Shown: positions 1-64,000 of the stretch, one piece after another
Layout: each line of letters begins with the position of its first letter
Numbering within the stretch: position 1 is the first letter of the stretch
Assembly (NCBI RefSeq): GCF_000340965.1
Contig: NZ_ANAY01000003.1
Span: forward strand, 186,001 to 250,000
DNA: 64,000 bases
Source of the DNA: Nocardiopsis kunsanensis DSM 44524
GTDB lineage: Bacteria; Actinomycetota; Actinomycetes; Streptosporangiales; Streptosporangiaceae
Reading direction: 5' to 3'
Notes under the pieces: model-generated
The model's database searches: none
The model's input: only the letters and a program-made list of their open reading frames with translations
Told to the model about the DNA's origin: nothing
Program-made: the position numbers and the translations under genes

Positions 1-900
1 GCCGACACACCGTTCGCGGTGGCTTCCAAACAGGCCCGCGAGGTGCCCGCGCGGGTGCACGCCATCCGCCCGGACGTGCCCGAAGAGCTCTCGCTGCTGG
101 TCGGTTCGTTGTTGGAGAAGCGCCCCGAGGACCGGCCGGCGGACGCGGTGCAGGTCTACGAAGGTCTGGTGGCCTTCGCCGAGGGGCTCGAACCCATCCC
201 CGGTGTGCTGGACCCGCCGTCGGTGCCCAACCCGCACCGCATGTACGGGGCGGTGATGGCGCAGGGCTACGGCTCTTCCCCGGCCCCGGACCGTGCAACG
301 GCGCCCGAGCCGGGTCCGGGCCCGGTGCCGGACAGGACAGGCCCCCTCCCAAAGCGCGAGGACATCGAACGGAGCCGCCGGGAGGCGGCCGAACTGGTCT
401 CCTCCGCCCGTTACCGGCAGGCCTCCCACAAGTTGCACGAGGCCGTGGCGGAGGCGACGGCGGCGTTCGGCCGGACCGACCCCGAGGTGGTGGATCTACG
501 GGTGGAATGGGCCGACGCCCTGTTCGAGGGCGGTGACTTCCGCCAGGCCGGGCCGTTGTACGCCCGGCTCGCCGACGACCTGGCGAAGGCTTCAGGCCGT
601 GACCACAGTCTGGTGTTCCGGTGCCGGTTGCAGGACGCCACCTGTCGTGCGTTGGCCGGTGACAGCGCCGAGGCCCTGGAGTTGCTGACCGGGCTGTTGG
701 CGGACGAGGTGGTGGTCTTCGGGGCCGAGGACCACCGGCCGTTGGAGCTGCGGCGGCAGATCGGGCTGTTGGAGCTCGGGGCGGGCCGGAAGGAAGAGGC
801 CGGGCAGACCCTCGGGGCTCTGCGCGCCGACCTGGTCCGTCTGCACGGCGAGGGACATCCGGCCGTCACACAGGTCGACAGTCTGCTCAAGGACGTGTGA
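1..900 (+). CDS. Serine/threonine protein kinase, C-terminal part (5' end outside window)
   Basis: The reading frame is open from base 1, so the start lies outside the window. The first 55 or so residues look like the end of a Hanks-type kinase domain: the stretch LLEKRPEDRPADA matches subdomain XI, whose Arg is conserved. A Pro-rich linker (about residues 60-115) follows. The rest is helical and resembles tetratricopeptide-like repeats, with Ala/Leu-rich helices such as ARYRQASHKLHEAVAEA and ALAGDSAEALELLTGLLA. No transmembrane segment or PASTA repeat is present in the visible part, so this is probably a cytosolic kinase with a TPR-like protein-interaction tail. The kinase call is sound; substrate and pathway are unknown. 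Confidence 0.8.
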   Translation, partial: ADTPFAVASKQAREVPARVHAIRPDVPEELSLLVGSLLEKRPEDRPADAVQVYEGLVAFAEGLEPIPGVLDPPSVPNPHRMYGAVMAQGYGSSPAPDRATAPEPGPGPVPDRTGPLPKREDIERSRREAAELVSSARYRQASHKLHEAVAEATAAFGRTDPEVVDLRVEWADALFEGGDFRQAGPLYARLADDLAKASGRDHSLVFRCRLQDATCRALAGDSAEALELLTGLLADEVVVFGAEDHRPLELRRQIGLLELGAGRKEEAGQTLGALRADLVRLHGEGHPAVTQVDSLLKDV

Positions 901-932
901 GGGCGTGGGGGCGAGCACTCGCTCACGCCCTC
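899..932. terminator. Bidirectional terminator hairpin between convergent genes
   Basis: GAGGGCGTG (899-907) pairs perfectly with CACGCCCTC (924-932). An inner GCGAG/CTCGC stem lies inside the loop, so one long hairpin forms at the kinase stop codon. It sits between convergent genes and could serve both strands. There is no U-tract, as is usual in high-GC actinobacteria. Confidence 0.7.
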
Positions 933-974
933 ACAGCCCGGCTCCAGCGCAGCCCGGGAAAACCCCGCACGCCG

Positions 975-1469
975 TCACCGGCGCGTCAACAGCACATCGA
1001 TCCCGGTGTCCGGGTGGTAGCCCCAGGAAGCCTGGATGCCGTCCCACTCGGCCGTCTGGTTCCCGTCCAGGGCGCGGGTCGACTCCATCTGGGACACCAC
1101 GCTGTCGGGCGCGTCCAGCTCTTCGAGGACGCAGTGCAGTTCGGCCAGGCTGAGCCCGAGCACGTCATCGGTTCCCTGGTGGTCGAGGTCCAACGTCGCC
1201 CCGTCGTCACCGATTTGGGAGCTCATACCGTCCTCCAGGCCGCAGGGCTGGAGGGCGCCCTCGAAAGAAGCGGCGGGGAATTCGATGCTTCCTCCAGCGA
1301 GAGTCCCGCCGACCCCGATGAACAGGCCGATCGCGAGGCCGGTGCCGACCAGGAGCGGAGCGGACCGTGCTGGGCGCGCGGGAGGCGACACGGGGTACAT
1401 GGAGAGCGGGACAGGCCCGTGGAAGGGGCCTTCCGAAGGCACGCGGGGTGTGTTCGGCTGATGGGCCAT
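975..1469 (-). CDS. Small membrane-anchored hypothetical protein
   Basis: 164 residues. I chose the second of two adjacent ATG codons because GGAGG lies five bases before it and only two before the first. A Pro-rich cytoplasmic head (about 35 residues) is followed by one hydrophobic segment (LLVGTGLAIGLFIGVGGTLA) and an acidic outer domain with two Cys (in the EGALQPCGLED and LHCVLEEL contexts) that could form a disulfide. The family was not recognised. It converges on the kinase gene and shares its terminator, so no functional link is implied. Confidence 0.65.
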   Translation of the reverse strand: MAHQPNTPRVPSEGPFHGPVPLSMYPVSPPARPARSAPLLVGTGLAIGLFIGVGGTLAGGSIEFPAASFEGALQPCGLEDGMSSQIGDDGATLDLDHQGTDDVLGLSLAELHCVLEELDAPDSVVSQMESTRALDGNQTAEWDGIQASWGYHPDTGIDVLLTRR

Positions 1470-1982
1470 CATGACCTCCGTGGGAGATGGGGGAGCCCCG
1501 CCCGGAGAACGGGGTTCGTGTTCCTGCTCGGTGCCGGTGCGGCGGGTCGGGTGGGTGATACGTCGGGGCGCCCCGCGGGCAGGGGCCGGTTCAGGGCACA
1601 GCACGGGCCGGACGGGCGCGGGCCCCGCCACGGGCGCCTTCGGGAACTTCGCCTGTGAACAATATACATAAAGTATGAAAATGTCGCTAACAAATATTAC
1701 TCAGAAGCCTTGTGCACTCCACCGCGCGGAGCGTGCGCCTGCGGGGCGCCGAGCGCACGCCGGCACGAGCGGCTCCCGGGTCGGCAACACCGGCAGCACC
1801 GGCAGCACCGGCACACGGGCGGCCTCCGGGAGGCCCCGCAGGAGCGCGGGCGTTCGCAGGCTCGCCCCTCGACCGCACCGCACGCGCGGGGAAAAGCCTC
1901 GCCGGCCCGGAAACCACCACGTGTTGACGGCGCAAACACTCCGACACTGTGAGTGAACCCCGAACACGTGTACTGTGCACAC
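1470..1982. other. Divergent intergenic region with AT-rich patch and short tandem repeat
   Basis: No convincing gene. Three copies of a 9-mer (consensus CAGCACCGG) lie at 1785-1811. An AT-rich patch at about 1660-1712 is unusual for this GC-rich DNA and may hold the promoter of the leftward gene. Open frames here have poor codon structure and are not called. Confidence 0.5.
1968..1982 (+). promoter_or_regulatory. Leaderless promoter and imperfect palindrome before the HTH-methylase gene
   Basis: TACTGT at 1971-1976 fits an actinobacterial -10 box (TANNNT). It ends six bases before the ATG at 1983, which suggests transcription starts at the A of the start codon and gives a leaderless mRNA; no ribosome site precedes this ATG. 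The same bases form an imperfect palindrome (GTGTACTGTGCACAC, arms GTGTnC/GnACAC). A repressor bound here would cover the -10 box, and the encoded protein has its own HTH, so autoregulation is possible. That last step is inference. Confidence 0.45.
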
Positions 1983-3635
1983 ATGGACTCCCGCGCCCGC
2001 AGCACCGAGGACCAGCAGGTCACCGCCGCCGACATCGCCCGCCTCGCAGGCGTGACCCGGGCAGCCGTCTCCAACTGGCGTCGGCGGTACGAGGACTTCC
2101 CCGCCGCAACCGGCGGCACCTCCTCCAGCCCGCTGTTCGCCCACGGGGACGTGCGTGCGTGGCTGGAACACCACGACAAGGTCGGCGAGGAGTCGCTGGA
2201 GGTCCAGCTGTGGCACCGCCTGCGCGGCAGCCACCCCCAGCACATGGCCACCGCTCTGGCCGACCTCCTCCAATACCTGGACACCGGGGCCCGGGGCGGG
2301 CTCGACGAACGCTCCGTGGAACTCGTCGACACGCTCACGCGGCAGGAGGGCCCCGCCCAGCTCTCCCGGGCCCTGGCCGAGAGGTTCAGCGCTTCCAGCG
2401 AACGTTCCGGAACACCCGTGGTCTCCACCGGTGCTCTGGTGCGGGCGGTCTCCGCCCTCACCGACACCGCCGCGGCCACCGTGTTCGACCCGGCCTGCGG
2501 AACCGGGTCGCTGCTGCTGGCCGCCGGCGCCCCCCACGCGCGCCGGGTGGGCCAGGACCTGGACCCCGACGCCGCGCGGCTGACCGCGGCCCGCGCCTCG
2601 GTCGAGGGCCACTCCCCCACCGAGGTGAGCACCGGCGACTCCCTGCGCCGGGACCAGTGGCCCGAACACCGCGCCGCCCTGGTGGTGTGCGATCCTCCCC
2701 CGCCCACCACCGACTGGGGCCGGGAGGACCTGCTCATGGACGCCCGTTGGGAACTGGCCCTGCCGCCCAAGGCCGAGAGCGAGCTGGCCTGGCTCCAGCA
2801 CGCCTACGCCCACACCGCTCCGGGCGGACAGACGGCCATGGTGCTGTCCACCTCCTGCGCCTACCGGCGCACCGGTCGGCGTATCCGCTCCGAGCTGCTG
2901 CGCCGCGGCCTGCTCACCGACGTGATCGCCCTGCCCGCCGGTCTGGCCGCCACCCACGCCCAGCCCGTGCACCTGTGGCTGCTGCGCAGGCCCGACGGCG
3001 AGGAGGGCGCGGCCGGCGCGGTCCGCATGTGGGACCTCACCCAGTACCCCGCCGAGGGCCCCTGGGAGCTGGAGGGGGCGCCCACGGCCGAGGTCCTTCC
3101 CATCGACCTGCTCGACGACGAGGTCGACCTGAGCCCCACCCGGCACGTGGCTCCCGACCTGGAGGACCTGCCGGAGGTCTACACCCAGGCCAGGGACGAA
3201 CTGCGCCGCCTGGTCGCCGAACTCGCCGAGGCGCTTCCCGAGCTCGCGCCGGGGTCGGCCGAGCAGCTGGGCCCGCAGGTGCGGGTGGCCGACCTGGCCG
3301 ATGCCGGGCTGGTCGACCTGGAGGGCACGGCACCGCGGTCCACGGACGGTCGTGTGGACACCGACTACCTGCGCGGTTTCCTGCACAGCGCGGCCAACAC
3401 CCGGCGCTCGACCTCGGCGAGCGGCACCCACCGGACCGAGGCCCGTTCGGCCCGGGTGCCCCGGATGAGCACCGAGGAGCAACGGCGCTACGGGGCGGCC
3501 TTCCGTGCCGTGGCCGAGTTCGAACGCCGGGCCAAGGAGCTCTCGGCGCTGGCCGAGCGTGCCGCCGAGCTCGGCCGGGAAGGGCTGACCTCGGGGATGC
3601 TCGCGCCGCGGGAGGATGGGGAGGATGCCCGCTGA
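1983..3635 (+). CDS. HTH-containing N6-adenine DNA methylase-like protein with altered catalytic motif
   Basis: 550 residues. An N-terminal helix-turn-helix (about residues 14-36, DIARLAGVTRAAVSNWRRRY) precedes a class I methyltransferase core of the N6_Mtase (HsdM-like) type. The AdoMet-binding motif DPACGTGSLLLA is at about 169-180. Motif IV, normally [N/D]PP[Y/F/W] in adenine methylases, reads DPPPP at about 237, so the aromatic residue that stacks on the flipped base is replaced by Pro. The C-terminal third (from about 400) is helical and resembles the end of HsdM-type subunits. I recall similar HTH-methylase proteins in many actinomycetes with NPPF at this site; this copy may bind DNA and AdoMet without methylating. 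The start at 1983 is preferred to an upstream ATG at 1953 because of the -10 box. Two further genes follow on the same strand. Confidence 0.75.
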   Translation: MDSRARSTEDQQVTAADIARLAGVTRAAVSNWRRRYEDFPAATGGTSSSPLFAHGDVRAWLEHHDKVGEESLEVQLWHRLRGSHPQHMATALADLLQYLDTGARGGLDERSVELVDTLTRQEGPAQLSRALAERFSASSERSGTPVVSTGALVRAVSALTDTAAATVFDPACGTGSLLLAAGAPHARRVGQDLDPDAARLTAARASVEGHSPTEVSTGDSLRRDQWPEHRAALVVCDPPPPTTDWGREDLLMDARWELALPPKAESELAWLQHAYAHTAPGGQTAMVLSTSCAYRRTGRRIRSELLRRGLLTDVIALPAGLAATHAQPVHLWLLRRPDGEEGAAGAVRMWDLTQYPAEGPWELEGAPTAEVLPIDLLDDEVDLSPTRHVAPDLEDLPEVYTQARDELRRLVAELAEALPELAPGSAEQLGPQVRVADLADAGLVDLEGTAPRSTDGRVDTDYLRGFLHSAANTRRSTSASGTHRTEARSARVPRMSTEEQRRYGAAFRAVAEFERRAKELSALAERAAELGREGLTSGMLAPREDGEDAR

Positions 3636-3714
3636 GGCGCCGCAGATTGCGGCTTCCTCACCGTGGTTGTAGCGTGCCGTCGGCGTCACCACGAACGGCC
3701 GAGGAGGGGCGACC

Positions 3715-4227
3715 CTGTCGCTGGATCACAACGGGCACCAGGGCCACTTCGGTGAACATTTCACCGGTGTACTGGCAGCCGCAGCGGGACTGACGGTAGC
3801 CAAACCGGTCCCGGACTGCGACGGGATCGACCTGACCATCGGATACCCCGGCCGCCTCGGGCACCTCCGCCACCCCGCGATCCAGGTCCAGGTCAAGTCC
3901 TGGAGTGTTCCGGCGGGGTCAGGGAGTCACTGGAACTACAACGGGCTCTCCGAAAGGCAGTTCAACACCATCGCCGGCCGTGATCTCCGCATTCCGCGTT
4001 TCCTCGTTCTGGTCGTGGTCCCTCCCGAGCAGTTCGATTACGCTCATGCCGATCATGAGGCGCTGCAGCTGAGCCATGCGGCGTACTGGGCCTCCTTCCA
4101 CAACCATGCTTTGGTGGAAGCGGACAGTGCCACCAGGAGACACCGGGTCGAGATCCCCAAGGACAACTTGTTGACCCCCAAGGTCCTCCACGACCTGCTC
4201 GTCTTCGACCCGGAAGCGGAGGGTTGA
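3715..4227 (+). CDS. DUF4365-like protein with an apparent CTG start codon
   Basis: About 170 residues. The frame opens after a stop at 3670 and contains no ATG, GTG or TTG before the conserved core. The only plausible initiator is CTG at 3715, with GAGGAGGGG centred about nine bases upstream. The core includes GHFGEHFTGVLAA, DGIDLTI, a PAIQVQVKS strand and RFLVLVVVPP. This fits DUF4365, which has a PD-(D/E)xK nuclease-like layout (acid in DGID, QVK as the third motif). The gene ends by a one-base TGATG overlap with the next gene, so the two are probably translationally coupled. Nuclease activity is inferred from the motif pattern only. Confidence 0.65.
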   Translation: MSLDHNGHQGHFGEHFTGVLAAAAGLTVAKPVPDCDGIDLTIGYPGRLGHLRHPAIQVQVKSWSVPAGSGSHWNYNGLSERQFNTIAGRDLRIPRFLVLVVVPPEQFDYAHADHEALQLSHAAYWASFHNHALVEADSATRRHRVEIPKDNLLTPKVLHDLLVFDPEAEG

Positions 4228-5375
4228 TGAACCACGAGAATGTTGCGCCCCCCGCAGAGGTCCCTGTCCCCGAGCAGGTCTCCGACTACCTGTACTCACG
4301 CGGGTGGCGCCGCGAGCCCGAGAGCTGGCGCGGCTCACAGGTATGGACCTGGCCCGAGGTTCCTGACGAGCAAATCTTGTTGCCGCCCCGCTTGGAGTAC
4401 CGCGACGACCGTGAATTGGTGCTGCGGGCCCTGTATGCCCTGGCCCGGTTCGAGGGCCGGGATCTTCACGGCCTGTTCCGAGCGATCTCCCGGCCGTGGG
4501 TGGACACCCAGTACTTCCACACGCATCCGCCCTCGCCCTCGGGCACCGTGCCCCTGCTCTCAGGGATCAACGCACTGGAGGGTGTGCGCGGTGCCTTCAC
4601 CTCGGCGGCGCAAGCCGTTCTGGACCACCGCTTCCGTTCGGGCCGTGGGCGCAACTCCAAGGACGTGGACGCCTTCTTGCGGTGCGTGCGGCTGGGTCCC
4701 AGTACTGCGGGCAGCTACATCCTGTCCGCGGAAGTCCCGCTCACCCCACCCCGGACAGACCAGCTCTTCCCCGAACCTCCTCAGGAACGCAGGGTCGTCC
4801 GAGCGATGCACCGGGCGGTGTCCGCTGCGCAAGAGGCCACTGCTGCCACTGAAGAGGCCGAGGAGCGTATGGACGCCTTCGACGAGGCGATGGGCTCGGG
4901 GGTCTCCTCCCGGTTGTGCGAGTCCCTCGCCCAGTTCGGAGGGCACGGTCACGACCAGAAGTTCTCGATCCGGTTCGCGTGGTCCCCGTCGCATCCTGAG
5001 GAGTCCGCCCGGGCGGACGACCACTTCTCCTTCGGTCCCCGAGCCGCCAGGATCCTGCAACGCGCCGGGGCGCGCCTGCGCGAACTGGAGCACGCGGGCA
5101 CGGTCCGCATGAGCGGCCAGGTCGTGGGCGCCGAACGCCACTCCCCCTCCCACGACGGCTTCGTCAAGGTGCAGGGGACCCTCTCCACCGGTGAGGGCGC
5201 ACGGGAGCGCACACTGTTGGTGCGCCTGCGCTCCGAGCACTACGAGGCCGCTCTGATCGCGCACTCCAACGGTGATTTTTTCGAGGCGGAGGGCCGGTTG
5301 AGTACCGGCAACCGCCGTGAGCTCGTCCCCCACCAGGTATTGATCGCCGGCAGGCTTCTGCAGGATCCCGCCTGA
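4227..5375 (+). CDS. Hypothetical protein with possible C-terminal OB-like domain
   Basis: 382 residues. The ATG at 4227 overlaps the stop of the DUF4365 gene. The N-terminal 110 residues are rich in Trp and Leu (QVSDYLYSRGWRRE, ELVLRALYALARFEGRDL), a style often seen in actinobacterial accessory proteins. A central helical, Glu/Ala-rich segment (about 190-230) may be a coiled coil. The last 90 residues alternate strands (VRMSGQVVGAERH, FVKVQGTLSTGEG, RTLLVRLRS) and could form an OB- or S1-like fold. No catalytic motif was recognised. Tight coupling to a possible nuclease downstream of an HTH-methylase suggests a three-gene defence or DNA-processing module. Family unknown. Confidence 0.6.
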   Translation: MNHENVAPPAEVPVPEQVSDYLYSRGWRREPESWRGSQVWTWPEVPDEQILLPPRLEYRDDRELVLRALYALARFEGRDLHGLFRAISRPWVDTQYFHTHPPSPSGTVPLLSGINALEGVRGAFTSAAQAVLDHRFRSGRGRNSKDVDAFLRCVRLGPSTAGSYILSAEVPLTPPRTDQLFPEPPQERRVVRAMHRAVSAAQEATAATEEAEERMDAFDEAMGSGVSSRLCESLAQFGGHGHDQKFSIRFAWSPSHPEESARADDHFSFGPRAARILQRAGARLRELEHAGTVRMSGQVVGAERHSPSHDGFVKVQGTLSTGEGARERTLLVRLRSEHYEAALIAHSNGDFFEAEGRLSTGNRRELVPHQVLIAGRLLQDPA

Positions 5376-5402
5376 GCACGGCCGGAAGGGCCGGCCCCGT
5401 GC
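5376..5402. terminator. Hairpin between convergent genes
   Basis: GCACGG...CCGTGC closes a GGCCGG/CCGGCC-type GC stem immediately after the stop codon at 5375. It probably terminates both the rightward unknown gene and the leftward NrtR-like gene. Confidence 0.6.
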
Positions 5403-5444
5403 ACGCTCGCAGGGCAGCGGCACGGAGACCGGGGCGCGGCAGTG

Positions 5445-6164
5445 CTACTGGTGAACTGCCGCGCGCAGGAACGGCGGGCTGAGCAGCCGGGCCGGGCCCG
5501 GCCGGTAGAGCGCGGCCGGTCTCCCCGCGGGTTGGGGGCGTTGTTGGCCGGTGGGTTCGACAAAACCGTCCGCTCTGGTGACTTTACGGCGGAAATTGCT
5601 GGGGTCCAGCGGTAGGCCCCAGACCAGTTCGTACACGTGGCGTAGTTCGGTGAGGGTGAAGACGTCGGGGCAGAAGGCCGTGGCCACGGTGGTGTACTCC
5701 AGCTCGCCGCGCACCCGTTCCAGAGCATCGGTGACGATGCGGCCGTGGTCGAAGGCCAAGGCGTCCGGAGTGGCGAGCAGCTCCTCCACCGGCGCCCAGT
5801 AGGCGTGCGCGGCATCGGTACCTCCCCGCGGTACGGGAAGGTCGGGGCCCAGCGCCAGGTGGGCGATGGTGACGACCCGGCCGCGCGGGTCCCGGCCGGG
5901 ATCTCCGTAGGCACCGAGCTGTTCGAGGTGCAAACGGCCCGGATCGACCCCGGTCTCCTCCTGCAATTCCCTCTGCGCTCCTTCGCCCAGGGTCTCGTGG
6001 GATCTGACGCGGCCCCCCGGTAGTGCGGCCCTTCCGGAGAAGGGTTCCTTCCCCCTGTCGATGAGCAGCACGGCCAGTTCCCCGTTCCTGATCGTGAAGA
6101 TGGCCAGGTCCACCGTCACCAGGGACAGCTCGACCCCGACAGCTCCCGTCAAACGGTCGTCCAT
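5445..6164 (-). CDS. nrtR: NrtR-family transcriptional regulator (Nudix plus winged helix)
   Basis: 239 residues. A Nudix domain fills the N-terminal 150 residues, with a complete Nudix box at 51-73 (GRVRSHE...RELQEETGV). A C-terminal winged-helix segment follows (about 165-200, FTLTELRHVYELVWG...FRRKV). NrtR proteins sense ADP-ribose and repress NAD biosynthesis or recycling genes; most have lost hydrolase activity, but here the box looks intact, so it may also hydrolyse. The C-terminal tail is basic and Pro-rich. The gene is divergent from the membrane/phosphorylase operon, and two matching palindromes lie between them, so local control of that operon is likely. An ADP-sugar pyrophosphatase acting as an enzyme only is the alternative. 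Confidence 0.8.
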   Translation of the reverse strand: MDDRLTGAVGVELSLVTVDLAIFTIRNGELAVLLIDRGKEPFSGRAALPGGRVRSHETLGEGAQRELQEETGVDPGRLHLEQLGAYGDPGRDPRGRVVTIAHLALGPDLPVPRGGTDAAHAYWAPVEELLATPDALAFDHGRIVTDALERVRGELEYTTVATAFCPDVFTLTELRHVYELVWGLPLDPSNFRRKVTRADGFVEPTGQQRPQPAGRPAALYRPGPARLLSPPFLRAAVHQ

Positions 6165-6173
6165 CGGACCCCC

Positions 6174-6227
6174 TTAAAGGTCAACTTGACTTAAATGTGA
6201 ACCACTATTTATGGTCGACCTGACCTT
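6174..6227. promoter_or_regulatory. Twin operator candidates between nrtR and the membrane/phosphorylase operon
   Basis: GTCAACTTGAC (6180-6190) is a perfect odd-length palindrome. A second copy, GTCGACCTGAC (6214-6224), matches it at 9 of 11 bases. The centres are 34 bp apart, close to three helical turns, which suits two dimers on one DNA face. They fill the short gap between divergent starts (6164 and 6258) inside an unusually AT-rich stretch. NrtR is the obvious candidate ligand, by inference from position. Confidence 0.6.
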
Positions 6228-6257
6228 AACCGCTCTCGGAGAGGGAACGGCGTCAGC

Positions 6258-7985
6258 ATGTTGCATGCACCCCCAGGTCAGATCGGCTCCACACCCCCCA
6301 CCGACGCCACACGGCACATGTGCGCGGGTGTCTACATCGACGAGAGATTCCGCGACCTCGTCATCTCGGAGGTCTGCGTCAACCCTTCACGCAGGGTGGC
6401 CCCCTCCTACGGCTTCGACCTCGTGCCCGTGATGCGCCACGCCTGGTGGGCCGCACACTTGTCGGCGGCAGTGCGGACCGCTCTCCTGATGTGCGTCGCG
6501 GTCCCCTTCGCGCTGGGGCACACCGCGGCGGGGGCCATGACCACGTTCGGGCTCGTCCTTCTGCTGCTGGCCGACCGGGCTCTTGCACTGTCCACAGAGC
6601 TCGCCGAGGTGGAGAAGGAAACGCTCCCCAGGGGAAAACGCAAGCGTCAGCGCATGTTCCTGCCCACGAACAACCGATCCCGACGTGAACTGGTGCATCA
6701 GCTCAAGCGCACCGGAACACTCGCGGCCTTCCTCGTGCTCCTCACGTGCGCGCTCGGGGCCGGCTCTCCCCGACAGGCCGTCCTGGCGGGTGCCCTGTTC
6801 GGCTCGGTGGTTCTCGTGGCCGTCCTGGCGGGGTCCCTGCGCCAGGTCCGGATCAACCGGGTGCACGCAGAACACCAGTTGCGCCCGAAAAACCTCTCGC
6901 ACCGGGAGGAGGTCGTCTCCGAACAGCAGGACCACCCCTGTGTGATCCACCGCAGGCCCGAGCACAGGGGCGAGGAGGACACGGACGAGGACAAGAGCGT
7001 TTTCACCCTCTTCGGCCAGGAGTCCCCTTTCATCGGGGCCGGAGAGCTCGTCCACCAATGGAACCCGCCCATGAGCGTCCAACTGCTGCGACCCGGCACG
7101 GACACGCTCCCGCTGCACCAACGCGAACACAGAAATCCACCTTTTGCCGCACACGAACTGGTGGAACATCTGAACGAGGCCGTCCTGGACCTGCGCAACG
7201 ACGAAGAACACGTGCGCCTACCGGTCGAGGTGCGCGACCGCGTCTACGTGGCCGAGCCCCGCGCCTCGACGGACCGCTCCCTGCTGGCCGGGCCCTTGGA
7301 CCGGGCAGAGATGCGCCGCATCATCGACCACCAGAGCCCGGACCGTCAGCACTTCCTCGAAGTCAGCGTCCCCGACGCCGGCGCAGAGCTCGTGGCCACC
7401 GTCCTCCTCCAGGTCGGTGTCCAGGGCCGTACTCTCAGCCTGGCCTTCGCGGCGTGCGCCCTGACCCACACCCCCGACAGTTTCCACAGGGCCGATGAGT
7501 TCGGGCAACAGGGCAAGCGTGCCGTCGTCGCGGCCGGGGCCGCCTCCCTGTTCGCTCTCCCGCAGGAAACAGCCAGGATCCCGCTCCTGGCCCGCTACCT
7601 CTACGTCCTGGCGCGCTCCGCGCGGTTCTTCCGCCGCGAAAGAACCCTGAAACCGATCCGCAACGTCTCCATCAGCAGTCACCTGAGCATCCGCCAAGAG
7701 CAGGCCCAGAAATGGAGCAAGGTCCAATTCGACCGGACCCACATACTCCGTCACATGAAGAACGTCGAGCTGCGCCTGCTCACCGCCACCAGCGATTTCC
7801 TGCAGTCCAAGGGCGTGGACATCTCCGAGTTCGACGACCGAGCCACGCAGATCATCAACAGCGGGGTCCTCAATCTCGGCGGCACAAACGACTTCACCAA
7901 CACAACCTTCGGCGACCAGGCACAGGTACAGAACCACGGCTCCGCGCAGCCGTCCGGCAACCACCAGAACGGAAACACGACATGA
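6258..7985 (+). CDS. Four-helix membrane protein with C-terminal amyloid-like signalling motif
   Basis: 575 residues. Four hydrophobic segments at about 72-89, 92-112, 153-170 and 175-195 form two hairpins with a basic loop between them. A long soluble region follows (about 200-530) with no enzyme signature I recognise. Residues 534-562 carry a Gly/Asn/Gln-rich motif (core GGTNDFTNTTFGDQAQVQN), repeated almost exactly at the N-terminus of the next protein. Paired tags of this kind couple receptors to effectors in bacterial amyloid-type signalling (BASS) systems. A GGAGAGGGA element lies about 12 bases before the ATG. The stop overlaps the next start (ATGA), so the products are made together. 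A membrane sensor or pore partner for the phosphorylase protein is my inference. Confidence 0.65.
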   Translation: MLHAPPGQIGSTPPTDATRHMCAGVYIDERFRDLVISEVCVNPSRRVAPSYGFDLVPVMRHAWWAAHLSAAVRTALLMCVAVPFALGHTAAGAMTTFGLVLLLLADRALALSTELAEVEKETLPRGKRKRQRMFLPTNNRSRRELVHQLKRTGTLAAFLVLLTCALGAGSPRQAVLAGALFGSVVLVAVLAGSLRQVRINRVHAEHQLRPKNLSHREEVVSEQQDHPCVIHRRPEHRGEEDTDEDKSVFTLFGQESPFIGAGELVHQWNPPMSVQLLRPGTDTLPLHQREHRNPPFAAHELVEHLNEAVLDLRNDEEHVRLPVEVRDRVYVAEPRASTDRSLLAGPLDRAEMRRIIDHQSPDRQHFLEVSVPDAGAELVATVLLQVGVQGRTLSLAFAACALTHTPDSFHRADEFGQQGKRAVVAAGAASLFALPQETARIPLLARYLYVLARSARFFRRERTLKPIRNVSISSHLSIRQEQAQKWSKVQFDRTHILRHMKNVELRLLTATSDFLQSKGVDISEFDDRATQIINSGVLNLGGTNDFTNTTFGDQAQVQNHGSAQPSGNHQNGNTT

Positions 7986-8092
7986 ATCAGCAGACCCCGG
8001 GCAACAACAGCGGCATCGTCAATGCCGGCGGCACCAACAGCTTCACCAACACAACCTTCGGCGACCAGGCACAGGTACAGAACCACGGCTCC
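7892..8092 (+). repeat. 52-bp perfect direct repeat encoding the shared tag
   Basis: Bases 7892-7943 and 8041-8092 are identical over 52 bp and sit 149 bp apart. They encode the common FTNTTFGDQAQVQNHGS segment in two different genes. The surrounding motif is 25 of 29 residues identical. Identity at third codon positions indicates recent duplication or gene conversion keeping the tags matched. Confidence 0.85.
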
Positions 8093-8920
8093 CCGCACGC
8101 AGCACCGCCCGCGGAGGTAGCTGCCTCTACCGGCGCCCAGGAGACACAGCAGCACCGCGACGTGGGTATCGTGACGATCCTTCCCGGGGAGATGCGGGCC
8201 GTGGTCGACCGCTTCGGGCTGCGCCGCTCCCACAAGATCGAGGACCTCTTCTTCAGTACCGGCCGGGTCACGACCGAGAGCGGAGACGTCTCCGTGGTCG
8301 CGACCCGGACCCTGGCCCCCGGGCAGAGGTCGGTCATGTCCGCTCTGGAGAACCTGCGCACCCACTTCGCACCGCGTCTGTGGCTCCTGGTGGGCATCGG
8401 CGGCAGCCTGCATCACAAGCAGGTACCTATCGGCAATGTCGTCGTCTCCACCCGCGTGGTCTACTACGACTCCCGAAAGATCGAGGAGGGCGGCCACGTT
8501 CAGCCCCGTGGCGAAGAGCGAGGCGCTCCGGCGCGCGTCATGCACGCCGTGAACGCCTACTTCACCGACCACGGCGAACCAGCGGCGATCCGCGGCCAAG
8601 CGGAAGGGCACAAGAAACGCACCTTCGGAGTCGTACCGGGTCTGATCGGCTCGGGAGAAGCAGTGATCGCCGCACGGGACAGCTCGGTGCGCAGTTATCT
8701 GAAGCACTACAACGACAAGGTCCTGGCCGTGGACATGGAGGCCGGCGGGCTGAGCCAGTACTGGCAGGAAAACTCCGTCGGCACAGCCCTCAACCCCGGC
8801 TGGGTCGTGGTGCGCGGCATCTCCGACAACGCCGACAAGGAAAAGAACGACGACAGTCACGACCTGGCCGCTCGTAACGCGGCCCATGTCGCAGCGGAGC
8901 TCCTGCCCTACCTGTGCTGA
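7982..8920 (+). CDS. Nucleoside phosphorylase-superfamily protein with N-terminal signalling motif
   Basis: 312 residues. Residues 9-37 hold the tag shared with the upstream membrane protein; a Pro/Ala linker follows. From about 60 the protein is a PNP_UDP_1 (purine/uridine phosphorylase, MTA/SAH nucleosidase) domain: DVGIVTILPGEM, LWLLVGIGGSLHHK, IGNVVVSTRVVYYD, DMEAGGLSQYW and VVVRGISDNAD. The Met-Glu pair and the Asp of RGISD correspond to the ribose-binding Glu and catalytic Asp of the family. Such domains act as toxic effectors in bacterial and fungal NLR-type immune proteins. It is encoded in a four-base overlap with the membrane protein and followed 51 bp later by a further membrane gene. 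Substrate unknown; nucleotide or NAD depletion is a guess encouraged by the NrtR neighbour. Confidence 0.8.
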   Translation: MNQQTPGNNSGIVNAGGTNSFTNTTFGDQAQVQNHGSPHAAPPAEVAASTGAQETQQHRDVGIVTILPGEMRAVVDRFGLRRSHKIEDLFFSTGRVTTESGDVSVVATRTLAPGQRSVMSALENLRTHFAPRLWLLVGIGGSLHHKQVPIGNVVVSTRVVYYDSRKIEEGGHVQPRGEERGAPARVMHAVNAYFTDHGEPAAIRGQAEGHKKRTFGVVPGLIGSGEAVIAARDSSVRSYLKHYNDKVLAVDMEAGGLSQYWQENSVGTALNPGWVVVRGISDNADKEKNDDSHDLAARNAAHVAAELLPYLC

Positions 8921-8971
8921 ACCACCCGGAACATGTTCTGTCGGCCCCACCCCACGACGACGGGAGCTCCC

Positions 8972-9616
8972 TTGACCGCTTTCTTCTTGGGCGTACTCAG
9001 CTCCGTTTCGGCCACCGCCCTGGTATGTGCGGCGGGGTGGGCCCGAGCAGGCAGGCCACGCTGGTGGCTGGTCGGGCTGTTGGCCCGCCTCACCGGCACC
9101 GGCATCTCCCGGGCCTACCGCGAGCAGCGCTCGGCCGAACCCGACCTGGCACGTGAACTGGCGCGAGCACGGTGGGTGAAGGTCCTGACCGGGCGCGGCA
9201 ACACACTCACCCGGGACACCTTCGCCCCCGTTTGGGCCGACGGGGGCGTCCCGGTCCAGGTCCTGCTTCCGAATCCGGATGAGGAGCCGGACACGTGGCT
9301 GGAGCGGCGCGAGGAGAGACTGGCCCGGACCGATCCCGGGTTCGGTCCGGGCCTGTTACGCTCCCAGATCCGCGCCAATCTGGCGTACCTGACCCACCTC
9401 GCCCGGCAGTACCCGGCCGTGGACCTGAGGACGTTCGACCTGCCCCACATCTTCCGGCTCATCGTCACCGACCGGGGTGCCCATCTGACCTTCTACGGCG
9501 AGCACGCTCACGGGCGGCACTCGCCCTGTCTGTTCCTACGGCCCGGCGGTGCACTGTACGAGGCGGTCCTGGGCCTGTTCGAACTCATTTGGGCCACCGG
9601 GGCACCGCACCGCTGA
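8972..9616 (+). CDS. Membrane-anchored protein with DUF5919-like (PLD-fold-like) domain
   Basis: 214 residues from a TTG start with GGGAG six bases upstream; an in-frame ATG at 8933 lacks such a site. One or two hydrophobic helices at the N-terminus (MTAFFLGVLSSVSATALVCAAG) precede a cytosolic domain. The domain has PVQVLLPNPDEE, a long Arg-rich helix, then HIFRLIVTDRGAHLTFYGEH and a SPCLFLRPGGALYEAVLGLFELIW ending. That order resembles DUF5919, a phospholipase D-fold-like domain in actinobacterial regulators and effectors, though no complete HxK motif is visible. It closes the three-gene set with the phosphorylase protein and may be a second effector or membrane partner. Moderate certainty on the gene, low on function. 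Confidence 0.6.
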   Translation: MTAFFLGVLSSVSATALVCAAGWARAGRPRWWLVGLLARLTGTGISRAYREQRSAEPDLARELARARWVKVLTGRGNTLTRDTFAPVWADGGVPVQVLLPNPDEEPDTWLERREERLARTDPGFGPGLLRSQIRANLAYLTHLARQYPAVDLRTFDLPHIFRLIVTDRGAHLTFYGEHAHGRHSPCLFLRPGGALYEAVLGLFELIWATGAPHR

Positions 9617-10097
9617 ACCGGCCCGGGCGGAATCCGAACCGTCCAGCACCCGCTCCGGCGCGCATACTCCTTCTCCGTCTTCCGTGCCCCGGGCCCGTTC
9701 GGAGCACGGTTCCCGTATCGTCTCCAAGTGAACCAGGCCCCGGCCCGTCATCCTCCGTGACAGCGGCACCTGACTCCCCCGATTCGCTAGGACCCCCACC
9801 GTTGCCTCGACTCGCACTCGACAAGGACTTCCTCACCGAGTTCGCCACCCTCGAAAAACCGGTCCGGGAACGTGTCAGCGAGGTCTTCGCCAAGTTCGAC
9901 CAGGCCACCCACACGGGCCTGCACCTGGAGAAGATCTCCGGTGCACGCGACGACCGTTTCCGCACGATCCGCATCGACCAATTCTGGCGCGGTGTCGTCC
10001 TCGCCCCGGCCAAGGGCGACACCTACACCCTTCTCAAGGTGTTGCCGCACGACGACGCCTACGACTGGGCCAAGCGCCGCAAGGCCTCGGTGTCGAA
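9613..10097 (+). repeat. Duplicated segment carrying the RelE domain and its upstream region
   Basis: Starting at the stop codon of the preceding gene, this segment matches about 21420-21915 in order, including the 5' flank with a shared GTTCCCGTATCGTCTCCA string and the coding start. Similarity ends near 10097, where sequence related to the leftward monooxygenase gene begins. It is a partial copy of the 5' end of the RelE-helicase gene. Confidence 0.8.
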
Positions 10098-10185
10098 CAT
10101 GGAGGTCACCACGTTCCAGCCCATCCGTCCCCCGCTGATGTGGTCCAGGGAAGCCAACAGACGTGCAGCGTGGAAGGGGGTGTAG
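9757..10185 (+). pseudogene. Truncated copy of the RelE-UvrD helicase gene: RelE-like domain only
   Basis: From GTG at 9757 the product matches the first 113 or so residues of the helicase encoded at 21569: LEKPVRERVSEVFAKF, GLHLEKISGARDDRFRTIR and TYTLLKVLPHDDAYDWAK. That part is a RelE/YafQ-like toxin fold. After about residue 114 the frame runs on for 29 residues into DNA antisense to the truncated monooxygenase gene and stops at 10185. All helicase motifs are missing. It may be dead, or it may encode a free-standing RelE-like protein with a foreign tail. No antitoxin-like gene adjoins it. Confidence 0.75.
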
Positions 10186-10487
10186 AACGTGCTGGAGACG
10201 GTGCTGACCAGCCCGATGTGCTCGGTGGCCCTGCTCATGGCCGACAGGGCGGTCAGTGGTTCGAGGAACCACCACGGTCCGCCGGCGACGTCTCCCGCGG
10301 CGTGGCCGTCGGCGAAGAACACCGCGTCCAGAAGGCCGCGTTCGGCCGTGCGGGCCAGCTCCTCGAAGTAGGTGATGTCACCGACCCGTTCGGCCGGGGA
10401 ATCGGGGTGGCGCCAGGCGGCCTTGTGGTGTCCGCAGCCGAAGATGAACAGGTTCAGGTGGAGCGGGCGCTCGGAGGCGGTCGCCAT
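10059..10487 (-). pseudogene. Truncated NtaA/SnaA/DszA-type flavin-dependent monooxygenase
   Basis: The 5' end is intact: ATG at 10487 overlaps the SDR stop (TGATG). The product begins like FMNH2-dependent NtaA/DszA monooxygenases (LNLFIFGCGHHKAAWRHP, GLLDAVFFADG, LASLDHISGGRMGWNVVTS). About 130 residues remain of a normal 430-450. At about 10100 the sequence switches into the antisense strand of the duplicated RelE segment, adding some 13 foreign residues before a chance stop. The enzyme must be inactive. It was the second gene of the TPP-riboswitch operon, so thiamine-linked oxidative chemistry is the likely lost function. Confidence 0.8.
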
Positions 10488-11269
10488 CAGTTCATCACCA
10501 GCCCGCCGTCGACGACGAGGTTCTGTCCGGTGACCGCGCGCGCCCAGGGTGAGGCGAAGTACAGGGCCGCGTCGGCGAATTCGGCCGGGGTGACGACCCG
10601 GCGCAGCGGTGTGCCGGCGGCGATCTGGTCGAAGACCTCCTCGGGGGTGGCGGAGCTGGCGTCGGTGGTGCGCAGCAGGCCCCCGGAGACCATGTTGACG
10701 GTGATGCCGTCGGGGCCCAGATCGTGGGCGAGCGTGCGGGTCAACGACAACAGCGCCGCCTTGGCCGCGGTGTAGTCGTGGTAAGGCACGACCGGGTGCT
10801 GGAACAGGTTGGTGCCGACGTTGATCACCCTGCCGGCTCCGCGGGCGCGCATGCCGGGCAGGGCTGCCTGGACGGTGTTCAAGGCGCCGTGGACGGTCCC
10901 GCTGAACTGCTGGTCGAGGTCGCGGGCGGTGAGGGTGTCGGCGTGGGGCCGTGCATCGCCGTTGAAGGAGAAGTCGGCGAGTGCGTTGTTGACGACGGTG
11001 GTGACCGGGGCGCCGAAGTGGTCCTCGGCGGCCCGGACCATCGCGGCGACCTGTTCGGGGTCGCGGACGTCGGCCCGCACGGCCAGGGCACGGTCGGGGC
11101 GGGTGGCGGCGAGTTCTCGGGCGGCCCCGGCGCTGGTGAGGTAGTTGATCACCACCCGGGCACCTTGGCCCAGGAAGGCCCGGACCAGATGGGAACCGAG
11201 CCCGCGGGCCCCGCCGGTCACGACCACGGTCTGCTGATCGATGGGGATCGCAGTATGGGGGGAACTCAT
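10487..11269 (-). CDS. Short-chain dehydrogenase/reductase under TPP riboswitch control
   Basis: 260 residues from the ATG at 11269, which has AAAGG six bases upstream; an ATG 18 bases earlier is less well placed. Classical SDR features: TGGARGLGSHLV for NAD(P) binding, the catalytic YTAAK motif and a C-terminal VDGGLVMN. A TPP-type riboswitch lies just upstream. The next gene, a truncated flavin monooxygenase, overlaps it by one base. SDR genes of unknown role in thiamine-regulated operons have been noted by comparative genomics (I recall the label oarX). A reaction on a thiamine precursor or breakdown product is plausible but unproven. Confidence 0.8.
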   Translation of the reverse strand: MSSPHTAIPIDQQTVVVTGGARGLGSHLVRAFLGQGARVVINYLTSAGAARELAATRPDRALAVRADVRDPEQVAAMVRAAEDHFGAPVTTVVNNALADFSFNGDARPHADTLTARDLDQQFSGTVHGALNTVQAALPGMRARGAGRVINVGTNLFQHPVVPYHDYTAAKAALLSLTRTLAHDLGPDGITVNMVSGGLLRTTDASSATPEEVFDQIAAGTPLRRVVTPAEFADAALYFASPWARAVTGQNLVVDGGLVMN

Positions 11270-11337
11270 CGGTGGCCTTTCTGGCATGGGCGAAGGCGAG
11301 CCCCCGCGGCCACCGATGCTTCCGGCCGAGTGTGGAC

Positions 11338-11418
11338 ATCCCTTCGCCAGTGTTACCTGGATCAGGTTCGACGGGTGTCATCTCAGCTCGGAGGAGTGTG
11401 CTCCGGGCGCCCCGTGTC
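11338..11418 (-). promoter_or_regulatory. TPP riboswitch (THI element)
   Basis: Read on the minus strand, the region contains the hallmark order: a GC-rich P1/P2 arm, CTGAGAT (11386-11380), ACCCGTCGAACCTGATC, a TAA-containing junction within CAGGTAACACTGG, then GCGAAGGGA. These match the THI-box consensus (CUGAGA, ACCCGUCGAACCUGAUC, GAAGGGA). It ends about 70 bases before the SDR start and should switch off the SDR/monooxygenase operon when thiamine pyrophosphate is abundant. Confidence 0.9.
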
Positions 11419-11439
11419 ACTGCCGCTCAAGGTAACCCA

Positions 11440-11980
11440 TGGGTGCGCTCTCGGGCCACCGCTCCTGGAGTTCGTATGGGTGGCGAGGGGCGGCGGTGGG
11501 TGTCCCTGGCCCTGCTCGCAGGGCCCAGGACCGGCCGGGGAACGCGCTCAGGCCGCGAGCGCAGCATGGTAGTGAAGTTGCTTCGGTTCGGGGGCACCTG
11601 TGAGCTGGGGTTTTACGCGGCCTCGGGTGGCCCTGCAAGCTGAGCTCGAGCGGTCTGGATGTGGCGACGTTCGTGCTTGGCCGGGCTGCCCCGGCCGTTG
11701 GTCGAAAACTTCTTGGGGTGAGGGGCCTTGCCGTGGGTGAGCTCATACGGGCGTGACGGGCTCCGCCCATCTGTGCCCACATGGTTGCGGGGCTCCGCGC
11801 GACCAGAGACCGCGTATAGATGGTTCGGGAGACCACCGCGCGGTGCGCGCCAAGGGGGCCTTCGGCCCTGGGGGCGCGCACCGCGCGCCGCCTGTGGCTG
11901 AGCAGACCTGTCTCTTGTGGGGAGGGGAGAGTCTGCGCCCTTGTCGGTGCTTTGGGGACTCGGCCCTCTGTGGGGTTCGG
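11440..11980. other. Gene-poor region with IS-derived scars
   Basis: About 540 bp without a credible gene; frames are short or Pro/Arg-rich and lack ribosome sites. It contains a large hairpin (11837-11887, listed separately) and a string at 11577-11590 that is the exact inverse of 15703-15716. It is probably debris from insertion events next to the IS3-type fragment that begins at 11982. Confidence 0.5.
11837..11887. repeat. Long perfect hairpin with nested UUC-loop stem
   Basis: Bases 11837-11851 are perfectly complementary to 11873-11887 (15 bp). Inside is a second perfect stem, GGGCC (11856-11860) with GGCCC (11864-11868), around a TTC loop. It is too elaborate for a simple terminator and has no gene ending nearby. 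It resembles a REP-like palindromic unit or the tip of a mobile element. Confidence 0.6.
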
Positions 11981-11981
11981 T

Positions 11982-12059
11982 GGGTGTGCGTCCGGAACGG
12001 TCCAGGGCGATGATCTGGCCGCGGTACCCCGGTGGGCACGCAGGGCGGACCTTGGGCAC
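11982..12059 (-). pseudogene. IS3-family orfA, N-terminal fragment
   Basis: From GTG at 12059 the minus strand reads PKVRPACPPGYRGQIIALDR followed by SGRTP. This matches the beginning of actinobacterial IS3 OrfA proteins (PPEFR.QIVAL..GRTP). The homology then stops and the frame runs into unrelated sequence. A matching C-terminal OrfA-like piece lies at 16770-16865, on the far side of the resistance cassette. Confidence 0.5.
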
Positions 12060-12211
12060 TTCAAACCCCTTATTCGGCGACACACCACCCGAAAGCAGAC
12101 ACCTGTCCATCGAGTCGAAGCAACCTCACACCCGCAGCTGTTGCGGGGCGGGACACGTTCGTGACACTCACGGTGGCACTCCCCGACCTCATCGCGCCGC
12201 CGAATCGTGGG

Positions 12212-14488
12212 CTACTCCAAGGATGCGAGATGGCGGCGTAGGTGTTCCGCGGTGTGCGTCTTGCAGTCCGCTGCCATTTGGTCGGGCGTGCCCTCGAAGA
12301 CGATACGGCCGCCGTCGTCTCCAGCTTCGGGGCCAATGTCGATGATCCAGTCGGAAGCGGCGATGACGTCGAGGTTGTGCTCGATCACGACGAGAGTCGA
12401 CCCGGCGTCGATGAGCCGGTCGAGCAGCCCGATGAGACGGGAGATGTCAGCGATGTGCAGTCCTGTGGTCGGTTCGTCGAGGACGATCGTGCGGCCAGGG
12501 GTACCGAGTTCGGTTGCGAGCTTGAGCCGCTGACGTTCGCCGCCGGAGAGGCTGGTGAGGGTCTGTCCGAGGGTCAGGTAGCCGAGACCGACGTCCTGAA
12601 GCCGGGAGAGGATACGCCTGATCGCGGCCTGGCTGAAGTAGCCCAATCCGCCGGAAACGCTCATTTCAAACACGTCGGCGATGTTCTTGCCGGCGACGTG
12701 ATGCCCTTGGGCTTCCGGGGTGAAGCGTCGTCCTCGGCAGACTTCGCAACGGGTGATGACTCCGTCCATGAAGGCGAGGTCGGTGTAGATCGCTCCGTTG
12801 CCTTCACAAGCCGGGCATCCTCCAGTGGAGTTGGGGGTGAACAACCCGGCCGATGCCCCGGTGGTCCTGGCGAAGACATCACGGATGAGGTCGAGCATCC
12901 CGGTGAAGGTGGCCGGGTTGGAACGACGTGATCCCCGGATGGGCCGTTGGTCGATGACGACGGAGCCGGGTTCGAGATCGGGCAGGTTACCGAGGATCAG
13001 GCTGGACTTGCCCGATCCGGCGACCCCGGTCACAGCGGTCATCACCCTGCGCGGAATGCGGGTGGAGACATGCTGGAGGTTGTTGGTGGTCGCATCGGCG
13101 ATGTCGATCCAGCCGTCGGGGCTGCGCCTGGCCCGTTCCGCCCGACGGTGCTCACGCATTCCGGCCCCGGTAGGGGTGGCGGCGCGGGTGAGGCCGTCGT
13201 AGTCGCCTTGGTAGGTGATCCGGCCGCCGGCAGCCCCTGCCCCGGGGCCGAGATCGATAATGTGATCGGCCGTGGAGATGATGTCGGGGTCGTGCTCGAC
13301 CACGAGCACGGTGTTGCCGCGGTCGCGCAGAGCCAGGAGCATCTGCCCGAGGGCGGCGACGTCGCGGGGATGCAGGCCCACAGTGGGTTCGTCGAACACG
13401 TAGAGCATGTCGGCCAGGGCACTGCCGAGGTGGCGGACCATCTTGATCCGTTGGGCTTCGCCTCCGGAGAGAGTGGAGGTGGTGCGGTCGAGGCTGAGGT
13501 AGCCCAAACCGAGGGTCATCATCCGTTCCAGGTGGACGCGCAGGCTCGCGACCAGGGGAGCCACGGCGGCGCCGTCGATCTTGGCGACGTGCTCGGCGAG
13601 GTCGCTGATCTGCATGGCGTTGAGGTCGGCGATGGACTTGCCCTTGATCAGGCTGGCGCGGGCGGGCGCGGCGAGTCGGGAGCCGTGGCATTCGGGGCAC
13701 GGCCCGCGCGAGACGATCCGCTCGAATGCTTCTCGCTGGGCGCCTTTGAACGAGTCGGGCTCACGTTGCAGGTAGATACGGTTGAACCGGGTGACGAGGC
13801 CTTCGTAGGCGGTGCCGACCGTATCCATCCCGGCGGGCGGGGTGTGCTCGCCGGCTGGTGCGTGGAGGAACAGCTCTCGTTGTTCGGGGGTGTAGTCGCG
13901 GATCTTCATGTCGGGGTCGAAGAATCCGGACTTGGCGTAGGCCTTCCAGAGCCAGGTGCCCGGGTTGAACTTGGGAAAGGTGATCGCACCTTCGTTGAGA
14001 GAGCGATCGTCGTCGACGAGTTCGGATTCCACGACCGAGGCCGCGACGCCGAGCCCTTGACAGTTCGGGCACATGCCGGCGGGATCGTTGAAGCTGTAGG
14101 CGTTGGAGTAGCCGGCTACCGGCTCACCGATGCGTGAGAACAGCAGCCGCAGGCGCGCGCCGACGTCGCTGATCGTCCCGACCGTGGATCGCGGTCCGCC
14201 GGAGAGGCGTTGTTGATCGACCACGATGACGGCCGAGAGGTTCTCCAACAGGTCGACATCGGGATGGGCGTAGCTGGGCAGCCTGCCTTGGGCGAACGCC
14301 GAGAACGTCTCGTTGAGCTGGCGCGCCGACTCGGCCGCGATCGTGTCGAACACCAGTGACGACTTGCCTGAGCCGGACACGCCGGTGACGGCCACGAGCT
14401 GATGTTTGGGAACATCGACATCGATGTCTTGAAGCGAGTTCTGACGGGCTCCGCGCACGCGGATCACGTCGTGGGTACGGGTCGTCAT
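12212..14488 (-). CDS. UvrA-like (DrrC-type) drug-resistance ATPase
   Basis: 758 residues, shorter than UvrA (about 950). Two ABC-type ATPase modules are visible: GVSGSGKSSLVFDT near residue 35 and GVAGSGKSSLILGN in the second half. Signature motifs (STLSGGEAQRIK, LTSLSGGERQRLKLA) and Walker B strands (VFDEPTVGLHP, VLDEPTTGLH) are present. Zinc-finger CxxC pairs typical of UvrA remain (CPNCQG, CPECHG, CPACEG, CEVCRG). Short UvrA paralogues such as DrrC of Streptomyces peucetius protect DNA from intercalating drugs. The gene sits beside a relic of a drr-type exporter and a divergent TetR gene with a clear operator, so inducible drug resistance is the likely role. The ATG at 14488 overlaps the stop of the relic upstream. 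Confidence 0.85.
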   Translation of the reverse strand: MTTRTHDVIRVRGARQNSLQDIDVDVPKHQLVAVTGVSGSGKSSLVFDTIAAESARQLNETFSAFAQGRLPSYAHPDVDLLENLSAVIVVDQQRLSGGPRSTVGTISDVGARLRLLFSRIGEPVAGYSNAYSFNDPAGMCPNCQGLGVAASVVESELVDDDRSLNEGAITFPKFNPGTWLWKAYAKSGFFDPDMKIRDYTPEQRELFLHAPAGEHTPPAGMDTVGTAYEGLVTRFNRIYLQREPDSFKGAQREAFERIVSRGPCPECHGSRLAAPARASLIKGKSIADLNAMQISDLAEHVAKIDGAAVAPLVASLRVHLERMMTLGLGYLSLDRTTSTLSGGEAQRIKMVRHLGSALADMLYVFDEPTVGLHPRDVAALGQMLLALRDRGNTVLVVEHDPDIISTADHIIDLGPGAGAAGGRITYQGDYDGLTRAATPTGAGMREHRRAERARRSPDGWIDIADATTNNLQHVSTRIPRRVMTAVTGVAGSGKSSLILGNLPDLEPGSVVIDQRPIRGSRRSNPATFTGMLDLIRDVFARTTGASAGLFTPNSTGGCPACEGNGAIYTDLAFMDGVITRCEVCRGRRFTPEAQGHHVAGKNIADVFEMSVSGGLGYFSQAAIRRILSRLQDVGLGYLTLGQTLTSLSGGERQRLKLATELGTPGRTIVLDEPTTGLHIADISRLIGLLDRLIDAGSTLVVIEHNLDVIAASDWIIDIGPEAGDDGGRIVFEGTPDQMAADCKTHTAEHLRRHLASLE

Positions 14489-14850
14489 GACAGCCTCCGG
14501 TAGGCGCGAATGGCGAGAGGGACGAACGCTGCCGTCAGCACGATCGGCCGACCGAGCAGCAGTTCCGCCGCGGTGACGAGAGCGAGGCCGCGCGGGGTGC
14601 GGTCGGATCGAGGCCCGTGATCGACGTTCCAGCCATTGGCACCCACCGCGCCGGGGCCCTTGCCCCTCAGCGTCGCCAGAACCCGCACCAGCGTCGTCGC
14701 GCCGTCACCGTTGGTTTCCCGCAGGGCACACACCCGACCGGCGTCAACCCGCAGGTCTGCCCCGTCCGGTGCGGACTCGTCCCGCTTCGGGAAGGTCCTG
14801 CGGACCGCCGCGCCCCGGATCGGGTCGGGAGGAGCCGTCTCGACGTCCAT
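14485..14850 (-). pseudogene. Relic of a drrAB-type ABC exporter (internal deletion fusion)
   Basis: 121 codons join two distant pieces of a DrrA/DrrB exporter. Residues 1-90 resemble a DrrA N-terminus (VDAGRVCALRETNGDGATTL), but the Walker A Lys is lost: GDGATT where GAGKTT is expected. The last 30 residues (LLLGRPIVLTAAFVPLAIRAY) resemble the C-terminus of the DrrB permease. The missing middle is about 500 codons, so transport is impossible. The frame is open and still coupled to the uvrA-like gene, so it may survive only as a leader for that gene. Confidence 0.7.
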
Positions 14851-14869
14851 GCCTGCTCCTCTCTTCGCA

Positions 14870-14896
14870 CTCTACAGCGTATTATACGTCGTAGAG
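14870..14896. promoter_or_regulatory. TetR operator in the divergent promoter
   Basis: A 27-bp palindrome with arms CTCTAC...GTAGAG around CGTATTATACG lies in the 62-bp gap between the drr relic/uvrA-like operon and the tetR gene. Length and symmetry fit a TetR dimer or dimer pair, implying control of both directions. Confidence 0.75.
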
Positions 14897-14912
14897 TACG
14901 AGGAGGGCAGAG

Positions 14913-15671
14913 ATGGCCAAGCGCACAGGCGTTGACGAGCTCAAGTTGATCGGACTGCTCTGGCGCGGTTCGCCGACGAGCCCACGCAGCAGGATCAGCA
15001 CCCGGAGCATCACGACCCTCGCTGTCGAACTGGCTGACAGAGAGGGGCTGGACGCGGTCACGATCCGCCGCTTGGCCGAGGAGGCCGGAGTCACCGCAAT
15101 GGCGCTCTATCCGCACATCGGCGGACGGGCCGAACTCGTGGAACTCATGCTCGATCATGTTGCAGGCGCCACTTACGAGGCCGCATCGATCCCCGAGAGC
15201 ACGGACTGGCGGTCCCGCATCACCGCGATCGCCGAAGCGAATTGGGCGAGCTGCCGAGCCCATCCCTGGATCACTGACCTGGCCACCGGCCGCCCCGTTC
15301 CGGGACCAGGGGCATCGACCAAATACGAGACGGAGCTGCGGGCTCTGGACGGGATCGGGCTGAGCGACATCGACATGGAGCACACCCTGACCGCCCTGCT
15401 CTCCCTCGTGCAGGGAACCGCCCGCGCCACGCTCGCGACCCAAGGCGCCAGGCAGCCGGGTGAAGACCAGGACGTCGACTGGTGGGCGAACATCGAGCCT
15501 GCTCTCACCACAGCCATTGGCGACCGGACCCGGTTCCCGACAGCCTCGCGGGTCTCTCGCACTCTGGGTGAGGAGACCGGTAAGGCCAACGATCCTGAAG
15601 GTGCCTACCGCCGTGGTGTCGGGCTGCTCATCGACGGCATCGCCCAACGGATCGACCAGTCAGGGGTTTGA
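14913..15671 (+). CDS. TetR-family repressor of the UvrA-like resistance gene
   Basis: 252 residues; AGGAGGG lies about eight bases before the ATG. N-terminal HTH at about 38-70 (ELADREGLDAVTIRRLAEEA, then GVTAMALYPHIGGR). The C-terminal two-thirds is helical and resembles TetR_C-type ligand domains of tetracycline and anthracycline repressors. The N-terminal extension of about 30 residues before the HTH is normal for this subgroup. The gene is divergent from the relic-uvrA operon over a strong palindrome, so it should repress both until drug binds. Confidence 0.85.
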   Translation: MAKRTGVDELKLIGLLWRGSPTSPRSRISTRSITTLAVELADREGLDAVTIRRLAEEAGVTAMALYPHIGGRAELVELMLDHVAGATYEAASIPESTDWRSRITAIAEANWASCRAHPWITDLATGRPVPGPGASTKYETELRALDGIGLSDIDMEHTLTALLSLVQGTARATLATQGARQPGEDQDVDWWANIEPALTTAIGDRTRFPTASRVSRTLGEETGKANDPEGAYRRGVGLLIDGIAQRIDQSGV

Positions 15672-15675
15672 AACC

Positions 15676-15985
15676 CAGACGAGGACTGCACTCGGTCCAT
15701 AGCGAACCGAAGCAACCTCACCTCCCCCTTGAAGACACGCATGTTGCCCGAGCCGATCGCCCACCGCGACCGGTTCACCACCGCGGGAGCCGAGTTCGTC
15801 CAGCACCAGCCGACGTAGCTTGGCCCAGGCGCAGCCGGTGGTAGTCGCGAAGACGATCGCGGCCGGCACCTCGCGGTCGCCGTATCTGCGTCGGCCACCG
15901 CCTTGGGCCTGGTGGGTGCATGGGGCACCACCTGTCGGAACAGCTCCCACAGCCCGTCCGGTACCAGTCGCTCGACCATCGACAT
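15676..15985 (-). pseudogene. IS5-family transposase remnant
   Basis: The minus strand starts MSMVERLVPDGLWELFRQVV, the usual opening of actinobacterial IS5-type (DUF4096) transposases. It shifts frame near 15920 to continue RRRYGDREVPAAIVFATTTG, then jumps by an internal deletion to AKLRRLVLDELGSRGG. Only about a third of the normal gene remains and no DDE triad is complete. The left edge (15703-15721) contains strings repeated at 11577 (inverted) and 12116. Confidence 0.7.
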
Positions 15986-16030
15986 GGTGTCAGGTTACAG
16001 AGAATTCAAATGAGATGAGGTCTTAGCAGT

Positions 16031-16696
16031 ATGAACGGTGGAATCCGATGGATCGGCGAGCACAGCACTCAGCGCCCGAGCAGGCGTGTCCCAGGAATGC
16101 TTGGCAGCATATCCCTCACTGCGGCCCGCGACATCGACACAGAAGATTTTCTCACCAGCCTCGGCGCGGAACCTCTCCAGCTCGATGAAGGCCACCTGTA
16201 CAAGGACCTCCGCTCGGTGTCTCTCCCCGACGGAGTGAAAACCACGGAGGTCAGCTACGCCATGTACGGCACCTGTGGGGATTGGGTGTACGTGCTGGAG
16301 GACTGGGGCATGGCGACCTGGTACTTGCATCGTGTCGGTGGACCCTCGATGCCAGCACTGTCCGGGATGGAAACCATCTGCGTGAGTGACAATTCTGAGG
16401 ACCCTCCCTCCTGCATCGCACACACCACCCCTGAAGGCCCCATTGTCACCGTGGAGTTCGGAGAGGATACCGGTCACGGATCAGAGCTGGATGTCGCGCT
16501 CCAAGAGACAGGAGCGATTTTCCCAACTACGCTGGACCTGCCATGGGACGAGGCGGCCTTGCATCAGGAACAGTATCTGGAAAAGCTCCCACCGGCAGTG
16601 TTCTCCGCCGTTGGTGACTACTGCGGTCTGTCCATTGACCGAGCTGACGTCGAAGCTGGACACCTCCCCCTAGCGGTCTTTTTTCCACTGTCCTGA
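16031..16696 (+). CDS. DUF6461-like hypothetical protein
   Basis: 221 residues. The ATG at 16031 follows GATGAGG by about ten bases; an internal ATG at 16097 is also possible. Conserved-looking features are FLTSLGAE near the start, GDWVYVLEDWGMATWYLH, and a central acidic/aromatic stretch ending in IVTVEFGED. This order fits the actinobacterial DUF6461 family, which has no known activity and is common near mobile elements and defence loci. It is flanked by IS5 and IS3 remnants on either side and has lower GC than most of the window, suggesting horizontal acquisition. Confidence 0.55.
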   Translation: MNGGIRWIGEHSTQRPSRRVPGMLGSISLTAARDIDTEDFLTSLGAEPLQLDEGHLYKDLRSVSLPDGVKTTEVSYAMYGTCGDWVYVLEDWGMATWYLHRVGGPSMPALSGMETICVSDNSEDPPSCIAHTTPEGPIVTVEFGEDTGHGSELDVALQETGAIFPTTLDLPWDEAALHQEQYLEKLPPAVFSAVGDYCGLSIDRADVEAGHLPLAVFFPLS

Positions 16697-16769
16697 CTCC
16701 GCCCGACCAGAGCGAACAGACCGTGTCTGCCCAGAGCGGGCCTTCGACTACGGACGCCCCTTGACGAAG

Positions 16770-16865
16770 TACGCTGCTGCTTTCCAGGAATTCGATCTTT
16801 TTGGCCTGTTCGCGGTGGACCCGTTCGAGTTCCCTGAGGCGGACGCGTCCGCTCATGTCAAGTCC
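16770..16865 (-). pseudogene. IS3-family orfA, C-terminal fragment
   Basis: The minus strand reads GLDMSGRVRLRELERVHREQ and continues AKKIEFLESSSV, like the leucine-zipper end of IS3 OrfA proteins (RLRELERENREL...EILKKA). The flanks are unrelated. With the N-terminal fragment at 11982-12059 it could be two ends of one disrupted element or two separate scars. The stretch 16697-17072 holds no other gene I can support. Confidence 0.4.
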
Positions 16866-17072
16866 GGGTTCGTTTCGAGGGGCTCTTCTTCTCGGTGGCT
16901 CTCTACCCACAGACACTGGGTTTCGGCGTGGGTTCGATGTTCTCTGCACCTCCTTGGCCGGGGCCCGGACCGTGCAGGGCGGTAGGCCAGCCCGATCTAC
17001 TGGACTGGCCTACCACCCCACCTATCTAGGAGTTACGGTAGGCAGCAGGTTCCTCAGATTCCTCAGATCCCG

Positions 17073-17306
17073 CTATTCCTGTTCAGGGGATTCATCAGGG
17101 GAGTCAATGGCCTTGCGCACGGCCATCAGGACCCCTATCGCGGTCTCCACAGCGAGCCCGGCAGTCAGCAGAGCCTCCACCCAAGAGCCACCTGTCGCGA
17201 GATCCAGAGCCCCCGCGATAACTCCAAACTTTACGCTTCCCAGCAATATTACAGCCGTCCGCGCGTCGATAATTGTCGCTCTCCATTCATGGAAATCTAC
17301 TTCCAT
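17073..17306 (-). CDS. Small two-helix membrane protein
   Basis: 77 residues from an ATG at 17306 preceded by a GGGGA element at five to seven bases. A short head (MEVDFHEWRATIIDARTA) leads into two hydrophobic segments (VILLGSVKFGVIAGALDLA and WVEALLTAGLAVETAIGVLMA) and an acidic tail. Size and layout recall holin-like or plasmid-borne membrane proteins, but no family was recognised. It lies beside the RepL-like genes in lower-GC DNA, so it may have arrived with that plasmid-like patch. Confidence 0.45.
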   Translation of the reverse strand: MEVDFHEWRATIIDARTAVILLGSVKFGVIAGALDLATGGSWVEALLTAGLAVETAIGVLMAVRKAIDSPDESPEQE

Positions 17307-17465
17307 ATATATCCCCGTGGCAGCTCCGCTGCCTGGGCGGCAAAGCCGCCCTAGACGACGTACAGATGTGGTGCTCCATGTGTGACGCGCACATCCTTCT
17401 GTATTAAGAGAACTCCCTGCCACCTATGCCAATGAGCTGGGGAAACGAAGTTAGCAATGAAGTGC

Positions 17466-17499
17466 CAGTGCTACGTTACTTATCAGTAAAGTAGTACTG
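17466..17499. repeat. 34-bp near-perfect palindrome upstream of the RepL-like gene
   Basis: CAGTGCTACGTTACT (17466-17480) and AGTAAAGTAGTACTG (17485-17499) are inverted copies matching at 13 of 15 positions around a TATC spacer. The sequence lies in AT-rich DNA about 140 bp before the RepL-like start. It could be a replication origin element, an operator for the HTH protein or a site-specific recombination core. Confidence 0.65.
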
Positions 17500-17635
17500 G
17501 TACTGCGCAACTACCCTTGAAATGACGAGCCGACCAACGTGGCACCGGCACCACATTCGGGAGCATTGGGGGTGCGCTATCTGGTCTACAGTGGTCGCCA
17601 CGGCCATCCCCACCCCTAGCTGGAATGAGGTCCGC

Positions 17636-18136
17636 GTGGACAAACACGCACGCCGGGCTCGCACCTCTGAAACCCCCGACACGACCTCCGCAGCCCCGAC
17701 GGAGCAAGCGCTCAAGGTTGCCAGAGGCGACAGGATCCTCGTCGAGCGCAGACAACGGCCCGCGAACTATGATTTCGTCGGTGGGTCCTTCCAGCAGGTC
17801 AGCCGGTCCCTGTTCACGATCGTCAAGGAATTCGACCTCGGTCGCCGGGAGATCTTGATCCTGCTGCTCCTTGGTCTGGAGCAGGAGCGCGGCACTGGCC
17901 GGGTCCGCATGACCCAAAGCGAGATGGCCGAGAAACTGGAGATCCACCGCACCGACGTGTCGAATCTCCTGGGCAACCTGCGAGAGATCGGGCTGGTCAT
18001 GCAGGTCAAGCGAGGGAATTACCAAGTGCACCCTCGAGTGTTTTTCGCCGGGTCCAGCGAGCAACAGGCCGAAGTTCTGGCGGATCTGCCCCCGGAGGAG
18101 CTCGCATTCGACGTACCTATGGACAGGGAGACGTAA
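17636..18136 (+). CDS. RepL-like winged-helix protein (plasmid replication/maintenance type)
   Basis: 166 residues from GTG at 17636 with GAGG five bases upstream. After a basic N-terminus and the segment DFVGGSFQQVSRSLFTIVKE comes a winged helix (RMTQSEMAEKLEIHRTDVSN and GNLREIGLVMQVKRGNYQVH, about residues 93-137) ending PRVFFAG. This matches the RepL/MarR-like HTH of plasmid replication proteins, where the wing precedes an N/HP.xFW-type motif. It lies 136 bp after a strong palindrome and one base before a second, broken paralogue. Replication initiator or plasmid copy regulator is inferred; a chromosomal MarR-like regulator is the alternative. Confidence 0.6.
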   Translation: MDKHARRARTSETPDTTSAAPTEQALKVARGDRILVERRQRPANYDFVGGSFQQVSRSLFTIVKEFDLGRREILILLLLGLEQERGTGRVRMTQSEMAEKLEIHRTDVSNLLGNLREIGLVMQVKRGNYQVHPRVFFAGSSEQQAEVLADLPPEELAFDVPMDRET

Positions 18137-18164
18137 TGGAACCCGCCGAGGTCCTGCTCGCCAC

Positions 18165-18480
18165 GTGGTCATCAACACCAACGCACTGCCCCTGAGACAG
18201 ATCGCCCTCTCCGGGGTGGAGCTGCGCATCCTGCTGCGGCTGATGGCCTCCATGGACGCCGCTGGCATCGCCCATGCGGCCCGCGAGGACATCGCCACCG
18301 CTTTCGCCGTCGGCGACACCTACGTCAGCGAGACCACCACCAGCAGAAGCAAGGGCTTGCCTGGCACGAGGGCCACCAGCGCGTCCGCGTCAACCCCCAC
18401 CGCGTGTGTGAATGCCCGGTGGGCGACCTCATCGGCGGGGCCCGCTGCGTCGGCGAGGGGCTGCCTGCTCCCGGCCCCTG
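18165..18480 (+). pseudogene. Frameshifted second RepL-like gene
   Basis: The first frame reads INTNALPLRQIALSGVELRI and ILLRLMASMDAAGIAHAARE up to about 18335. A +1 change then puts the continuation QGLAWHEGHQRVRVNPHRV in another frame. The join restores a normal RepL-like wing and NPH motif, so this is a paralogue of the preceding gene broken by a frameshift. The end beyond about 18480 is not recognisable. The remaining bases to 18660 hold no supported gene. Confidence 0.55.
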
Positions 18481-18660
18481 TCCTTCAGGGAGGCTGTGTT
18501 CTTCGGCGAGAGGGTCTACCCCGAGCAGGGTCCACCGGAGCTCGCGGCGGGGTTTGCGGTGGCTGCGCGGACAGCGCGACCTGCACGGCAGCGGGCGCTC
18601 CGGACAGGGGCGGAGCCGGTGCGGGACAGGCGGCGGAACAGGACGTGAATCGTTGCGCGC

Positions 18661-19205
18661 TCAGCCCGCGTGAGGTGCGCCCTGCCCCAACGCGTGCTCC
18701 ACCCGCAGCCGTTGGTGTGGTGCATCTCCAGCCCCGCTACCTCCTCGGGGATGAACCAGCCCACCTGGCGGGACTCCTCACTGACCGCGAGCCCTCCCCC
18801 GACGACCCGGGCACGGAAGCACACGTTGAACTGGCGGCGCACTTCCCCGCCGCTGTAGGCGATCACGTGCCGGGCATCGGTATAGGTGCCCACCAAACCG
18901 GTCACCTCGACCTCGTAACCGGTCTCCTCACGCGCCTCTCGCGCAGCCGCCTGCGGCAGGCTCTCGGTCATCTCCATGCCCCCGCCCGGCATCGCCCACA
19001 ACCCGTTGTCCGCCCGTTGTTGCAACAGCAGACGCCCCTGCTCGTCGAGGACGGCCGCGGTGGCCGCGACCACCACACTGTTGGGAACGGGCGCATCCGG
19101 ATCGTCGTAGTACTCGGTACGGGCCACGAGCTCATGCACTCCTCGGGGGGGGTGGGGTTGCGCTGCACGGCCTCCATACTGGCGGAAGCACGCCTCGCAC
19201 AGCAC
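18661..19205 (-). pseudogene. Nudix hydrolase with C-terminal frameshift
   Basis: Nudix box GGGMEMTESLPQAAAREAREETG is intact in function (G-x5-E-x7-REA-x-EE), after VHELVARTEYYDDPDAPVPN, typical of actinobacterial Nudix proteins. Near 18711 a one-base loss throws off the frame: the other frame reads RLRVEHALGQGAPHAG and stops at 18661, exactly how this family ends. As sequenced the protein would instead run on to 18516 with a foreign Arg-rich tail. The core is complete, so some activity may remain; a sequencing error is possible. The start is uncertain (GTG at 19205 or GTG at 19139). Confidence 0.65.
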
Positions 19206-19365
19206 CCGCGATCCCTGTTTCCACGGCGGCGGGCCGGCCCGCCGGCCCCGGTAGCAACCCGTGCTCGGCGAGGTGACTCAGCGGTCGGGCCAGAATGTTG
19301 CACCATCCGGTGCCGTACCGGACGGCGAATCCGCTCCACGGGCGCTTCCGGACTAGGTTGAGGGG

Positions 19366-20745
19366 ATGAGCCAGAGGGAGCGCATCTATTCCGTTCTGGT
19401 CGAGCGCAACCAGGACACCGAGCAGGAGCTGCCCGAGGGCGTGCGGCACAACATCGCACGCAACGGTCTGCGCCTGGTCTCGGCCAGTGCCCTGCAGGCC
19501 TCCGGCGACCAGACGGTCAACGCCTCGACCGTCCTGCCGTGGCTGTTCCACGCCCTGGGTGTGCCGGCGGCTCTGGTCGGTGTGCTCGTTCCCGTGCGCG
19601 AGTCCGGGTCGATGCTGCCCCAGGCGTTGCTGACCCCGCTGATCCTGCGTGCCCGGCAGCGCAAATGGGTCTTCGTCCTCGGCTCTCTGGTCCAGGCCCT
19701 GGCGGTGGCGGTGATGGCGGGGACCGCCGCGCTCGGGCACGGGGTTGCCGCCGGGGTGGCCATCATGGCCGCTCTGGCGGTCTTCTCCTTGGGCCGGTGC
19801 CTGTGTTCGATCTCGACCAAGGATGTGCAGGGCCGCACCGTCCCGGGCGGGGAGCGGGGCCAGATCAACGGGTTGGCCACCACCGCCTCGGGCCTGGTGG
19901 CGATCACCTTGGGCCTGGGGATCCGCTTCTTCGGCGGGCAGGAACTGGAAGCGGGCCGGCTCGCCTGGGTGTTGGCCGCCGGTGCCGTGCTGTGGGTGGC
20001 GGTCGCGTGGGTCTACGCCGGCGTACGGGAACCGTCCGGTTCCGGGGACGGGCCGACACCGGGCTCGGCGGGCACAGCAGGAGGGGCCAGCCAGGACGGC
20101 GGGACCTCCGACAGGGATTCGGGAGAGCAGCAGGGGTGGTTCGGCCGGACCTACCGGATGCTGCGCGAGGACCGCACCTTCCGGCACTTCGTCGCCGTGC
20201 GCAGTTTCCTCCTGGTCTCGGCGCTGAGCCCACCGTTCGTGGTCACCCTGTCCACCCAGTACGGCACCAGCGGCCTGGGTGGGCTGGGCGGATACATCAT
20301 CGCCTCCGGTGTGGCCGCGCTGCTGGGTGGACGTGTCTTCGGCCGGCTCGCGGACAGGTCGAGCCGGACACTGATGAGCGTGGGAGCGGGGTTCGCCTCG
20401 GTCGTGACGCTCGCGCTGGTGCTGGTGGTGTCCTTGCCCGGTTTCACCGGCGATGCGGGGTGGAGCTCCGGGCTGTTCATCGCCTGCTATTTCCTGCTGA
20501 CCCTGACGCACATCGGGGTGCGGGTGGGCCGCAAGACCTACGTCGTGGACATGGCCGAAGGCGACCGGCGGACCACCTACGTCGCGGTGTCCAACTCGGC
20601 GCTGGGGATCGTCCTGCTCGTGGTCGGCGGGATCAGTTCGCTGCTGGCTCTTGTCGGTGTGGTGTGGGCACTGGTGTTCCTGAGCCTTCTGGGGCTGCTC
20701 GGGGTGGTGACCGGGAGCCGGCTGCCCGAGGTCTCCCGGGGATAG
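19366..20745 (+). CDS. MFS-type transporter
   Basis: 459 residues with 10-12 hydrophobic segments. A hydrophilic, Gly/Ser-rich loop (about 230-265, DGPTPGSAGTAGGASQDGGT) divides two six-helix halves, the standard MFS layout. PWLFHALGVPAALVGVLVPVRESGS and LLGGRVFGRLADRSSRTL resemble the conserved helix-2/3 region and its repeat in the second half. The N-terminal 35 residues are charged and cytosolic. The substrate cannot be read from sequence. The start follows a GAGGGG element by four bases. The gene is transcribed away from the Nudix gene over a 160-bp gap. Confidence 0.8.
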   Translation: MSQRERIYSVLVERNQDTEQELPEGVRHNIARNGLRLVSASALQASGDQTVNASTVLPWLFHALGVPAALVGVLVPVRESGSMLPQALLTPLILRARQRKWVFVLGSLVQALAVAVMAGTAALGHGVAAGVAIMAALAVFSLGRCLCSISTKDVQGRTVPGGERGQINGLATTASGLVAITLGLGIRFFGGQELEAGRLAWVLAAGAVLWVAVAWVYAGVREPSGSGDGPTPGSAGTAGGASQDGGTSDRDSGEQQGWFGRTYRMLREDRTFRHFVAVRSFLLVSALSPPFVVTLSTQYGTSGLGGLGGYIIASGVAALLGGRVFGRLADRSSRTLMSVGAGFASVVTLALVLVVSLPGFTGDAGWSSGLFIACYFLLTLTHIGVRVGRKTYVVDMAEGDRRTTYVAVSNSALGIVLLVVGGISSLLALVGVVWALVFLSLLGLLGVVTGSRLPEVSRG

Positions 20746-20779
20746 GCCACCACCGCCGCCGACCGGTCCGGTCCACGGC

Positions 20780-21157
20780 TCAGGAATCGCGGCCGGAGCC
20801 CCAAGGGGTGGTCGGCTGGAGCACGGCCTCGCTCAGGGCCTGAGAACGCAGCCGGCTGATCTTTTGGTACTCGGGGTCGGCAACCATGCGGCTGAACGTC
20901 TTCCTGTCGGGGTAACGAACGATCAGCACCGCGTCCCAGTCCTGGCCGTCCTCGCCGACCAGGGGCGTGGCCCCGTCACCGGCGTAGAGCAGTTCCGCTC
21001 CGTACTTGCGCAGGAAACCGGCGGCCTCGCGCGAGTACTCCTCGTAGGAGGGGCGGCCCCCGGGAGCGAACCGCACCAGGTTGAGCATGACGACGGGACC
21101 GCCCGGGTCCTCTTCCAGCATCTGCGCCAGAGCCGTGCCTGTGGGGTCGACTGCCAT
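20780..21157 (-). CDS. DUF1330 family protein
   Basis: 125 residues from ATG at 21157 with GGAGGCC immediately upstream. It fits DUF1330, a dimeric alpha/beta-barrel family related to antibiotic-biosynthesis monooxygenases: GGPVVMLNLVRFAPGG, YEEYSREAAGFLRKYGAELL, WDAVLIVRYPDRKTFSRMV and ISRLRSQALSEAVLQPT. Activity is unknown. It converges on the MFS gene and is divergent from the RelE-helicase gene. Confidence 0.8.
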   Translation of the reverse strand: MAVDPTGTALAQMLEEDPGGPVVMLNLVRFAPGGRPSYEEYSREAAGFLRKYGAELLYAGDGATPLVGEDGQDWDAVLIVRYPDRKTFSRMVADPEYQKISRLRSQALSEAVLQPTTPWGSGRDS

Positions 21158-21568
21158 GGTGGCCTCCTGTGCCGTCGGGGGTGCGCGAGCGTGGGCGCAT
21201 GACGCCCACCAGGATAACCAACCGGTCGGTATGTCACGTTGGCGGGTACACCGCCCCCGAGGCCCGGCCGAGCATCGCTCTCCCCTTCCGCGGTCAAAAA
21301 ACGGCCCGGAAGTGGTCACGGAAGGGAGAGCAGTGCCCCCCTGGCGGGGAACCCCGGCCGGGCTACGCTCGACGCTCCGACGAACACCACCCACCTTGCC
21401 CCCGTCCATGGCCCCTCCCCTGAACAGATCCGGGCCATGGGCGAACCGCCCCGGAGCCGAGTCGGCATACACGCTCCTCCCCCGTCTTGCCCCACCCGGG
21501 CCTGTTCGGAGCGCGGTTCCCGTATCGTCTCCAGGTGAACCGGACCCCGGCTCGGCCCGTCCTCCTCC
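21158..21568. other. Divergent intergenic region, source of the duplicated segment
   Basis: About 410 bp with no supported gene. Bases from about 21420 onwards are copied at 9613-9756, including the conserved string GTTCCCGTATCGTCTCCA before the start codon. This string contains TATCGT, a possible -10 box. The conserved spacing suggests that the copied piece carries the helicase promoter. Confidence 0.5.
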
Positions 21569-23734
21569 GTGACAGCGGCCCCTGACCCCCGATTCGCTAG
21601 GACACCCCCACCCGTGCCCCGACTCGCGCTCCACCTGGATTTTCTGAAGGAATACCCCGACCTCGAAAAGCCCGTACGCCAACGGGTGGGAGAGGTCTTC
21701 ACCAAGTTCGGGCAGGCCACCCACACGGGCCTGCACCTGGAGAAGATCTCCGGAGCACGCGACGACCGTTTCCGCACGATCCGCATCGACCAGTTCTGGC
21801 GCGGCGTCGTCCTCGCCCCGGCCAAGGGCGGCGACACCTACACCCTGCTCAAGGTGTTGCCGCACGACGACGCCTACGACTGGGCCAAGGGCCGCAAGGC
21901 CTCGGTGAACATGGCCACCGGCGGGATCGAGATCCGCGACATGGCCGCCTTGGACGCCAGTCTTCCGCACATGGAGCGGATGGCGCAGAGCGCACCGATC
22001 CGGCTCCTGGGCCATGTGAACGATGCCGACATGGCCCGGTTGGGGGTCGACGAGCAGACACTGACCTTCGCGCGCACCCTCACCGACGCCTTCCAGCTGG
22101 AGGCGGCACGCGGGCTGCTGCCCCCGGCCCAGTGGGAGGTGCTGTACGGGCTGAGCGCCGGGATGAGCCCGGAGGAGGTCTGGTCCGAGATGGGCGCGGT
22201 GATCGTCCAGGAGCAGATCGACCCCGAGGACCTGGACGCGGCGGTGCGGCGCAGCTCGGACCGGGTCGCCCTGGTGGAGGGCCCCGAGGAGCTGATGGCC
22301 GCCCTGGAGCACCCCTTCGACCTGTGGCGGATCTACCTGCACCCGACCCAGCGTGCGGTGGTGGAGGCCTCCTACCGGGGGCCGGCGCGGGTCAGCGGCG
22401 GCCCGGGCACCGGCAAGACCGTGGTGGCGATGCACCGCGCCCACCGGTTGGCGCTGCGGGAGCGGGGCCCGGTACTGCTGACCACGTTCACCTCGACCCT
22501 GGCCGAGTCGTTGGAGCAGAACCTGGCCCTGCTCGCGGAGACCACCGGAGCGGCCCAGGCCACCGAGCGGGTGCGGGTGGAGCACGTGGACCGGTTGGCC
22601 CACCGGGTGTTCCGGGAGGAACACGGAAGGCCGCAGCTGCTCACCCCGGCCCGGGAGAAGGAGCTGTGGCAGCGCATCGTCGCCGAGTTGGAGGCGGACC
22701 TGTCGCCCGCGTTCCTGTCCGAGGAGTGGCGCCAGGTGGTGCTGGCCCAGCGCGTGGGGTCGGCCGCGGAGTACCTGCAGGTCAAGCGCGCCGGCCGGGG
22801 TCGGGGGCTCGGCCCCGCGCAGAAGGCGGTGGTATGGCAAGCGATGTGGCAGTTCCGGAAGGAACTGTCCGCGCAGCAGCTGTGGACCCATGAGACGGTG
22901 TGCGAGGAGGCGGCCCGGCTGCTCGCCGAACGCCCCGACGCCGACAAACCGTTCCGGCACGTGGTGGTGGACGAGGCCCAGGACCTGCACGCCGGGCAGT
23001 GGCGTCTGCTGCGGGCCTGCGTGCCGGAGGGCGCCGACGACCTGTTCATCGCCGGGGACACCCACCAGCGCATCTACGGCCCCAAGATCACCCTCGGCGA
23101 GGTCGGGGTGAACGTGCGCGGCCGCGCCTCGAAGCTGCGGCTCAACTACCGCACCACCGGTGAGATCCTCGGTTGGAGCCTGGAGCTGATGCACGCCCAG
23201 GCGGTGCAGGACCTGGACGGTGTGCAGGACTCCCTGGCCGGGTGCCGTTCGGAGATGCACGGGCAGGAGCCCGCGGTGAAGGGTTTCGCCACCTGGGAGG
23301 CGGAACTGGGCCACCTGAAGGAGACGGTCCGGGGCTGGCTCGGGGCCGGGGTGCTGCCCGCCGAGATCGGGGTGACGGCGCGTTCCAACAGAGCCGTGGA
23401 CCAGGCGCTGCTCGCCTTGGAGGAGGCCCAGGTCCGGGCCACTGCGCTGGCGCGTACGCCGGCCGAGGGCAGTTCCGGGGTCTCGGTCGGCACGATGCAC
23501 CGCATGAAGGGGTTGGAGTTTCGCTGCCTGGCCGTGGTGGGTGCCGGAAAGGACCAGCTGCCCGCACCCCGCAGTATCACCCCGCACGAAGAGGATCCCG
23601 GTGCGCACGTGCGCGATCTGCTGCGTGAACGCAGTCTTCTGTTCGTGGCGTGCACGCGTGCCCGTGAGCAGCTGAGTGTGAGCTGGCACCAGGAGCCCAG
23701 CCCGTTCCTGGAAGCGCTGCTGCTCCGGTCCTGA
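21569..23734 (+). CDS. UvrD/Rep-type SF1 helicase with N-terminal RelE-like domain
   Basis: 721 residues from GTG at 21569. Residues 15-115 form a RelE/YafQ-like fold (LEKPVRQRVGEVFTKF, GLHLEKISGARDDRF, TYTLLKVLPHDDAYDW). The rest is an SF1A helicase: Walker A GGPGTGKTVVAMHRAH near 278, VVVDEAQDLHAGQWRLL near 467, GDTHQRIYG, LRLNYRTTGEIL, VSVGTMHRMKGLEF and LLFVACTRAREQL. Helicases of this build occur widely in actinomycetes; whether the RelE part cuts RNA or only docks is unknown. A DUF262 gene follows 50 bp downstream on the same strand, and a partial copy of the 5' end lies at 9757. Confidence 0.85.
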   Translation: MTAAPDPRFARTPPPVPRLALHLDFLKEYPDLEKPVRQRVGEVFTKFGQATHTGLHLEKISGARDDRFRTIRIDQFWRGVVLAPAKGGDTYTLLKVLPHDDAYDWAKGRKASVNMATGGIEIRDMAALDASLPHMERMAQSAPIRLLGHVNDADMARLGVDEQTLTFARTLTDAFQLEAARGLLPPAQWEVLYGLSAGMSPEEVWSEMGAVIVQEQIDPEDLDAAVRRSSDRVALVEGPEELMAALEHPFDLWRIYLHPTQRAVVEASYRGPARVSGGPGTGKTVVAMHRAHRLALRERGPVLLTTFTSTLAESLEQNLALLAETTGAAQATERVRVEHVDRLAHRVFREEHGRPQLLTPAREKELWQRIVAELEADLSPAFLSEEWRQVVLAQRVGSAAEYLQVKRAGRGRGLGPAQKAVVWQAMWQFRKELSAQQLWTHETVCEEAARLLAERPDADKPFRHVVVDEAQDLHAGQWRLLRACVPEGADDLFIAGDTHQRIYGPKITLGEVGVNVRGRASKLRLNYRTTGEILGWSLELMHAQAVQDLDGVQDSLAGCRSEMHGQEPAVKGFATWEAELGHLKETVRGWLGAGVLPAEIGVTARSNRAVDQALLALEEAQVRATALARTPAEGSSGVSVGTMHRMKGLEFRCLAVVGAGKDQLPAPRSITPHEEDPGAHVRDLLRERSLLFVACTRAREQLSVSWHQEPSPFLEALLLRS

Positions 23735-23784
23735 ACCCCGGGTCCTTCCCCGAAAACCCCATCGAACGGAGGTAACCCCCGACC

Positions 23785-26055
23785 ATGGCGAAACTGTCCC
23801 AACTCCTCGATCGGATCGATTCCGGCACGATCCTGCTCCCGGAGTTCCAGCGCGGATACGTGTGGAACCGCGACCAGGTGCGCGGGCTGATGCGGTCCAT
23901 GTATCTGGAGCATCCGGTCGGCAGCCTGCTGCTGTGGGAGACCTCCGATGCCGACCTGTCGGCGCGGGGCAGCACCTCGGCCAACGGCACCTATTTGATG
24001 CTGTTGGACGGCCAGCAGCGCATCACTTCGCTGTACGGGGTCGTCAAGGGACATCCTCCCGGGTTCTTCGAGGGTGATCCCAAGGCGTTCACCGACCTGT
24101 ACTTCAACGTGGCGGACGAGGAGTTCGCCTTCTACGCGCGCAACCGGATGTCGCAGGACCCGCGGTGGGTGAACGTCACCGAGCTGTTCAACTCCAACGT
24201 CTTCCACTTCCTCGCCCCGCTCGCCGACCTGTACGGGCAGGAGCAGGCCGCTGTCTACCTGGAGCGGCTCAACCGGCTGAGCCAGATCGTCGAGCGCGAG
24301 TTCCACCAGGAGAAGATCACCGGCGCGGACAAGGACGTCGAGGAGGTCGTGGAGATCTTCAACCGGGTCAACTCGGGCGGCACCAAGCTGTCCAAGGGTG
24401 ACCTGGCGTTGGCCAAGGTGTGTGCGCAGTGGCCCGATGCACGCCGTGTGATGCGTGAGTCCATCGATCGCTGGGCCGGGCGCGGATACCAGTTCACCCT
24501 GGACTGGCTGTTGCGGGCGACGACGGCGGTGGCGACCGGCCGTTCCCAGTTCGAGCAGCTGGGCAAGGTGGGGCCCGAGGAGTTCCGCTCCGCTCTGGAG
24601 CGCGCGGCCGTCCACACCGACACGTTCCTGGAAGCGGTCTCGGGCCGGTTGGGTCTGGACCACGACCGGGTCCTGAAGAGCCGCTCCTCCCTCACCATGG
24701 CGGTACGCCTGCTGGAGCTCAACGGTGGCCGGTTCGACGACCGGGCCCACCGCGACAAGGTCCTGTACTGGTACCTGCACTCGGCCCTGTGGGGGCGCTA
24801 CGCCGGCCCCACCGAGACCACCCTGCAGAAGGACTTCGACACGGCGGCGCACAGCGGGGTCGACGGGCTGATCACGGCGCTGGAACGCTCCCGACGCGGT
24901 TCCCTCAACATCCGCCCGCACGACTTCGAAGGAACCCAGGGTTCCCGGTTCTATCCGCTGCTGTATCTGCTGATGCGTTCGGGCAGGGCCCGGGACCTGG
25001 GGACCGGCCGGGAGTTGAGCACGGCGGCGCTGGAGTCGGGCAGCCGGCTGGAGCGGCACATGCTGTTCCCGACCGCTCTGCTGCGCGGGAGCGACGACAA
25101 GGCCGACGCGATCGCCAACTTCTGTTTCCTGGCCGAGGACAACGAGCTGGAGGTGGGCACCCTCGCCCCGCACGAGTTCCTGGACCGGGCCGAGGCCGCC
25201 CACCCCGGGGTGCTCGCCTCTCAGTGGATCCCCGCCGACCCGGAACTGTGGAAGGCCGGGCGCTACCGCGAGTTCCTGGCCACACGCCGCGAGATGCTGG
25301 CCGAGGCCGCGCAGAGCTTCCTGGACGGGTTGCTCGAGGGGACCCTCGACGACGAGCAGGAGCTGCAGCCGCTCACCGTGGTCGCGCAGGAGGCCGGCGA
25401 CCCGCGCAGTGAACAGATCCGTGCCTTGGTCGAGCAGCTGCGGGAGGACGGGTTCGCCGAGCCGGAACTGGACACGGCCATCAGCGACCCCCGCCACGGA
25501 GGGGTGATCGCCGAAGCGGAGGCGTTCTGGCCCGATGGGCTCCAACACGGGCTGGGCAAACCCGTGGTGCTGGAGCTGGACCCGGAACAGGCCGACCTGC
25601 CACGGCTGCAGGAGCTGGGGCACGAGGTGTTCACCTCGGTGGAGGCCCTGGCGGGGTTCGTGGACCGGATCGGGCGAGAGGCCGCCGGTGAGGAGGTCCT
25701 CCACTCGGTGCAGGAGGACGGGCAGGAGAGGGCATCGGACTCCGCCCCGGACACGGCGGACTTCCACAGGGCGATGGTCTCGCTCCACGAGCGGGCCAAG
25801 ACCGAGGCGGGTTACACGCCCTCGCACTTCATCGGCATGATCTCCGAGCTGGGGGCACTGGAGACCGCACGCAAACTGCTCCACGCCCCGGCGGTCTCGG
25901 ACGGGTTCTCCAACCTGTGGGAGCGGGGCCGGTTGGACCTGACGGTGGAGGCGCTGGTCCTGCGCCCGGAGTTCTCCTCGCTGTTCACCGACGAGGAACT
26001 GGACCGGGCGCGGGGCCGCCTGGACCAGTTCGGGTACCGGGTCACGGAGGGTTAG
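23785..26055 (+). CDS. DUF262 (GmrS-like, ParB-fold) protein
   Basis: 756 residues; GGAGG lies nine bases before the ATG. The N-terminal 250 residues are DUF262: ILLPEFQRGYVWNRDQVRGL, LEHPVGSLLLWE, MLLDGQQRITSLYG (about 72-85) and FNRVNSGGTKLSKGDLALAK. The DGQQR motif is the NTPase/nuclease signature of the GmrS half of GmrSD modification-dependent restriction enzymes. The following 250 residues resemble the usual DUF262 helical extension, but no HNH motif of the DUF1524/GmrD half is visible. The last 200 residues are acidic and unknown. It probably forms a unit with the RelE-helicase just upstream; anti-phage activity is inferred from family and pairing. Confidence 0.8.
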   Translation: MAKLSQLLDRIDSGTILLPEFQRGYVWNRDQVRGLMRSMYLEHPVGSLLLWETSDADLSARGSTSANGTYLMLLDGQQRITSLYGVVKGHPPGFFEGDPKAFTDLYFNVADEEFAFYARNRMSQDPRWVNVTELFNSNVFHFLAPLADLYGQEQAAVYLERLNRLSQIVEREFHQEKITGADKDVEEVVEIFNRVNSGGTKLSKGDLALAKVCAQWPDARRVMRESIDRWAGRGYQFTLDWLLRATTAVATGRSQFEQLGKVGPEEFRSALERAAVHTDTFLEAVSGRLGLDHDRVLKSRSSLTMAVRLLELNGGRFDDRAHRDKVLYWYLHSALWGRYAGPTETTLQKDFDTAAHSGVDGLITALERSRRGSLNIRPHDFEGTQGSRFYPLLYLLMRSGRARDLGTGRELSTAALESGSRLERHMLFPTALLRGSDDKADAIANFCFLAEDNELEVGTLAPHEFLDRAEAAHPGVLASQWIPADPELWKAGRYREFLATRREMLAEAAQSFLDGLLEGTLDDEQELQPLTVVAQEAGDPRSEQIRALVEQLREDGFAEPELDTAISDPRHGGVIAEAEAFWPDGLQHGLGKPVVLELDPEQADLPRLQELGHEVFTSVEALAGFVDRIGREAAGEEVLHSVQEDGQERASDSAPDTADFHRAMVSLHERAKTEAGYTPSHFIGMISELGALETARKLLHAPAVSDGFSNLWERGRLDLTVEALVLRPEFSSLFTDEELDRARGRLDQFGYRVTEG

Positions 26056-26170
26056 GACGCCGGTGGGGGCGTGTCCGGGGGCTGCCCGGCCTGCGTGGTG
26101 TGCGGGGTGTGGTCCCCCAGCGCATGCGGCGGGACCGCGGAACCGGGACGGCTCGGTGTTCTCGCCGGGG

Positions 26171-26196
26171 GCGGGGCGCGCGGCGGCGCGCCCCGC
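26171..26196. terminator. GC hairpin between convergent genes
   Basis: GCGGGGCGCG (26171-26180) pairs perfectly with CGCGCCCCGC (26187-26196) around a six-base loop. It sits in the 205-bp gap between the convergent DUF262 and cds1 genes and may end both transcripts. Confidence 0.65.
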
Positions 26197-26260
26197 CGCG
26201 GACGCGGACCGGATCCGGTACGGGGTGTAGCGGCCGGAGGCGCGGGGCGTCCCGGCGCGC

Positions 26261-27463
26261 TCAGGACCTCCTGGCGGCGGGGACGGAACCCGCGGGCTCG
26301 GTCCACTTCCCGGTCGCCAGGAAGTCCCCCAGCGTCTTGGTGTAGGGGCCCAGGTCGTGCCCGAGGGTCTGCTTGACCCACGCGTCGTCGTAGTAGTTGT
26401 GCATGTACCGCTCGCCCCGGTCGCACATGAGCATGACCACGCTGCCCTGCTTGCCGTCGGCGAGCATCTCGGCGACGATCCGCAGCGCGCCCCACAGGTT
26501 GGTGCCGGTGGAGGGGCCGGCGCGGTGGCCCAGGCGCGACAGGAGCAGGCGCATGGCCGCGATGGAGGCGGCGTCGGGCACCGAGATCATCCGGTCCACG
26601 ACCGCGGGCATGAACGAGGGTTCGACCGTGGGGCGGCCGATCCCCTCGATCCGGGACGCTTTGCCCTGGGTCCAGGTGGAGGGGTCCGGCCACCGGCTCT
26701 TGGGGCGGCCCTGATTGGCCACCCAGTTGGGGAAGAACGCCGAGTTCTGCGGGTCGACGACGCACACGCGGGTGTCGCGGCGGCTGAAGCGGATGTGGCG
26801 TCCGATGGTGGCGCTCGTGCCTCCGGTGCCGGCGCCGATCACCATCCATTCGGGTTCGGGGTGGCGTTCCTCGGCGATCTGCCGGAAGACCGTCGCCGCC
26901 ACGTTGTGGTCGTCGCGGTAGTCGTAGGCGCGTTCGGCGTAGGTGAACTGGTCCATGAAGTGGCCCGTGGGTTCGGCCTCGGCCAAGCGGGCGGCGGCCT
27001 TCTCGATGTCGCCGTCGGCCCCGGGGTCCTTGACCTCTCCCCCGTAGGACTTGATGAGTTCCACTTTCTCCCGGCTGGTGCTCCTGGGCACCACGGCCGT
27101 GAACTTCAGATCCAGCAGTTGCGCGAAGTAGGCCTCGGAGACCGCGGTGGAGCCGCTGGAGGCCTCGAAGACGTGGGTGTCCGGTTTGAGCCATCCGGTG
27201 CACAGGGCGTGCAGGTACAGGGCCCGGGCCATGCGGTGTTTGAGGCTGCCGGAAGGGTGGACGGACTCGTCCTTGACGTAGAGGTCGATGCCCCAGTCCA
27301 CGGGGAGCGGGAAGTTGAAGACGTGGGTGTCCGCCGACCGTGTGGCGTCGGCGTGCAGCAGCCGGACGGCCTCTTTCACCCAGGCCCGTTCACGACCGTT
27401 GTGGTGGTCGACGATCCGGGTCGTGGGGGTGACCGTGTCCTGTTCGTTCTGTGTCGTGGCCAT
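26261..27463 (-). CDS. cds1: PLP-dependent L-cysteine desulfhydrase Cds1
   Basis: 400 residues. A fold-type II PLP enzyme close to Mycobacterium tuberculosis Cds1 (Rv3684), which breaks L-cysteine into H2S, pyruvate and ammonia. The PLP Lys lies in HPSGSLKHRMA (near residue 75). The phosphate loop is VIGAGTGGTSATIG, and FEASSGSTAVSEAYFAQLL resembles the substrate loop of cysteine synthases. Length and the C-terminal WVKQTLGHDLGPYTKTLGDF segment match the Cds1 group rather than CysK. The enzyme is cytosolic and supports sulfur metabolism and redox balance. It stands alone, 211 bp upstream of a lipoprotein gene on the same strand. Confidence 0.85.
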   Translation of the reverse strand: MATTQNEQDTVTPTTRIVDHHNGRERAWVKEAVRLLHADATRSADTHVFNFPLPVDWGIDLYVKDESVHPSGSLKHRMARALYLHALCTGWLKPDTHVFEASSGSTAVSEAYFAQLLDLKFTAVVPRSTSREKVELIKSYGGEVKDPGADGDIEKAAARLAEAEPTGHFMDQFTYAERAYDYRDDHNVAATVFRQIAEERHPEPEWMVIGAGTGGTSATIGRHIRFSRRDTRVCVVDPQNSAFFPNWVANQGRPKSRWPDPSTWTQGKASRIEGIGRPTVEPSFMPAVVDRMISVPDAASIAAMRLLLSRLGHRAGPSTGTNLWGALRIVAEMLADGKQGSVVMLMCDRGERYMHNYYDDAWVKQTLGHDLGPYTKTLGDFLATGKWTEPAGSVPAARRS

Positions 27464-27674
27464 GGGCCGGGGCTACCCCCGCAGCGGCACCGGAGATCGC
27501 TCTCGGGACGGAGTCCCTGGCCGAGCGCCTGTTTCCACCCTGTTTCTGGGTCTTGGCCCCCGGCGGCAGGGCGGGTTTCGGCCCCTCCGCTTCACCGGCT
27601 CGGGAGGGACCGTCGCGGTTTCCGGTGCGGGGTTCGGTGTACCGGCCGAGCAGGGGTCACGGCCGGACCGGGGG

Positions 27675-28016
27675 TCAGCTCGCGGGCTGGTCGTCGACCA
27701 GGACGTCGAACTCCACGTCGGAGCCCTCGACCGAGGTCGTGGTGACGGTCACGCCGTAGGTCTGGCCGTCCGCGGTGAGTTCGCAGCGGATGGAGGAGTC
27801 GACCTCGGCGGGCAGGTCCTCGGAGCAGGTGAGGTCGTCGGGGGCGCGGCCGACCTGTTGCTCCAGTTCCAGGGCCGCCTGCTCGGCGACGTCCTCGCTG
27901 GCGACCGCGGCGGGGCCGCCGATGCTGAAGTCGAACGAGCACCCGGTGGCGAGGAGCACCGCCACCGCCCCCAGGGACGCTCCTGCAACGACTCGGCCCT
28001 GTTTCACCTGCGACAT
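27675..28016 (-). CDS. DUF4333 lipoprotein
   Basis: 113 residues from ATG at 28016 with GGAGG seven bases upstream. A lipoprotein signal peptide ends in the lipobox LATGC at residues 22-26. The mature part is a DUF4333 domain (VAEQAALELEQQVGRAPDDL, TCSEDLPAEVDSSIRCELTA, VTVTTTSVEGSDVEFDVLVD) with two Cys likely disulfide-bonded. It should be attached to the outer face of the membrane. The function of this actinobacterial family is unknown. Confidence 0.85.
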   Translation of the reverse strand: MSQVKQGRVVAGASLGAVAVLLATGCSFDFSIGGPAAVASEDVAEQAALELEQQVGRAPDDLTCSEDLPAEVDSSIRCELTADGQTYGVTVTTTSVEGSDVEFDVLVDDQPAS

Positions 28017-28246
28017 GTCTGACCTCCTTGTTGGTCTGTGTTGTGCCACGTGGTGGGACGCAGAGGACGGGGTTCGGGTTCCCGGGACGGCATCACGCAT
28101 CGGACATGGGGCGGGAAGGGCCGTTGGCCGCAGGAACCTGCTGAGGCAGGAGCGCCGGGGCCGTCGCCGACGCTGTCGGCGGCAGGCCCCCGCCCCGGCC
28201 GTTCCGGGGGACGGGTGCAGCGGCCGTTCCCACGCCCGCCCCGGGC

Positions 28247-28545
28247 TCAGGGCGCCACGCCCGAGCGCTGGTACAGGTCGCCGGTAGGCCTCGGCGTTGC
28301 GGACCCAGGTGCGGGTGGCCAGGACCTGTTCCCGGGCGGCCTTGGTCTGCTGCCGGCGCAGTTCGGGATCCTCGGCGAGCGCGGCGGGGTCCTCGGGCGG
28401 TACCAGGGTTCCGGCGCGGCCCACGTGCAGGGCGACGGTGGCGTTCTTGTGGTCGCTGGCGGCGTGCAGGACGGCGGGACGCAGGCGGTGGGCCAGGGCG
28501 GTGACGTCGGTGACGGCGGCGTCGGCGCGTTCGGGCAGGTCGGTG
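28247..28545 (-). pseudogene. Deleted copy of the glycosyltransferase gene at 40688
   Basis: The minus strand carries TDVTALAHRLRPAVLHAASD and HKNATVALHVGRA joined directly to GTLVPPEDPAALAEDPELRR and TKAAREQVLATRTWVRNAEA. In the full gene these segments are about 220 codons apart, so the catalytic region has been deleted, probably by recombination between two GCGCGGCCC-like sites encoding GRA. A further one-base change near 28281 shifts the last ten codons (DLYQRSGVAP). Nothing upstream matches the membrane domain. Flanking bases 28017-28246 and 28546-28730 hold no supported gene. Confidence 0.8.
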
Positions 28546-28730
28546 AGGGGGCGAGCGTTCTCGGGCATCCGGTGCCCGTTCTCGCCGGATGGGCCAGGGC
28601 GTGGAGCATGCCAGGACCGTGCTTGGCCGCGGTCGCTACGCCGGAACGCGCTGCGCAGAATCTGCGGGCATCCCGACTCGGCCCCGGCGAAGGTGCACGG
28701 GTCCGGAACTGGGCCACCACAAAGAACAAA

Positions 28731-28760
28731 CCTGCCCGACCACGTGAAGGGCCGGGCAGA
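28731..28760 (-). terminator. Terminator of the polyol catabolic operon
   Basis: CTGCCCG (28732-28738) pairs with CGGGCAG (28753-28759). On the minus strand the stem is followed by a T-rich run (GGTTTGTTCTTTG), a fairly classical intrinsic terminator about 90 bases after the lerI stop codon. Confidence 0.55.
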
Positions 28761-28851
28761 TCCAGTACCGCATCAGCCGAGGTTCACCCCGTCGCGACGG
28801 GCACACCCCGGCTGACACGGCCTCAGCGCACCATCGTCATACTCGCCGACC

Positions 28852-29649
28852 TCAGCGCTCACCGGTTCCGGCACACCACCGGGAACCGGCTCGCAGTAGC
28901 TCTACGAAATCTTCCGCGTGCCATGCGGCACGTCCGACGAAGAGCCCATCGACGTCTTCCAGGGCGAGCAGGTCGGGCATGTTGTCCAACGTCACGGAGC
29001 CCCCGTAGAGCAAACCCGCCACGACGCCCCCGTACTCGCTCCGCAACGCGGCGAACGGCCCCGCCAATTCTTCTCCCCGTGCCGGGCGGCCGAGTGCCCC
29101 GATGGCCCAACGAGGCTCGTAGGCGATGAGCACCTGGGCCAGTTCCTGTCTCTGCAGACCGGCCAAGGCTCCGCGGGCTTGGGCCAGGATGTAGGAGCAG
29201 GTATGGCCACGGTCGCGGGTCTCAGCGGGCTCGCCGATGCACAGCAGGGGCACCAGCCCGTGCCGCAGCGCCGACTCGACCTTGAAGCGAGTGGTCTCGA
29301 CGGTCTCATGGAAATGCGTCCGGCGCTCGGAATGGCCGATTTCGACCATCGTCGCGCCCGCATCCTTGACTTGCGGCATCGAGACCTCGCCCGTCCAGGC
29401 ACCGCTGTCCTGCCAGTGCGCGTTCTGCGCGCCGACTCGAAAGCCTCCGACGGTGTTGGCCCACCGGCCGAGTCGTTCGGCGACCGTGGCAATCGCCGTA
29501 TGGGAAGGGATCACGAAGGCTTCGACACCCCGGGTCAGACCGGCGTCGTCCTCGACGGCGGCGGCGACCGTGTCCGCGTATTCTCCGGCCTCTGCCAGAG
29601 TCTTGTTCATCTTCCAGCTCGTGCCGATCCACAGCTTCGACTTCTGCAT
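28852..29649 (-). CDS. lerI: Triose-phosphate-isomerase-like L-erythrulose-1-phosphate isomerase
   Basis: 265 residues, TIM-barrel of the TpiA family. The catalytic Lys is in SWKMNK (residue 14), the electrophilic His in IGHSERR near 106, the base Glu in AYEPRWAIGALG near 176, and the phosphate loop in LLYGGSV. In the M. smegmatis erythritol/threitol pathway a TpiA homologue (LerI) converts L-erythrulose 1-phosphate to D-erythrulose 4-phosphate; the neighbouring genes match that pathway, so this is not the glycolytic enzyme. The ATG overlaps the lerK stop by one base. It is the last gene of the derI-lerK-lerI transcript. The assignment rests on gene context as well as family. Confidence 0.85.
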   Translation of the reverse strand: MQKSKLWIGTSWKMNKTLAEAGEYADTVAAAVEDDAGLTRGVEAFVIPSHTAIATVAERLGRWANTVGGFRVGAQNAHWQDSGAWTGEVSMPQVKDAGATMVEIGHSERRTHFHETVETTRFKVESALRHGLVPLLCIGEPAETRDRGHTCSYILAQARGALAGLQRQELAQVLIAYEPRWAIGALGRPARGEELAGPFAALRSEYGGVVAGLLYGGSVTLDNMPDLLALEDVDGLFVGRAAWHAEDFVELLRAGSRWCAGTGER

Positions 29650-31376
29650 TATTTCGTGCCGCGGAAATGCTCTGCGAGGGTTTCCATGAGCACGGCGAAG
29701 GAGGTCGCCCCGGGGTCCGGTGTGCCACGCGACTTCTCACCCAGCGCACGGGACCGCCCCAGTCGCGCTGTGAGGTCGGAGGTCTCCTCAGCAGCAGCTT
29801 TCGCCGCAACCGCTGCAGCAGAAGTTGCGGTGGCCAGGTCACCCGGCGTTTTCCATTCGTACTCGAGCGCCGTGGCGAAGGGCAGCGCCGCATCGATCAT
29901 GGTTTTGTCCCCCGGTGTGGCACCGCCTACGCGGTGCACCGCCTGCACGCCGTCCAACAACGCTCGGACCGTGGTGTCCTCGTCCTCGCCACCGTGGTCG
30001 CCCAGCGCGCCTCCGGCGGCGGTGAGTGCGGCGGCCCAGAGCGCCCCGGACGTGCCACCGGCCGACTCGGACCATGCCGTGCCCGCGTGCACAAGGAGTG
30101 TGCACGCACCTGCCCCGCGATCCAGGGCCCGACGGCCGGCTCGCACCGCCCCGCCGGAGCCGACCACCATGGCGTGGCCGTGGTCTCCGTCGCCGGCGAT
30201 CGCGTCGATGCGCCCCCAGTCTTCCTCGTGTTGCCTGCAGCGGCATTCGAAGAGTTCGAGGACTTCCTGGACCTTTGCGGCGAGCGCTCGGGAATCAGCT
30301 GAGGCCGGCGGAACCTCTTCTTCGCCCGGCGTGTAGATCTCGGTCCGTCGGGGAGCGTCCCACGACTGCTCGAGCCCCTTCGGGAGACCGCGCCGGAAGG
30401 CGGGCGTGTCCGCGGGGGCGAGCCAGTACTGTTCGAGCTCGTCGTCGAGGAACACGAGAGTCAAGGACAACCCCGCCATGTCCAAGCTGGTGACGAACTC
30501 GCCGACCTCGGGCCGGACCGGTGTCAGTCCCGACTCCTCGAGCCGCTCGGCGAGCCGGGCGTAGACGACGAAGAGTTCTTCGTACTTGACCCTGCCCAGG
30601 CCGTTCAGCACGACGGCGACGCGGCCGGAGTGGGCCTCGGGCGCTTCCGCGATGACCCCGTCGAAGAGCAGGTCGGCCACCTCGGAGGCGGTGCCCATGG
30701 GAAGGTCCTTGATCCCGGGCTCTCCGTGGATACCGAGCCCCACCCCCATCGTGCCGGCGCCCACACCGAAGAGCGCATCGTCGGCTCCTGGCAGCGTGCA
30801 TCCATCGAACGCCGCGCCCAGGGATCTGGTTGCGTCGTTGGCCTTCCAGGCGATCCGCTCCGCCTCGCCGAGGTCTGCCCCGGCTTCGATGGCCGCCCCT
30901 GCGATTTTGAAGACCGGCAGGTCCCCGGCGATGCCGCGCCGTTCCCGGTGCTTTTCGGGCGGGTTGGAGGCGATGTCGTCGCTCACCGCGACGATACGGA
31001 CGTCGATGCCCTCAGCACGGAGCTTCTCCGCGGCACTACCGAAATGCAGGACGTCCCCGGCATAGTTGCCGAAGCCGAGGATCACGCCGCCGCCGTTCTC
31101 CGCGTTGCGGGCAACGGAGTAGACCTGTGATGCCGAGGGGGAGGAGAAGATGTTGCCGCAGGGGGCGCCATGGGCCATACCCGGGCCCACCCATCCGGCG
31201 AACGCCGGGTAGTGCCCTGACCCCCCGCCGACCACCAGTGCAGGCTGCCCGGCCGGGGTTCGGCGGGAGCGGACCACACCGCCGTGTACGGCCGTGGCGT
31301 ACTGATGATTGGCCATGGCGAAAGCTTGGACGGCTTCGTGGGAGAAGTCTGCCGGCGAGTTGAGAAGGAAGGTCAT
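29649..31376 (-). CDS. lerK: Dihydroxyacetone-kinase-type L-erythrulose kinase (DhaK-DhaL fusion)
   Basis: 575 residues from ATG at 31376 with AAGGA six bases upstream. The N-terminal 330 residues are a DhaK domain: LVVGGGSGHYPAFAGWVG, GVILGFGNYAGD and GLGIHGEPG, whose His forms the covalent hemiaminal with the ketose. The C-terminal 200 residues are DhaL, the ATP-binding part: AIAGDGDHGHAM, GGTSGALWAAALTAAGGAL and GDKTMIDAALPF. Single-chain ATP-dependent kinases of this build phosphorylate dihydroxyacetone or tetruloses. With EltD, LerI and DerI present, L-erythrulose 1-phosphate is the expected product. D-erythrulose or dihydroxyacetone as substrate remains possible. Confidence 0.85.
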   Translation of the reverse strand: MTFLLNSPADFSHEAVQAFAMANHQYATAVHGGVVRSRRTPAGQPALVVGGGSGHYPAFAGWVGPGMAHGAPCGNIFSSPSASQVYSVARNAENGGGVILGFGNYAGDVLHFGSAAEKLRAEGIDVRIVAVSDDIASNPPEKHRERRGIAGDLPVFKIAGAAIEAGADLGEAERIAWKANDATRSLGAAFDGCTLPGADDALFGVGAGTMGVGLGIHGEPGIKDLPMGTASEVADLLFDGVIAEAPEAHSGRVAVVLNGLGRVKYEELFVVYARLAERLEESGLTPVRPEVGEFVTSLDMAGLSLTLVFLDDELEQYWLAPADTPAFRRGLPKGLEQSWDAPRRTEIYTPGEEEVPPASADSRALAAKVQEVLELFECRCRQHEEDWGRIDAIAGDGDHGHAMVVGSGGAVRAGRRALDRGAGACTLLVHAGTAWSESAGGTSGALWAAALTAAGGALGDHGGEDEDTTVRALLDGVQAVHRVGGATPGDKTMIDAALPFATALEYEWKTPGDLATATSAAAVAAKAAAEETSDLTARLGRSRALGEKSRGTPDPGATSFAVLMETLAEHFRGTK

Positions 31377-31500
31377 GACAGTCCTTGGGGGTTGCACGAG
31401 TCATGCTCGGTCGACTTGGCGGGGACAAAAACTGCGGCTGGTGCGCATAACCTTTCAGCCGGGCCCGCAGGGGTCAACACCTGGGCCGACAATATTTCTC

Positions 31501-31974
31501 TCAGGTGCAGCTTCCTGTTTGTTCAAAATCGATGAGGGCCTGAACCTTCTCGGCCGACGCGCTCGAAGAATCGAATTCGTGGGTCAGCCATTCTCGGACC
31601 AGCTTGCGGGCGAGCTCCATTCCGATCACCCGTTGGCCGATGCACAGGACCTGGGCATTGTTCGACAGGACGGAACGCTCTACCGAATAGGCATCGTGCG
31701 CGGTCACGGCACGGACGCCCTCGACCTTGTTCGCGGACATCGCGACGCCGAGGCCGGTGCCGCAGATCAGTAGCGCGCGATCCGCTTCACCTGCGGCTAC
31801 CAGCTGGGCGGCTGCAACGGCGATGGACGGGTAAGCTTCGGTCCCCTCCGCACCGACACCCACGTCGCGCACCGAAGACACGCGTTCATGATCTTTGAGT
31901 TCCTCTTTGAGGAACTCTTTGTACTGAAATCCCGCATCGTCCGACCCGACCACTACACTGAAACGTTTCCCCAT
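31501..31974 (-). CDS. derI: RpiB-family D-erythrulose-4-phosphate isomerase
   Basis: 157 residues from ATG at 31974 with AAGGAGA five bases upstream. RpiB/LacAB fold: [39 protein letters not shown] with the catalytic Cys, and [20 protein letters not shown]. In M. smegmatis, DerI interconverts D-erythrulose 4-phosphate and D-erythrose 4-phosphate, which enters the pentose phosphate pathway. First gene of the leftward operon, with a 124-bp gap before lerK. Gene context makes DerI more likely than ribose-5-phosphate isomerase B. Confidence 0.85.
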
Positions 31975-32340
31975 AGCGGTTTCTCCTTGTCGTGAAGAAC
32001 GAAGATGCCGATTCTCAGCACCGTCTTCAGCTTGGTCCAGCGGCGAACAGATGTCAAGGACACATGTTCTGCGCCTGCTCGGCCGGGGCACGGCCACCGC
32101 CAGGAGCGGGCCGGAGGGGCGCCACCAGGCTTGCGGCGACAGCAACGGGCACCGCAACGTCCTGCCCATCCGGCACCGCGCAACCCCCTGATCAGCCGGG
32201 ACACCGCGAGCGCCCCAAGATGATGAACGAATGTGCTTGACACGTGTTCTGAGCATTCTAGGATGGTGGCCCGTGACCTGCATCACCACGACCAGCGGCT
32301 CGGAGTCCCCCTCCACCGCAGCCGGCATGAGGAGCCAACG
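31975..32340. promoter_or_regulatory. Divergent promoter/operator region of the polyol operons
   Basis: Rightward promoter: TTGACA (32237-32242), a 16-bp spacer and TAGGAT (32259-32264). Leftward: TTGACA on the minus strand (32057-32052) with a weak CAAGCT at 32034-32029. Each -35 is next to a similar palindrome-like site, GACACATGTTC (32060-32070) and GACACGTGTTC (32239-32249). The second overlaps the rightward -35 and spacer. These look like operators for a shared regulator, probably the SorC protein at 38131. No gene lies in the region. Confidence 0.65.
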
Positions 32341-33516
32341 ATGACCACCACTCCCACGGCCTCGTCCGAGGCAGCCTCGGAGCAGATGCTCCCGTCCGAG
32401 ATGCGAGCCGTCGTAGTTCATGGACCGGGCGATTACAGGATCGAGCAGCGCCCCGTCCCGACACCGGGCGCGGGGGAACTGGTGCTGCGAACGGACGCCG
32501 TCGGTGTGTGCGCTTCCGATCTGAAGTGCTACCACGGGGCCGAGAAGTTCTGGGGCGGCGAGCACAAGCCGGCTTGGGCCGAGAAGAACCGCATCCCGGG
32601 CCATGAGTTCGTGGGCACAGTGGTCGCCGCCGGCGAAGGCGCCCTCGCCTCACGCGGCGTCGAGCTGGGCGACCGGCTCGCGTGTGAGCAGATCGTGCCC
32701 TGCGGCGAGTGCTTCTACTGTGGCCGCGGGATCTACTGGATGTGCGAAACCCACGACATGTTCGGGTTCAAGGGTTTCGACGGAGCGATGGCGGAATACG
32801 TTCTCGTTCCGTCCCGTGCGCTGACCCATCCGGTCTCGTCCGCCTTGCCCGGGCACATGGCAGCTTTCGCTGAGCCGCTCTCGTGTGCGATGCACGCGGT
32901 GGAACGGGCGAATCTACAGTTCGAGGACACCGTCGTCATTGCCGGCGCCGGACCGATCGGGCTCTCCGCCATCGCAGGGGCGCGGCAGAAGAACCCACTG
33001 CGCATCATCGCTCTGGACATGGTCGACACCAAACTCGAGCTCGCCCGGGACTGCGGTGCCGACCTGACGATCAACATCGCGACCGAAGACCCTGTCACCC
33101 GTGTCAAAGAACTGACCGGTGGCTACGGCGCCGATGTCTATATCGAGGCCACCGGGCACCCCTCGGCGGTGGCCCAAGGGATCAACCTGTTGCGCAAGCT
33201 CGGCCGCTTCGTCGAGTACTCCGTGTTCAAGGAGAAGGTCTCGGTCGACTGGTCGATCATCTCCGACGACAAGGAGCTCGATGTGCTCGGTGCTCACCTC
33301 GGTCCGCACTGCTGGCCCTCGGCGATCAAGCTGATCGAAGCCGGCGCGCTGCCCTTGGAACGCGTGTGCACCCACCAGTTCCCCCTCGAGCGTTTTCAGG
33401 ATGCACTGGACGCCGTCGCCGACTCCTCCGGAGAGTCCGTCAAAGTTTCGATCCTGCCCAACGGTCCCGTCCCGGCGGGCACGGCCAACAACCTCGTCGG
33501 TGGTGGATCGGCATGA
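32341..33516 (+). CDS. eltD: Zinc-dependent erythritol/L-threitol dehydrogenase
   Basis: 391 residues, medium-chain (MDR) polyol dehydrogenase. The catalytic zinc site is built from [12 protein letters not shown] and GHEFVGTVV. The structural zinc has the four-Cys loop [18 protein letters not shown] binds at [16 protein letters not shown]. Oxidising erythritol or L-threitol to L-erythrulose is the EltD reaction of M. smegmatis, and the presence of lerK, lerI and derI in divergent position supports this substrate. First gene of the rightward transcript, preceded by a strong promoter; the stop overlaps the DUF2291 start (ATGA). Confidence 0.85.
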
Positions 33517-34277
33517 GCGATACCTCCGAAGCACCAGCACCCGCCCAGCAGGAAGCGGAGCACAACGGCGAGGCCGCGTCCGGGGCAAACACACGGCCGC
33601 GTTCCTCGGGCCCGCGACGAGGGACCTCGCGCACGCAGCGCCGCCTGGTCATCGGCGGGCTCTTGGCGGTCCTGGTGGTCGCGATGCTGGCGAACACCCG
33701 GTTCCTCACCCCGGCGGAGGTCGAAGCGCTGACCTCTGATGGTTTCGACCCGGCGGCCACGGCCGAGGAACTCTTCGCTCAGGTGCAGAACGACCTTCTC
33801 GCCGACCCCGCCGAGCTCGGCGACGTAGCCACGGCGCTCGCGGACGACCCGGATGCGGCTGTCGATGAATTCGACGGGTTGCAGCCGAGCGAGGAGACCA
33901 GCGCCTTCGCCGTGACGGCGACAGGCGTGGTCGAGGAAGCGAACGACGAAAACTTGACACTCGACATCGAAGACGTTGATACCGGGCAAACCATCACGGT
34001 ACCGCTGGGTAACGCCCTCGACGGGAACCTTGTGCGTGACCTCAGCGGGTACAGGTTCGGCGATGCTCCGGGGCAGACCGAGCACCAGCAGGTCGGCACC
34101 GAAGTGAGCGGGCTGATGTTGGCGAACGTGGAGGAGGCGCTCGGTTCCGACCCCGAGCAGGCGCAGGGGCAGCAGATCAGCGTCGAAGGTGTCCTCAGCT
34201 ACGCCGGCACGGGTGCTGATACGGCCTCGCAGCGCCCGCTCATCATCCAGCCGCTGGACGTCGGGACCGACTCATGA
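33513..34277 (+). CDS. DUF2291 family membrane-anchored protein of the sugar ABC operon
   Basis: 254 residues from ATG at 33513. A charged cytoplasmic head (about 45 residues) is followed by one transmembrane helix (LVIGGLLAVLVVAMLANTRF) and an extracytoplasmic acidic domain. DUF2291 proteins are regularly encoded with ribose-type ABC importers and are thought to assist uptake at the outer face of the membrane; their exact role is unknown. Four-base overlaps on both sides (with eltD and the ATPase gene) tie it to the transporter. Confidence 0.8.
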   Translation: MSDTSEAPAPAQQEAEHNGEAASGANTRPRSSGPRRGTSRTQRRLVIGGLLAVLVVAMLANTRFLTPAEVEALTSDGFDPAATAEELFAQVQNDLLADPAELGDVATALADDPDAAVDEFDGLQPSEETSAFAVTATGVVEEANDENLTLDIEDVDTGQTITVPLGNALDGNLVRDLSGYRFGDAPGQTEHQQVGTEVSGLMLANVEEALGSDPEQAQGQQISVEGVLSYAGTGADTASQRPLIIQPLDVGTDS

Positions 34278-35890
34278 GCGCCGCTGTACCGAGCTCGCCC
34301 GCGGCCGGGCAGCCCACGCACCATGAAGCCACCGGTTCGGACGGTGTCGTTCTGCGCGCAGTCGACATCAGCAAGACCTACGGGGTCACGCGCGCCCTCA
34401 AGGGCGTCAACTTCGACGTCAGCGCTGGAAAGGTCACCGCCCTCTTCGGTGAGAACGGCGCCGGGAAATCAACATTGATGAAGATTCTCTCCGGTGTTGA
34501 GCAGCCGACAGCCGGGCACCTCGAACTCGATGGAGAAAGAGTCGAGATCTCCTCTACCACGGAGGCTGTCGACAAGGGCATTGCAATCATCCACCAGGAA
34601 CTGAACTTGAACGCGAACCTCAAGGTCAGTGACAACATCTTCCTGGGGCGCGAGATTGCGTCGGTGCGCGGAATCCACTACGCCGAACAGTCCCTGGCGA
34701 CACGGGATTTGATGAAGCGCCTCGAGGAGCCGATATCGCCCGACGCTTTCGTGCAGGATTTGCGCGTAGGACAGCAGCAAATCGTAGAGATCGCGAGGGC
34801 CCTGTCCACCGATGCGCGCATCCTCATCATGGACGAACCCACCTCGGCGCTCAGCTCAGCTGAGGTCCAGGTGCTGTTCAAGATCATCCGAGAGCTGCAG
34901 CGGCAGGGGGTAGCCATCGTGTATATCTCCCACCACCTCGAGGAAGCTCTCGAGATCGCCGACCATGCTGTGGTGTTCCGTGACGGAGAGCTCGTGGCGG
35001 CCGAGAGGGCTTCCGCCATCGATCTGGGCTGGGTCGTGCGCAAGATGGTGGGCCGTGAAGCGGACTACGACTTCCGTGACGAAGCTCGTGAGCACGGGGA
35101 CGTCGTGCTCTCCGTCCAGGACGTGACGGTCGCTGACACGGTGAGCGGCAAGTTCCCGGTCGACCATGTCTCGCTGGACGTGAAAGAGGGAGAGATCGTC
35201 TGCCTCTTCGGGCTGATGGGCGCCGGAAGAACCGAGTTGATGGAAGCGCTCTCCGGACGGGATGAACTAGCGGGCGGGCGAGTACTGCTCGCAGGCCACG
35301 ACCTCGCAGGGTTGAACGTCGCTGACCGCATCGACCTCGGCATGGGGCTTGTGCCTGAGGACCGCCAGCGCGACGGGATCATCCAAATGCAGACCGTCGG
35401 TAAGAACATGTCGCTTGCGAGTCTGAGCTCCTGGGTTCGGCGCGGATTCATGGCCGTACGTGGCGAGAACCGAGACATCAAATCCCAGATGACGAAGCTC
35501 GGGGTCAAGGCTGAGGGCCCGGAGGCACCGATCACGTCCCTTTCCGGAGGAAATGCTCAAAAGGTCGTCATCGGAAAGATGCTGGCGTCCCAGCCACAAG
35601 TTTTGCTGCTGGACGACCCGACACGCGGCGTCGACGTCGGGGCGAAAGGTGAGATCTTCTCACTGCTGTTCTCTCAAGCCGAGGAAGGGCTCGCGGTCCT
35701 CTTCGTCACCTCCGATGTCGGCGAAGCGCTGAACGCCTCACACCGCATCGTCGTCATGGGCCGCGGTCAGGTGGTCACGGAGTTCGACCCGCGCCACGTC
35801 ACACGCGAAGAAGTGATGGCGGCGGCCGAAGGAAACGGCGGTCCACCAGCAGCGTCGACCACGGAAGAAGAAGAGAGGGAACCGCGATGA
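34274..35890 (+). CDS. Sugar ABC transporter ATP-binding protein (RbsA-like, two ABC domains)
   Basis: 538 residues with two ABC domains in the RbsA/AraG manner. First: GENGAGKSTLMKILSG, signature RVGQQQIVEIARAL, Walker B ILIMDEPTSALS. Second: the degenerate Walker A GLMGAGRTELMEALSG normal for this family, signature ITSLSGGNAQKVVIGKML, and VLLLDDPTRGVDVGAK. It energises import of the polyol with the permease and binding protein encoded next. ATGA overlaps at both ends indicate coupled translation. Confidence 0.9.
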   Translation: MSAAVPSSPAAGQPTHHEATGSDGVVLRAVDISKTYGVTRALKGVNFDVSAGKVTALFGENGAGKSTLMKILSGVEQPTAGHLELDGERVEISSTTEAVDKGIAIIHQELNLNANLKVSDNIFLGREIASVRGIHYAEQSLATRDLMKRLEEPISPDAFVQDLRVGQQQIVEIARALSTDARILIMDEPTSALSSAEVQVLFKIIRELQRQGVAIVYISHHLEEALEIADHAVVFRDGELVAAERASAIDLGWVVRKMVGREADYDFRDEAREHGDVVLSVQDVTVADTVSGKFPVDHVSLDVKEGEIVCLFGLMGAGRTELMEALSGRDELAGGRVLLAGHDLAGLNVADRIDLGMGLVPEDRQRDGIIQMQTVGKNMSLASLSSWVRRGFMAVRGENRDIKSQMTKLGVKAEGPEAPITSLSGGNAQKVVIGKMLASQPQVLLLDDPTRGVDVGAKGEIFSLLFSQAEEGLAVLFVTSDVGEALNASHRIVVMGRGQVVTEFDPRHVTREEVMAAAEGNGGPPAASTTEEEEREPR

Positions 35891-37017
35891 GCGGCGCGGC
35901 CACGCAGGAAAAATCATCGGGCTCCAAGATCAACCTCGGCGCCTTCTTCATCGAGGCCCGCGCTCTGGTTGCGCTGGCGATCATCATCGTGATCTTCGCG
36001 TCGATGAGCGACACCTACCTCTCGGCCGGCAACCTCATGACGGTCGCCAAAGATGTCGCGTTCAACGCCATCATCGCCCTCGGGATGCTGATGGTGATCC
36101 TCCACTCGGGCATCGATCTTTCCGTCGGTTCCACGGTCGGGCTCACCGGTGCCGTGGCCGGCACCCTGTTCCAGGGGGTTCATCTACCCCTCACCGATGC
36201 GGTCATGTATCCGTCGACCTGGGTGATCGTCGTGATCGCCGTCGCCGTCGGGATGCTCGTCGGCTGGGTCAACGGTTTGTTGATCGCCCGGCTGAACCTT
36301 GCTCCATTCATCGTCACGCTGGGTATGTTGTACGTCGGCAGAGGCCTGACCCAAGTACTGCTCGACGGCACCAACATCACCAATGAGCTCCGGGGCCAAG
36401 AGGAACTGGGCAATACGGGCTTCTTCGATGTCTTCGCCAGCAGCCCTCTCGGTGTGCCGATCTCCGCATGGGTGATGGTCGCGGTGGCGATCGCCTTCTC
36501 CATCGTTCTGACACGCACCCCCTTCGGGCGCTGGCTGTACGCCATCGGAAGCAACGAGCGTGCCGCAGCGCTCTCCGGCGTGCCCGTCAACCAGGTCAAG
36601 ACCAGGGTGTACGTGCTCACCGGACTGTGCGCGGGGATCGTCGGGATCCTGCAGATCGCGAACATCCGTTCGTCGACGGCGGACCTCGGAGAGTTCTACG
36701 AGCTGAACGCCATCGCGGCAGTGGTCATCGGTGGCGCGGCCCTCTCAGGCGGCCGAGGAACGGTGCGCGGCACCATTATCGGTGCCTTCGTCATCGGTTT
36801 CTTGACCAACGGACTCGTGATTGTCGGTGTCTCCCCCTTCTGGCAGACGGTCATCACCGGTGCGGTCATCATCCTGGCTGTCGCTGTCGACCAGATTCAG
36901 CAGATTCTGCAACGCCGACAGGCACAGGCGCGTGCCGTCGCCGAAGCCAAGCGCGAATCAGGAAAGGCCCTCGTCGGCCCCGGAGGCTATGAAGACCCGC
37001 CCCCGGAACAGACATGA
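35887..37017 (+). CDS. Sugar ABC transporter permease (RbsC-like)
   Basis: 376 residues, eight to ten hydrophobic segments of the BPD_transp_2 family. Typical regions are AIIALGMLMVILHSGIDLSV (DLSVG motif after an early helix), LIARLNLAPFIVTLGMLYVG, LYAIGSNERAAALSGV with the EAA-like contact loop, and IGGAALSGGRGTVRGTIIGA. The C-terminal tail is charged and Pro-rich. The stop overlaps an ATG at 37014, but the binding protein more probably starts at 37056. Confidence 0.9.
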   Translation: MSGAATQEKSSGSKINLGAFFIEARALVALAIIIVIFASMSDTYLSAGNLMTVAKDVAFNAIIALGMLMVILHSGIDLSVGSTVGLTGAVAGTLFQGVHLPLTDAVMYPSTWVIVVIAVAVGMLVGWVNGLLIARLNLAPFIVTLGMLYVGRGLTQVLLDGTNITNELRGQEELGNTGFFDVFASSPLGVPISAWVMVAVAIAFSIVLTRTPFGRWLYAIGSNERAAALSGVPVNQVKTRVYVLTGLCAGIVGILQIANIRSSTADLGEFYELNAIAAVVIGGAALSGGRGTVRGTIIGAFVIGFLTNGLVIVGVSPFWQTVITGAVIILAVAVDQIQQILQRRQAQARAVAEAKRESGKALVGPGGYEDPPPEQT

Positions 37018-37055
37018 CGATTACCCCCGTCGCAAGAAATAAAAAGAGGAAAACC

Positions 37056-38018
37056 ATGAAAATCAAATCGATGGTAGCGATCGCGACCACCGCAATCGTC
37101 AGTGTGAGCTTAACTTCCTGCGGGGACGCCGGCGGAGAGGGTGAGGGCGGTGGCGAGATCGCCATCATCACCGTTGACCCCGCGAACCCCTATTGGGCAG
37201 CCGAGGTGAATCGGGCAGAAGAGCTGGCCGAAGAGCTCGGGTACGAATACAGCGTCGGCGCTCACGAGAACGACCCCGACGAGCAGACCCGGCTGATGGA
37301 AACCGCCATCAACAACGACGTCGACGGCATCCTTCTCGACCCCGCCGGTGCGGACGAGAGCATTGCGATCGTGGAGCAGGCCGTCGACGCCGACATCCCG
37401 GTCTCCCTCGTCAACGCCGAGATCTCGGAAACCGGTCTGGCGGAAGCCCAATTCATCTCGGACAACGCGCAGGGTGCGTCCGCGGGTGCCGAGATATGGG
37501 CCGAGGCCATGGGCTACGAAGGCACCTATGTCGAACTGCTCGGTGAGCCGAGCGACAACAACGCGCAGGTCCGGTCCGAGGGCTATGCGAGCGTGCTCTC
37601 CCAATACCCGGACATGGAGAAGGTCGGCGAGGAGATCGCCAACTGGGACCGTCAGGAGGGCCAGACCGCCATGGAGCAGCTGCTCTCCCGCAACCCGGAC
37701 ATCGACGGCGTGATCTCCGGCAACGACGAGATGGCGCTGGGCGCGATCAACGCTCTCGAAGAGGCGGGGCGCCTCGATGAGGTGGAGGTTCTGGGCTTCG
37801 ACGGAAGCAACGATGCCGCTGAGGCCGTCGCGGACGGAAAGCTGGTTGCTTCGGTCCTCCAGCCCATCGACGACGCCACGACCCAATCCCTCGAGGTTCT
37901 CGACGAGGTCATCCGTACCGGGGAGTCACCGGTGGAGGAGGAGAAGGTTGCGTTGGACTGCACCCTGATCACCGAAGAGAACGCCGAGAACCTTCAGGAC
38001 TTCGTTCTCGAGGACTGA
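37056..38018 (+). CDS. Sugar-binding lipoprotein of the polyol ABC transporter (RbsB-like)
   Basis: 320 residues from ATG at 37056, preceded by AGAGGA. The signal peptide ends in the lipobox LTSC (residues 19-22), so the protein is lipid-anchored outside the membrane. The mature protein is a type I periplasmic-binding fold (Peripla_BP_4): IITVDPANPYWAAEVNRAEE, EQTRLMETAINNDVDGILLD, NAEISETGLAEAQFISDN, VISGNDEMALGAINALEEAG and VEVLGFDGSNDAAEAV. It is very acidic. Erythritol or a threitol is the expected ligand from context. Last gene of the transcript, followed by a strong hairpin. Confidence 0.88.
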   Translation: MKIKSMVAIATTAIVSVSLTSCGDAGGEGEGGGEIAIITVDPANPYWAAEVNRAEELAEELGYEYSVGAHENDPDEQTRLMETAINNDVDGILLDPAGADESIAIVEQAVDADIPVSLVNAEISETGLAEAQFISDNAQGASAGAEIWAEAMGYEGTYVELLGEPSDNNAQVRSEGYASVLSQYPDMEKVGEEIANWDRQEGQTAMEQLLSRNPDIDGVISGNDEMALGAINALEEAGRLDEVEVLGFDGSNDAAEAVADGKLVASVLQPIDDATTQSLEVLDEVIRTGESPVEEEKVALDCTLITEENAENLQDFVLED

Positions 38019-38067
38019 ACCAAGGACCTGCCGTAGCTGCGGCTCGGACGAACCCCCACAAACCACG

Positions 38068-38101
38068 CCGCCCTCTCGTTACGCCATCAACGGGAGGGCG
38101 G
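38068..38101. terminator. Bidirectional terminator after the polyol transporter operon
   Basis: CCGCCCTCTCGTT (38068-38080) pairs with AACGGGAGGGCGG (38089-38101), one mismatch in 13 bp, loop ACGCCATC. It lies between the convergent binding-protein and SorC-regulator genes. Confidence 0.8.
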
Positions 38102-38130
38102 TCGACTTGTGCGCCATGGGCGAGCGGCGG

Positions 38131-39078
38131 TCAGATTCCTTGCTCGATCGCTCGGGCAGTGGACTCGTCCGTCACCAACTGATTCAGCCACCCCGACCGC
38201 GCGGCGACAACGATACTCAGGGTTTTCTGCTGTCCGACAGCCACGGCTATGCGGTGCGGTACGGCGCGCAGCACGTCGCCGGGCACCCGGACCATACGCT
38301 CGTTTCCCGGAAAGGTGACCTCGGCACCTTCCCGATCATAGAAGGCGAGGCAGACGTCTCCTACCGATTTGGCCAAATTGGGGTGATCACGAGGTACAGA
38401 GCGAGAGATGGATTCCCGAGAGAGGGCAGGGGCCCCGACCCCGACGAGGGCGGCTTTCGCTGACCGCCAGTCCTGCACGATCTGTTGGAAACCCGGGTCG
38501 TCCTGCAAAGCGGTCAACAGGGCCGGCGATGGCAGCGAGGGAGCGAAGAGGTAATGCGGGTAACCCCCCGAAGTAGACGTGAACATCCGGACGACCTCGT
38601 TGGTCTGGTGCCAGGGGTCCGGCTCGGCCTGCCCACCGACCGTGGGCGCGACGATGACACCGGAGTAATCGCCCATACAGTGTTGGGCCAAGGCATAGGT
38701 GGTCACTCCGGAAGCGATGAGCAGAACATCACCGGGCTCCAGGCCCACACCGCTCAGGGCGTGGCCGGCCAAAGGCCCCAACCCCGGGCCCACCCGGGAA
38801 GACTGGTCCCCGGGGGCGATATGAACGGCGTCGAGCCCCAGGGCCTCGCGCAGCCGTACGCTCAAATCCTGGGTGCTGTTGGAATCGGGGCGGTGAACGG
38901 TGATCTCGACAAGCCCGCTGGCCCGCGCCTCCGCCAACATTCGACTGACCGAAGGCCTCGAAACACGTAGCTGTTCGGCCACCTCTGCCTGGGTTGCGCC
39001 TTGCTCGTAATACAACTGCGCAGCACGATAGAGGCGTTCCGGGTCCGTGTCGGTTCCGGTTCCTGTGAGAGCATCCAA
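38131..39078 (-). CDS. SorC-family sugar-responsive transcriptional regulator
   Basis: 315 residues. An N-terminal HTH at about 24-52 (YYEQGATQAEVAEQLRVSRP, then SVSRMLAEARASG) precedes a SorC effector domain resembling phosphosugar isomerases (DVLLIASGVTTYALAQHC, VIVAPTVGGQAEPDPWHQ, ALVGVGAP, DREGAEVTFPGNERMVRVPG). EryD, the erythritol regulator of Brucella and rhizobia, belongs to this family. Position at the end of the polyol cluster, facing the transporter operon, suggests that it controls both operons in response to a phosphorylated intermediate. Its own promoter region has a GAACATTTGTGTC string reminiscent of the divergent operator sites. Confidence 0.85.
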   Translation of the reverse strand: MDALTGTGTDTDPERLYRAAQLYYEQGATQAEVAEQLRVSRPSVSRMLAEARASGLVEITVHRPDSNSTQDLSVRLREALGLDAVHIAPGDQSSRVGPGLGPLAGHALSGVGLEPGDVLLIASGVTTYALAQHCMGDYSGVIVAPTVGGQAEPDPWHQTNEVVRMFTSTSGGYPHYLFAPSLPSPALLTALQDDPGFQQIVQDWRSAKAALVGVGAPALSRESISRSVPRDHPNLAKSVGDVCLAFYDREGAEVTFPGNERMVRVPGDVLRAVPHRIAVAVGQQKTLSIVVAARSGWLNQLVTDESTARAIEQGI

Positions 39079-39767
39079 TGTCAGTGACCTCTCACTCGTT
39101 GTCGATGCCCGAATCGATGTGCTGACACGGAGGTCTCCTCATCATCGGCGAACGTTCCATGACAGTTTAGATGAAACTCTGAACATTTGTGTCTTCTGCC
39201 TTGAACGATTTTAGTGCACCAACCGATTGGTGGGCCTTTCCAGGGGACATTACTCACACACGGTGGCGGCACCGGCCCCGGAGCAGGTTTTGGTCCCGGC
39301 ACACCAGGCCGGGGCCGACCACCTGGACCTGAACCGCGCCGTGGTGAGCACCGATCGGCTGAGCACCCACGGCCTGCCCCGGACACAACCGCGCCACCTG
39401 GCCGGAACTCACGCACGGTCACCAACGCCAACCGGAGAGGCCCGATGCTCGCCAGAAGAAGGATCTCAGGACCTCGACCCGCTCGGGGTTTCTCCGGTCC
39501 TGACCTCAGGGCTGCGATGGTCGGGTGCCTCGCTGAACCGATCCGTACTGGCAGTGCGTCGGCGGCGTACGCGGCCGGTACGTCCGTCCAAGCTCAAGGA
39601 CTCGGCCCGGCTCGGCCATCGCGTGGGATCCCCCGAACCCTCGCATTCGCCAGAAGGGCGATCCCGTACACATCAGACAATGGGATCAAATTCCACCCCG
39701 ACCGTATCGGATCATTTTTCGGAACCGACTCGGGCGCCCCACCCTCAATACCGCGTGTACAGACCGA
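39079..39767. other. Gene-poor stretch with no supported coding sequence
   Basis: About 690 bp. The first 130 bp are AT-rich and hold the promoter of the SorC regulator, including GAACATTTGTGTC. The remainder is GC-rich; open frames on the plus strand are rich in Pro, Arg and Ser, have no ribosome site and match no family I know. It is probably eroded coding DNA. Confidence 0.5.
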
Positions 39768-40560
39768 TCACCCGGAGGGGTCGGCCCGGAACCGGTTCCG
39801 GAATACCGTTGGTGTGCTGCTGGTGCGTCGGGTGTAGTACTTGACGGAATTGCTGGTGTCGAGAAAACCGAGGCGGGCGGCGATGCCGGACACTGGTTCG
39901 TCACCGTGGGCCAGGGGTCTTCTGGCTTCCGGAACGACGCGGCGGTCGATGAACTCCTTGGCACCGACACCGGCCGCGGCGAGCGTGACCCGGGTCAGCG
40001 TGCAGGGTGCTTGACGTCCTCCCCGGGGTGAACCCTCGGGGATTCCTACGGCCTTGCGGCTGTAGGCGCGGTGCGTCTCGCGGCGTCCGCCGGTTCCTGT
40101 CTCACCGGCCGGTGCCCCACCCGGAAGACGGGGTCCTACCCTGCCTCCGCAGGCGTTCAGGGCCTCGGACTGCCCGGCGGCGACCTGCCGACGGGCTTGG
40201 TTCTCACCCGCCGACAACACAGAAAGTACACGTCAGATAACCCACCGAGCAAATCAGAGCCGATGCACCTCCGGCCTGAAGGCCGGAGCGCTCTCGGACA
40301 AGACTGGTAGCCGAGGCTGTGGGCATAATGCCCGACATCCCTGGCCCGGGCGTAGTCGTCCTCCACGGCTGCGCAAAACCGCTGGAAGGTCTCCGTGTAC
40401 TCGGTGGCGGCGGCGCCTACTGGCGTGTTCTGACCGGTCAGCCGCAGCAGGAGCACGGCGAGCAGGTGCTGGAGGACGGCCGAGCGGTGGCGCCCGGCAG
40501 GCCGGGGGAACGGTACTCGAGCGCCACGTGGTCGAGTGCGTGGCGTAGGACGAGCGCGCC
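39768..40560 (-). pseudogene. AraC-family regulator gene, frameshifted and split by an insertion
   Basis: Pieces of one AraC protein follow each other on the minus strand: GALVLRHALDHVALEYRS, then in another frame SAVLQHLLAVLLLRLTGQ and FQRFCAAVEDDYARARDVGH up to about 40300. After a 290-bp foreign segment comes LTRVTLAAAGVGAKEFIDRR, HGDEPVSGIAARLGFLDTSN and a run ending FRNRFRADPSG. The last block is the second AraC HTH, usually directly after the SLGYSPRTL segment that is cut here. The 5' third is missing and fused near 40560 to another remnant. The gene cannot work. Confidence 0.75.
40008..40300 (-). mobile_element. Mini IS200/IS605-type element (tnpB tail and hairpin ends, no transposase)
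   Basis: The minus strand holds a tnpB C-terminal tail in style (ALNACGGRVGPRLPGG) but no RuvC or zinc-finger core and no tnpA. The right end has a hairpin, CCCCGAGGG/TCACCCCGGGG (40041-40021), followed by GGACGTCAAG, the usual end of this family. A second hairpin (40045-40066) lies just inside. Near the left end is a perfect stem CTCCGGCC/GGCCGGAG (40269-40288). Together these look like a short derivative that kept the ends and the omega-RNA-like 3' region. It interrupts the AraC gene. Confidence 0.65.
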
Positions 40561-40690
40561 ACCGCCGGCCTGGAGTACCGGCGTTACGAAGGCGCCGGCC
40601 ACCGCGGTGTGCTGGCGGCCTCCTTCGACGAGGCCGTGGATTCTGCGGACCGGTTGCGCGAGCGGAGCGCGGCCCCGCTCTCGCGACTCA
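40545..40690 (+). pseudogene. Possible C-terminal remnant of a lipase/alpha-beta hydrolase
   Basis: One plus-strand frame reads GLEYRRYEGAGHRGVLAASF then DEAVDSADRLRER. This resembles the catalytic-His end of actinobacterial secretory lipases (VxYRxYxGxGHxxVL). Only about 45 codons remain, running up to the glycosyltransferase stop. The call is tentative. Confidence 0.3.
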
Positions 40691-42388
40691 GGACGTCACA
40701 CCGAGGTGTTCGTACAGGTCACGGTAGGCCTCGGCGTTACGCGCCCAGGTACGGGTGGCCAGGACCTGTTCCCGGGCGGCCTTGGTCTGCTGCCGGCGCA
40801 GTTCGGGATCCTCGGCGAGCGCGGCCACGGCCTCGGCGAGCGCGGCGGGGTCCTCGGGCGGTACCAGGGTTCCGGCGCGGCCCTCGTCGAGGAGCTCGCG
40901 CAGGGCAGGAAGGTCGCTGGCCACGACGGGGGTACCCAGTGCCATCGCCTCGACGGGTTTGAGCGGGGTCACCAGGCGGCACACGCGACGGTCCAGGCGG
41001 GGCACGACCATCACGTCGAGGGCGGCCTGGGCGCGCAGCGCCTCGTCGGGGCCGACCTTTCCGGGCAGCAGGCAGACCTTCTCCAGGCCCAGGCGGCGGA
41101 TCTGGTCGAGCAGTTCACGCCGGGCGGCCCCGTCGCCGACGAGCAGGACCCGGATCGGGTGGCCCTGGCCGTGCAGGTGGGCGGCGGCCTCGACCAGCGT
41201 GCCGAAACCCTCGTAGTGGGTCAGGGTGGAGACCGAGCCGAGGACGAGTGTGTCCGGGTCGATGCCGTGTTCGGAGCGGAAGGCCTCACCGTCGGGCCGG
41301 GCCTCGAGCAGGTCGGTGTCGACGGCGTTGGGGGCCAGGACGATGCGTTCGGGGTCGACGCCGCGGCGGGCGATCTCTACGCGCATGGTGTGGGCGAGGG
41401 TGACGACGGCGTCTGCCTCGCGCAGCACGGAGGTCTCCCGTTCGACGAGGAGGTGGTGGCGTTCACTGCCGCGCCGGGAGGTGGCTTGCCCGCCGGAGAG
41501 CCAGGTCTCCTCGAGGAAACCGCGGACTTCGTAGACGACGGGGATGCCCAGTGCGCGGCCCACGTGGAGGGCGACGGTGGCGTTCTTGTGGTCGCTGGCG
41601 GCGTGCAGGACGGCGGGGCGCAGGCGGTGGGCCAGGGCGGTGACGTCGGTGACGGCGGCGTCGATGCGTTCCTGAAGGCCGGGACGGATGTGTTGTCCGG
41701 GGCGCACGCGGTGGTAGGGAATGCCGTCGACCTCACGGACGGGTGCGGTGTCGCAGTGGGCCTTGATGGGCCAGCCGGGGAAGGTCACCACGTGGGGGTC
41801 GAGCCCGGCGCCGCGTTGGGCGGTGACGATGCGGTGGGTGCGCACGGTGTAGCCGACCTGGCTGTTGGGCAACGCGTTGGAGACCAGGTGCAGGACCCGC
41901 CCGGGGACGGGTTCGTAGGCGGTGGTGGCGCGTTCGGGCAGGCCGTGGAGGGGGCCGAGGGCGCGGCGTTCGCTCATCATGCGGCGCCTGGCCAGGTCGG
42001 CCTCGTCGTCGAAGGCGGCGTAGGGGACGAGTTCGTCGACGGCTTCCTGTATGCGGCCCTCTTCGTAGAGGGTGTCGGCGCGGGTGCGTGCCTCCTGGGC
42101 GTGGGCGGCGATGCCGGCCATGCCCTGGGCGGTGAGCAGGGAGCCGCCGCCGAAGACGGCGCGTCGTACGTCGCCGGTGTGCCGGTCCAGGCGCAGGAGC
42201 ATGGCCAGGGCGAGCCCGGTGCCGAGGGCGAGCACGCCCCAGGCGCAGGTGAGCAGGGCCGCGGGCCAGGTGATCGCACCGGTCAGGGCCAGGGCGGCGG
42301 CCAGGCAGGTCCCGCCTGCGGCGGTGGCGGCGAGGATTTCCTTGCGGTGTCTGCCCAGATAGCGCACGCCTCGCTCGACCAACCGCAT
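40688..42388 (-). CDS. GT4-family glycosyltransferase with N-terminal membrane hairpin
   Basis: 566 residues. Residues 15-70 hold two hydrophobic helices (EILAATAAGGTCLAAALALTG and ALLTCAWGVLALGTGLALAM). A linker and then a GT-B glycosyltransferase follow: GRVLHLVSNALPNSQVGYTV, DHKNATVALHVGRALGIP, DAVVTLAHTMRVEIARRG, RIVLAPNAVDTDLLEA and the C-terminal donor-site segment RLVTPLKPVEAMALGTPVVA SDLPALRELLDEG. This is the GT4 retaining type, likely acting on cell-envelope glycans at the inner membrane face. A deleted copy is at 28247-28545. Confidence 0.85.
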   Translation of the reverse strand: MRLVERGVRYLGRHRKEILAATAAGGTCLAAALALTGAITWPAALLTCAWGVLALGTGLALAMLLRLDRHTGDVRRAVFGGGSLLTAQGMAGIAAHAQEARTRADTLYEEGRIQEAVDELVPYAAFDDEADLARRRMMSERRALGPLHGLPERATTAYEPVPGRVLHLVSNALPNSQVGYTVRTHRIVTAQRGAGLDPHVVTFPGWPIKAHCDTAPVREVDGIPYHRVRPGQHIRPGLQERIDAAVTDVTALAHRLRPAVLHAASDHKNATVALHVGRALGIPVVYEVRGFLEETWLSGGQATSRRGSERHHLLVERETSVLREADAVVTLAHTMRVEIARRGVDPERIVLAPNAVDTDLLEARPDGEAFRSEHGIDPDTLVLGSVSTLTHYEGFGTLVEAAAHLHGQGHPIRVLLVGDGAARRELLDQIRRLGLEKVCLLPGKVGPDEALRAQAALDVMVVPRLDRRVCRLVTPLKPVEAMALGTPVVASDLPALRELLDEGRAGTLVPPEDPAALAEAVAALAEDPELRRQQTKAAREQVLATRTWARNAEAYRDLYEHLGVTS

Positions 42389-42620
42389 GGGACCCCCCGA
42401 ACCGTCCGTGTACCGGATACCGGCCAGATGCCCTCGTTCCGGTGGTGCCGTCCCGGGCCCGAAGGAGCGTGGTCATCTCGCGCGTGGACCGAGGTTAACG
42501 CGCTGACCTGCGCGGACCCGGTGAGCGCGGCGTCGACGGCATGGCGGGCGCGGCGGGTGGCCGGGCAGTGGTGGGGCCCGGCCACCGGTCAGTGCCCGGG
42601 TGACCGGGCCCGTGGGTGCT

Positions 42621-43240
42621 TCAGGGGACGCGCAGCACGACCTGGTTGCAGGTGATGACATGGTACGCGCTTCCGGGGGAGGTCTCCTCCACCCGCACAT
42701 GAGCGTCCTTCCGCAGTCCGCTCACGTGCTCGTCGAAGCCTTCTTCCTCCCAGACGGCGTCGGTGATGGTCAGGACCAGGGGGCGCCGGGGCGGGCCACG
42801 CGCACCAGTTCGTCGATCGCTTCGGGCCCCACGTGGCCCTCGGTGAGGGTACCCACGCAGATCACCGCGTCGTAGGAGTCGTCCTCGGCGGCCAGGGACC
42901 GGGTCATGTCGGCCTTGTCGAGGCCCCGGTAGACACCCTTGTCCCGCGCGATGTCCAGCATCGCCTGGGACAGGTCGAGCCCGTCCACGACCTCGAAGCC
43001 GTGACCGGCCAGGGCCTGGCCGACCAGGCCGGTGCCGCAGCCGGCGTCGAGCACCTCGGCCCGCGGCCGGTCCGGCAGCAGGCGGCTGAGGCGCTCGGCC
43101 GCGCGCTGGGGCGCGATGTAACCCAGCCCTTCGGTGGTGTCGTGGTCGTAGGTCCCGGCCCACTCGTCGTAGGTGCTCTCGGCCTCGGCGGGGCCCTTGA
43201 GCGCGTAGACGTGGTCCAGGATCTGACGGGGTTCGCCCAC
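42621..43240 (-). pseudogene. SAM-dependent methyltransferase, frameshifted tandem copy
   Basis: From GTG at 43240 (GAAGGGG upstream), about 155 residues match the next gene closely (VLDAGCGTGLVGQALAGHGF, LDLSQAMLDIARDKGVYRG, VGTLTEGHVGPEAIDELVRV). In the C-run at about 42783-42787 a base is missing, so the protein stops as GAPWS. The other frame continues PLVLTITDAVWEEEGFDEHV to a normal end at 42621. The core AdoMet fold is mostly intact, but the final strands are lost. Confidence 0.75.
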
Positions 43241-43323
43241 CCTCGCCCCTTCTTCTCGGCGCCGTGCGGGCACGGCCGCAAGCGTGCGGTGACCGACGCC
43301 CTCGTCGCATCCGGATCAACCAT

Positions 43324-43422
43324 CAAAAACACCCCCGCCCACCCTGCGCGTCGGGCGAGCGAGGGCGGGCGGGGGTGCGTCATGGCTGCTCGAAGCCCTC
43401 ACAAGCACTGTGGAGGGCTTCG
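43324..43422 (-). terminator. Two consecutive terminator hairpins after the intact methyltransferase
   Basis: CGAAGCCCTC (43391-43400) pairs perfectly with GAGGGCTTCG (43413-43422). Further on, CACCCCCGCCC (43330-43340) pairs with GGGCGGGGGTG (43367-43377) and on the minus strand is followed by TTTTT (43329-43325), a textbook intrinsic terminator and rare in such GC-rich DNA. Confidence 0.75.
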
Positions 43423-43467
43423 AAGGACAGGTACGGGGCAGGGGATCCCCCGCGAGCCCTGTCCTCG

Positions 43468-44097
43468 TCAGAGAGCGCGCAGCACGACCAGGTTGCAGGT
43501 GATGTTCTCCTTGACGTGGTAGACGCTGTCCGCGGTGACTTCCTCCAGGCGGACGCGGCCTGCGTCGGCCAGCCCCTGCACCCGGCTCTCGTAGCCGAGG
43601 GGCTCCCAGATGCTGTCGATGACGGTGAAGACCACGGGGGCGCCGGGGCGGGCCACGCGCACCAGTTCGTCGATCGCTTCGGGCCCCACGTGGCCCTCGG
43701 TGAGGGTACCCACGCAGATCACCGCGTCGTAGGCGTTGTCCTTCACCGGCAGGGTCTGGGTCATGTCGGCCTTGTCGAGGCCCCGGTAGACACCCTTGTC
43801 CCGCGCGATGTCCAGCATCGCCTGGGACAGGTCGAGCCCGTCCACGGCCTCGAAGCCGTGACCGGCCAGGGCCTGGCCGACCAGGCCGGTGCCGCAGCCG
43901 GCGTCGAGCACCTCGGCCCGCGGCTGGCCCGGGAGCAGGCGGCTGAGGCGGTCTGCGGAGTTCGTGGGCGCCTGGTAGCCCATGCCCTGCGTGGTGTCGT
44001 GCTCGTAGTTCACGGCCCACTCGTCGTAGGCGTTCTCGGCCTCGACAGGGTTCTGCAGCGCGTAGATGCGGTCCAGGATCTGACGGGGTTTACTCAC
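43468..44097 (-). CDS. Class I SAM-dependent methyltransferase
   Basis: 209 residues from GTG at 44097 with AGAAGG nine bases upstream. The N-terminal 50 residues (YDEWAVNYEHDTTQGMGY) are typical of UbiE/small-molecule methyltransferases. Motif I is VLDAGCGTGLVGQALAG (about 67-83), motif II DGLDLSQAMLDIARDKG, and motif IV DAVICVGTLTEGHVGPEA. No substrate-specific motif is recognised. The upstream gene pair is a tandem duplication: 42621-43240 is the broken sister. Codon use is like its neighbours. Either methylation of a small metabolite or a role in a vanished biosynthetic cluster is possible. Confidence 0.8.
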   Translation of the reverse strand: MSKPRQILDRIYALQNPVEAENAYDEWAVNYEHDTTQGMGYQAPTNSADRLSRLLPGQPRAEVLDAGCGTGLVGQALAGHGFEAVDGLDLSQAMLDIARDKGVYRGLDKADMTQTLPVKDNAYDAVICVGTLTEGHVGPEAIDELVRVARPGAPVVFTVIDSIWEPLGYESRVQGLADAGRVRLEEVTADSVYHVKENITCNLVVLRAL

Positions 44098-44220
44098 CCT
44101 CGGCCCTTCTGTCGTCGCCGCGCGGGGGGAGACGCAGACGTGTGGTTACTGACCCTTCTCTCATATCCGACAAAAGCGACAGAAAACAAGAGGATGGGGT
44201 ATAACAACCGCTTCAGGTGC

Positions 44221-45186
44221 TCATTCCTGCGCCTGCTCAGCGGGGGCGGAATCCTCGCCCTCAGGGGCACGGCGCGCCCAGAAACTGGCCATCAGGGCGC
44301 CGGAGACGTTGTGCCAGACCGAGAAGAGAGCGCCGGGCAGCGCAGCCAGAGGTGAGAAGTAGGTGGTGGCCAGAGCCGCGGCCAGGCCGGAGTTCTGCAT
44401 CCCCACCTCGACGCTGGTGGCGCGGCGCCCGGCTTCGGAGAGCCCGCCGAACCGGCCGACGAGGTAGCCCAGCAGGAACCCGAGCCCGTTGTGCAGGACG
44501 ACGGCGAGGGCGACGAGCCCGCCGGTCTCCCTCACGTCCCCGGCGTTGGCACCGACGATGCCGGCGACCACGAGGACGATCCCGCCCACGGACACCAGCG
44601 GCAGTACCGGCAGCACCGGGGTGATCCAGCGGTCGGCGAAGGTGCGCAGGGCCAGACCCGCCAGGACCGGCACCAGGACCACCTGCAGGATCGCGCCGAA
44701 CATCTCTCCCGCCGGCACCTCCAGGGTGCGCCCGGCCAGGGCGAGCACCAGCAGCGGGGTGAGCAGCGGCGCGAGCACGGTCGAGACCGAGGTCATGGCC
44801 ACCGACAGGGCGACGTCACCGCGAGCCAGGTAGACGATGACGTTGGAGGCGGTGCCGCCGGGCGCCGCGCCCACCAGGACCATGCCCACGACCAGCATCG
44901 GCGGCAGGTCCAGCGCGTGGGCGATCGCCCATCCCAGCAGCGGCATGACGGTGTACTGGCACAGGATGCCGGTCAGGGCGGCCCTGGGGTGGGTGAGCAC
45001 GACCCCGAAGTCGGCCGGACGCAGCGTCAGACCCATGCCGAACATGATCACGGCCAGGAACAGGGAGGTGTACTCGGCCAGGGGCGCGGTCTGCTCGGGC
45101 AGGAGCAGGCCGACCGCGCCGGCTGCCAGGACGAGGAGGGCGAACCACCGGCCGGCGAGGGCGGCGATGCGCGAGATGAGGGTCAT
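44221..45186 (-). CDS. Bile acid:sodium symporter family transporter
   Basis: 321 residues from ATG at 45186. Nine or ten hydrophobic segments of the BASS/SBF family. The two discontinuous-helix regions are recognisable: GAAPGGTASNVIVYLARGD and VEVGMQNSGLAAALATTYF, plus LFLAVIMFGMGLTLRPADF. The bacterial members transport pantoate, pyruvate or other organic anions with sodium; the substrate here cannot be told. The C-terminus is acidic. It is divergent from the SDR/ManA operon over a 256-bp gap. Confidence 0.85.
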   Translation of the reverse strand: MTLISRIAALAGRWFALLVLAAGAVGLLLPEQTAPLAEYTSLFLAVIMFGMGLTLRPADFGVVLTHPRAALTGILCQYTVMPLLGWAIAHALDLPPMLVVGMVLVGAAPGGTASNVIVYLARGDVALSVAMTSVSTVLAPLLTPLLVLALAGRTLEVPAGEMFGAILQVVLVPVLAGLALRTFADRWITPVLPVLPLVSVGGIVLVVAGIVGANAGDVRETGGLVALAVVLHNGLGFLLGYLVGRFGGLSEAGRRATSVEVGMQNSGLAAALATTYFSPLAALPGALFSVWHNVSGALMASFWARRAPEGEDSAPAEQAQE

Positions 45187-45442
45187 CGGTGTGCTTCCCG
45201 TGGTGTGGCCCCGGGGGCGGCGGGTTCCGGCCCCGGGCGGTTGCCGCCCGCTCAGAGGTCGACACCGCCCGGCCATGGTAACGACCGGCCCGCCTGTGGA
45301 CGGGCGAGTGTGTCCCGGTCGGTCCCGGCCGACCTGCGCGGTTCGTTCAAGGACAACCTTTCCGGAACCTCCCGTTCTCGTTCCGTGCTCAGCCCGCGAC
45401 CGTCCGTATTTTTGCAGGAGGACTTCGTTCGAGGGAGAAGAC

Positions 45443-46285
45443 ATGATCAAGCCGTCTGCTCAGCAACAGTCCCCGCCAGGTCTGACCGGGGCGATGGAGC
45501 CCGAGCCCGACCACGGGGAGAGCTCGTACCGGGGTTCGGGACGCCTCACCGACAAAGCGGCCCTCATCACGGGCGCCGACAGCGGTATCGGCCGTGCGGT
45601 CGCCATCGCCTTCGCCCGTGAAGGCGCCGACGTCCTCATCAGCTATCTGAACGAAGAGCCGGACGCCGAGGAAACGGCACGGTCGGTGCGCGAGGCCGGC
45701 CGCCGGGCCGTGCTCGTACCCGGCGACCTGGCCGATCCTGCGCACTGCCGGGCCGTGGTCGACCGAGCGGTACAGGAGTTCGGCCGCATCGACGTTCTGG
45801 TCAACAACGCGGCCACGCAGATGGTCCGACATTCGCTGGAGGACATTCCCGACGAGGAGTGGGACCGCAACCTGGCGACCAACCTCAGTGCGTTCTTCCA
45901 CCTCTCCAAGGCGGCGGTGCCACACATGCGTCCGGGCTCGTCCATCATCGGCTCGACGTCGGTCAACGAGGACATGCCGCCGCCGTTCCTGCTGCCCTAC
46001 AACGTCACCAAGGCCGGCATCGTCAACATGGTGGGCACGCTGGCACAGATGCTGGCGGAGAAGGGCATCCGCGCCAACGCCGTGGCGCCCGGACCGATCT
46101 GGACACCGTTGATCCCCGCGACCATGACCGCGGAGCAGGTCGAGGGCTTCGGCTCCCAGGTCCCGATGGGGCGTCCCGGGCAACCCGCCGAACTGGCGCC
46201 CGTGTACGTGATGCTGGCCTCGGACGAGGCCGGCTACGTCTCCGGCGCCACGATCGCGGTCACCGGCGGGCAACCGATGCTGTGA
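45443..46285 (+). CDS. SDR-family oxidoreductase (glucose dehydrogenase/YhdF-like)
   Basis: 280 residues from ATG at 45443 with GAGGGAGAAG upstream. An N-terminal extension of 35 residues with YRGSGRLTDKAALITGADSG leads into the Rossmann motif TGADSGIGRAVA. The catalytic set is complete: NNAATQMV, Ser in IIGSTSVN, and YNVTK. The end reads YVSGATIAVTGGQPML. This group of extended SDRs is often stress induced in bacteria, as in general stress protein 39. It is followed 12 bp later by manA, suggesting sugar metabolism. Confidence 0.85.
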   Translation: MIKPSAQQQSPPGLTGAMEPEPDHGESSYRGSGRLTDKAALITGADSGIGRAVAIAFAREGADVLISYLNEEPDAEETARSVREAGRRAVLVPGDLADPAHCRAVVDRAVQEFGRIDVLVNNAATQMVRHSLEDIPDEEWDRNLATNLSAFFHLSKAAVPHMRPGSSIIGSTSVNEDMPPPFLLPYNVTKAGIVNMVGTLAQMLAEKGIRANAVAPGPIWTPLIPATMTAEQVEGFGSQVPMGRPGQPAELAPVYVMLASDEAGYVSGATIAVTGGQPML

Positions 46286-46296
46286 GGGAGCCAGGC

Positions 46297-47358
46297 ATGG
46301 AGCGGCGTCCGCTCAGGTTGAGCGCCCCGGTGCGGCCGCTGGTCTTCGGCGGCCGCTCCATCGGGCGCAAGTTGGGCCGGGAAGGCCTTCCCGACTGGGC
46401 CGTGGCCGAGACGTGGGAGGTCAGCGACGTCGAAGGCAACGGCAGTGTGGTGATCGGCGGGCCTTTGGCGGGCCGGTCCCTGCGCTCATTGGTGGAGGAG
46501 TTCCCTCAGGAGCTGATGGGGCGCGGGTGGCGCGGTGCGTTCTTCCCGCTGCTCACGAAGTTCATCGACGCCGAGGGCGCGCTTCCCGTGCACCTGCACC
46601 CCGACGACGCCACTGCCGCCCGAGTGGAGAACCAGGCCGTCGGCAAGACCGAGGCATGGCACATCCTGCAGGCCGACCCCGGCGCCACCGCCCTGTGCGG
46701 TGTGCGCGAAGGGGTCGGCCGGGACCAGCTCCACAAGGCGCTGGTGGCACAGGACTTCGACTCGGTGCTGCGCCGACTGCCCGTACGTGCCGGGGAGACG
46801 ATCTACGTGCCAGGGGGGACCCTGCACAGCTTCGGTCCCCGGACACTGGTCCACGAGATCGAGCAGACCTCCGACCTCCAGCAACACGCGATGCGCTGGA
46901 ACATGGAGGACGGGTCGCCCGTCGATGACCAGCAGTGGCGTTCCAATCTGGAGGCTCTGATGGCCGAGGTCCGGTTGGACTCCAGGCCCGACTTCCATAC
47001 CGGGTTGCGGATCGGCGTCGGTGACGGCGTGGACCGCGTGTTCTGCTGCGCCGGACCGCACTTCGCGCTGGAACGGTGGCGGGCGGGAACCGCAGAGCCC
47101 TTGCGGCGTTCCTTCTCCACCGCCCAGATCCTCACCAACGTGGGCCCGCCCGTCCAGGTGAGCGCCCACGGCCGGAGCGAGGAACTGGGCCGGGGCCGGA
47201 GCTTGCTGCTGCCCGCGGTGATGGAACAGGTACGGATCCCGGGACCAGCGGACGTGCTGTTCGGGTATCTGCCCGACCTGGCTCTGGACGTGCGCGAGCC
47301 GCTGACCGCCGCTGGCTACTCCCCCGAACTCATCGCCTCCCTGGGCGAGGGTGTGTGA
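46297..47358 (+). CDS. manA: Class I mannose-6-phosphate isomerase
   Basis: 353 residues. Cupin-type zinc enzyme that interconverts mannose 6-phosphate and fructose 6-phosphate. Zinc ligands are visible in PVHLHPDD (about 99-106), GKTEAWHIL and the C-terminal cupin motif GGTLHSFGP. The N-terminal FGGRSIGRKLGREG replaces the more usual WGG segment, and the protein is somewhat shorter than E. coli ManA (391). It lies 11 bp after the SDR stop and probably shares its transcript. It should supply or drain mannose for glycans; a related ketose isomerase is the alternative. Confidence 0.8.
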   Translation: MERRPLRLSAPVRPLVFGGRSIGRKLGREGLPDWAVAETWEVSDVEGNGSVVIGGPLAGRSLRSLVEEFPQELMGRGWRGAFFPLLTKFIDAEGALPVHLHPDDATAARVENQAVGKTEAWHILQADPGATALCGVREGVGRDQLHKALVAQDFDSVLRRLPVRAGETIYVPGGTLHSFGPRTLVHEIEQTSDLQQHAMRWNMEDGSPVDDQQWRSNLEALMAEVRLDSRPDFHTGLRIGVGDGVDRVFCCAGPHFALERWRAGTAEPLRRSFSTAQILTNVGPPVQVSAHGRSEELGRGRSLLLPAVMEQVRIPGPADVLFGYLPDLALDVREPLTAAGYSPELIASLGEGV

Positions 47359-47506
47359 GCACCAGGCCGCACCGGGCAAGGGCGCGGTCAGCTCGGGCAG
47401 GAAGCAGGAGCCGAGAGCCTCCGACCGGCGTTTTCCGGCCAGGAGCCGGGGGCAGTCACACGCGCAAGGCCCGGCGAGGACCGGGTACGGAGTCAGGGGG
47501 AAGCCG

Positions 47507-47995
47507 ATGTCCACACCATCACGAACGGACCCGGGGACACGCCACGGCCGGAATCTGACCGCCGGCCTCCTGCTCGGCCTGGGCACGGTCGCCTTCATCG
47601 ACGAGGTGGTCTTCCACCAGCTCCTGCACTGGCACCAGTTCTACGACCTGGGCACCCCGGCGATGGGACTGGTCTCGGACGGGCTCTTCCACGCCTTCAG
47701 CTGGTTCGCCACCGTCGCATCGCTGCTGATGGTGGCCGGACTGCACCGGGAACACACCTTCCGGGGCACGGCCTTCGCGGCGGGTTGGCTCACCGGCGCC
47801 GGGTTCTTCCAGCTCTACGACGGGCTGGTCCAGCACAAGGTGTTGGGCATCCACCAGATCCGCTACGGGGTGGACCTGCTGCCCTACGACGTGGTGTGGA
47901 ACGCCGTCGCCGCGGTCTTGCTCGTGGCGGGCGCCGTGCTGTGGACCGTGACCGCACGGCGCCCGGGCCGGCCCACCGCACCGGCCCGGGCCTGA
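47507..47995 (+). CDS. DUF2243 membrane protein
   Basis: 162 residues; AGGGGG lies seven bases before the ATG. Four transmembrane segments alternate with His-rich stretches (DEVVFHQLLHWHQFYD, GLFHAFSWFATVASLLMV, YDGLVQHKVLGIHQIRYGVD). Regular His spacing and the QHKVLGIHQIR motif are the signature of DUF2243. The role is unknown, but the gene usually precedes a CtaG-like cytochrome oxidase assembly gene, as seems to be so here. Confidence 0.85.
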   Translation: MSTPSRTDPGTRHGRNLTAGLLLGLGTVAFIDEVVFHQLLHWHQFYDLGTPAMGLVSDGLFHAFSWFATVASLLMVAGLHREHTFRGTAFAAGWLTGAGFFQLYDGLVQHKVLGIHQIRYGVDLLPYDVVWNAVAAVLLVAGAVLWTVTARRPGRPTAPARA

Positions 47996-47997
47996 CC

Positions 47998-48285
47998 ATG
48001 GACCAGCACGGACACCACGGCACCGGAACCGGTCTGCTGGTCCCGGGCACATGGATGACGGCCACACTGCTCGGGATCGCCGCGCACAACATCCTCGCCA
48101 AGACGATCTACGCCGTCCCGCCCGACGGGGTGCCTCTCGAGCAGGCCCGGGCCGGGGCCGAACTGATGTATTACGCGGGAGCGCCGGTGGAGATCGCGCT
48201 GCTCTTCCTGGTGTGCCGCCCCTGGCTCCTACCGAGGCGCGGACGTGAGTCCGCTCACAGCCCCGCACGCCCGCAGACGCCCTGA
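47998..48285 (+). CDS. Short CtaG-like membrane protein
   Basis: 95 residues from ATG at 47998, two bases after the DUF2243 stop. Two transmembrane segments (TWMTATLLGIAAHNILAKTIY and LMYYAGAPVEIALLFLVC) resemble the C-terminal part of caa3_CtaG copper-delivery proteins found next to DUF2243 (lAk.lYa, AqLMYYGGd.vElaL). The first five helices of the normal 270-residue protein are absent. It is either a small functional relative or the surviving end of a deleted ctaG joined neatly to an ATG. Confidence 0.5.
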   Translation: MDQHGHHGTGTGLLVPGTWMTATLLGIAAHNILAKTIYAVPPDGVPLEQARAGAELMYYAGAPVEIALLFLVCRPWLLPRRGRESAHSPARPQTP

Positions 48286-48455
48286 CCGGCGAGGCCCAAC
48301 CCACACCGGCGACCCGCGAGGAAACGGGAAGCGCCGCCGCCCCGACGGATCCGTACACCGCCGCGCGCCCGCACGAACACGCGCAGCCACACCACGAACA
48401 CAGTGCGCCTCGTGTATTTTCCTCCAACACAGACATCCGATTTGCGTGGCCGAGT

Positions 48456-48483
48456 TGGAGCATCCGATGATTTGGGTGCTCCA
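48456..48483 (+). promoter_or_regulatory. Hairpin in the leader of the purine/uracil permease gene
   Basis: GGAGCATCC and GGGTGCTCC form a nine-pair stem (one G-U) around GATGATTT, about 50 bases before the permease start. It lies in a long 5' region (48286-48532) without a gene. A regulatory RNA role for a nucleobase permease gene is possible; I could not fit it to the known purine, guanidine or xanthine riboswitch consensus. Confidence 0.35.
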
Positions 48484-48532
48484 GCGTTCGCCCTTCCGGG
48501 GCGCACCGCACCGTTCGTGGAAGGTCCCGCAC

Positions 48533-49939
48533 GTGAAGCTCTTCCGGGCAGAGCGCGGCGTCCCGCCGACGCCGCGCGAGCACGATCCCGAACGTCCCGA
48601 GGACGAGAGACCACCCGCCCATCTGATGGCCTTGTACGGGTTCCAGCACGTGCTGGCGCTCTATGCCGGTGTCATCGCTCCCCCGCTGGTGATGGCCACC
48701 GCGGTGGGGCTGGACACGGACGAGACCGCCCTGATCCTCAGCGCGGCCCTGCTGGTCAGCGGGCTGGCGACCCTGCTGCAGACCCTGGGCGTGTGGCGGT
48801 TCGGCGCACGGGTGCCCATGGTCGTGGGCGCCTCCTTCACCCCGGTGACCGCGATGACGGCCATCGCCGACCAGAGCGGTCTGCCCGCGGTCTTCGGCGC
48901 GTCGATGGTGGCCGGGCTCTTCGGCATCCTCGTGGCGCCCTTCGTCTCCACCCTGCTGCGCTTCTTCCCGCCGGTGGTCACCGGCAGCGTCATCACCGTC
49001 ATCGGCATCACGTTGATCCCCGTGGCCGTGGGGTGGATCGCCGACGAGGACCCCTCGGGTGCGCCCACCGGTACCGGCTTGGGGCTGGCCGCGGCCACGC
49101 TCGCCATCACACTGGTGCTGACCAAGGTCCTGCCCGGGGTGTGGAACCGCGCCTCGATCCTGCTGGGGCTGGTGCTGGGCACCCTCCTGGCGGTCCCGTT
49201 CGGCCGGGTCGACCTCTCCACGGTCGGCGAGGGCCCGGCGGTCTCCTTCGCCGAACCCTTCCACTTCGGTCTGCCCGAGTTCCCGGTCGCCGCGGTCATG
49301 ACCATGTGCATCGTGATGGTCGCGATCATGGCCGAGGGGGTGGCCGACATCCTCGCGATGAGCAAGGTCGTGGGCACCAGGGTCGACGGCCGCCGGATGG
49401 CCGACGGGTTGCGCGCCGACGCCTCCACCGCCCTGCTGGGCCCGGTGCTCAACTCCTTCCCCGGCAGCACGTTCAGCCAGAACATCGGTCTCATCGCGTT
49501 GAACAAGGTCAAGAGCCGCTACGTGGTGGCCGTCAGCGGCCTGTTCCTGATCCTGATGAGCCTGTTCCCGGCGCTGAGCCAGGTCGTGGCGATGATCCCC
49601 TCCCCCGTGCTGGGAGGTGCGGGTCTGGTGCTGTTCGGGTCGGTGGCCGCCGCCGGTGTGCAGACCCTGGCGCAGGTCGACTACGAGGGCAACCACAACA
49701 TGATCGTGGTGGCGGTCTCCCTGGGTCTGGGCATCGTCTCGATCGTCTCTCCGGGCTTCTTCGAGGTGCTGCCCGAGGAGATCGCGATGCTGTTGGCCTC
49801 GGGCATCGTGACCGCGACCGCCTCGGCGCTGGTACTCAACCTGTTCTTCAACGTTCTCGGCAGGGCGGGACGGCCCGCCCCGGAAAATGTGGAGGGGACC
49901 GGTCGGAAGAGCGGACCGGCCCCCTCCACCGACGGCTGA
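48533..49939 (+). CDS. NCS2-family xanthine/uracil permease
   Basis: 468 residues from GTG at 48533, which has GGAAGG eight bases upstream; earlier in-frame codons lack one. Twelve or more hydrophobic segments. Conserved NCS2 features are the N-terminal HLMALYGFQHVLALYAG with its His, VVGASFTPVTAMTAIA, the substrate-site loop FSQNIGLIALNKVKSRYVVA (QNxG and KxxSR typical of xanthine/urate permeases) and IPSPVLGGAGLVLFGSVAA. It should import xanthine, urate or uracil by proton symport. It converges on the Wadjet operon. Confidence 0.88.
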   Translation: MKLFRAERGVPPTPREHDPERPEDERPPAHLMALYGFQHVLALYAGVIAPPLVMATAVGLDTDETALILSAALLVSGLATLLQTLGVWRFGARVPMVVGASFTPVTAMTAIADQSGLPAVFGASMVAGLFGILVAPFVSTLLRFFPPVVTGSVITVIGITLIPVAVGWIADEDPSGAPTGTGLGLAAATLAITLVLTKVLPGVWNRASILLGLVLGTLLAVPFGRVDLSTVGEGPAVSFAEPFHFGLPEFPVAAVMTMCIVMVAIMAEGVADILAMSKVVGTRVDGRRMADGLRADASTALLGPVLNSFPGSTFSQNIGLIALNKVKSRYVVAVSGLFLILMSLFPALSQVVAMIPSPVLGGAGLVLFGSVAAAGVQTLAQVDYEGNHNMIVVAVSLGLGIVSIVSPGFFEVLPEEIAMLLASGIVTATASALVLNLFFNVLGRAGRPAPENVEGTGRKSGPAPSTDG

Positions 49940-50059
49940 TCACGGTCGGTCGCGCGCACGGAGGTCTTCGAGGAGGACGTCGGCGACAGACTCCTCGAAG
50001 ACCACGTGCCCCAGCCGGGCCATGGCGTGCCCGGTACCGCGCAACCGTCCGAGGTCCAT
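49940..50059 (-). pseudogene. Residual 39-codon stub at the jetD position
   Basis: ATG at 50059 is one base after the jetC stop. The frame reads MDLGRLRGTGHAMARLGHVV and ends with LLEDLRARDRP. Proteins of the TIGR02679/DUF2399 family (JetD) start in a similar way (xLxRLRxxLGxPxLARL). The remainder of about 400 codons, with the toprim-like nuclease, is missing: the next 100 bp are the tail of the NCS2 permease gene. A perfect 13-bp inverted repeat (49963-49975 with 49991-50003) within the stub now probably acts as a terminator. Confidence 0.5.
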
Positions 50060-50060
50060 T

Positions 50061-53000
50061 TCAGTCCCGCCCGGCCTCGGCCAGGAGCGTGCCCTCGGTG
50101 GACTGGGGCACGAAGCGGCTCGGGGTCAGCCCCAGCAGTTCGGCGGCCAGCTCCTCGTTCCCGGCGAACCCGGCGTCGGCGTCGACGGTCTGCTGTCCGT
50201 CCCAGAGCAGGAGCATGGCCGAGACGGTGTGCGCGCCCTTGTCGTGGTGCATGTCGTAGTGGGCGGCCATGGGCACGCTCTCGTAGTACACCCACAGGTC
50301 GTGTCCGGTCATGAACATGTCGAGGTCGAAGGTGACCGTCAGCCCCATGAGTTCGGGTTTGTAGCGGTCGTCGATGCCGGCGAAGGCCTCGTCCAGTGCC
50401 ACCACGCGCGGGCACGTGGCCCGGGCCGAGGAGTACAGGGCGTTGGCCGCGGCGAACAGCGGCAGATGGATGGCGGCGGACTTCTCCCCGCCCGACATCT
50501 GCTCGTGCTTGTTCTTGGTCAGCTTGACCTCTTCCTGGCCCGGGACCGCCAGGCGCAGTTCGAAGCGGTACCAGTCGCGGTAGTCCAGGACGGCGCTGAG
50601 CACCTGCTTGTAGCTGGCGCGGGGGTGGGCGGCGTGGTGGTCGCGGATCAGGTCCCGCAGAACGGTGCGCAGTTCGGCCAGGCCGGAGGGGCCCAGCCCC
50701 GCCTCGTCGCGTTTGACGAGCTGGGCGGCGAGGTTCTCGCGGTCGTTGAGCCCGTCCGAGCGCGCCCAGCGGATCCCGATACGGGTCCCGGAGGACATGG
50801 GCCGGGCCCGGGTGTCGCGGTCCATCTCCCGTACCAGGGCCTTGGCTCCGCGCACCCGGTCGTGGATCTGCTGGGCGATACCGCCGAGGAGCTCGTCCTC
50901 CAGGACCTGGCGTTCCTCCTCGTGCAGCAGGGCGCCCTGTTCCTCGACACGGTCGGCGATGGAGCGGGTGAAGGCGGAGACGGGGCTGCGGCCGGACTCG
51001 TCGTTGACGAAGACGGTGATGATGCCGGTGGGCCCCACCTCGTGGTCGACGCGGTACCCCTCGGCGTCGGCGCCCAGGGCTTCGGAGAAGGTGCGCAGCG
51101 CCTGCGACATACGCCCGGCGGCGCTCTTGATGTCGCTCTCGCCGGTCTCGGCCACCCCTCGCAGTGCCTCGGTGAAGGAACCCAGCAGCGCGGCGACCTC
51201 TTCGGGGAGGGTGTCGTGGACGGCGGGGGCGGTTCCGGTGAGGATGTCCTGGGCGGCCTGTTCGGGGGTGGGCCAGGTACTGCGGTCGGGCCAGGACGTG
51301 GCGGGTTCGACCCCCATGACCGCGCGCAGGCCGGGTTGGGTGAACTCCGCGAGCCCTTCCACGGCGTCCTGGAGCCGGCCCAACGCCAGGGTCAGTGCTT
51401 CCCTGCCCTGCTCGCGTCTGGTTTCTGCGCGGATGGCGTGTTCGTTCTCGGTCTCGGCGGTGCGGTGGGTCTCCGCGCGTTCACGGCCGAGCGCACCGTG
51501 CTCGGCGCGGGTCTCCTCCAGCCTGGCCAGCAGGTCGCGTACGGGGGCGTCGATGGCCTCCTCCAGGGCGGCCAGTTCGGACAGTTCCTCCTCGTGTGCG
51601 GTGCGCTGCTGGGCCAGGTCGGTCTGTTCGGCCTCCAGGCCGGCGGTGAGGCGGTCGATGGTCTCGCGGCGCGCGGTGAGGTCGCGCTCGTACTCGGCGG
51701 CGTCGGTGCGTGCGGTGTGCAGGGCCTTGGCGGTGTCGGCGAACTCGGTGACGGCGGCGGCCACGGCCTCCACACCGGTGCGGTCGCAAGGCATGGCGCG
51801 TTCGGCGGCCGCGGTGCGCGTCCGGCGGCGCTGGGCGTCCACGCGGGCCACGGCCGTGTCCAGTTCCCGTCGCCGGTCGTCGGCGGTGGTGCGTGCGGAC
51901 GCCACGAGGGTGGAGCGGTGTTCGACCGCGCGTACGGCCCGGGCGACGGGGGTGGGGTCGGGAAGGTCGGTGCGGGCGCGCTCGTGGTCCTTCTGCTGGT
52001 CCCGGACCCGTGCGAGGTCACGGCTCAGGTTCTGGTGGTGTGCGGTGAGTTCGTCGAGGCGCCTGTCGCATTCGGCGAGGCGTTCGCGGCGGCGGTGGGC
52101 ACGGTTGGTGGCCCCGATGAACTCGGCGGCGGGTTTGGGGTGGGCGCCCACGAGTACGCCCGAGCCGAAACGGGACCGGGCGTCGATGCCTCCGCCGGCG
52201 ATCACGGCGGGGCCGGTGGCGGAGGTGTCGTCGTCTGCCGTGCTGCCGTGTCCGGCCGGGCGGTGGTAGGGCAGGCAGCGCAGGATCGCGGTGACGGCCT
52301 CGGCCGGTACGTGCTCCTGCTGCTCGGGGACCAGCACCTCGGCCAGGGTGGGGCCCTGGTGTTCGGTGCGGGCAGGCACCAGGTGGGCGTCGCTGTCGGG
52401 GTCCTGGAGCGCTGCGCGGGTGAGGTCCGGGTCGGGGTGGACCCAGGCGGTCAGGAGCCCGGCGGCCTGCAGGGCGCCCTCGATGCCTGCGGCCTCGTTC
52501 TCGTCCACGCCTTCGGCGAAGCGCACCAGTTCCCACAGGGGTGCGCCCTGACGGTCGGTGCGCGGCGCCGAACGCAGCGGGTCGTCCGGGGGTGCGTCGT
52601 CGCGTTCGGCGGCGATGTCCTCGCGTTCGCTGCGCAGGCGCCGCAGTTCCCGTTCCGCCTCGGCCTCCTCGGTCTGCAGGCTCTGTGCGCGGGCGGCGAG
52701 CCGGAGCTGGTCGTGGTGGGCGTGTTCGCTCAGGACCTCGGTCAGGGCCGGGGTGCCGGGTTCACCGAAGCGTTCGACCGACTCCAGGAGCGCGTCGAGG
52801 CAGGCGTTACCGGCCAGCTCCCAGCGCTCGTGCCAGGCGCGTACTGCATCGGCGGTGCCGGCGCGCAGTTCGGTGAGTTCGGTCTGGGCGCGTTCGCAGG
52901 AGAGTTCGTGTTCGTCGAGTGCGTCCCGGGCGCGGGCGCTGTCGGTCTCGGCGCGCTGCCGGTCGGATTCGGCGGTTTCCAGTTCGTCGAGTTGTGCGCG

Positions 53001-54302
53001 GACGGCACTCACGTCGTCCTGGCGCGCGGCGGCGCGGGCGTGTGCGCTGGTGGGCAGGTCCTGGCCGGTGTCCAGGGGCCCTTCCGCGTCGTGGGTGAGT
53101 CCGGCGCGGTCGGCCGTCTCGGCGAGGTTCCCGGACAGGCGGCGGGCGGTGGCGTGGTCGTGCTCGATGCGTTCGGCCACCCGTTCGGCCTCGGTGCGCA
53201 GGTGGCCGACCTCCTGGGCCTGGGTGTCGATGCGCGCCCCTTGCGCGGCGAGCTGGCGGCCCTGGGTCTCGGCGTTCTCGCGGCGCCGGCGGAGGGTGGC
53301 GTGGTCGCGCAGCGCTTCGTCGCCCTCCAGGGCCTTGATGCGGGCGGAGGCCTCGGCGAGCTGCCCGTCGAGTTCCTCCACGCGGGTGCGGGCCTGTTCG
53401 CGGGCCAGGACGGCCCGGTCGTGTTCGGCAGCGGACTCGGTGACGGTAGCGGCGTACTCGCCGGCCTGCTGGGCGGCCCCGTCCACGCGTTGGAGGCGGT
53501 GGCGGGCGTTGGTGGTGAGGTAGTCGGCGTACTGGGCGGTGAAGGTCCGGGCGGCCTCGTGCGCGGTGGTGGCGCTGTCGAAGCGCCGTTGGACCGCGGC
53601 GAGGTTGGCGAAGTCGCGGGCGGCCTGTTCGACGAGGGCCTCGTCGACGGGGCTCAGGCCGCTGGTGAGGGTCTCGGAGACCTTCTCGGGGTCCAGGTCC
53701 TTGGCCAGCAGGGGGCGACGCAGGGCCAGCAGCAGGTCGAGGAGTTGGACGTAGCGGTCGCCGAGTCCGAACAGGGCGGCGTCGACGGCTCTGCGGTAGT
53801 CCCCGGCCGAGGTGTGGTGGCTGTGTTCGCCCAGGGCGGCCTTGAGCTGGCGTTCGGTGAGCGGCCGCCCGTCGGAGGCCAGCAGGCCGAAGTCCACGCC
53901 CATACGCCGGTCGGTGACGAAGAAGGACGGGGTGACGCCGTCGCGGTGCTTGTGGGCGCGCAGCCCGATGACGAGGGTGACGGTGTCGGGGGCGTTCCCG
54001 GTCTCGCGGGGGGCGCGGGCGAACTCCATCCACACGTAGCCGTAGGCGGACTCGTCGCCCCGGTAGAGGAGGTTGGACTTCATCGTGCGGTTCTGTCCGC
54101 TGAAGGGGTCGAGCCTGCGGGCGTCGGTGTGGCCGTCCAGGACGAAGGGGAACAGCACCTCCAACGCCTTGGTCTTGCCCGAACCGTTGTGTCCGCGCAG
54201 GATGAGCCTGCCGTCGGCGAAGGCGAACTCCTCGTCGACGTAGTCCCAGACGTTGATGATGCCTGCGCGGCTGGGCTGGAAGCGGTCGCTCCTGCGGCTC
54301 AT
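50061..54302 (-). CDS. jetC: Wadjet SMC-like ATPase JetC (TIGR02680-type)
   Basis: 1413 residues. The N-terminal head has Walker A in GHNGSGKTKALEVLFPF near residue 37. A long central region (about 230-1150) is predicted coiled coil rich in Glu, Arg, Ala and Gln with a hinge-like break around 590-760. The C-terminal head has signature NKHEQMSGGEKSAAIHLPLF near 1265 and Walker B RVVALDEAFAGIDD. JetC is the MukB-like motor of Wadjet, which extrudes loops on small circular plasmids so that JetD can cut them. It overlaps jetB by four bases. As JetD is absent here, the motor may lack its nuclease. Confidence 0.9.
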   Translation of the reverse strand: MSRRSDRFQPSRAGIINVWDYVDEEFAFADGRLILRGHNGSGKTKALEVLFPFVLDGHTDARRLDPFSGQNRTMKSNLLYRGDESAYGYVWMEFARAPRETGNAPDTVTLVIGLRAHKHRDGVTPSFFVTDRRMGVDFGLLASDGRPLTERQLKAALGEHSHHTSAGDYRRAVDAALFGLGDRYVQLLDLLLALRRPLLAKDLDPEKVSETLTSGLSPVDEALVEQAARDFANLAAVQRRFDSATTAHEAARTFTAQYADYLTTNARHRLQRVDGAAQQAGEYAATVTESAAEHDRAVLAREQARTRVEELDGQLAEASARIKALEGDEALRDHATLRRRRENAETQGRQLAAQGARIDTQAQEVGHLRTEAERVAERIEHDHATARRLSGNLAETADRAGLTHDAEGPLDTGQDLPTSAHARAAARQDDVSAVRAQLDELETAESDRQRAETDSARARDALDEHELSCERAQTELTELRAGTADAVRAWHERWELAGNACLDALLESVERFGEPGTPALTEVLSEHAHHDQLRLAARAQSLQTEEAEAERELRRLRSEREDIAAERDDAPPDDPLRSAPRTDRQGAPLWELVRFAEGVDENEAAGIEGALQAAGLLTAWVHPDPDLTRAALQDPDSDAHLVPARTEHQGPTLAEVLVPEQQEHVPAEAVTAILRCLPYHRPAGHGSTADDDTSATGPAVIAGGGIDARSRFGSGVLVGAHPKPAAEFIGATNRAHRRRERLAECDRRLDELTAHHQNLSRDLARVRDQQKDHERARTDLPDPTPVARAVRAVEHRSTLVASARTTADDRRRELDTAVARVDAQRRRTRTAAAERAMPCDRTGVEAVAAAVTEFADTAKALHTARTDAAEYERDLTARRETIDRLTAGLEAEQTDLAQQRTAHEEELSELAALEEAIDAPVRDLLARLEETRAEHGALGRERAETHRTAETENEHAIRAETRREQGREALTLALGRLQDAVEGLAEFTQPGLRAVMGVEPATSWPDRSTWPTPEQAAQDILTGTAPAVHDTLPEEVAALLGSFTEALRGVAETGESDIKSAAGRMSQALRTFSEALGADAEGYRVDHEVGPTGIITVFVNDESGRSPVSAFTRSIADRVEEQGALLHEEERQVLEDELLGGIAQQIHDRVRGAKALVREMDRDTRARPMSSGTRIGIRWARSDGLNDRENLAAQLVKRDEAGLGPSGLAELRTVLRDLIRDHHAAHPRASYKQVLSAVLDYRDWYRFELRLAVPGQEEVKLTKNKHEQMSGGEKSAAIHLPLFAAANALYSSARATCPRVVALDEAFAGIDDRYKPELMGLTVTFDLDMFMTGHDLWVYYESVPMAAHYDMHHDKGAHTVSAMLLLWDGQQTVDADAGFAGNEELAAELLGLTPSRFVPQSTEGTLLAEAGRD

Positions 54303-55726
54303 GGGGTGGTTCCTTCGGTCTGGTGCGCGTGGGCTGCGTCGTCCTCGGGGGCTGCCCGGTCGAGGGGGCCGAGGGGCAGCATCCCGGTGTCGGGGCGTTC
54401 GGGCAGGGCGCCCTGGATGTTGCGGTAGCGCATGGCCTGGGGCATGACCAGGACCCCGCCGGGCACGGCGCGGACCAGACGCAGGTCGCCCAGCAGGGCC
54501 AGTGCGGCGTCCAGCAGCCCGTGCGGGTCCTGTTGCCAGGTGTTGGTGAAGGAGGCGGGGCCGAACTCGGTGAACAGGTCGGCGACCATGCCTTCCAGGC
54601 GTTCGCGTTCGACCAGGGGCGTGCTGGGGGCGGGACCGGCCGGGGCGGGGGCGGGTTCCTCGTGTCCGGTCCAGGCGAGTTCGCCGACCACACCGTGCAG
54701 GGGCAGTCCGGCGTCGACCTGCGCGACGAGTTCGGCGTGCTCCCGGGCGGGGCCGGGCACGTCGATGTGGGCCAGTGCCGCCCAGGAGGTCTCGAACAGG
54801 TCGGCGATCTTGGCCAGCAGCAGTCCGGCGGTGCGGGTGACGGCGCCGCCGCGTCCGGGGAAGGGCCGGTCGGTGAAGAGGCCGGAGGGGTCGGCGAGCA
54901 GCACCCCTTCGGCGCGGCGTTCGACCACCAGACCGGTCATGCGGGCCACGTCCTCGGCCGGTCCCTTGGCGCGCAGGGCCGCGGCGACCTCGGGTTCGAG
55001 GTCGGCGTAGTGGACGACGGGGTGTTCCAGGAGCAGGCGCCGGGCGCGCCGGGCGGCGCGTTCGCGGTCGGCGCCCTCCCTCACCGGGTCGCTGAGCAGT
55101 CCGGCGACGCTGCCCAGGTGTTGGACCGGCCGGGCCGGGCGGAACAGGACCTCGCAGATCTCGTGGTCGATGTCGAAGAGGGCGTCGGCCTGGCCCTGGC
55201 CGTGCGCCCAGGCCTCCAGTGAACCGTCGGACAGGTGCAGGGCTCCCCTCTCCAGGAGCCAGTGGGCGGCGTCCACGAGCGCGGACTTGTGCGCGGAGTC
55301 GGTGGGGTCGTACCCGAGGCCGTCGACGGCGTTGGCTGCGGGGGTGAACTGGGTGACCAGGTCCCCGAGGCTGATCTCGATCTGGGATCGCTGGAAGGTG
55401 GCCAGCATCAGGCACAGGTAGGCGAGCCGGCGACGGTCGAAGGGCCGTCCCTTGCGGGAGAAGATCTGGCGCTGGGTCGGGTCGAGTTCGTCGATCTCGC
55501 GCACGAGGCGCACGTGGTCGGTGGTGGCGATGAGGGTGTGGCCGAACAGGGAGCGCAGGTCCTCGGCCATGTGGTCGGCCCAGCGCAGCACCTGGTCGAG
55601 GGTGCCGGGGCGGGGCCGGGTGGAGGTGATGAGGTCGCACGTGAACACGCGGCGTACCGCCTGTTGGTAACTGCCCAGGTCGGCGGGGTCGACGTGGCGT
55701 GCGGGGCCGCGGCGGCGTGCCATCAT
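54299..55726 (-). CDS. jetB: Wadjet subunit JetB (DUF2398/TIGR02678 family)
   Basis: 475 residues from ATG at 55726, in a four-base overlap with jetA. It matches DUF2398: YQQAVRRVFTCDLITSTRP, AEDLRSLFGHTLIATTDHVR, GRPFDRRRLAYLCLMLATFQ, ARRARRLLLEHPVVHYADL and the winged-helix-rich C-terminus ending DLRLVRAVPGGVLVMPQAMR. In condensin terms it is a KITE-like subunit that bridges the JetC heads. Gene order and overlaps follow known DUF2397-DUF2398-TIGR02680 operons. Confidence 0.88.
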   Translation of the reverse strand: MMARRRGPARHVDPADLGSYQQAVRRVFTCDLITSTRPRPGTLDQVLRWADHMAEDLRSLFGHTLIATTDHVRLVREIDELDPTQRQIFSRKGRPFDRRRLAYLCLMLATFQRSQIEISLGDLVTQFTPAANAVDGLGYDPTDSAHKSALVDAAHWLLERGALHLSDGSLEAWAHGQGQADALFDIDHEICEVLFRPARPVQHLGSVAGLLSDPVREGADRERAARRARRLLLEHPVVHYADLEPEVAAALRAKGPAEDVARMTGLVVERRAEGVLLADPSGLFTDRPFPGRGGAVTRTAGLLLAKIADLFETSWAALAHIDVPGPAREHAELVAQVDAGLPLHGVVGELAWTGHEEPAPAPAGPAPSTPLVERERLEGMVADLFTEFGPASFTNTWQQDPHGLLDAALALLGDLRLVRAVPGGVLVMPQAMRYRNIQGALPERPDTGMLPLGPLDRAAPEDDAAHAHQTEGTTP

Positions 55727-57240
55727 GAGCCCTTTCCGGTGAGGATCTCCAGTCGGAAGCCCGGCAGGTGGATGCGGCCCCGGGTGGTGCGCACCGTGCT
55801 GCCGCGGGGGTCGTGCACCAGGCGGACGGTGGTGCCGCCGTCGGTCCCGGAGGAGGACATCCTGCCCTTGATCGGTCCGCCGCGTGCTTCCAGGGCCTTG
55901 GTGACCAGGCGCATCAGGATGCGGGTGTCGGTCTCGTCCAGGACCCGCTCGTGGGCGCCGTCCTCGACCAGCCCTTCGGCGGCCCGGCGTTCGGCGGCGC
56001 GCGCCCGGGCCTGCTGTTCGCGCAGGGCGGCCTTGGCGCCGGGGTTGCGCCGGACCGGCTTGGGCACGCCCGTGGTCGGTGCGCGGTCGCTGCGGAAGAG
56101 GGTGACCGACACTTCCACGCCCGGGGCGTCCCACCAGGTGGTGTTGGGTGAGATCTGTTCGCCGTCCTCGTGGGCCACGCCCAGGTGGCGGGCCGAGCGG
56201 GTGTTGAAGGCCGCGCCCATGAGTGCGTGCGCGGCGCCGTCGTCGGGTGCGTCGAAGACCCATTCGGCGAGGTGGCGCAGTTGTGTGGAGCGGTTGACGC
56301 CGCCGCGTTGGGCGTCGGTGATCTGGCGCAGCAGGGCAACGACGCCGGAGACGGCCGAGCGGGTCGCGGAACCGAGTTCGGCGGCGCGGGTGGGTGCGGC
56401 GCCGTCGGAGGCGAACCAGCCGCGCACGGCCCGCCATCGGCGGTGCCAGTCCTCCAAGCGGTCCTGGCGTGCCATGAACAGGCGTTCGTCGGACTCGGCG
56501 GCGCGGGAGAGCAGGGTGGTCAGTCCGGTCTCCTCTACCTCGTGCACGGCGGTGTCCAGGCGCGGCAGGTAACGGTCGAGTTCGGCCATGAAGTCGGACA
56601 TGTGCACGAGCAGGGCGTTCTTGTGGCGCAGGAAGACCTCCGGGGAGGCCTCCGTGGAACGCAGGATCTCCCCCAGGGTGACGTGGAACTGGGCCGAGCG
56701 CCGCCCCATGTCCTCCATGGCCGAGTCCAGGCGGGACAGGCGCCGGTAGACGTCCTCGCTCTGCGCGGTGCGGTTGGCCTCGGCCAGCGCGTGCAGGTCC
56801 TGCAGGACGTCGGAGAAGACCAGCCGGGAGAGGTTGACGTCCTCCACCCGGGCGCCCAGCAGGCTCTCCACGGACCGGTAGGCCCAGTACCCGAGTTCGC
56901 TGAACTGGTACACGGACTGGCGGTTGCGGTAGCTGGCCAGGTCGCCGGCCCGGGAGGCGTCGTCGAAGCGGTGCACGATCCCGTCGGCGGCGAGCTGGTC
57001 CAGCCGGTCGCGCAGGCCGTGGTCGGGCACGGGTACCTCTGCGCGGGTGCGGGCGAGCTCGTGCAGCGCACCTGCTACGTCCTCGGCCCCCACCTGGACC
57101 TGGTGGACCTCGCGCAGGCGGTCCACGGCCCGCAGGATCCACAGGTAGGTCACGTGGTCGTCGCGGCGGGTGAAGTTGAACAGGCGGAAGCGGTCGCTGA
57201 CAGCGAGCGCGTCCAGGTCCAGGGCCCTGCGCTCAGCCAC
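55723..57240 (-). CDS. jetA: Wadjet subunit JetA (DUF2397/TIGR02677 family)
   Basis: 505 residues from GTG at 57240 with GGGGAT about eight bases upstream. N-terminal winged-helix region (FRLFNFTRRDDHVTYLWILR, LDQLAADGIVHRFDD, YQFSELGYWAYRSVESLL), a long helical middle (FLRHKNALLVHMSDFMAELD) and a C-terminal domain with Arg-rich linkers fit DUF2397. JetA is the kleisin-like subunit closing the JetC ring. First gene of the leftward operon; a divergent promoter region of 247 bp separates it from a membrane-bound Mrr-type nuclease. Confidence 0.88.
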   Translation of the reverse strand: MAERRALDLDALAVSDRFRLFNFTRRDDHVTYLWILRAVDRLREVHQVQVGAEDVAGALHELARTRAEVPVPDHGLRDRLDQLAADGIVHRFDDASRAGDLASYRNRQSVYQFSELGYWAYRSVESLLGARVEDVNLSRLVFSDVLQDLHALAEANRTAQSEDVYRRLSRLDSAMEDMGRRSAQFHVTLGEILRSTEASPEVFLRHKNALLVHMSDFMAELDRYLPRLDTAVHEVEETGLTTLLSRAAESDERLFMARQDRLEDWHRRWRAVRGWFASDGAAPTRAAELGSATRSAVSGVVALLRQITDAQRGGVNRSTQLRHLAEWVFDAPDDGAAHALMGAAFNTRSARHLGVAHEDGEQISPNTTWWDAPGVEVSVTLFRSDRAPTTGVPKPVRRNPGAKAALREQQARARAAERRAAEGLVEDGAHERVLDETDTRILMRLVTKALEARGGPIKGRMSSSGTDGGTTVRLVHDPRGSTVRTTRGRIHLPGFRLEILTGKGS

Positions 57241-57487
57241 GGATCATCCCCGTCTCTGTCCGGATGCACGGTTGCACGTTCGCCGAAGGTGTCGCGGCCG
57301 CAGCTCTTCCCCGCCCCACCCGGCTCGACCGGCGACCTCCCCATTCTGACAGCGTCGCGGTGTGGCCGGATCCGGCTCCGGCGGACAGGCAGCGGTGGGG
57401 TGGAGCACACCCGTTTCTCCCGCCGTGCGGGCCTTCCCGGGTCCGGAGTATGCTCCCGGCGGATCGGCGAACGTGAGGGGGACCGCG

Positions 57488-58141
57488 GTGGGACGGCGGC
57501 GCAGGCGGGGTGTGTGGGCGTTCGTGCGACGGCACCGGGACGGGTTGCCGTTGTTGGCGTTCGGCCTGCTGGTCCTGGGCGCGTGGTTGACCACCAACGC
57601 CGACCGTCCGCTGCTGTGGGCCGTGCTCGGGGCCCTGGCGGTGGCGGGGGCCGTGGTACTGGTGTGGTGGGCTCGCCGGCGTCTGGCCCGGTGGCGGGAG
57701 CGTCTCCTGGTGGAGCGCACCGACCTGTCGGCCGTCGACACGATGAGCGGGACCGAGTTCGAGGCGTTCGTGGCCTCGCTCCTGCGCACCCACGGCTACA
57801 CGCGGGTGGCGGTGGTCGGCGGTGCTTCCGACGGCGGCGCCGACGTGCGCGCCCGCGCCCCCGACGGGCGCGCGGTGGTGGTGCAGTGCAAGCGGTGGCG
57901 GCGCCCGGTGCCGCCCCACGAGGTGCGGGCTTTCGTGGGCACGCTCTCGGGCACGCACCGGGGGTTCACGGGGCTGTTCGTGGCTTCCCGGGGGTTCACC
58001 GACGCGGCGGTGCGTGAGGCCGGTGCGGGACACGACGCGGCCCTGGTGCTGGTGGACCGCCACGACCTGGCCCTGTGGATGCGGGGTGAGCGCGCTCCCG
58101 AGCTGCCCCCGGTCCGTCCGGGGGCCTCCGACGCCGCCTGA
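57488..58141 (+). CDS. Membrane-anchored Mrr-type restriction endonuclease
   Basis: 217 residues from GTG at 57488, which has GAGGGGG eight bases upstream; another GTG at 57473 is possible. Two transmembrane helices at about 22-64 (GLPLLAFGLLVLGAWLTT, PLLWAVLGALAVAGAVVLVW) are followed by a Mrr_cat PD-(D/E)xK nuclease domain: SGTEFEAFVASLLRTHGYT, GASDGGADVRARAP, VVVQCKRWRR with the catalytic Asp and Gln-x-Lys, and GTHRGFTGLFVASRGFT. Such proteins restrict foreign or methylated DNA. It is divergent from the Wadjet operon, so the two may share a promoter region. Confidence 0.85.
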   Translation: MGRRRRRGVWAFVRRHRDGLPLLAFGLLVLGAWLTTNADRPLLWAVLGALAVAGAVVLVWWARRRLARWRERLLVERTDLSAVDTMSGTEFEAFVASLLRTHGYTRVAVVGGASDGGADVRARAPDGRAVVVQCKRWRRPVPPHEVRAFVGTLSGTHRGFTGLFVASRGFTDAAVREAGAGHDAALVLVDRHDLALWMRGERAPELPPVRPGASDAA

Positions 58142-58271
58142 GCCCGTGCCCGGGCGGGCCGTCGGGCCGGGGAACAGGCGCGAAAAAGGTTTTGCCCGGC
58201 GGTCGAGCCACGTGCGAGCCTGCTCGGCGGTGCGATGGTCGCACCTGAAGGAAGAGGGCGGGACAGCAGCC

Positions 58272-59957
58272 GTGGGCCACATCGACGTCAATCAGGTCGG
58301 CCACACCCTGCCGGACGGCCGGCCGCTGTTGGACGAGGTCTCCTTCCGGGTCGGCGAGGGGTCCAAGACCGCACTGATCGGCGCCAACGGCGCGGGCAAG
58401 AGCACTCTGCTGCGGTTGTTGCGGGGTGAGTCGGCGCCGCAGGCGGGTGCGGTGACCGTGGACGGCGAGCTGGGGGTGATGCCCCAGTTCGTGGGGCACG
58501 TGCGGGACACGACCACCGTGCACGAGCTGCTGGTCTCGGTCGCCCCGGCCGCGGTGCGGCGGGCGCACTCGGAGCTGGAGCGGGCCGAGGAGGCCATGAT
58601 GGTCTCCGAGGACGAGAAGACGCAGATGCGTTACGCCGAGGCAATCACCGGTTATCACGACGCCGGCGGCTACGAGGCCGAAGTGGTGTGGGACCAGTGC
58701 TGCGCTGCGGCCCTGGATGCCCCCTACGCCCGGTGCCGGTGGCGGGAGGTGCGTACGCTCTCCGGCGGGGAGCAGAAACGTCTGGTCATCGAGGCGCTCC
58801 TGCGTGGTCCGGCCCCGCTGCTGCTGTTGGACGAACCCGACAACTACCTGGACGTACCGGGCAAACGGTGGTTGGAGGAGGCGCTGCGGTCCAGCCCCAG
58901 GACCGTCCTGTTCGTCTCCCACGATCGTGAGCTCCTGAGCCGGGTCCCGGACCGGATCGTCACGGTAGAGCTGGGCGCGGCGGGCAACAGCGCCTGGGTG
59001 CACGGCGGCTCCTTCACCACCTACCACGAGGCGCGCCGGGAGCGGTTCGAGCGCCTGGACGAGCTGCGCCGCCGGTGGGACGAGGAGCACGCCAAGCTCA
59101 AGGCCCTGGTGCACGTGTTCAAGCAGAAGGCCTCCTACAACTCGGACATGGCTTCGCGGTACCGGTCGGCCACGACCCGGTTGCGCAGGTTCGAGGAGGC
59201 CGGTCCGCCGCAGCAGCGCCCCCGCGAGCAGAACCTGCGGATACGGCTGCGCGGGGGCCGTACCGGCAAACGTGCGCTGGTGTGCGAGAGCTTGGAGCTG
59301 ACCGGGCTGATGCGCCCCTTCGACCTGGAGGTGCGCTACGGCGAGCGGGTCGCGGTGCTGGGGGCGAACGGTTCGGGCAAGTCGCACTTCCTGCGCCTGC
59401 TGGCCGGTGGCGGCAGCCTCCCGGAGGGGTCGTTGCTGTCGGAGGAGGAACGGGACCGGATCGCCCCGGTCGCCCACGCCGGAAAGGCGCGGCTGGGTGC
59501 GCGGGTGTACCCGGGTTGGTTCGCGCAGACCCACGAACACCCGGAGTTCGCCGGCCGCACTCTGTTGCAGATCCTGCACGAGGGCGAGGGTTCCCGGAAG
59601 GGCCTGCCGCGCGAGGAGTCGGGCCGGGCGCTGGACCGCTACGAGCTGGCGCTGTCGGCCGAGCAGACCTTCGACACGCTCTCCGGGGGGCAGCAGGCGC
59701 GTTTCCAGATCCTGTTGTTGGAGCTGGCGGGGTCGACGATGCTGTTGCTCGACGAGCCGACCGACAACCTGGACGTGGTCTCGGCCGATGCGTTGGAGAG
59801 CGCGCTGGAACCTTTCGAGGGCACGGTCCTGTCGGTCACCCACGACCGGTGGTTCGCCCGGGGCTTCGACCGGTTCGTGATCTTCGGTGCCGACGGGCGG
59901 GTGCAGGAGAGCCCGGAGCCGGTGTGGGACGAGGGCGAGGTGCAGCGTCCGCGCTGA
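58272..59957 (+). CDS. ABC-F family ATPase
   Basis: 561 residues from GTG at 58272. Two soluble ABC domains without membrane segments: LIGANGAGKSTLLRLLRG, LSGGEQKRLVIEALLRG and LLLLDEPDNYLD; then VLGANGSGKSHFLRLLAG, LSGGQQARFQILLLELA and LLLDEPTDNLD. The linker (about 260-340) with AKLKALVHVFKQKASYNSDM is the ribosome P-site tRNA interaction motif region of ABC-F proteins. Members either protect ribosomes from antibiotics or rescue stalled translation; the nearest resistance class cannot be decided by eye. The ribosome site is weak, so the start is uncertain. Confidence 0.85.
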   Translation: MGHIDVNQVGHTLPDGRPLLDEVSFRVGEGSKTALIGANGAGKSTLLRLLRGESAPQAGAVTVDGELGVMPQFVGHVRDTTTVHELLVSVAPAAVRRAHSELERAEEAMMVSEDEKTQMRYAEAITGYHDAGGYEAEVVWDQCCAAALDAPYARCRWREVRTLSGGEQKRLVIEALLRGPAPLLLLDEPDNYLDVPGKRWLEEALRSSPRTVLFVSHDRELLSRVPDRIVTVELGAAGNSAWVHGGSFTTYHEARRERFERLDELRRRWDEEHAKLKALVHVFKQKASYNSDMASRYRSATTRLRRFEEAGPPQQRPREQNLRIRLRGGRTGKRALVCESLELTGLMRPFDLEVRYGERVAVLGANGSGKSHFLRLLAGGGSLPEGSLLSEEERDRIAPVAHAGKARLGARVYPGWFAQTHEHPEFAGRTLLQILHEGEGSRKGLPREESGRALDRYELALSAEQTFDTLSGGQQARFQILLLELAGSTMLLLDEPTDNLDVVSADALESALEPFEGTVLSVTHDRWFARGFDRFVIFGADGRVQESPEPVWDEGEVQRPR

Positions 59958-59982
59958 CCCCTGCCGGGCCGCGCGGGGCCGG

Positions 59983-60765
59983 TCAGTCGGGTACGGGCAG
60001 CTTCAGTTCGACCGTGGACGAGCAGTCGGTCAAGCACCCCTCCAGGTGCAGCTCACCGCCGGGTTCGGCGCGGGGGAAGTAGAAGGCGGCGAGGGTGCCG
60101 CTCCCGGCGTCGAGCTGGTGGCGGCCCGCGGCCAGGGATGCGGGGCGCCCGTCCCCGGAGCCGTCGGGGACGTAGGTGGCGCCGTCGAGGTCCAGGCCGG
60201 CCTCGTCGACGGTGGTGAGGTCGGCGGTGACGACGAGGGTGTTGTCGTCGATGGTGCGGTAGGCGCTGAGGAAGGTCGCCCGCACCCCCTCGGAGTCGTC
60301 CGTGCCGCCGTCCGCGGAGGACATGCGGGGGCCGGGGTCGACCCCGTTCACGCGCAGGTCCACGAGGCGTTCGTCGTCCTCGGTGAAGTCCTCGTAGACC
60401 ACGCACGAGGGTTCGCCGGCCGGTTCCTCGGTACGGCAGAGTTCGTGGGTCTCGGGCGTGCTCCGCACGTCGCTGTCCCGGACCGGGGCGCCCTCGTCCT
60501 GCCACGCCTGGAAGAGGGTGGCGTAATGGCGGAGGTAGTCGTGGGCTGTGGAGCCGTCCTCGGCCAGATCCAGGCCCTCGCGCATGCGGTCGGGGTCGGA
60601 GGCGGCGGCCAGCGCGGTCACGTAGTCGCGGACCAGGGTCGGGGAGGCTGCCCCGGATGCGGCGTCCCGGCCGCTCTGCTCGGCGTCCGCACCCGGGGCA
60701 GCACATCCGGGTCCGGCCAGCAGGGCCAGGGCCGCGGCGGCGGTGGATACGCGTGCGGAGAACAT
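59983..60765 (-). CDS. Hypothetical lipoprotein
   Basis: 260 residues. Signal peptide MFSARVSTAAAALALLAGPG followed by Cys-21; LAGPGC is a slightly unusual lipobox with Pro/Gly before Cys. The mature protein is acidic with four other Cys in two pairs (HELCRTEEPAGEPSCVVYED and LHLEGCLTDCSSTVE), probably disulfides. Its fold looks like two beta-rich halves after an N-terminal helical part (TLVRDYVTALAAASDPDRMR) similar to SnoaL-like secreted proteins. Family not identified. It is convergent with the ABC-F gene. Confidence 0.7.
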   Translation of the reverse strand: MFSARVSTAAAALALLAGPGCAAPGADAEQSGRDAASGAASPTLVRDYVTALAAASDPDRMREGLDLAEDGSTAHDYLRHYATLFQAWQDEGAPVRDSDVRSTPETHELCRTEEPAGEPSCVVYEDFTEDDERLVDLRVNGVDPGPRMSSADGGTDDSEGVRATFLSAYRTIDDNTLVVTADLTTVDEAGLDLDGATYVPDGSGDGRPASLAAGRHQLDAGSGTLAAFYFPRAEPGGELHLEGCLTDCSSTVELKLPVPD

Positions 60766-60862
60766 CGGCCTCCCCCGTGGGTCCCGGATACCACGAAGTC
60801 ACACGATAGAACGACACGCGTCAACGGAAGGATTTGCGACTCAAAGTCTGTTTTGTCCGTGT

Positions 60863-60892
60863 GGCGGGGCGCCCGGGTACGGGCACCCCGCC
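60863..60892 (-). terminator. Terminator of the P450 operon
   Basis: GGCGGGGCGCCCG (60863-60875) and CGGGCACCCCGCC (60880-60892) pair with one mismatch around GGTA, about ten bases after the P450 stop. An almost identical hairpin follows the next-but-one P450 gene at 63421-63448. Confidence 0.7.
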
Positions 60893-60901
60893 GCGACGGT
60901 G

Positions 60902-62146
60902 TCAGGGCCGCAACAGCACCGGGAGCTCCTTGAGACTGTTGACCGACAGGGCCGTGGCGACCTCGAGTTCTTCGTCGGGCACGGCCAACCGCAGGTCGGG
61001 GAAGCGCTCGAACAGCCTGGGCAGGATGATGCCGGCCTCCAGACGCGAGAGCGGAGCTCCGGGGCAGATGTGGGGCCCGTAGCCGAAGGTGATGTGTCGG
61101 CCGCGTGTGCGCCCCGGGTCGAACACGTCCGCGTCGTCGCCGAACTCCGCGCGGTCCTTGGCCGAGGCCCCGTAGTGGCTCAGTACGGCCTCGCCCTTGT
61201 CGATCCGCACTCCCCCGATCTCGACGTCCTCGGTGGCGAAGCGGAACATCAGGAGGTTGTTGGGTGCGTCGTGGCGCAAGGTCTCCTCGACGACCTGCTC
61301 CCAGGTGTACTCGCCCCGGCGCAGCCCGGCGTGTGCCTCCGGGTGGGCGAGCAGGGCCCGGACGGTGTTGTTGAGCAGGTTCACCGTGGTCTCGTGGCCG
61401 GCCGCGACCACGGTGAGCAGGGTGACGACGACCTCCTCGTCGGTGAGGGGCTGTTCGCCCTCCTCCGTGGCACGGATCAGGTCCGCGGTGAAATCGTCGC
61501 AATTGTCCAGGTCGGCGCGCTTGCGGGCGACCAGCTCGTCGAAGAACTGGTAGAGGGCACCGTAGATCCGCAGGTGTTCGCCCTCTTCGGTCGTGCCGGA
61601 GAAAAGCCGGGCGTACATGTCGCCGAGCTGCCCGTACTCCCGGCCCTCGACACCGTAGAGCTCGCCGATCACGGTCATGGGCACCTTGAAGGTGAATTCC
61701 GACCGCAGGTCCAGGGGCCGGGAGGCCAGACTCTCGAGCCGGTCCAGCTCCCGGTCGGTGATGCGTTCGATGTCCGGGCGCAGCCGTTCCACCCTGCGCG
61801 CGGAGAACGGGCCGGCGGTGAGCCTGCGCATCCGCCGGTGCGGGGCCCCGTCCAGGGCGAGCATGTTCGTGTCGTCCCGCGGAATGGTCCCCATGAGCGG
61901 CCAGGACTCGGTGACCGTACCGTTCCGGAAGTCCTCCCAGTGGTCGGTGCTCCGGACGAACCGCGGATCGTTGAGTACGGCCTTGGTGACGCCGTGGTGG
62001 GTGGTGGCCCAGGCGCGGACACCGCCGGGCAGCTCGACCCGGACGAGGGGCCCCTCCGTGAACAGACCTTCGCGGTCGGCCTGGACGTCGTCCGGTACGG
62101 CGTGGATGAGGCGGGCGCCGTCGGAGGTGTGCATGGGGCAGGACAT
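60902..62146 (-). CDS. Cytochrome P450 (CYP154/CYP105-like)
   Basis: 414 residues. Complete soluble bacterial P450: oxygen-binding helix VVAAGHETTVNLLNNTV, K-helix EETLR, and heme-Cys loop FGYGPHICPGAPLSRLEAG. The opening MSCPMHTSDGARLIHAVPDD and the ending RLAVPDEELEVATALSVNSL are of the CYP154 style. The ATG overlaps the stop of the next P450 by one base (TGATG), so they are co-translated. Redox partners are not encoded nearby. The C-terminal third and the downstream hairpin are close to those of the third P450 at 63459, indicating duplication. Confidence 0.9.
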   Translation of the reverse strand: MSCPMHTSDGARLIHAVPDDVQADREGLFTEGPLVRVELPGGVRAWATTHHGVTKAVLNDPRFVRSTDHWEDFRNGTVTESWPLMGTIPRDDTNMLALDGAPHRRMRRLTAGPFSARRVERLRPDIERITDRELDRLESLASRPLDLRSEFTFKVPMTVIGELYGVEGREYGQLGDMYARLFSGTTEEGEHLRIYGALYQFFDELVARKRADLDNCDDFTADLIRATEEGEQPLTDEEVVVTLLTVVAAGHETTVNLLNNTVRALLAHPEAHAGLRRGEYTWEQVVEETLRHDAPNNLLMFRFATEDVEIGGVRIDKGEAVLSHYGASAKDRAEFGDDADVFDPGRTRGRHITFGYGPHICPGAPLSRLEAGIILPRLFERFPDLRLAVPDEELEVATALSVNSLKELPVLLRP

Positions 62147-63357
62147 CAGAACGCTCCTAGCGGTGCGGCGGGTGTGAAGGCTGCAGGCAGTGCGGACACG
62201 CCGCGTACCCACGGCGAGGGGCGCCATCGCACTTGGTGGGGCGCGATGGCCAGTTCCAGGTCGGGCAACCGGTCGAGCAGGACCTCGATACCGGTGGTGG
62301 CGATGGTCTCGGCCAGCGTCCGGGCGCCGTAGGGGCACGAGTGCTCACCGTGGGAGAAGGACAGGTGCGCATGGTTGGCGGTGCTCGCCCCGGTACGCAC
62401 CTCCGGATCCTGGTTGGCGGCGGCGTAGCCCATCAGAACCAGGTCTCCCCTGCCGATGGTGTGTTGGCCGAGTACGACGTCGTGGACGGGGAAACGGCCG
62501 GCCACGATCTGTGAGGGCGAGTCCTCCCAGAGGACCTCGACGAGGGCGTCGCGCACGCTGCTGCGCGCGCCGGCCAGGGACACGGAGAAACGCTCGTCGG
62601 TGAGCATGAGCCGCAGGGCGTTGCCGATCCACTCCGAGGTGGTCTGGTCGCCGCCGCCCAGGACCGCGACGAGTTCGGCTACCAGGTCCTCGTCGCTGTG
62701 GCCGATCGGGTCTGCGATGAGCCGGGAGACCACATCGGGGCCCGGCCGGGCCCTGCGTTCGGTGATCAGGGCCTGGACGGTGCCGGCGATCCTCTCGTGG
62801 GCGCGCAGCGCCTCGGCCCCGGTCGCGTCGAAGACGGCGGTCATCTCTGCTGCCAGTCCCCGGGCCCTGTGGTCCTCGATCCCGTACATCCAGCACAGGA
62901 CGAGGATCGGTACGCGGGCGGCGTAGTCCGCGCGCAGGTCGACCCTGCCCGCGGTGCAGAAACCGTCCACCAGGCGGTCGCAGATGCGTGTGGTCACCGT
63001 CTGCACCTCCTGGGGTCCGGCGCTGTCCAGGGCGTGGTTGACCGCTCTGGCCCTGCGCCGGTGTTCCTCGCCCTCGGCGGAGAGCAGGTTGGGCAGCGGG
63101 GACAGCACAGGGTTGAGCGGCCAGTCCGCCGGAACCAGGTGCCAACCGTTCCACCTGCGTGAGCTGCGGGCGAAGGTCTCCGGGGTGCTCAGCACGTGGT
63201 GCAGTTCCCGGTAACCGATCACCAGCCAGGCCGGGACGTCACCGTCGGTCAGGACCGGAACGACCGGACCGTACCGGGTGCGCATCCACGCGTAGAAACC
63301 GGCAGGATCGGTGGAAAAGCGCGGGTCGGACAGCCTGACGGGGCCATCGAGAGGCAC
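62146..63357 (-). CDS. Cytochrome P450 lacking the ExxR motif (CYP157-like)
   Basis: 403 residues from GTG at 63357 with GAGG eight bases upstream. The heme loop is normal (FSHGEHSCPYGARTLAE), and the I-helix reads LGGGDQTTSEWIGNAL. The K-helix, where every ordinary P450 has ExxR, reads ALVEVLWEDSP, that is E-V-L-W: the Arg is replaced by Trp. The CYP157 family of Streptomyces is known for exactly this loss and is paired with CYP154 genes at the end of conservon (cvn) operons. Its function is unknown. Here it is sandwiched between two CYP154-like genes, consistent with that pairing. Confidence 0.85.
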   Translation of the reverse strand: MPLDGPVRLSDPRFSTDPAGFYAWMRTRYGPVVPVLTDGDVPAWLVIGYRELHHVLSTPETFARSSRRWNGWHLVPADWPLNPVLSPLPNLLSAEGEEHRRRARAVNHALDSAGPQEVQTVTTRICDRLVDGFCTAGRVDLRADYAARVPILVLCWMYGIEDHRARGLAAEMTAVFDATGAEALRAHERIAGTVQALITERRARPGPDVVSRLIADPIGHSDEDLVAELVAVLGGGDQTTSEWIGNALRLMLTDERFSVSLAGARSSVRDALVEVLWEDSPSQIVAGRFPVHDVVLGQHTIGRGDLVLMGYAAANQDPEVRTGASTANHAHLSFSHGEHSCPYGARTLAETIATTGIEVLLDRLPDLELAIAPHQVRWRPSPWVRGVSALPAAFTPAAPLGAF

Positions 63358-63420
63358 GGGTGTCCTCGCAAGGGGGTGTCGGGGGGCAGGGGGAGAAGGG
63401 GCCGGTCCGCGCGCGGACCG

Positions 63421-63448
63421 GCGGGGCGCCCGGGGACGGGCACCCCGC
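63421..63448 (-). terminator. Hairpin after the third P450 gene
   Basis: GCGGGGCGCCCG (63421-63432) pairs with CGGGCACCCCGC (63437-63448) with one mismatch, loop GGGA, ten bases after the stop. It copies the hairpin at 60863-60892. It could attenuate transcription into the CYP157-like gene. Confidence 0.6.
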
Positions 63449-63458
63449 AGCGACGGTG

Positions 63459-64000
63459 TCAGGGCCGCAACAGCACCGGGAGTTCCTTGAGGCTGTTGAC
63501 GACGATGGAGGGGTGGTTCTCCAGCTCGCTGTCGGGCACGGCGAGCCGCATGCGGGGGAAACGCTCGAACAGCTTCGGCAGGGCGATCCGGCCCTCCATG
63601 CGCGCCAGGTGGGACCCCGGGCACACGTGCGGCCCGTACCCGAAGGAGATGTGGCGCCCACGTTCACGCGTCAGGTCGAAGGTGTCGGGGTGGGGCTCGC
63701 TGCCGTGCTCGTCGCGGTCACGGCTGATCGCGCCGTAGGAGACCATCAGGGCCTGGCCCTTCTCGATGGTCACGCCCCCTGCCTCGACGTCCTCCGAGGC
63801 GAAGCGGAAGACGAAGTTGGAGGTGGGCGGGTCGAAGCGCAGGGTCTCCTCCACCACGGTGTCCCAACCGACCTTGCCCTGCTCGACCAGGGCGAACTGC
63901 TCGGGGTGGGTCAGCAGGGCCCGCACGGCGTTGGAGATGAGGTTGACGGTGGTCTCGTGTCCGGCCGCGACCACGACCTGGAGGGTTCCGCGGATCTCCA
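63459..64000 (-). CDS. Cytochrome P450, C-terminal part (5' end outside window)
   Basis: The frame is open to the right edge of the window; residues visible from there read EIRGTLQVVVAAGHETTVNL, the I-helix of a P450. K-helix EETLRFDPP and heme loop FGYGPHVCPGSHLARMEG are intact, and the end reads ELENHPSIVVNSLKELPVLL. The last 120 residues are strongly similar to the P450 at 60902. It resembles CYP154. It is probably the first P450 of an operon that begins beyond the window. Confidence 0.88.
   Translation of the reverse strand, partial: EIRGTLQVVVAAGHETTVNLISNAVRALLTHPEQFALVEQGKVGWDTVVEETLRFDPPTSNFVFRFASEDVEAGGVTIEKGQALMVSYGAISRDRDEHGSEPHPDTFDLTRERGRHISFGYGPHVCPGSHLARMEGRIALPKLFERFPRMRLAVPDSELENHPSIVVNSLKELPVLLRP

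Follow-up and report, generated by a model that had tools for sequence, protein, structure and literature searches.

Genes A and B of Nocardiopsis kunsanensis DSM 44524, adjacent in the window (the whole 64,000-nucleotide stretch that was analysed) and next to further genes of defence type, probably constitute a two-protein immune or cell-death module of a membrane sensor (A) and an exchangeable effector (B) recruited through a tag that both proteins carry (Table 1). Relatives with matched tags are found in many actinobacteria, both the type of tag and the enzyme changing among them, and point to a form of immune signalling in bacteria that has no name. The best reading of the analysis is that the membrane sensor would use the homotypic tag to recruit or seed its effector in the manner of bacterial amyloid signalling, with no NLR involved and with the tag polarity inverted.

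Table 1. Features of the tagged locus and its regulator, numbered from the first letter of the window
Feature	Position	Strand	Description
Nudix plus winged-helix (NrtR-type) regulator	5445-6164	-	divergent from the tagged genes
Probable NrtR-type operator TTAAAGGTCAACTTGACTTAAA	6174-6195	.	GTCA-N2-4-TGAC palindrome; predicted
Gene A	6258-7985	+	575 aa; C-terminally tagged membrane protein of four helices; proposed sensor
Four long membrane helices of gene A	6420-6869	+	residues 55-204; model and hydropathy
Soluble domain of gene A	6900-7877	+	residues 215-540; alpha/beta and helical; fold unmatched; pLDDT mostly >90
Tag of gene A	7857-7943	+	residues 534-562; pLDDT <50 at 542-575; 534-539 end the last helix
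Gene B	7982-8920	+	312 aa; enzyme of the phosphorylase superfamily with N-terminal tag; proposed effector
Tag of gene B	8006-8092	+	residues 9-37; mean pLDDT of residues 1-50 about 40-53 per block
Nucleosidase/phosphorylase domain of gene B	8162-8905	+	residues 61-308
Gene C	8933-9616	+	accessory protein; N-terminal hydrophobic stretch; no family match

The original prediction, made from the DNA letters, of a motif shared by two proteins whose genes overlap by four bases holds in both respects: the tags align without gaps at 25 of 29 identical residues, with a score of 140 against a mean of 28.8 and a maximum of 52 for 500 shuffles of the head of B. Tags are 25-30 residues long, with Gly and Asn at regular spacing. 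The possibility that the motif belongs to a folded domain, which had been named as counting against the prediction, was rejected, the tag being modelled at low confidence and outside the domains of both proteins except for the first residues of the A tag. A tag profile searched against the 5.3-Mb genome at E 0.01 found two places, the two window tags, from which the profile was partly built, so that the informative part is the absence of other places. No amyloid-motif family of Pfam matches A or B at E 1.

The predicted four-helix membrane protein is recognizable in A from the structure model (helices at residues 55-85, 89-122, 142-169 and 171-204) and from hydropathy (hydrophobic stretches at 64-119 and 149-201); two weaker hydrophobic stretches at 366-403 are strands in the model, which also contains a large, conserved soluble domain. 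A has no match above any Pfam cut-off, none in NCBIfam or PADLOC at E 1, none in the PDB better than E 0.25 by sequence, and none by Foldseek of its model against the PDB at E 0.001 (best E 0.095). Several START/Bet v1-like folds among the top 50 Foldseek matches were all insignificant and were therefore not used. As anticipated, there is no sign of an NLR: the Walker A motif is absent from 80 gene A reading frames (a few of them fragments), no NTPase family was found in the A proteins scanned (those of the window, L153, L155 and L164), and the family thus differs from the NLR (STAND NTPase) receptors of BASS pairs. The literature searched, with most subscription journals outside the search and absence not proven, contained no paper on the gene A receptor family.

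B was correctly predicted to contain a nucleoside-phosphorylase domain (PNP_UDP_1, Pfam E 2.8e-15; 56.8 bits, cut-off 25.1), a fold also backed by the structure model and Foldseek, and it matches the PN-superfamily Effector of PADLOC (2.6e-25). Its best Foldseek match is 4x24 (TM 0.78 when normalised by the length of the target, 0.60 by that of the query), and among solved structures its fold is nearest to MTA/SAH nucleosidases. E70, E253 and D282 of B are invariant in 37 sequences and align to motifs of these nucleosidases, in which Glu12 and Asp197 are mutated sites named in PDB titles. Together with Glu174, these are the acidic catalytic residues of such nucleosidases. B thus has the catalytic acidic residues expected of a PNP-superfamily immune effector of the ATP nucleosidase type. 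A phage-borne B was sought among 50,697 phage records and, with no match at E 1e-5, was rejected.

Relatives of A occur in 160 of the 341 genomes of the family and in 51 of the 394 genomes of a class sample; a 15-row profile of A proteins was used to find related loci. Set 1 (80 regions plus the window, of which regions L108-L167 were a non-random choice of the strongest matches) gave 61 loci with A and a PNP, 17 PNP-free loci (L151-L167), and three that were dropped (L045, with gene A in several frames, and L051 and L053, with no A match). Set 2 (80 loci, L169-L248) gave 74 A+PNP loci for tag comparison, after exclusion of L211, the same broken locus as L045, and of the non-PNP loci L227, L240, L244 (no tag match), L247 and L248 (contig end). 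The sets overlap, for example in Nocardiopsis salina, and therefore their counts are not to be added. The tag match of a locus exceeded all 500 shuffles in 59 of 61 loci of set 1 and 69 of 74 of set 2, the other five of set 2 being beaten by 1-4 of 500. Own tag scores sum to 5065, against at most 3276 when partners were permuted 20,000 times. The comparison covered the last 75 residues of A and the part of B before the enzyme, and therefore could not find tags elsewhere; gene starts came from ORF calling, and a wrongly placed PNP start cost L137 its tag (score 18).

The predicted tagged pair is borne out. The original prediction was made from one tag; several tag types were found, matched within each locus, with several types of partner. 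For the commonest tag class (NSGxxNxGG...SAVG), partners taken from other loci score as well as the own one, which ranks first in only 23 of 61 rows. Three of four genomes from which two pairs were fetched give own scores of 66-148 and cross scores of 18-31; the two pairs of G115 are not told apart (own 54 and 59, cross 53 and 52). A copy of the system is found on a plasmid. Absence of tag and neighbour from the homologues in most genomes would have spoken against the prediction; homologues in fact keep both, and the pairing is conserved across genera.

A PNP is the partner in 75 of the 80 loci of set 2. In all 17 PNP-free loci of set 1, compared using whole partner proteins, another downstream gene has a similar tag, and the match exceeds all 500 shuffles in 16, the exception being L167 (beaten by 1-4 of 500). 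A short motif shared by adjacent genes, as in a BASS pair, is thus found in the 59 and 69 A+PNP loci above and in these 16. L163, which has three tandem tag copies with a period of 128 bp, was scored with the gene itself, not the extra tag copy. Verified tagged partners include CAP12-PCTIR_TIR (2e-27), an EAD1 adaptor (8.4e-15), and bDLD3 (3.4e-12); the gene after the last encodes a GT4-conflict protein that also contains a bDLD3. PADLOC gives no match at E 1e-5 for the GT4-conflict protein of L227. Later loci have a tagged neighbour in eight of 11 cases, including L302, on the same contig as L247, and none was found in L295, L298 and L299. Across the loci compared, A is constant while its partner varies. 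All eight neighbour proteins picked by eye, from six loci, have PADLOC matches, the genes being of defence type.

The divergent regulator, absent from the list of the original prediction, is a Nudix domain (Pfam NUDIX, 6.5e-18) fused to an NrtR winged helix (NrtR_WHD, 4.7e-17). A Nudix relative occurs in 70 of the 80 loci of set 2, divergent from A in 66 of the 70, and 43 of the 67 Nudix/A intergenic regions contain GTCA-N2-4-TGAC, at 49 sites altogether, compared with a mean of 0.48 sites over the whole set (maximum 4) in shuffled regions. The third gene of the prediction, C, is real and linked, with a relative in 42 of the 80 loci and conservation in a 7-row alignment; its description as DUF5919-like is without support, as Pfam, NCBIfam and PADLOC give no match at E 1.

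In the probable mechanism, A would be a membrane-anchored sensor, presumably in antiviral defence, whose large soluble domain and C-terminal tag face the cytosol. On a trigger, its tag would dock onto the matching N-terminal tag of B and probably template its assembly, perhaps as amyloid, and the nucleosidase, clustered by its tag, would be activated to deplete an adenine nucleotide, which the analogy of other PNP effectors suggests is ATP. Expression would be controlled by the NrtR-type Nudix protein through the upstream palindrome, and relatives would plug TIR, small helical, Death-like and EAD adaptor proteins into the receptor family by means of the receptor's tag.

The alternative that survives best, unlikely as it is, is that the tag is a static homotypic binding element, such as a small beta-roll, which tethers the enzyme to the membrane with no amyloid templating. 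Sequence matching is the support for tag pairing, and Gly and Asn regularly placed in so short a segment would suit a beta-roll; on the other side, the length, terminal position and pairing are those of amyloid signalling motifs in the available text of PMC12261475, and fungal PNP proteins with a prion-like tag were tested in vivo, according to that of PMC9815663. Reversed polarity, with B as a sensor or messenger-maker and A as a membrane-damaging effector triggered via the tag, is improbable. SLATT itself is a membrane effector. In the portions available, some systems combine 2TM SLATT proteins with nucleotide-related effectors, PNPase among them (PMC7159879), and BASS has its C-terminal tag on the membrane-targeting BELL and its N-terminal tag on the NLR (PMC7889193); yet A is the constant member and contains a large soluble domain that is conserved, and the proteins paired with it are of effector or adaptor type (TIR, PNP, bDLD3, EAD1). 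It is very unlikely that the genes form a housekeeping operon for the salvage of nucleotides or NAD, controlled by NrtR, in which the tag is irrelevant. NrtR-type regulators have a role in NAD metabolism, which together with the nucleosidase-like fold of B would fit such an operon, but B is patchy (a relative at E <1e-50 in 11 of 39 other genomes of the genus), the genome holds three other PNP_UDP_1 genes, and neither the defence-type neighbours, nor the TIR, EAD1 and bDLD3 partners, nor the diversification of the tag would be expected.

The window tags use the same codon at 23 of 25 identical residues, and in the DNA they lie in a direct repeat of 96 nt (7853-7948 and 8002-8097) whose copies share 90% identity. 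Because codons are identical, DNA recombination between tags is suggested in Nocardiopsis (nine of the 11 loci of the group were compared, L040 and L043 having another tag type), and part of the tag match there may be due to recombination, not selection. Other genera match mainly at the protein level, with the same codon at 2 of 14 identical residues in L124, 2 of 13 in L132 and 4 of 17 in L123. Recent tandem duplication of a low-complexity end without function would account for the repeat, the tandem copies of L163 and the codon identity of Nocardiopsis, but it is scarcely credible, given the different codons of these other genera (which rule against a pure artefact and speak against duplication as the sole explanation), the matching of dissimilar tag types in their own loci, and the composition shuffles, all of which the own match exceeds in most loci.

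The reading of A as a sensor that recruits its effector may be extended, at somewhat less than an even chance for the whole, to membrane immune receptors that are not NLRs, form a large family without a name and use the C-terminal tag as a plug-in barcode. An output protein of whatever kind (PNP, TIR, small helical, or Death-like or EAD adaptor) that gains the receptor's tag at its N-terminus would become its effector, mutually silent tag types would let several pairs coexist in a cell, recombination between neighbouring tag copies would help to keep a pair matched, and proteins of about 50 residues that consist of the tag alone may act as decoys, carried on plasmid-like elements. If this is true, bacterial immunity would rely on short homotypic tags for its wiring more generally, a membrane receptor family applying the same logic with opposite polarity and exchangeable outputs; the natural tag types offer a ready panel for the evolution of signal specificity and insulation, and recombination between adjacent tags a concrete mechanism of receptor-effector co-evolution.

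The closest known systems, as described in the available text of the sources cited, each share part of this arrangement. Detocs and related systems have a PNP-family effector, and the PADLOC family matched by B is of this kind; Detocs is of two-component type, no tag is mentioned in the text available, and its PNP cleaves ATP (PMC11249213), as B may do. In bDLD/EAD conflict systems, adaptor domains link exchangeable effectors including PNPase, TIR and GT4 (PMC8195603), and two tagged partners here carry bDLD3 and EAD1, but those adaptors are folded domains and the tag is a short, unfolded-looking motif; receptor A is not mentioned in the available part of PMC8195603. A PNP effector with an amyloid signalling motif is already known in fungi: PUASM joins a PNP_UDP effector to its receptor and shows foci and prion behaviour in vivo, but its motif (FxGxGxQxxGxGxF) is C-terminal in the PNP protein and also occurs in NLRs, the receptor being a NACHT NLR (PMC9815663). 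The literature compared ties immune signalling of amyloid type to NLR receptors, in bacteria as in fungi. BASS1-10 (BELL-NLR pairs) likewise have a motif of 20-40 residues common to adjacent genes (PMC7889193); it is found chiefly in actinobacteria and cyanobacteria that are filamentous, and TIR and CHAT proteins carry it too (PMC7889193; PMC8086366). Descriptions of BASS set the present system apart by its receptor, a membrane protein without an NLR; where compared, its tag does not follow the BASS polarity (N-terminal on the receptor, C-terminal on the effector) but is at the receptor's C-terminus and the partner's N-terminus, and the commonest partner found is a PNP.

The shared tag that the original prediction placed at the end of gene A, a proposed membrane sensor, and the start of gene B, the adjoining phosphorylase-superfamily gene, is borne out by a gap-free alignment of A residues 534-562 with B residues 9-37, in which 25 of 29 positions are identical and 23 of those 25 use the same codon, the underlying DNA being a 96-nt repeat of 90% identity. 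The pair scores 140 and the best of 500 composition-preserving shuffles 52; the match is unlikely to be due to chance.

Features of the window and of other loci
Location	Feature	Coordinates	Strand	Remark
Window	gene A	6258-7985	+	overlaps gene B by four bases; tag type GGTNxFTNTxFGDQA
Window	gene B	7982-8920	+	overlaps gene A by four bases
Window	type I methyltransferase-like gene and PDC-M02B	1953-5375		adjoin cassette
L038	tag type			GGQNHNSNVVGDGAHV
L047-L049	tag type			GATFHGGRHSFSGSTFGSGDI
L052	tag type			NHYGHxVxGDMHD
L054	tag type			SIRGxNVGVN
L053, L051	sister layout	9042-12951 (L053)		L053: own genome, contig C44
L153	258-aa gene immediately upstream of A	5101-5877
L163	three tandem tag copies	7838-8148		128-bp period
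L274	tag-only frame	about 1916-2068	-
L275	tag-only frame	near 6941	-
L276	tag-only frame	near 6424	-
L301	STAND-type-looking gene start	10213-11001		N-terminal tag GPARIYQAGRDQHFHYGD

Protein B (P0002) has matches at E 1e-10 in 25 of 100 genomes, its own counted, and below 1e-50 in 11 of 39 other genomes of the genus; a profile of A finds 160 of 341 genomes of the family and 51 of 394 of the class sample, and a wider profile 9 of 246 of the phylum sample, two of the nine lying outside the class. Among 80 regions read around the stronger hits, plus the window, A adjoins a phosphorylase (PNP) gene in 61, and the tag match of the locus exceeds all 500 shuffles in 59 of these (the exceptions are L137, where the gene start was mis-set, and L148). 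The 80 named loci, from taxa including Nocardiopsis, Streptomonospora, Streptomyces, Actinomadura, Nonomuraea, Lentzea, Micromonospora and Actinoplanes, hold a PNP gene in 75 cases and a Nudix gene in 70; of the 74 whose tags were compared, a set overlapping the 61, 69 score above every one of the 500 shuffles and five are beaten by one to four of them. Loss of tag and neighbour in most homologues, which the original prediction had named as an outcome that would refute it, is not what these loci display. In Nocardiopsis eucommiae (L045 / L211) genes A and PNP are split over several frames, both being whole in relatives. In a sister layout Nudix precedes a PNP that has a helical C-terminal stretch behind its tag, and a membrane protein tagged at its N-terminus comes last; the tag match is weaker there (50, reached by two of 500 shuffles, and 52, reached by one).

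B belongs to the phosphorylase superfamily (Pfam PNP_UDP_1, E 2.8e-15) and matches the PADLOC PN-superfamily effector model (2.6e-25). A profile from 37 B relatives aligns with MTA/SAH nucleosidases, the best Foldseek match of the B model is the Vibrio enzyme of that kind, and E70, E253 and D282, invariant in the 37, stand at the positions of the catalytic acids in nucleosidases. That the tag might belong to an ordinary folded domain is disfavored by the B model, in which residues 1-50, tag included, are of low confidence and lie apart from the enzyme. The model of A (mean pLDDT 88.7, pTM 0.86) is confident, with four long helices within residues 55-204 and a soluble domain at 215-540; here the low-confidence end (542-575) keeps most of the tag outside any fold, but the first tag residues terminate the last helix. 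A has no match above the Pfam cut-off, none in NCBIfam or PADLOC at E 1, none in Foldseek at E 0.001, and no PDB sequence match better than E 0.25. The Walker A motif is absent from 80 A frames, fragments among them, in keeping with the predicted layout without an NLR.

A lacks a PNP neighbor in 17 regions, all of which bear a similar N-terminal tag on a downstream gene. These tags score 54-83, above all 500 shuffles in 16 of 17 (two shuffles reach L167), and own scores total 1265, with no permutation exceeding 1032 (using the gene of L163, not its extra tag copy), the own partner being best in 13 of 17 rows. The partners are small and helical-looking, some weakly DUF5955-like under the Pfam cut-off and some with two tags. 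L227, from Asanoa iriomotensis, has a bacterial Death-like domain (bDLD3, 3.4e-12) behind the tag and, as its following gene, one for a GT4-conflict glycosyltransferase with a C-terminal bDLD3 (8e-127 and 1e-19), an order that reads as receptor, adaptor and effector in a row. Among 11 later loci a tagged partner exceeds all 500 shuffles in eight and none does in three; further partner types are a CAP12/Pycsar TIR (2e-27) and EAD1 (8.4e-15). Some 3 kb from the A/TIR pair, on the opposite strand, L301 has the start of a gene that by eye looks STAND-type and N-terminally tagged, with a tag of another kind. The upstream gene of L153 has no Pfam match and a start that looks cyclase-like by eye only; L154 has a matching gene in the same place.

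At least seven different tags can be told apart by eye, each present on both partners. Own-pair scores total 5065 against a maximum of 3276 in 20,000 partner permutations, a difference to which shared descent of the tags contributes. In the large common class NSGVxNxGGxxxIxxSAVGxxAxV own partners score no higher than foreign ones, and in only 23 of 61 rows does the own partner rank first; this class counts against pair specificity. In three of four two-pair genomes own scores are 66-148 and cross scores 18-31, and in the fourth both pairs are of the common class and indistinguishable by score. A profile search with the tag found, in 197 genomes of the class (E 0.001), 8 places, all in four A/B pairs, and in 60 relatives (E 0.01) 25 places, 22 in A or B genes, with a profile built partly from many of the loci that it later found. 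Stand-alone frames of about 50 residues consisting of little but the tag occur in three genomes of the same genus (L274-L276), with similar-looking neighbors that appear plasmid- or integrative-element-like by eye; one frame lies on the second contig, of 29 kb, in an assembly of two. The frames are possibly decoys or adaptors. Chosen neighbors matched no informative family in scans, and when one frame served as query only L274 and L275 came up as stand-alone frames.

Across nine loci of the Nocardiopsis group, mean DNA identity is 0.89 between the A tag and the B tag within a locus, above the 0.74 for orthologous A tags and 0.73 for orthologous B tags between loci; in 7 of 9 the A tag is closer to its own B tag than to the B tag of any other locus, the window B tag being marginally nearer the L041 B tag (0.894) than its own A tag (0.879). 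The tandem copies of L163, between receptor and partner, look like a frozen unequal-recombination event, and together with the high within-locus identity they suggest that recombination copies the tag between partners. Overall, identical residues share a codon in 661 of 1023 cases (0.65) for own pairs and 0.50 across loci; in other genera they often have different codons (for example L124, 2 of 14 the same), so that protein-level constraint seems to act as well.

Upstream of A and divergent from it lies a gene for a Nudix and NrtR winged-helix protein, and the intergenic region carries a palindrome; of 67 regions of this kind, 43 have such palindromes, 49 sites in all against a shuffled mean of 0.48. 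Gene C, downstream of B, has no family match and has a relative in 42 of the 80 named loci. The setting looks like that of a defense module, PADLOC matching 8 of 8 neighbor proteins in six loci, which were hand-picked and hence give no enrichment figure: PDC-M02B (a candidate-defense protein, 2.6e-114) and a type I methyltransferase in the window, and elsewhere DruE, JetC2, MkoC, a PD-T4-6-like kinase with a DruE-like helicase, a second methyltransferase and Cas3-HD. On a Streptomyces plasmid lie a Nudix gene, an A gene spread over three frames and a PNP gene (profile E 1e-114), the A and PNP tags being alike (score 64). Among phage records B has no match.

Sequence comparison gives good support to A/B as a matched-tag family; its tag as an amyloid and the module as immunity are proposed by analogy. 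Because A is constant and its partners vary among effector and adaptor domains of known conflict systems, A is likelier the input and B the output. The tag has the features described for amyloid signalling motifs in PMC12261475 and PMC7889193: it is Gly/Asn-rich and self-matching, short, terminal and, in the models, unfolded. The B nucleosidase would likely be clustered and activated at the membrane and would then likely deplete nucleotide; the Detocs PNP is described as cleaving ATP (PMC11249213). For the module we infer the topology, the assembly of the tag, the substrate, the trigger and an antiviral effect. No paper describing receptor A was found in the literature searched. The module would work like a BASS pair, from which it differs in lacking both an NLR receptor and the tag polarity of the published type. 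Fungal PUASM, as outlined in PMC9815663, already links PNP_UDP to NLR receptors by a motif tested in vivo; the fungal GDQN motif, as given in PMC12261475, has G-D-Q-x-x-V in common with the window tag, which is a resemblance only.
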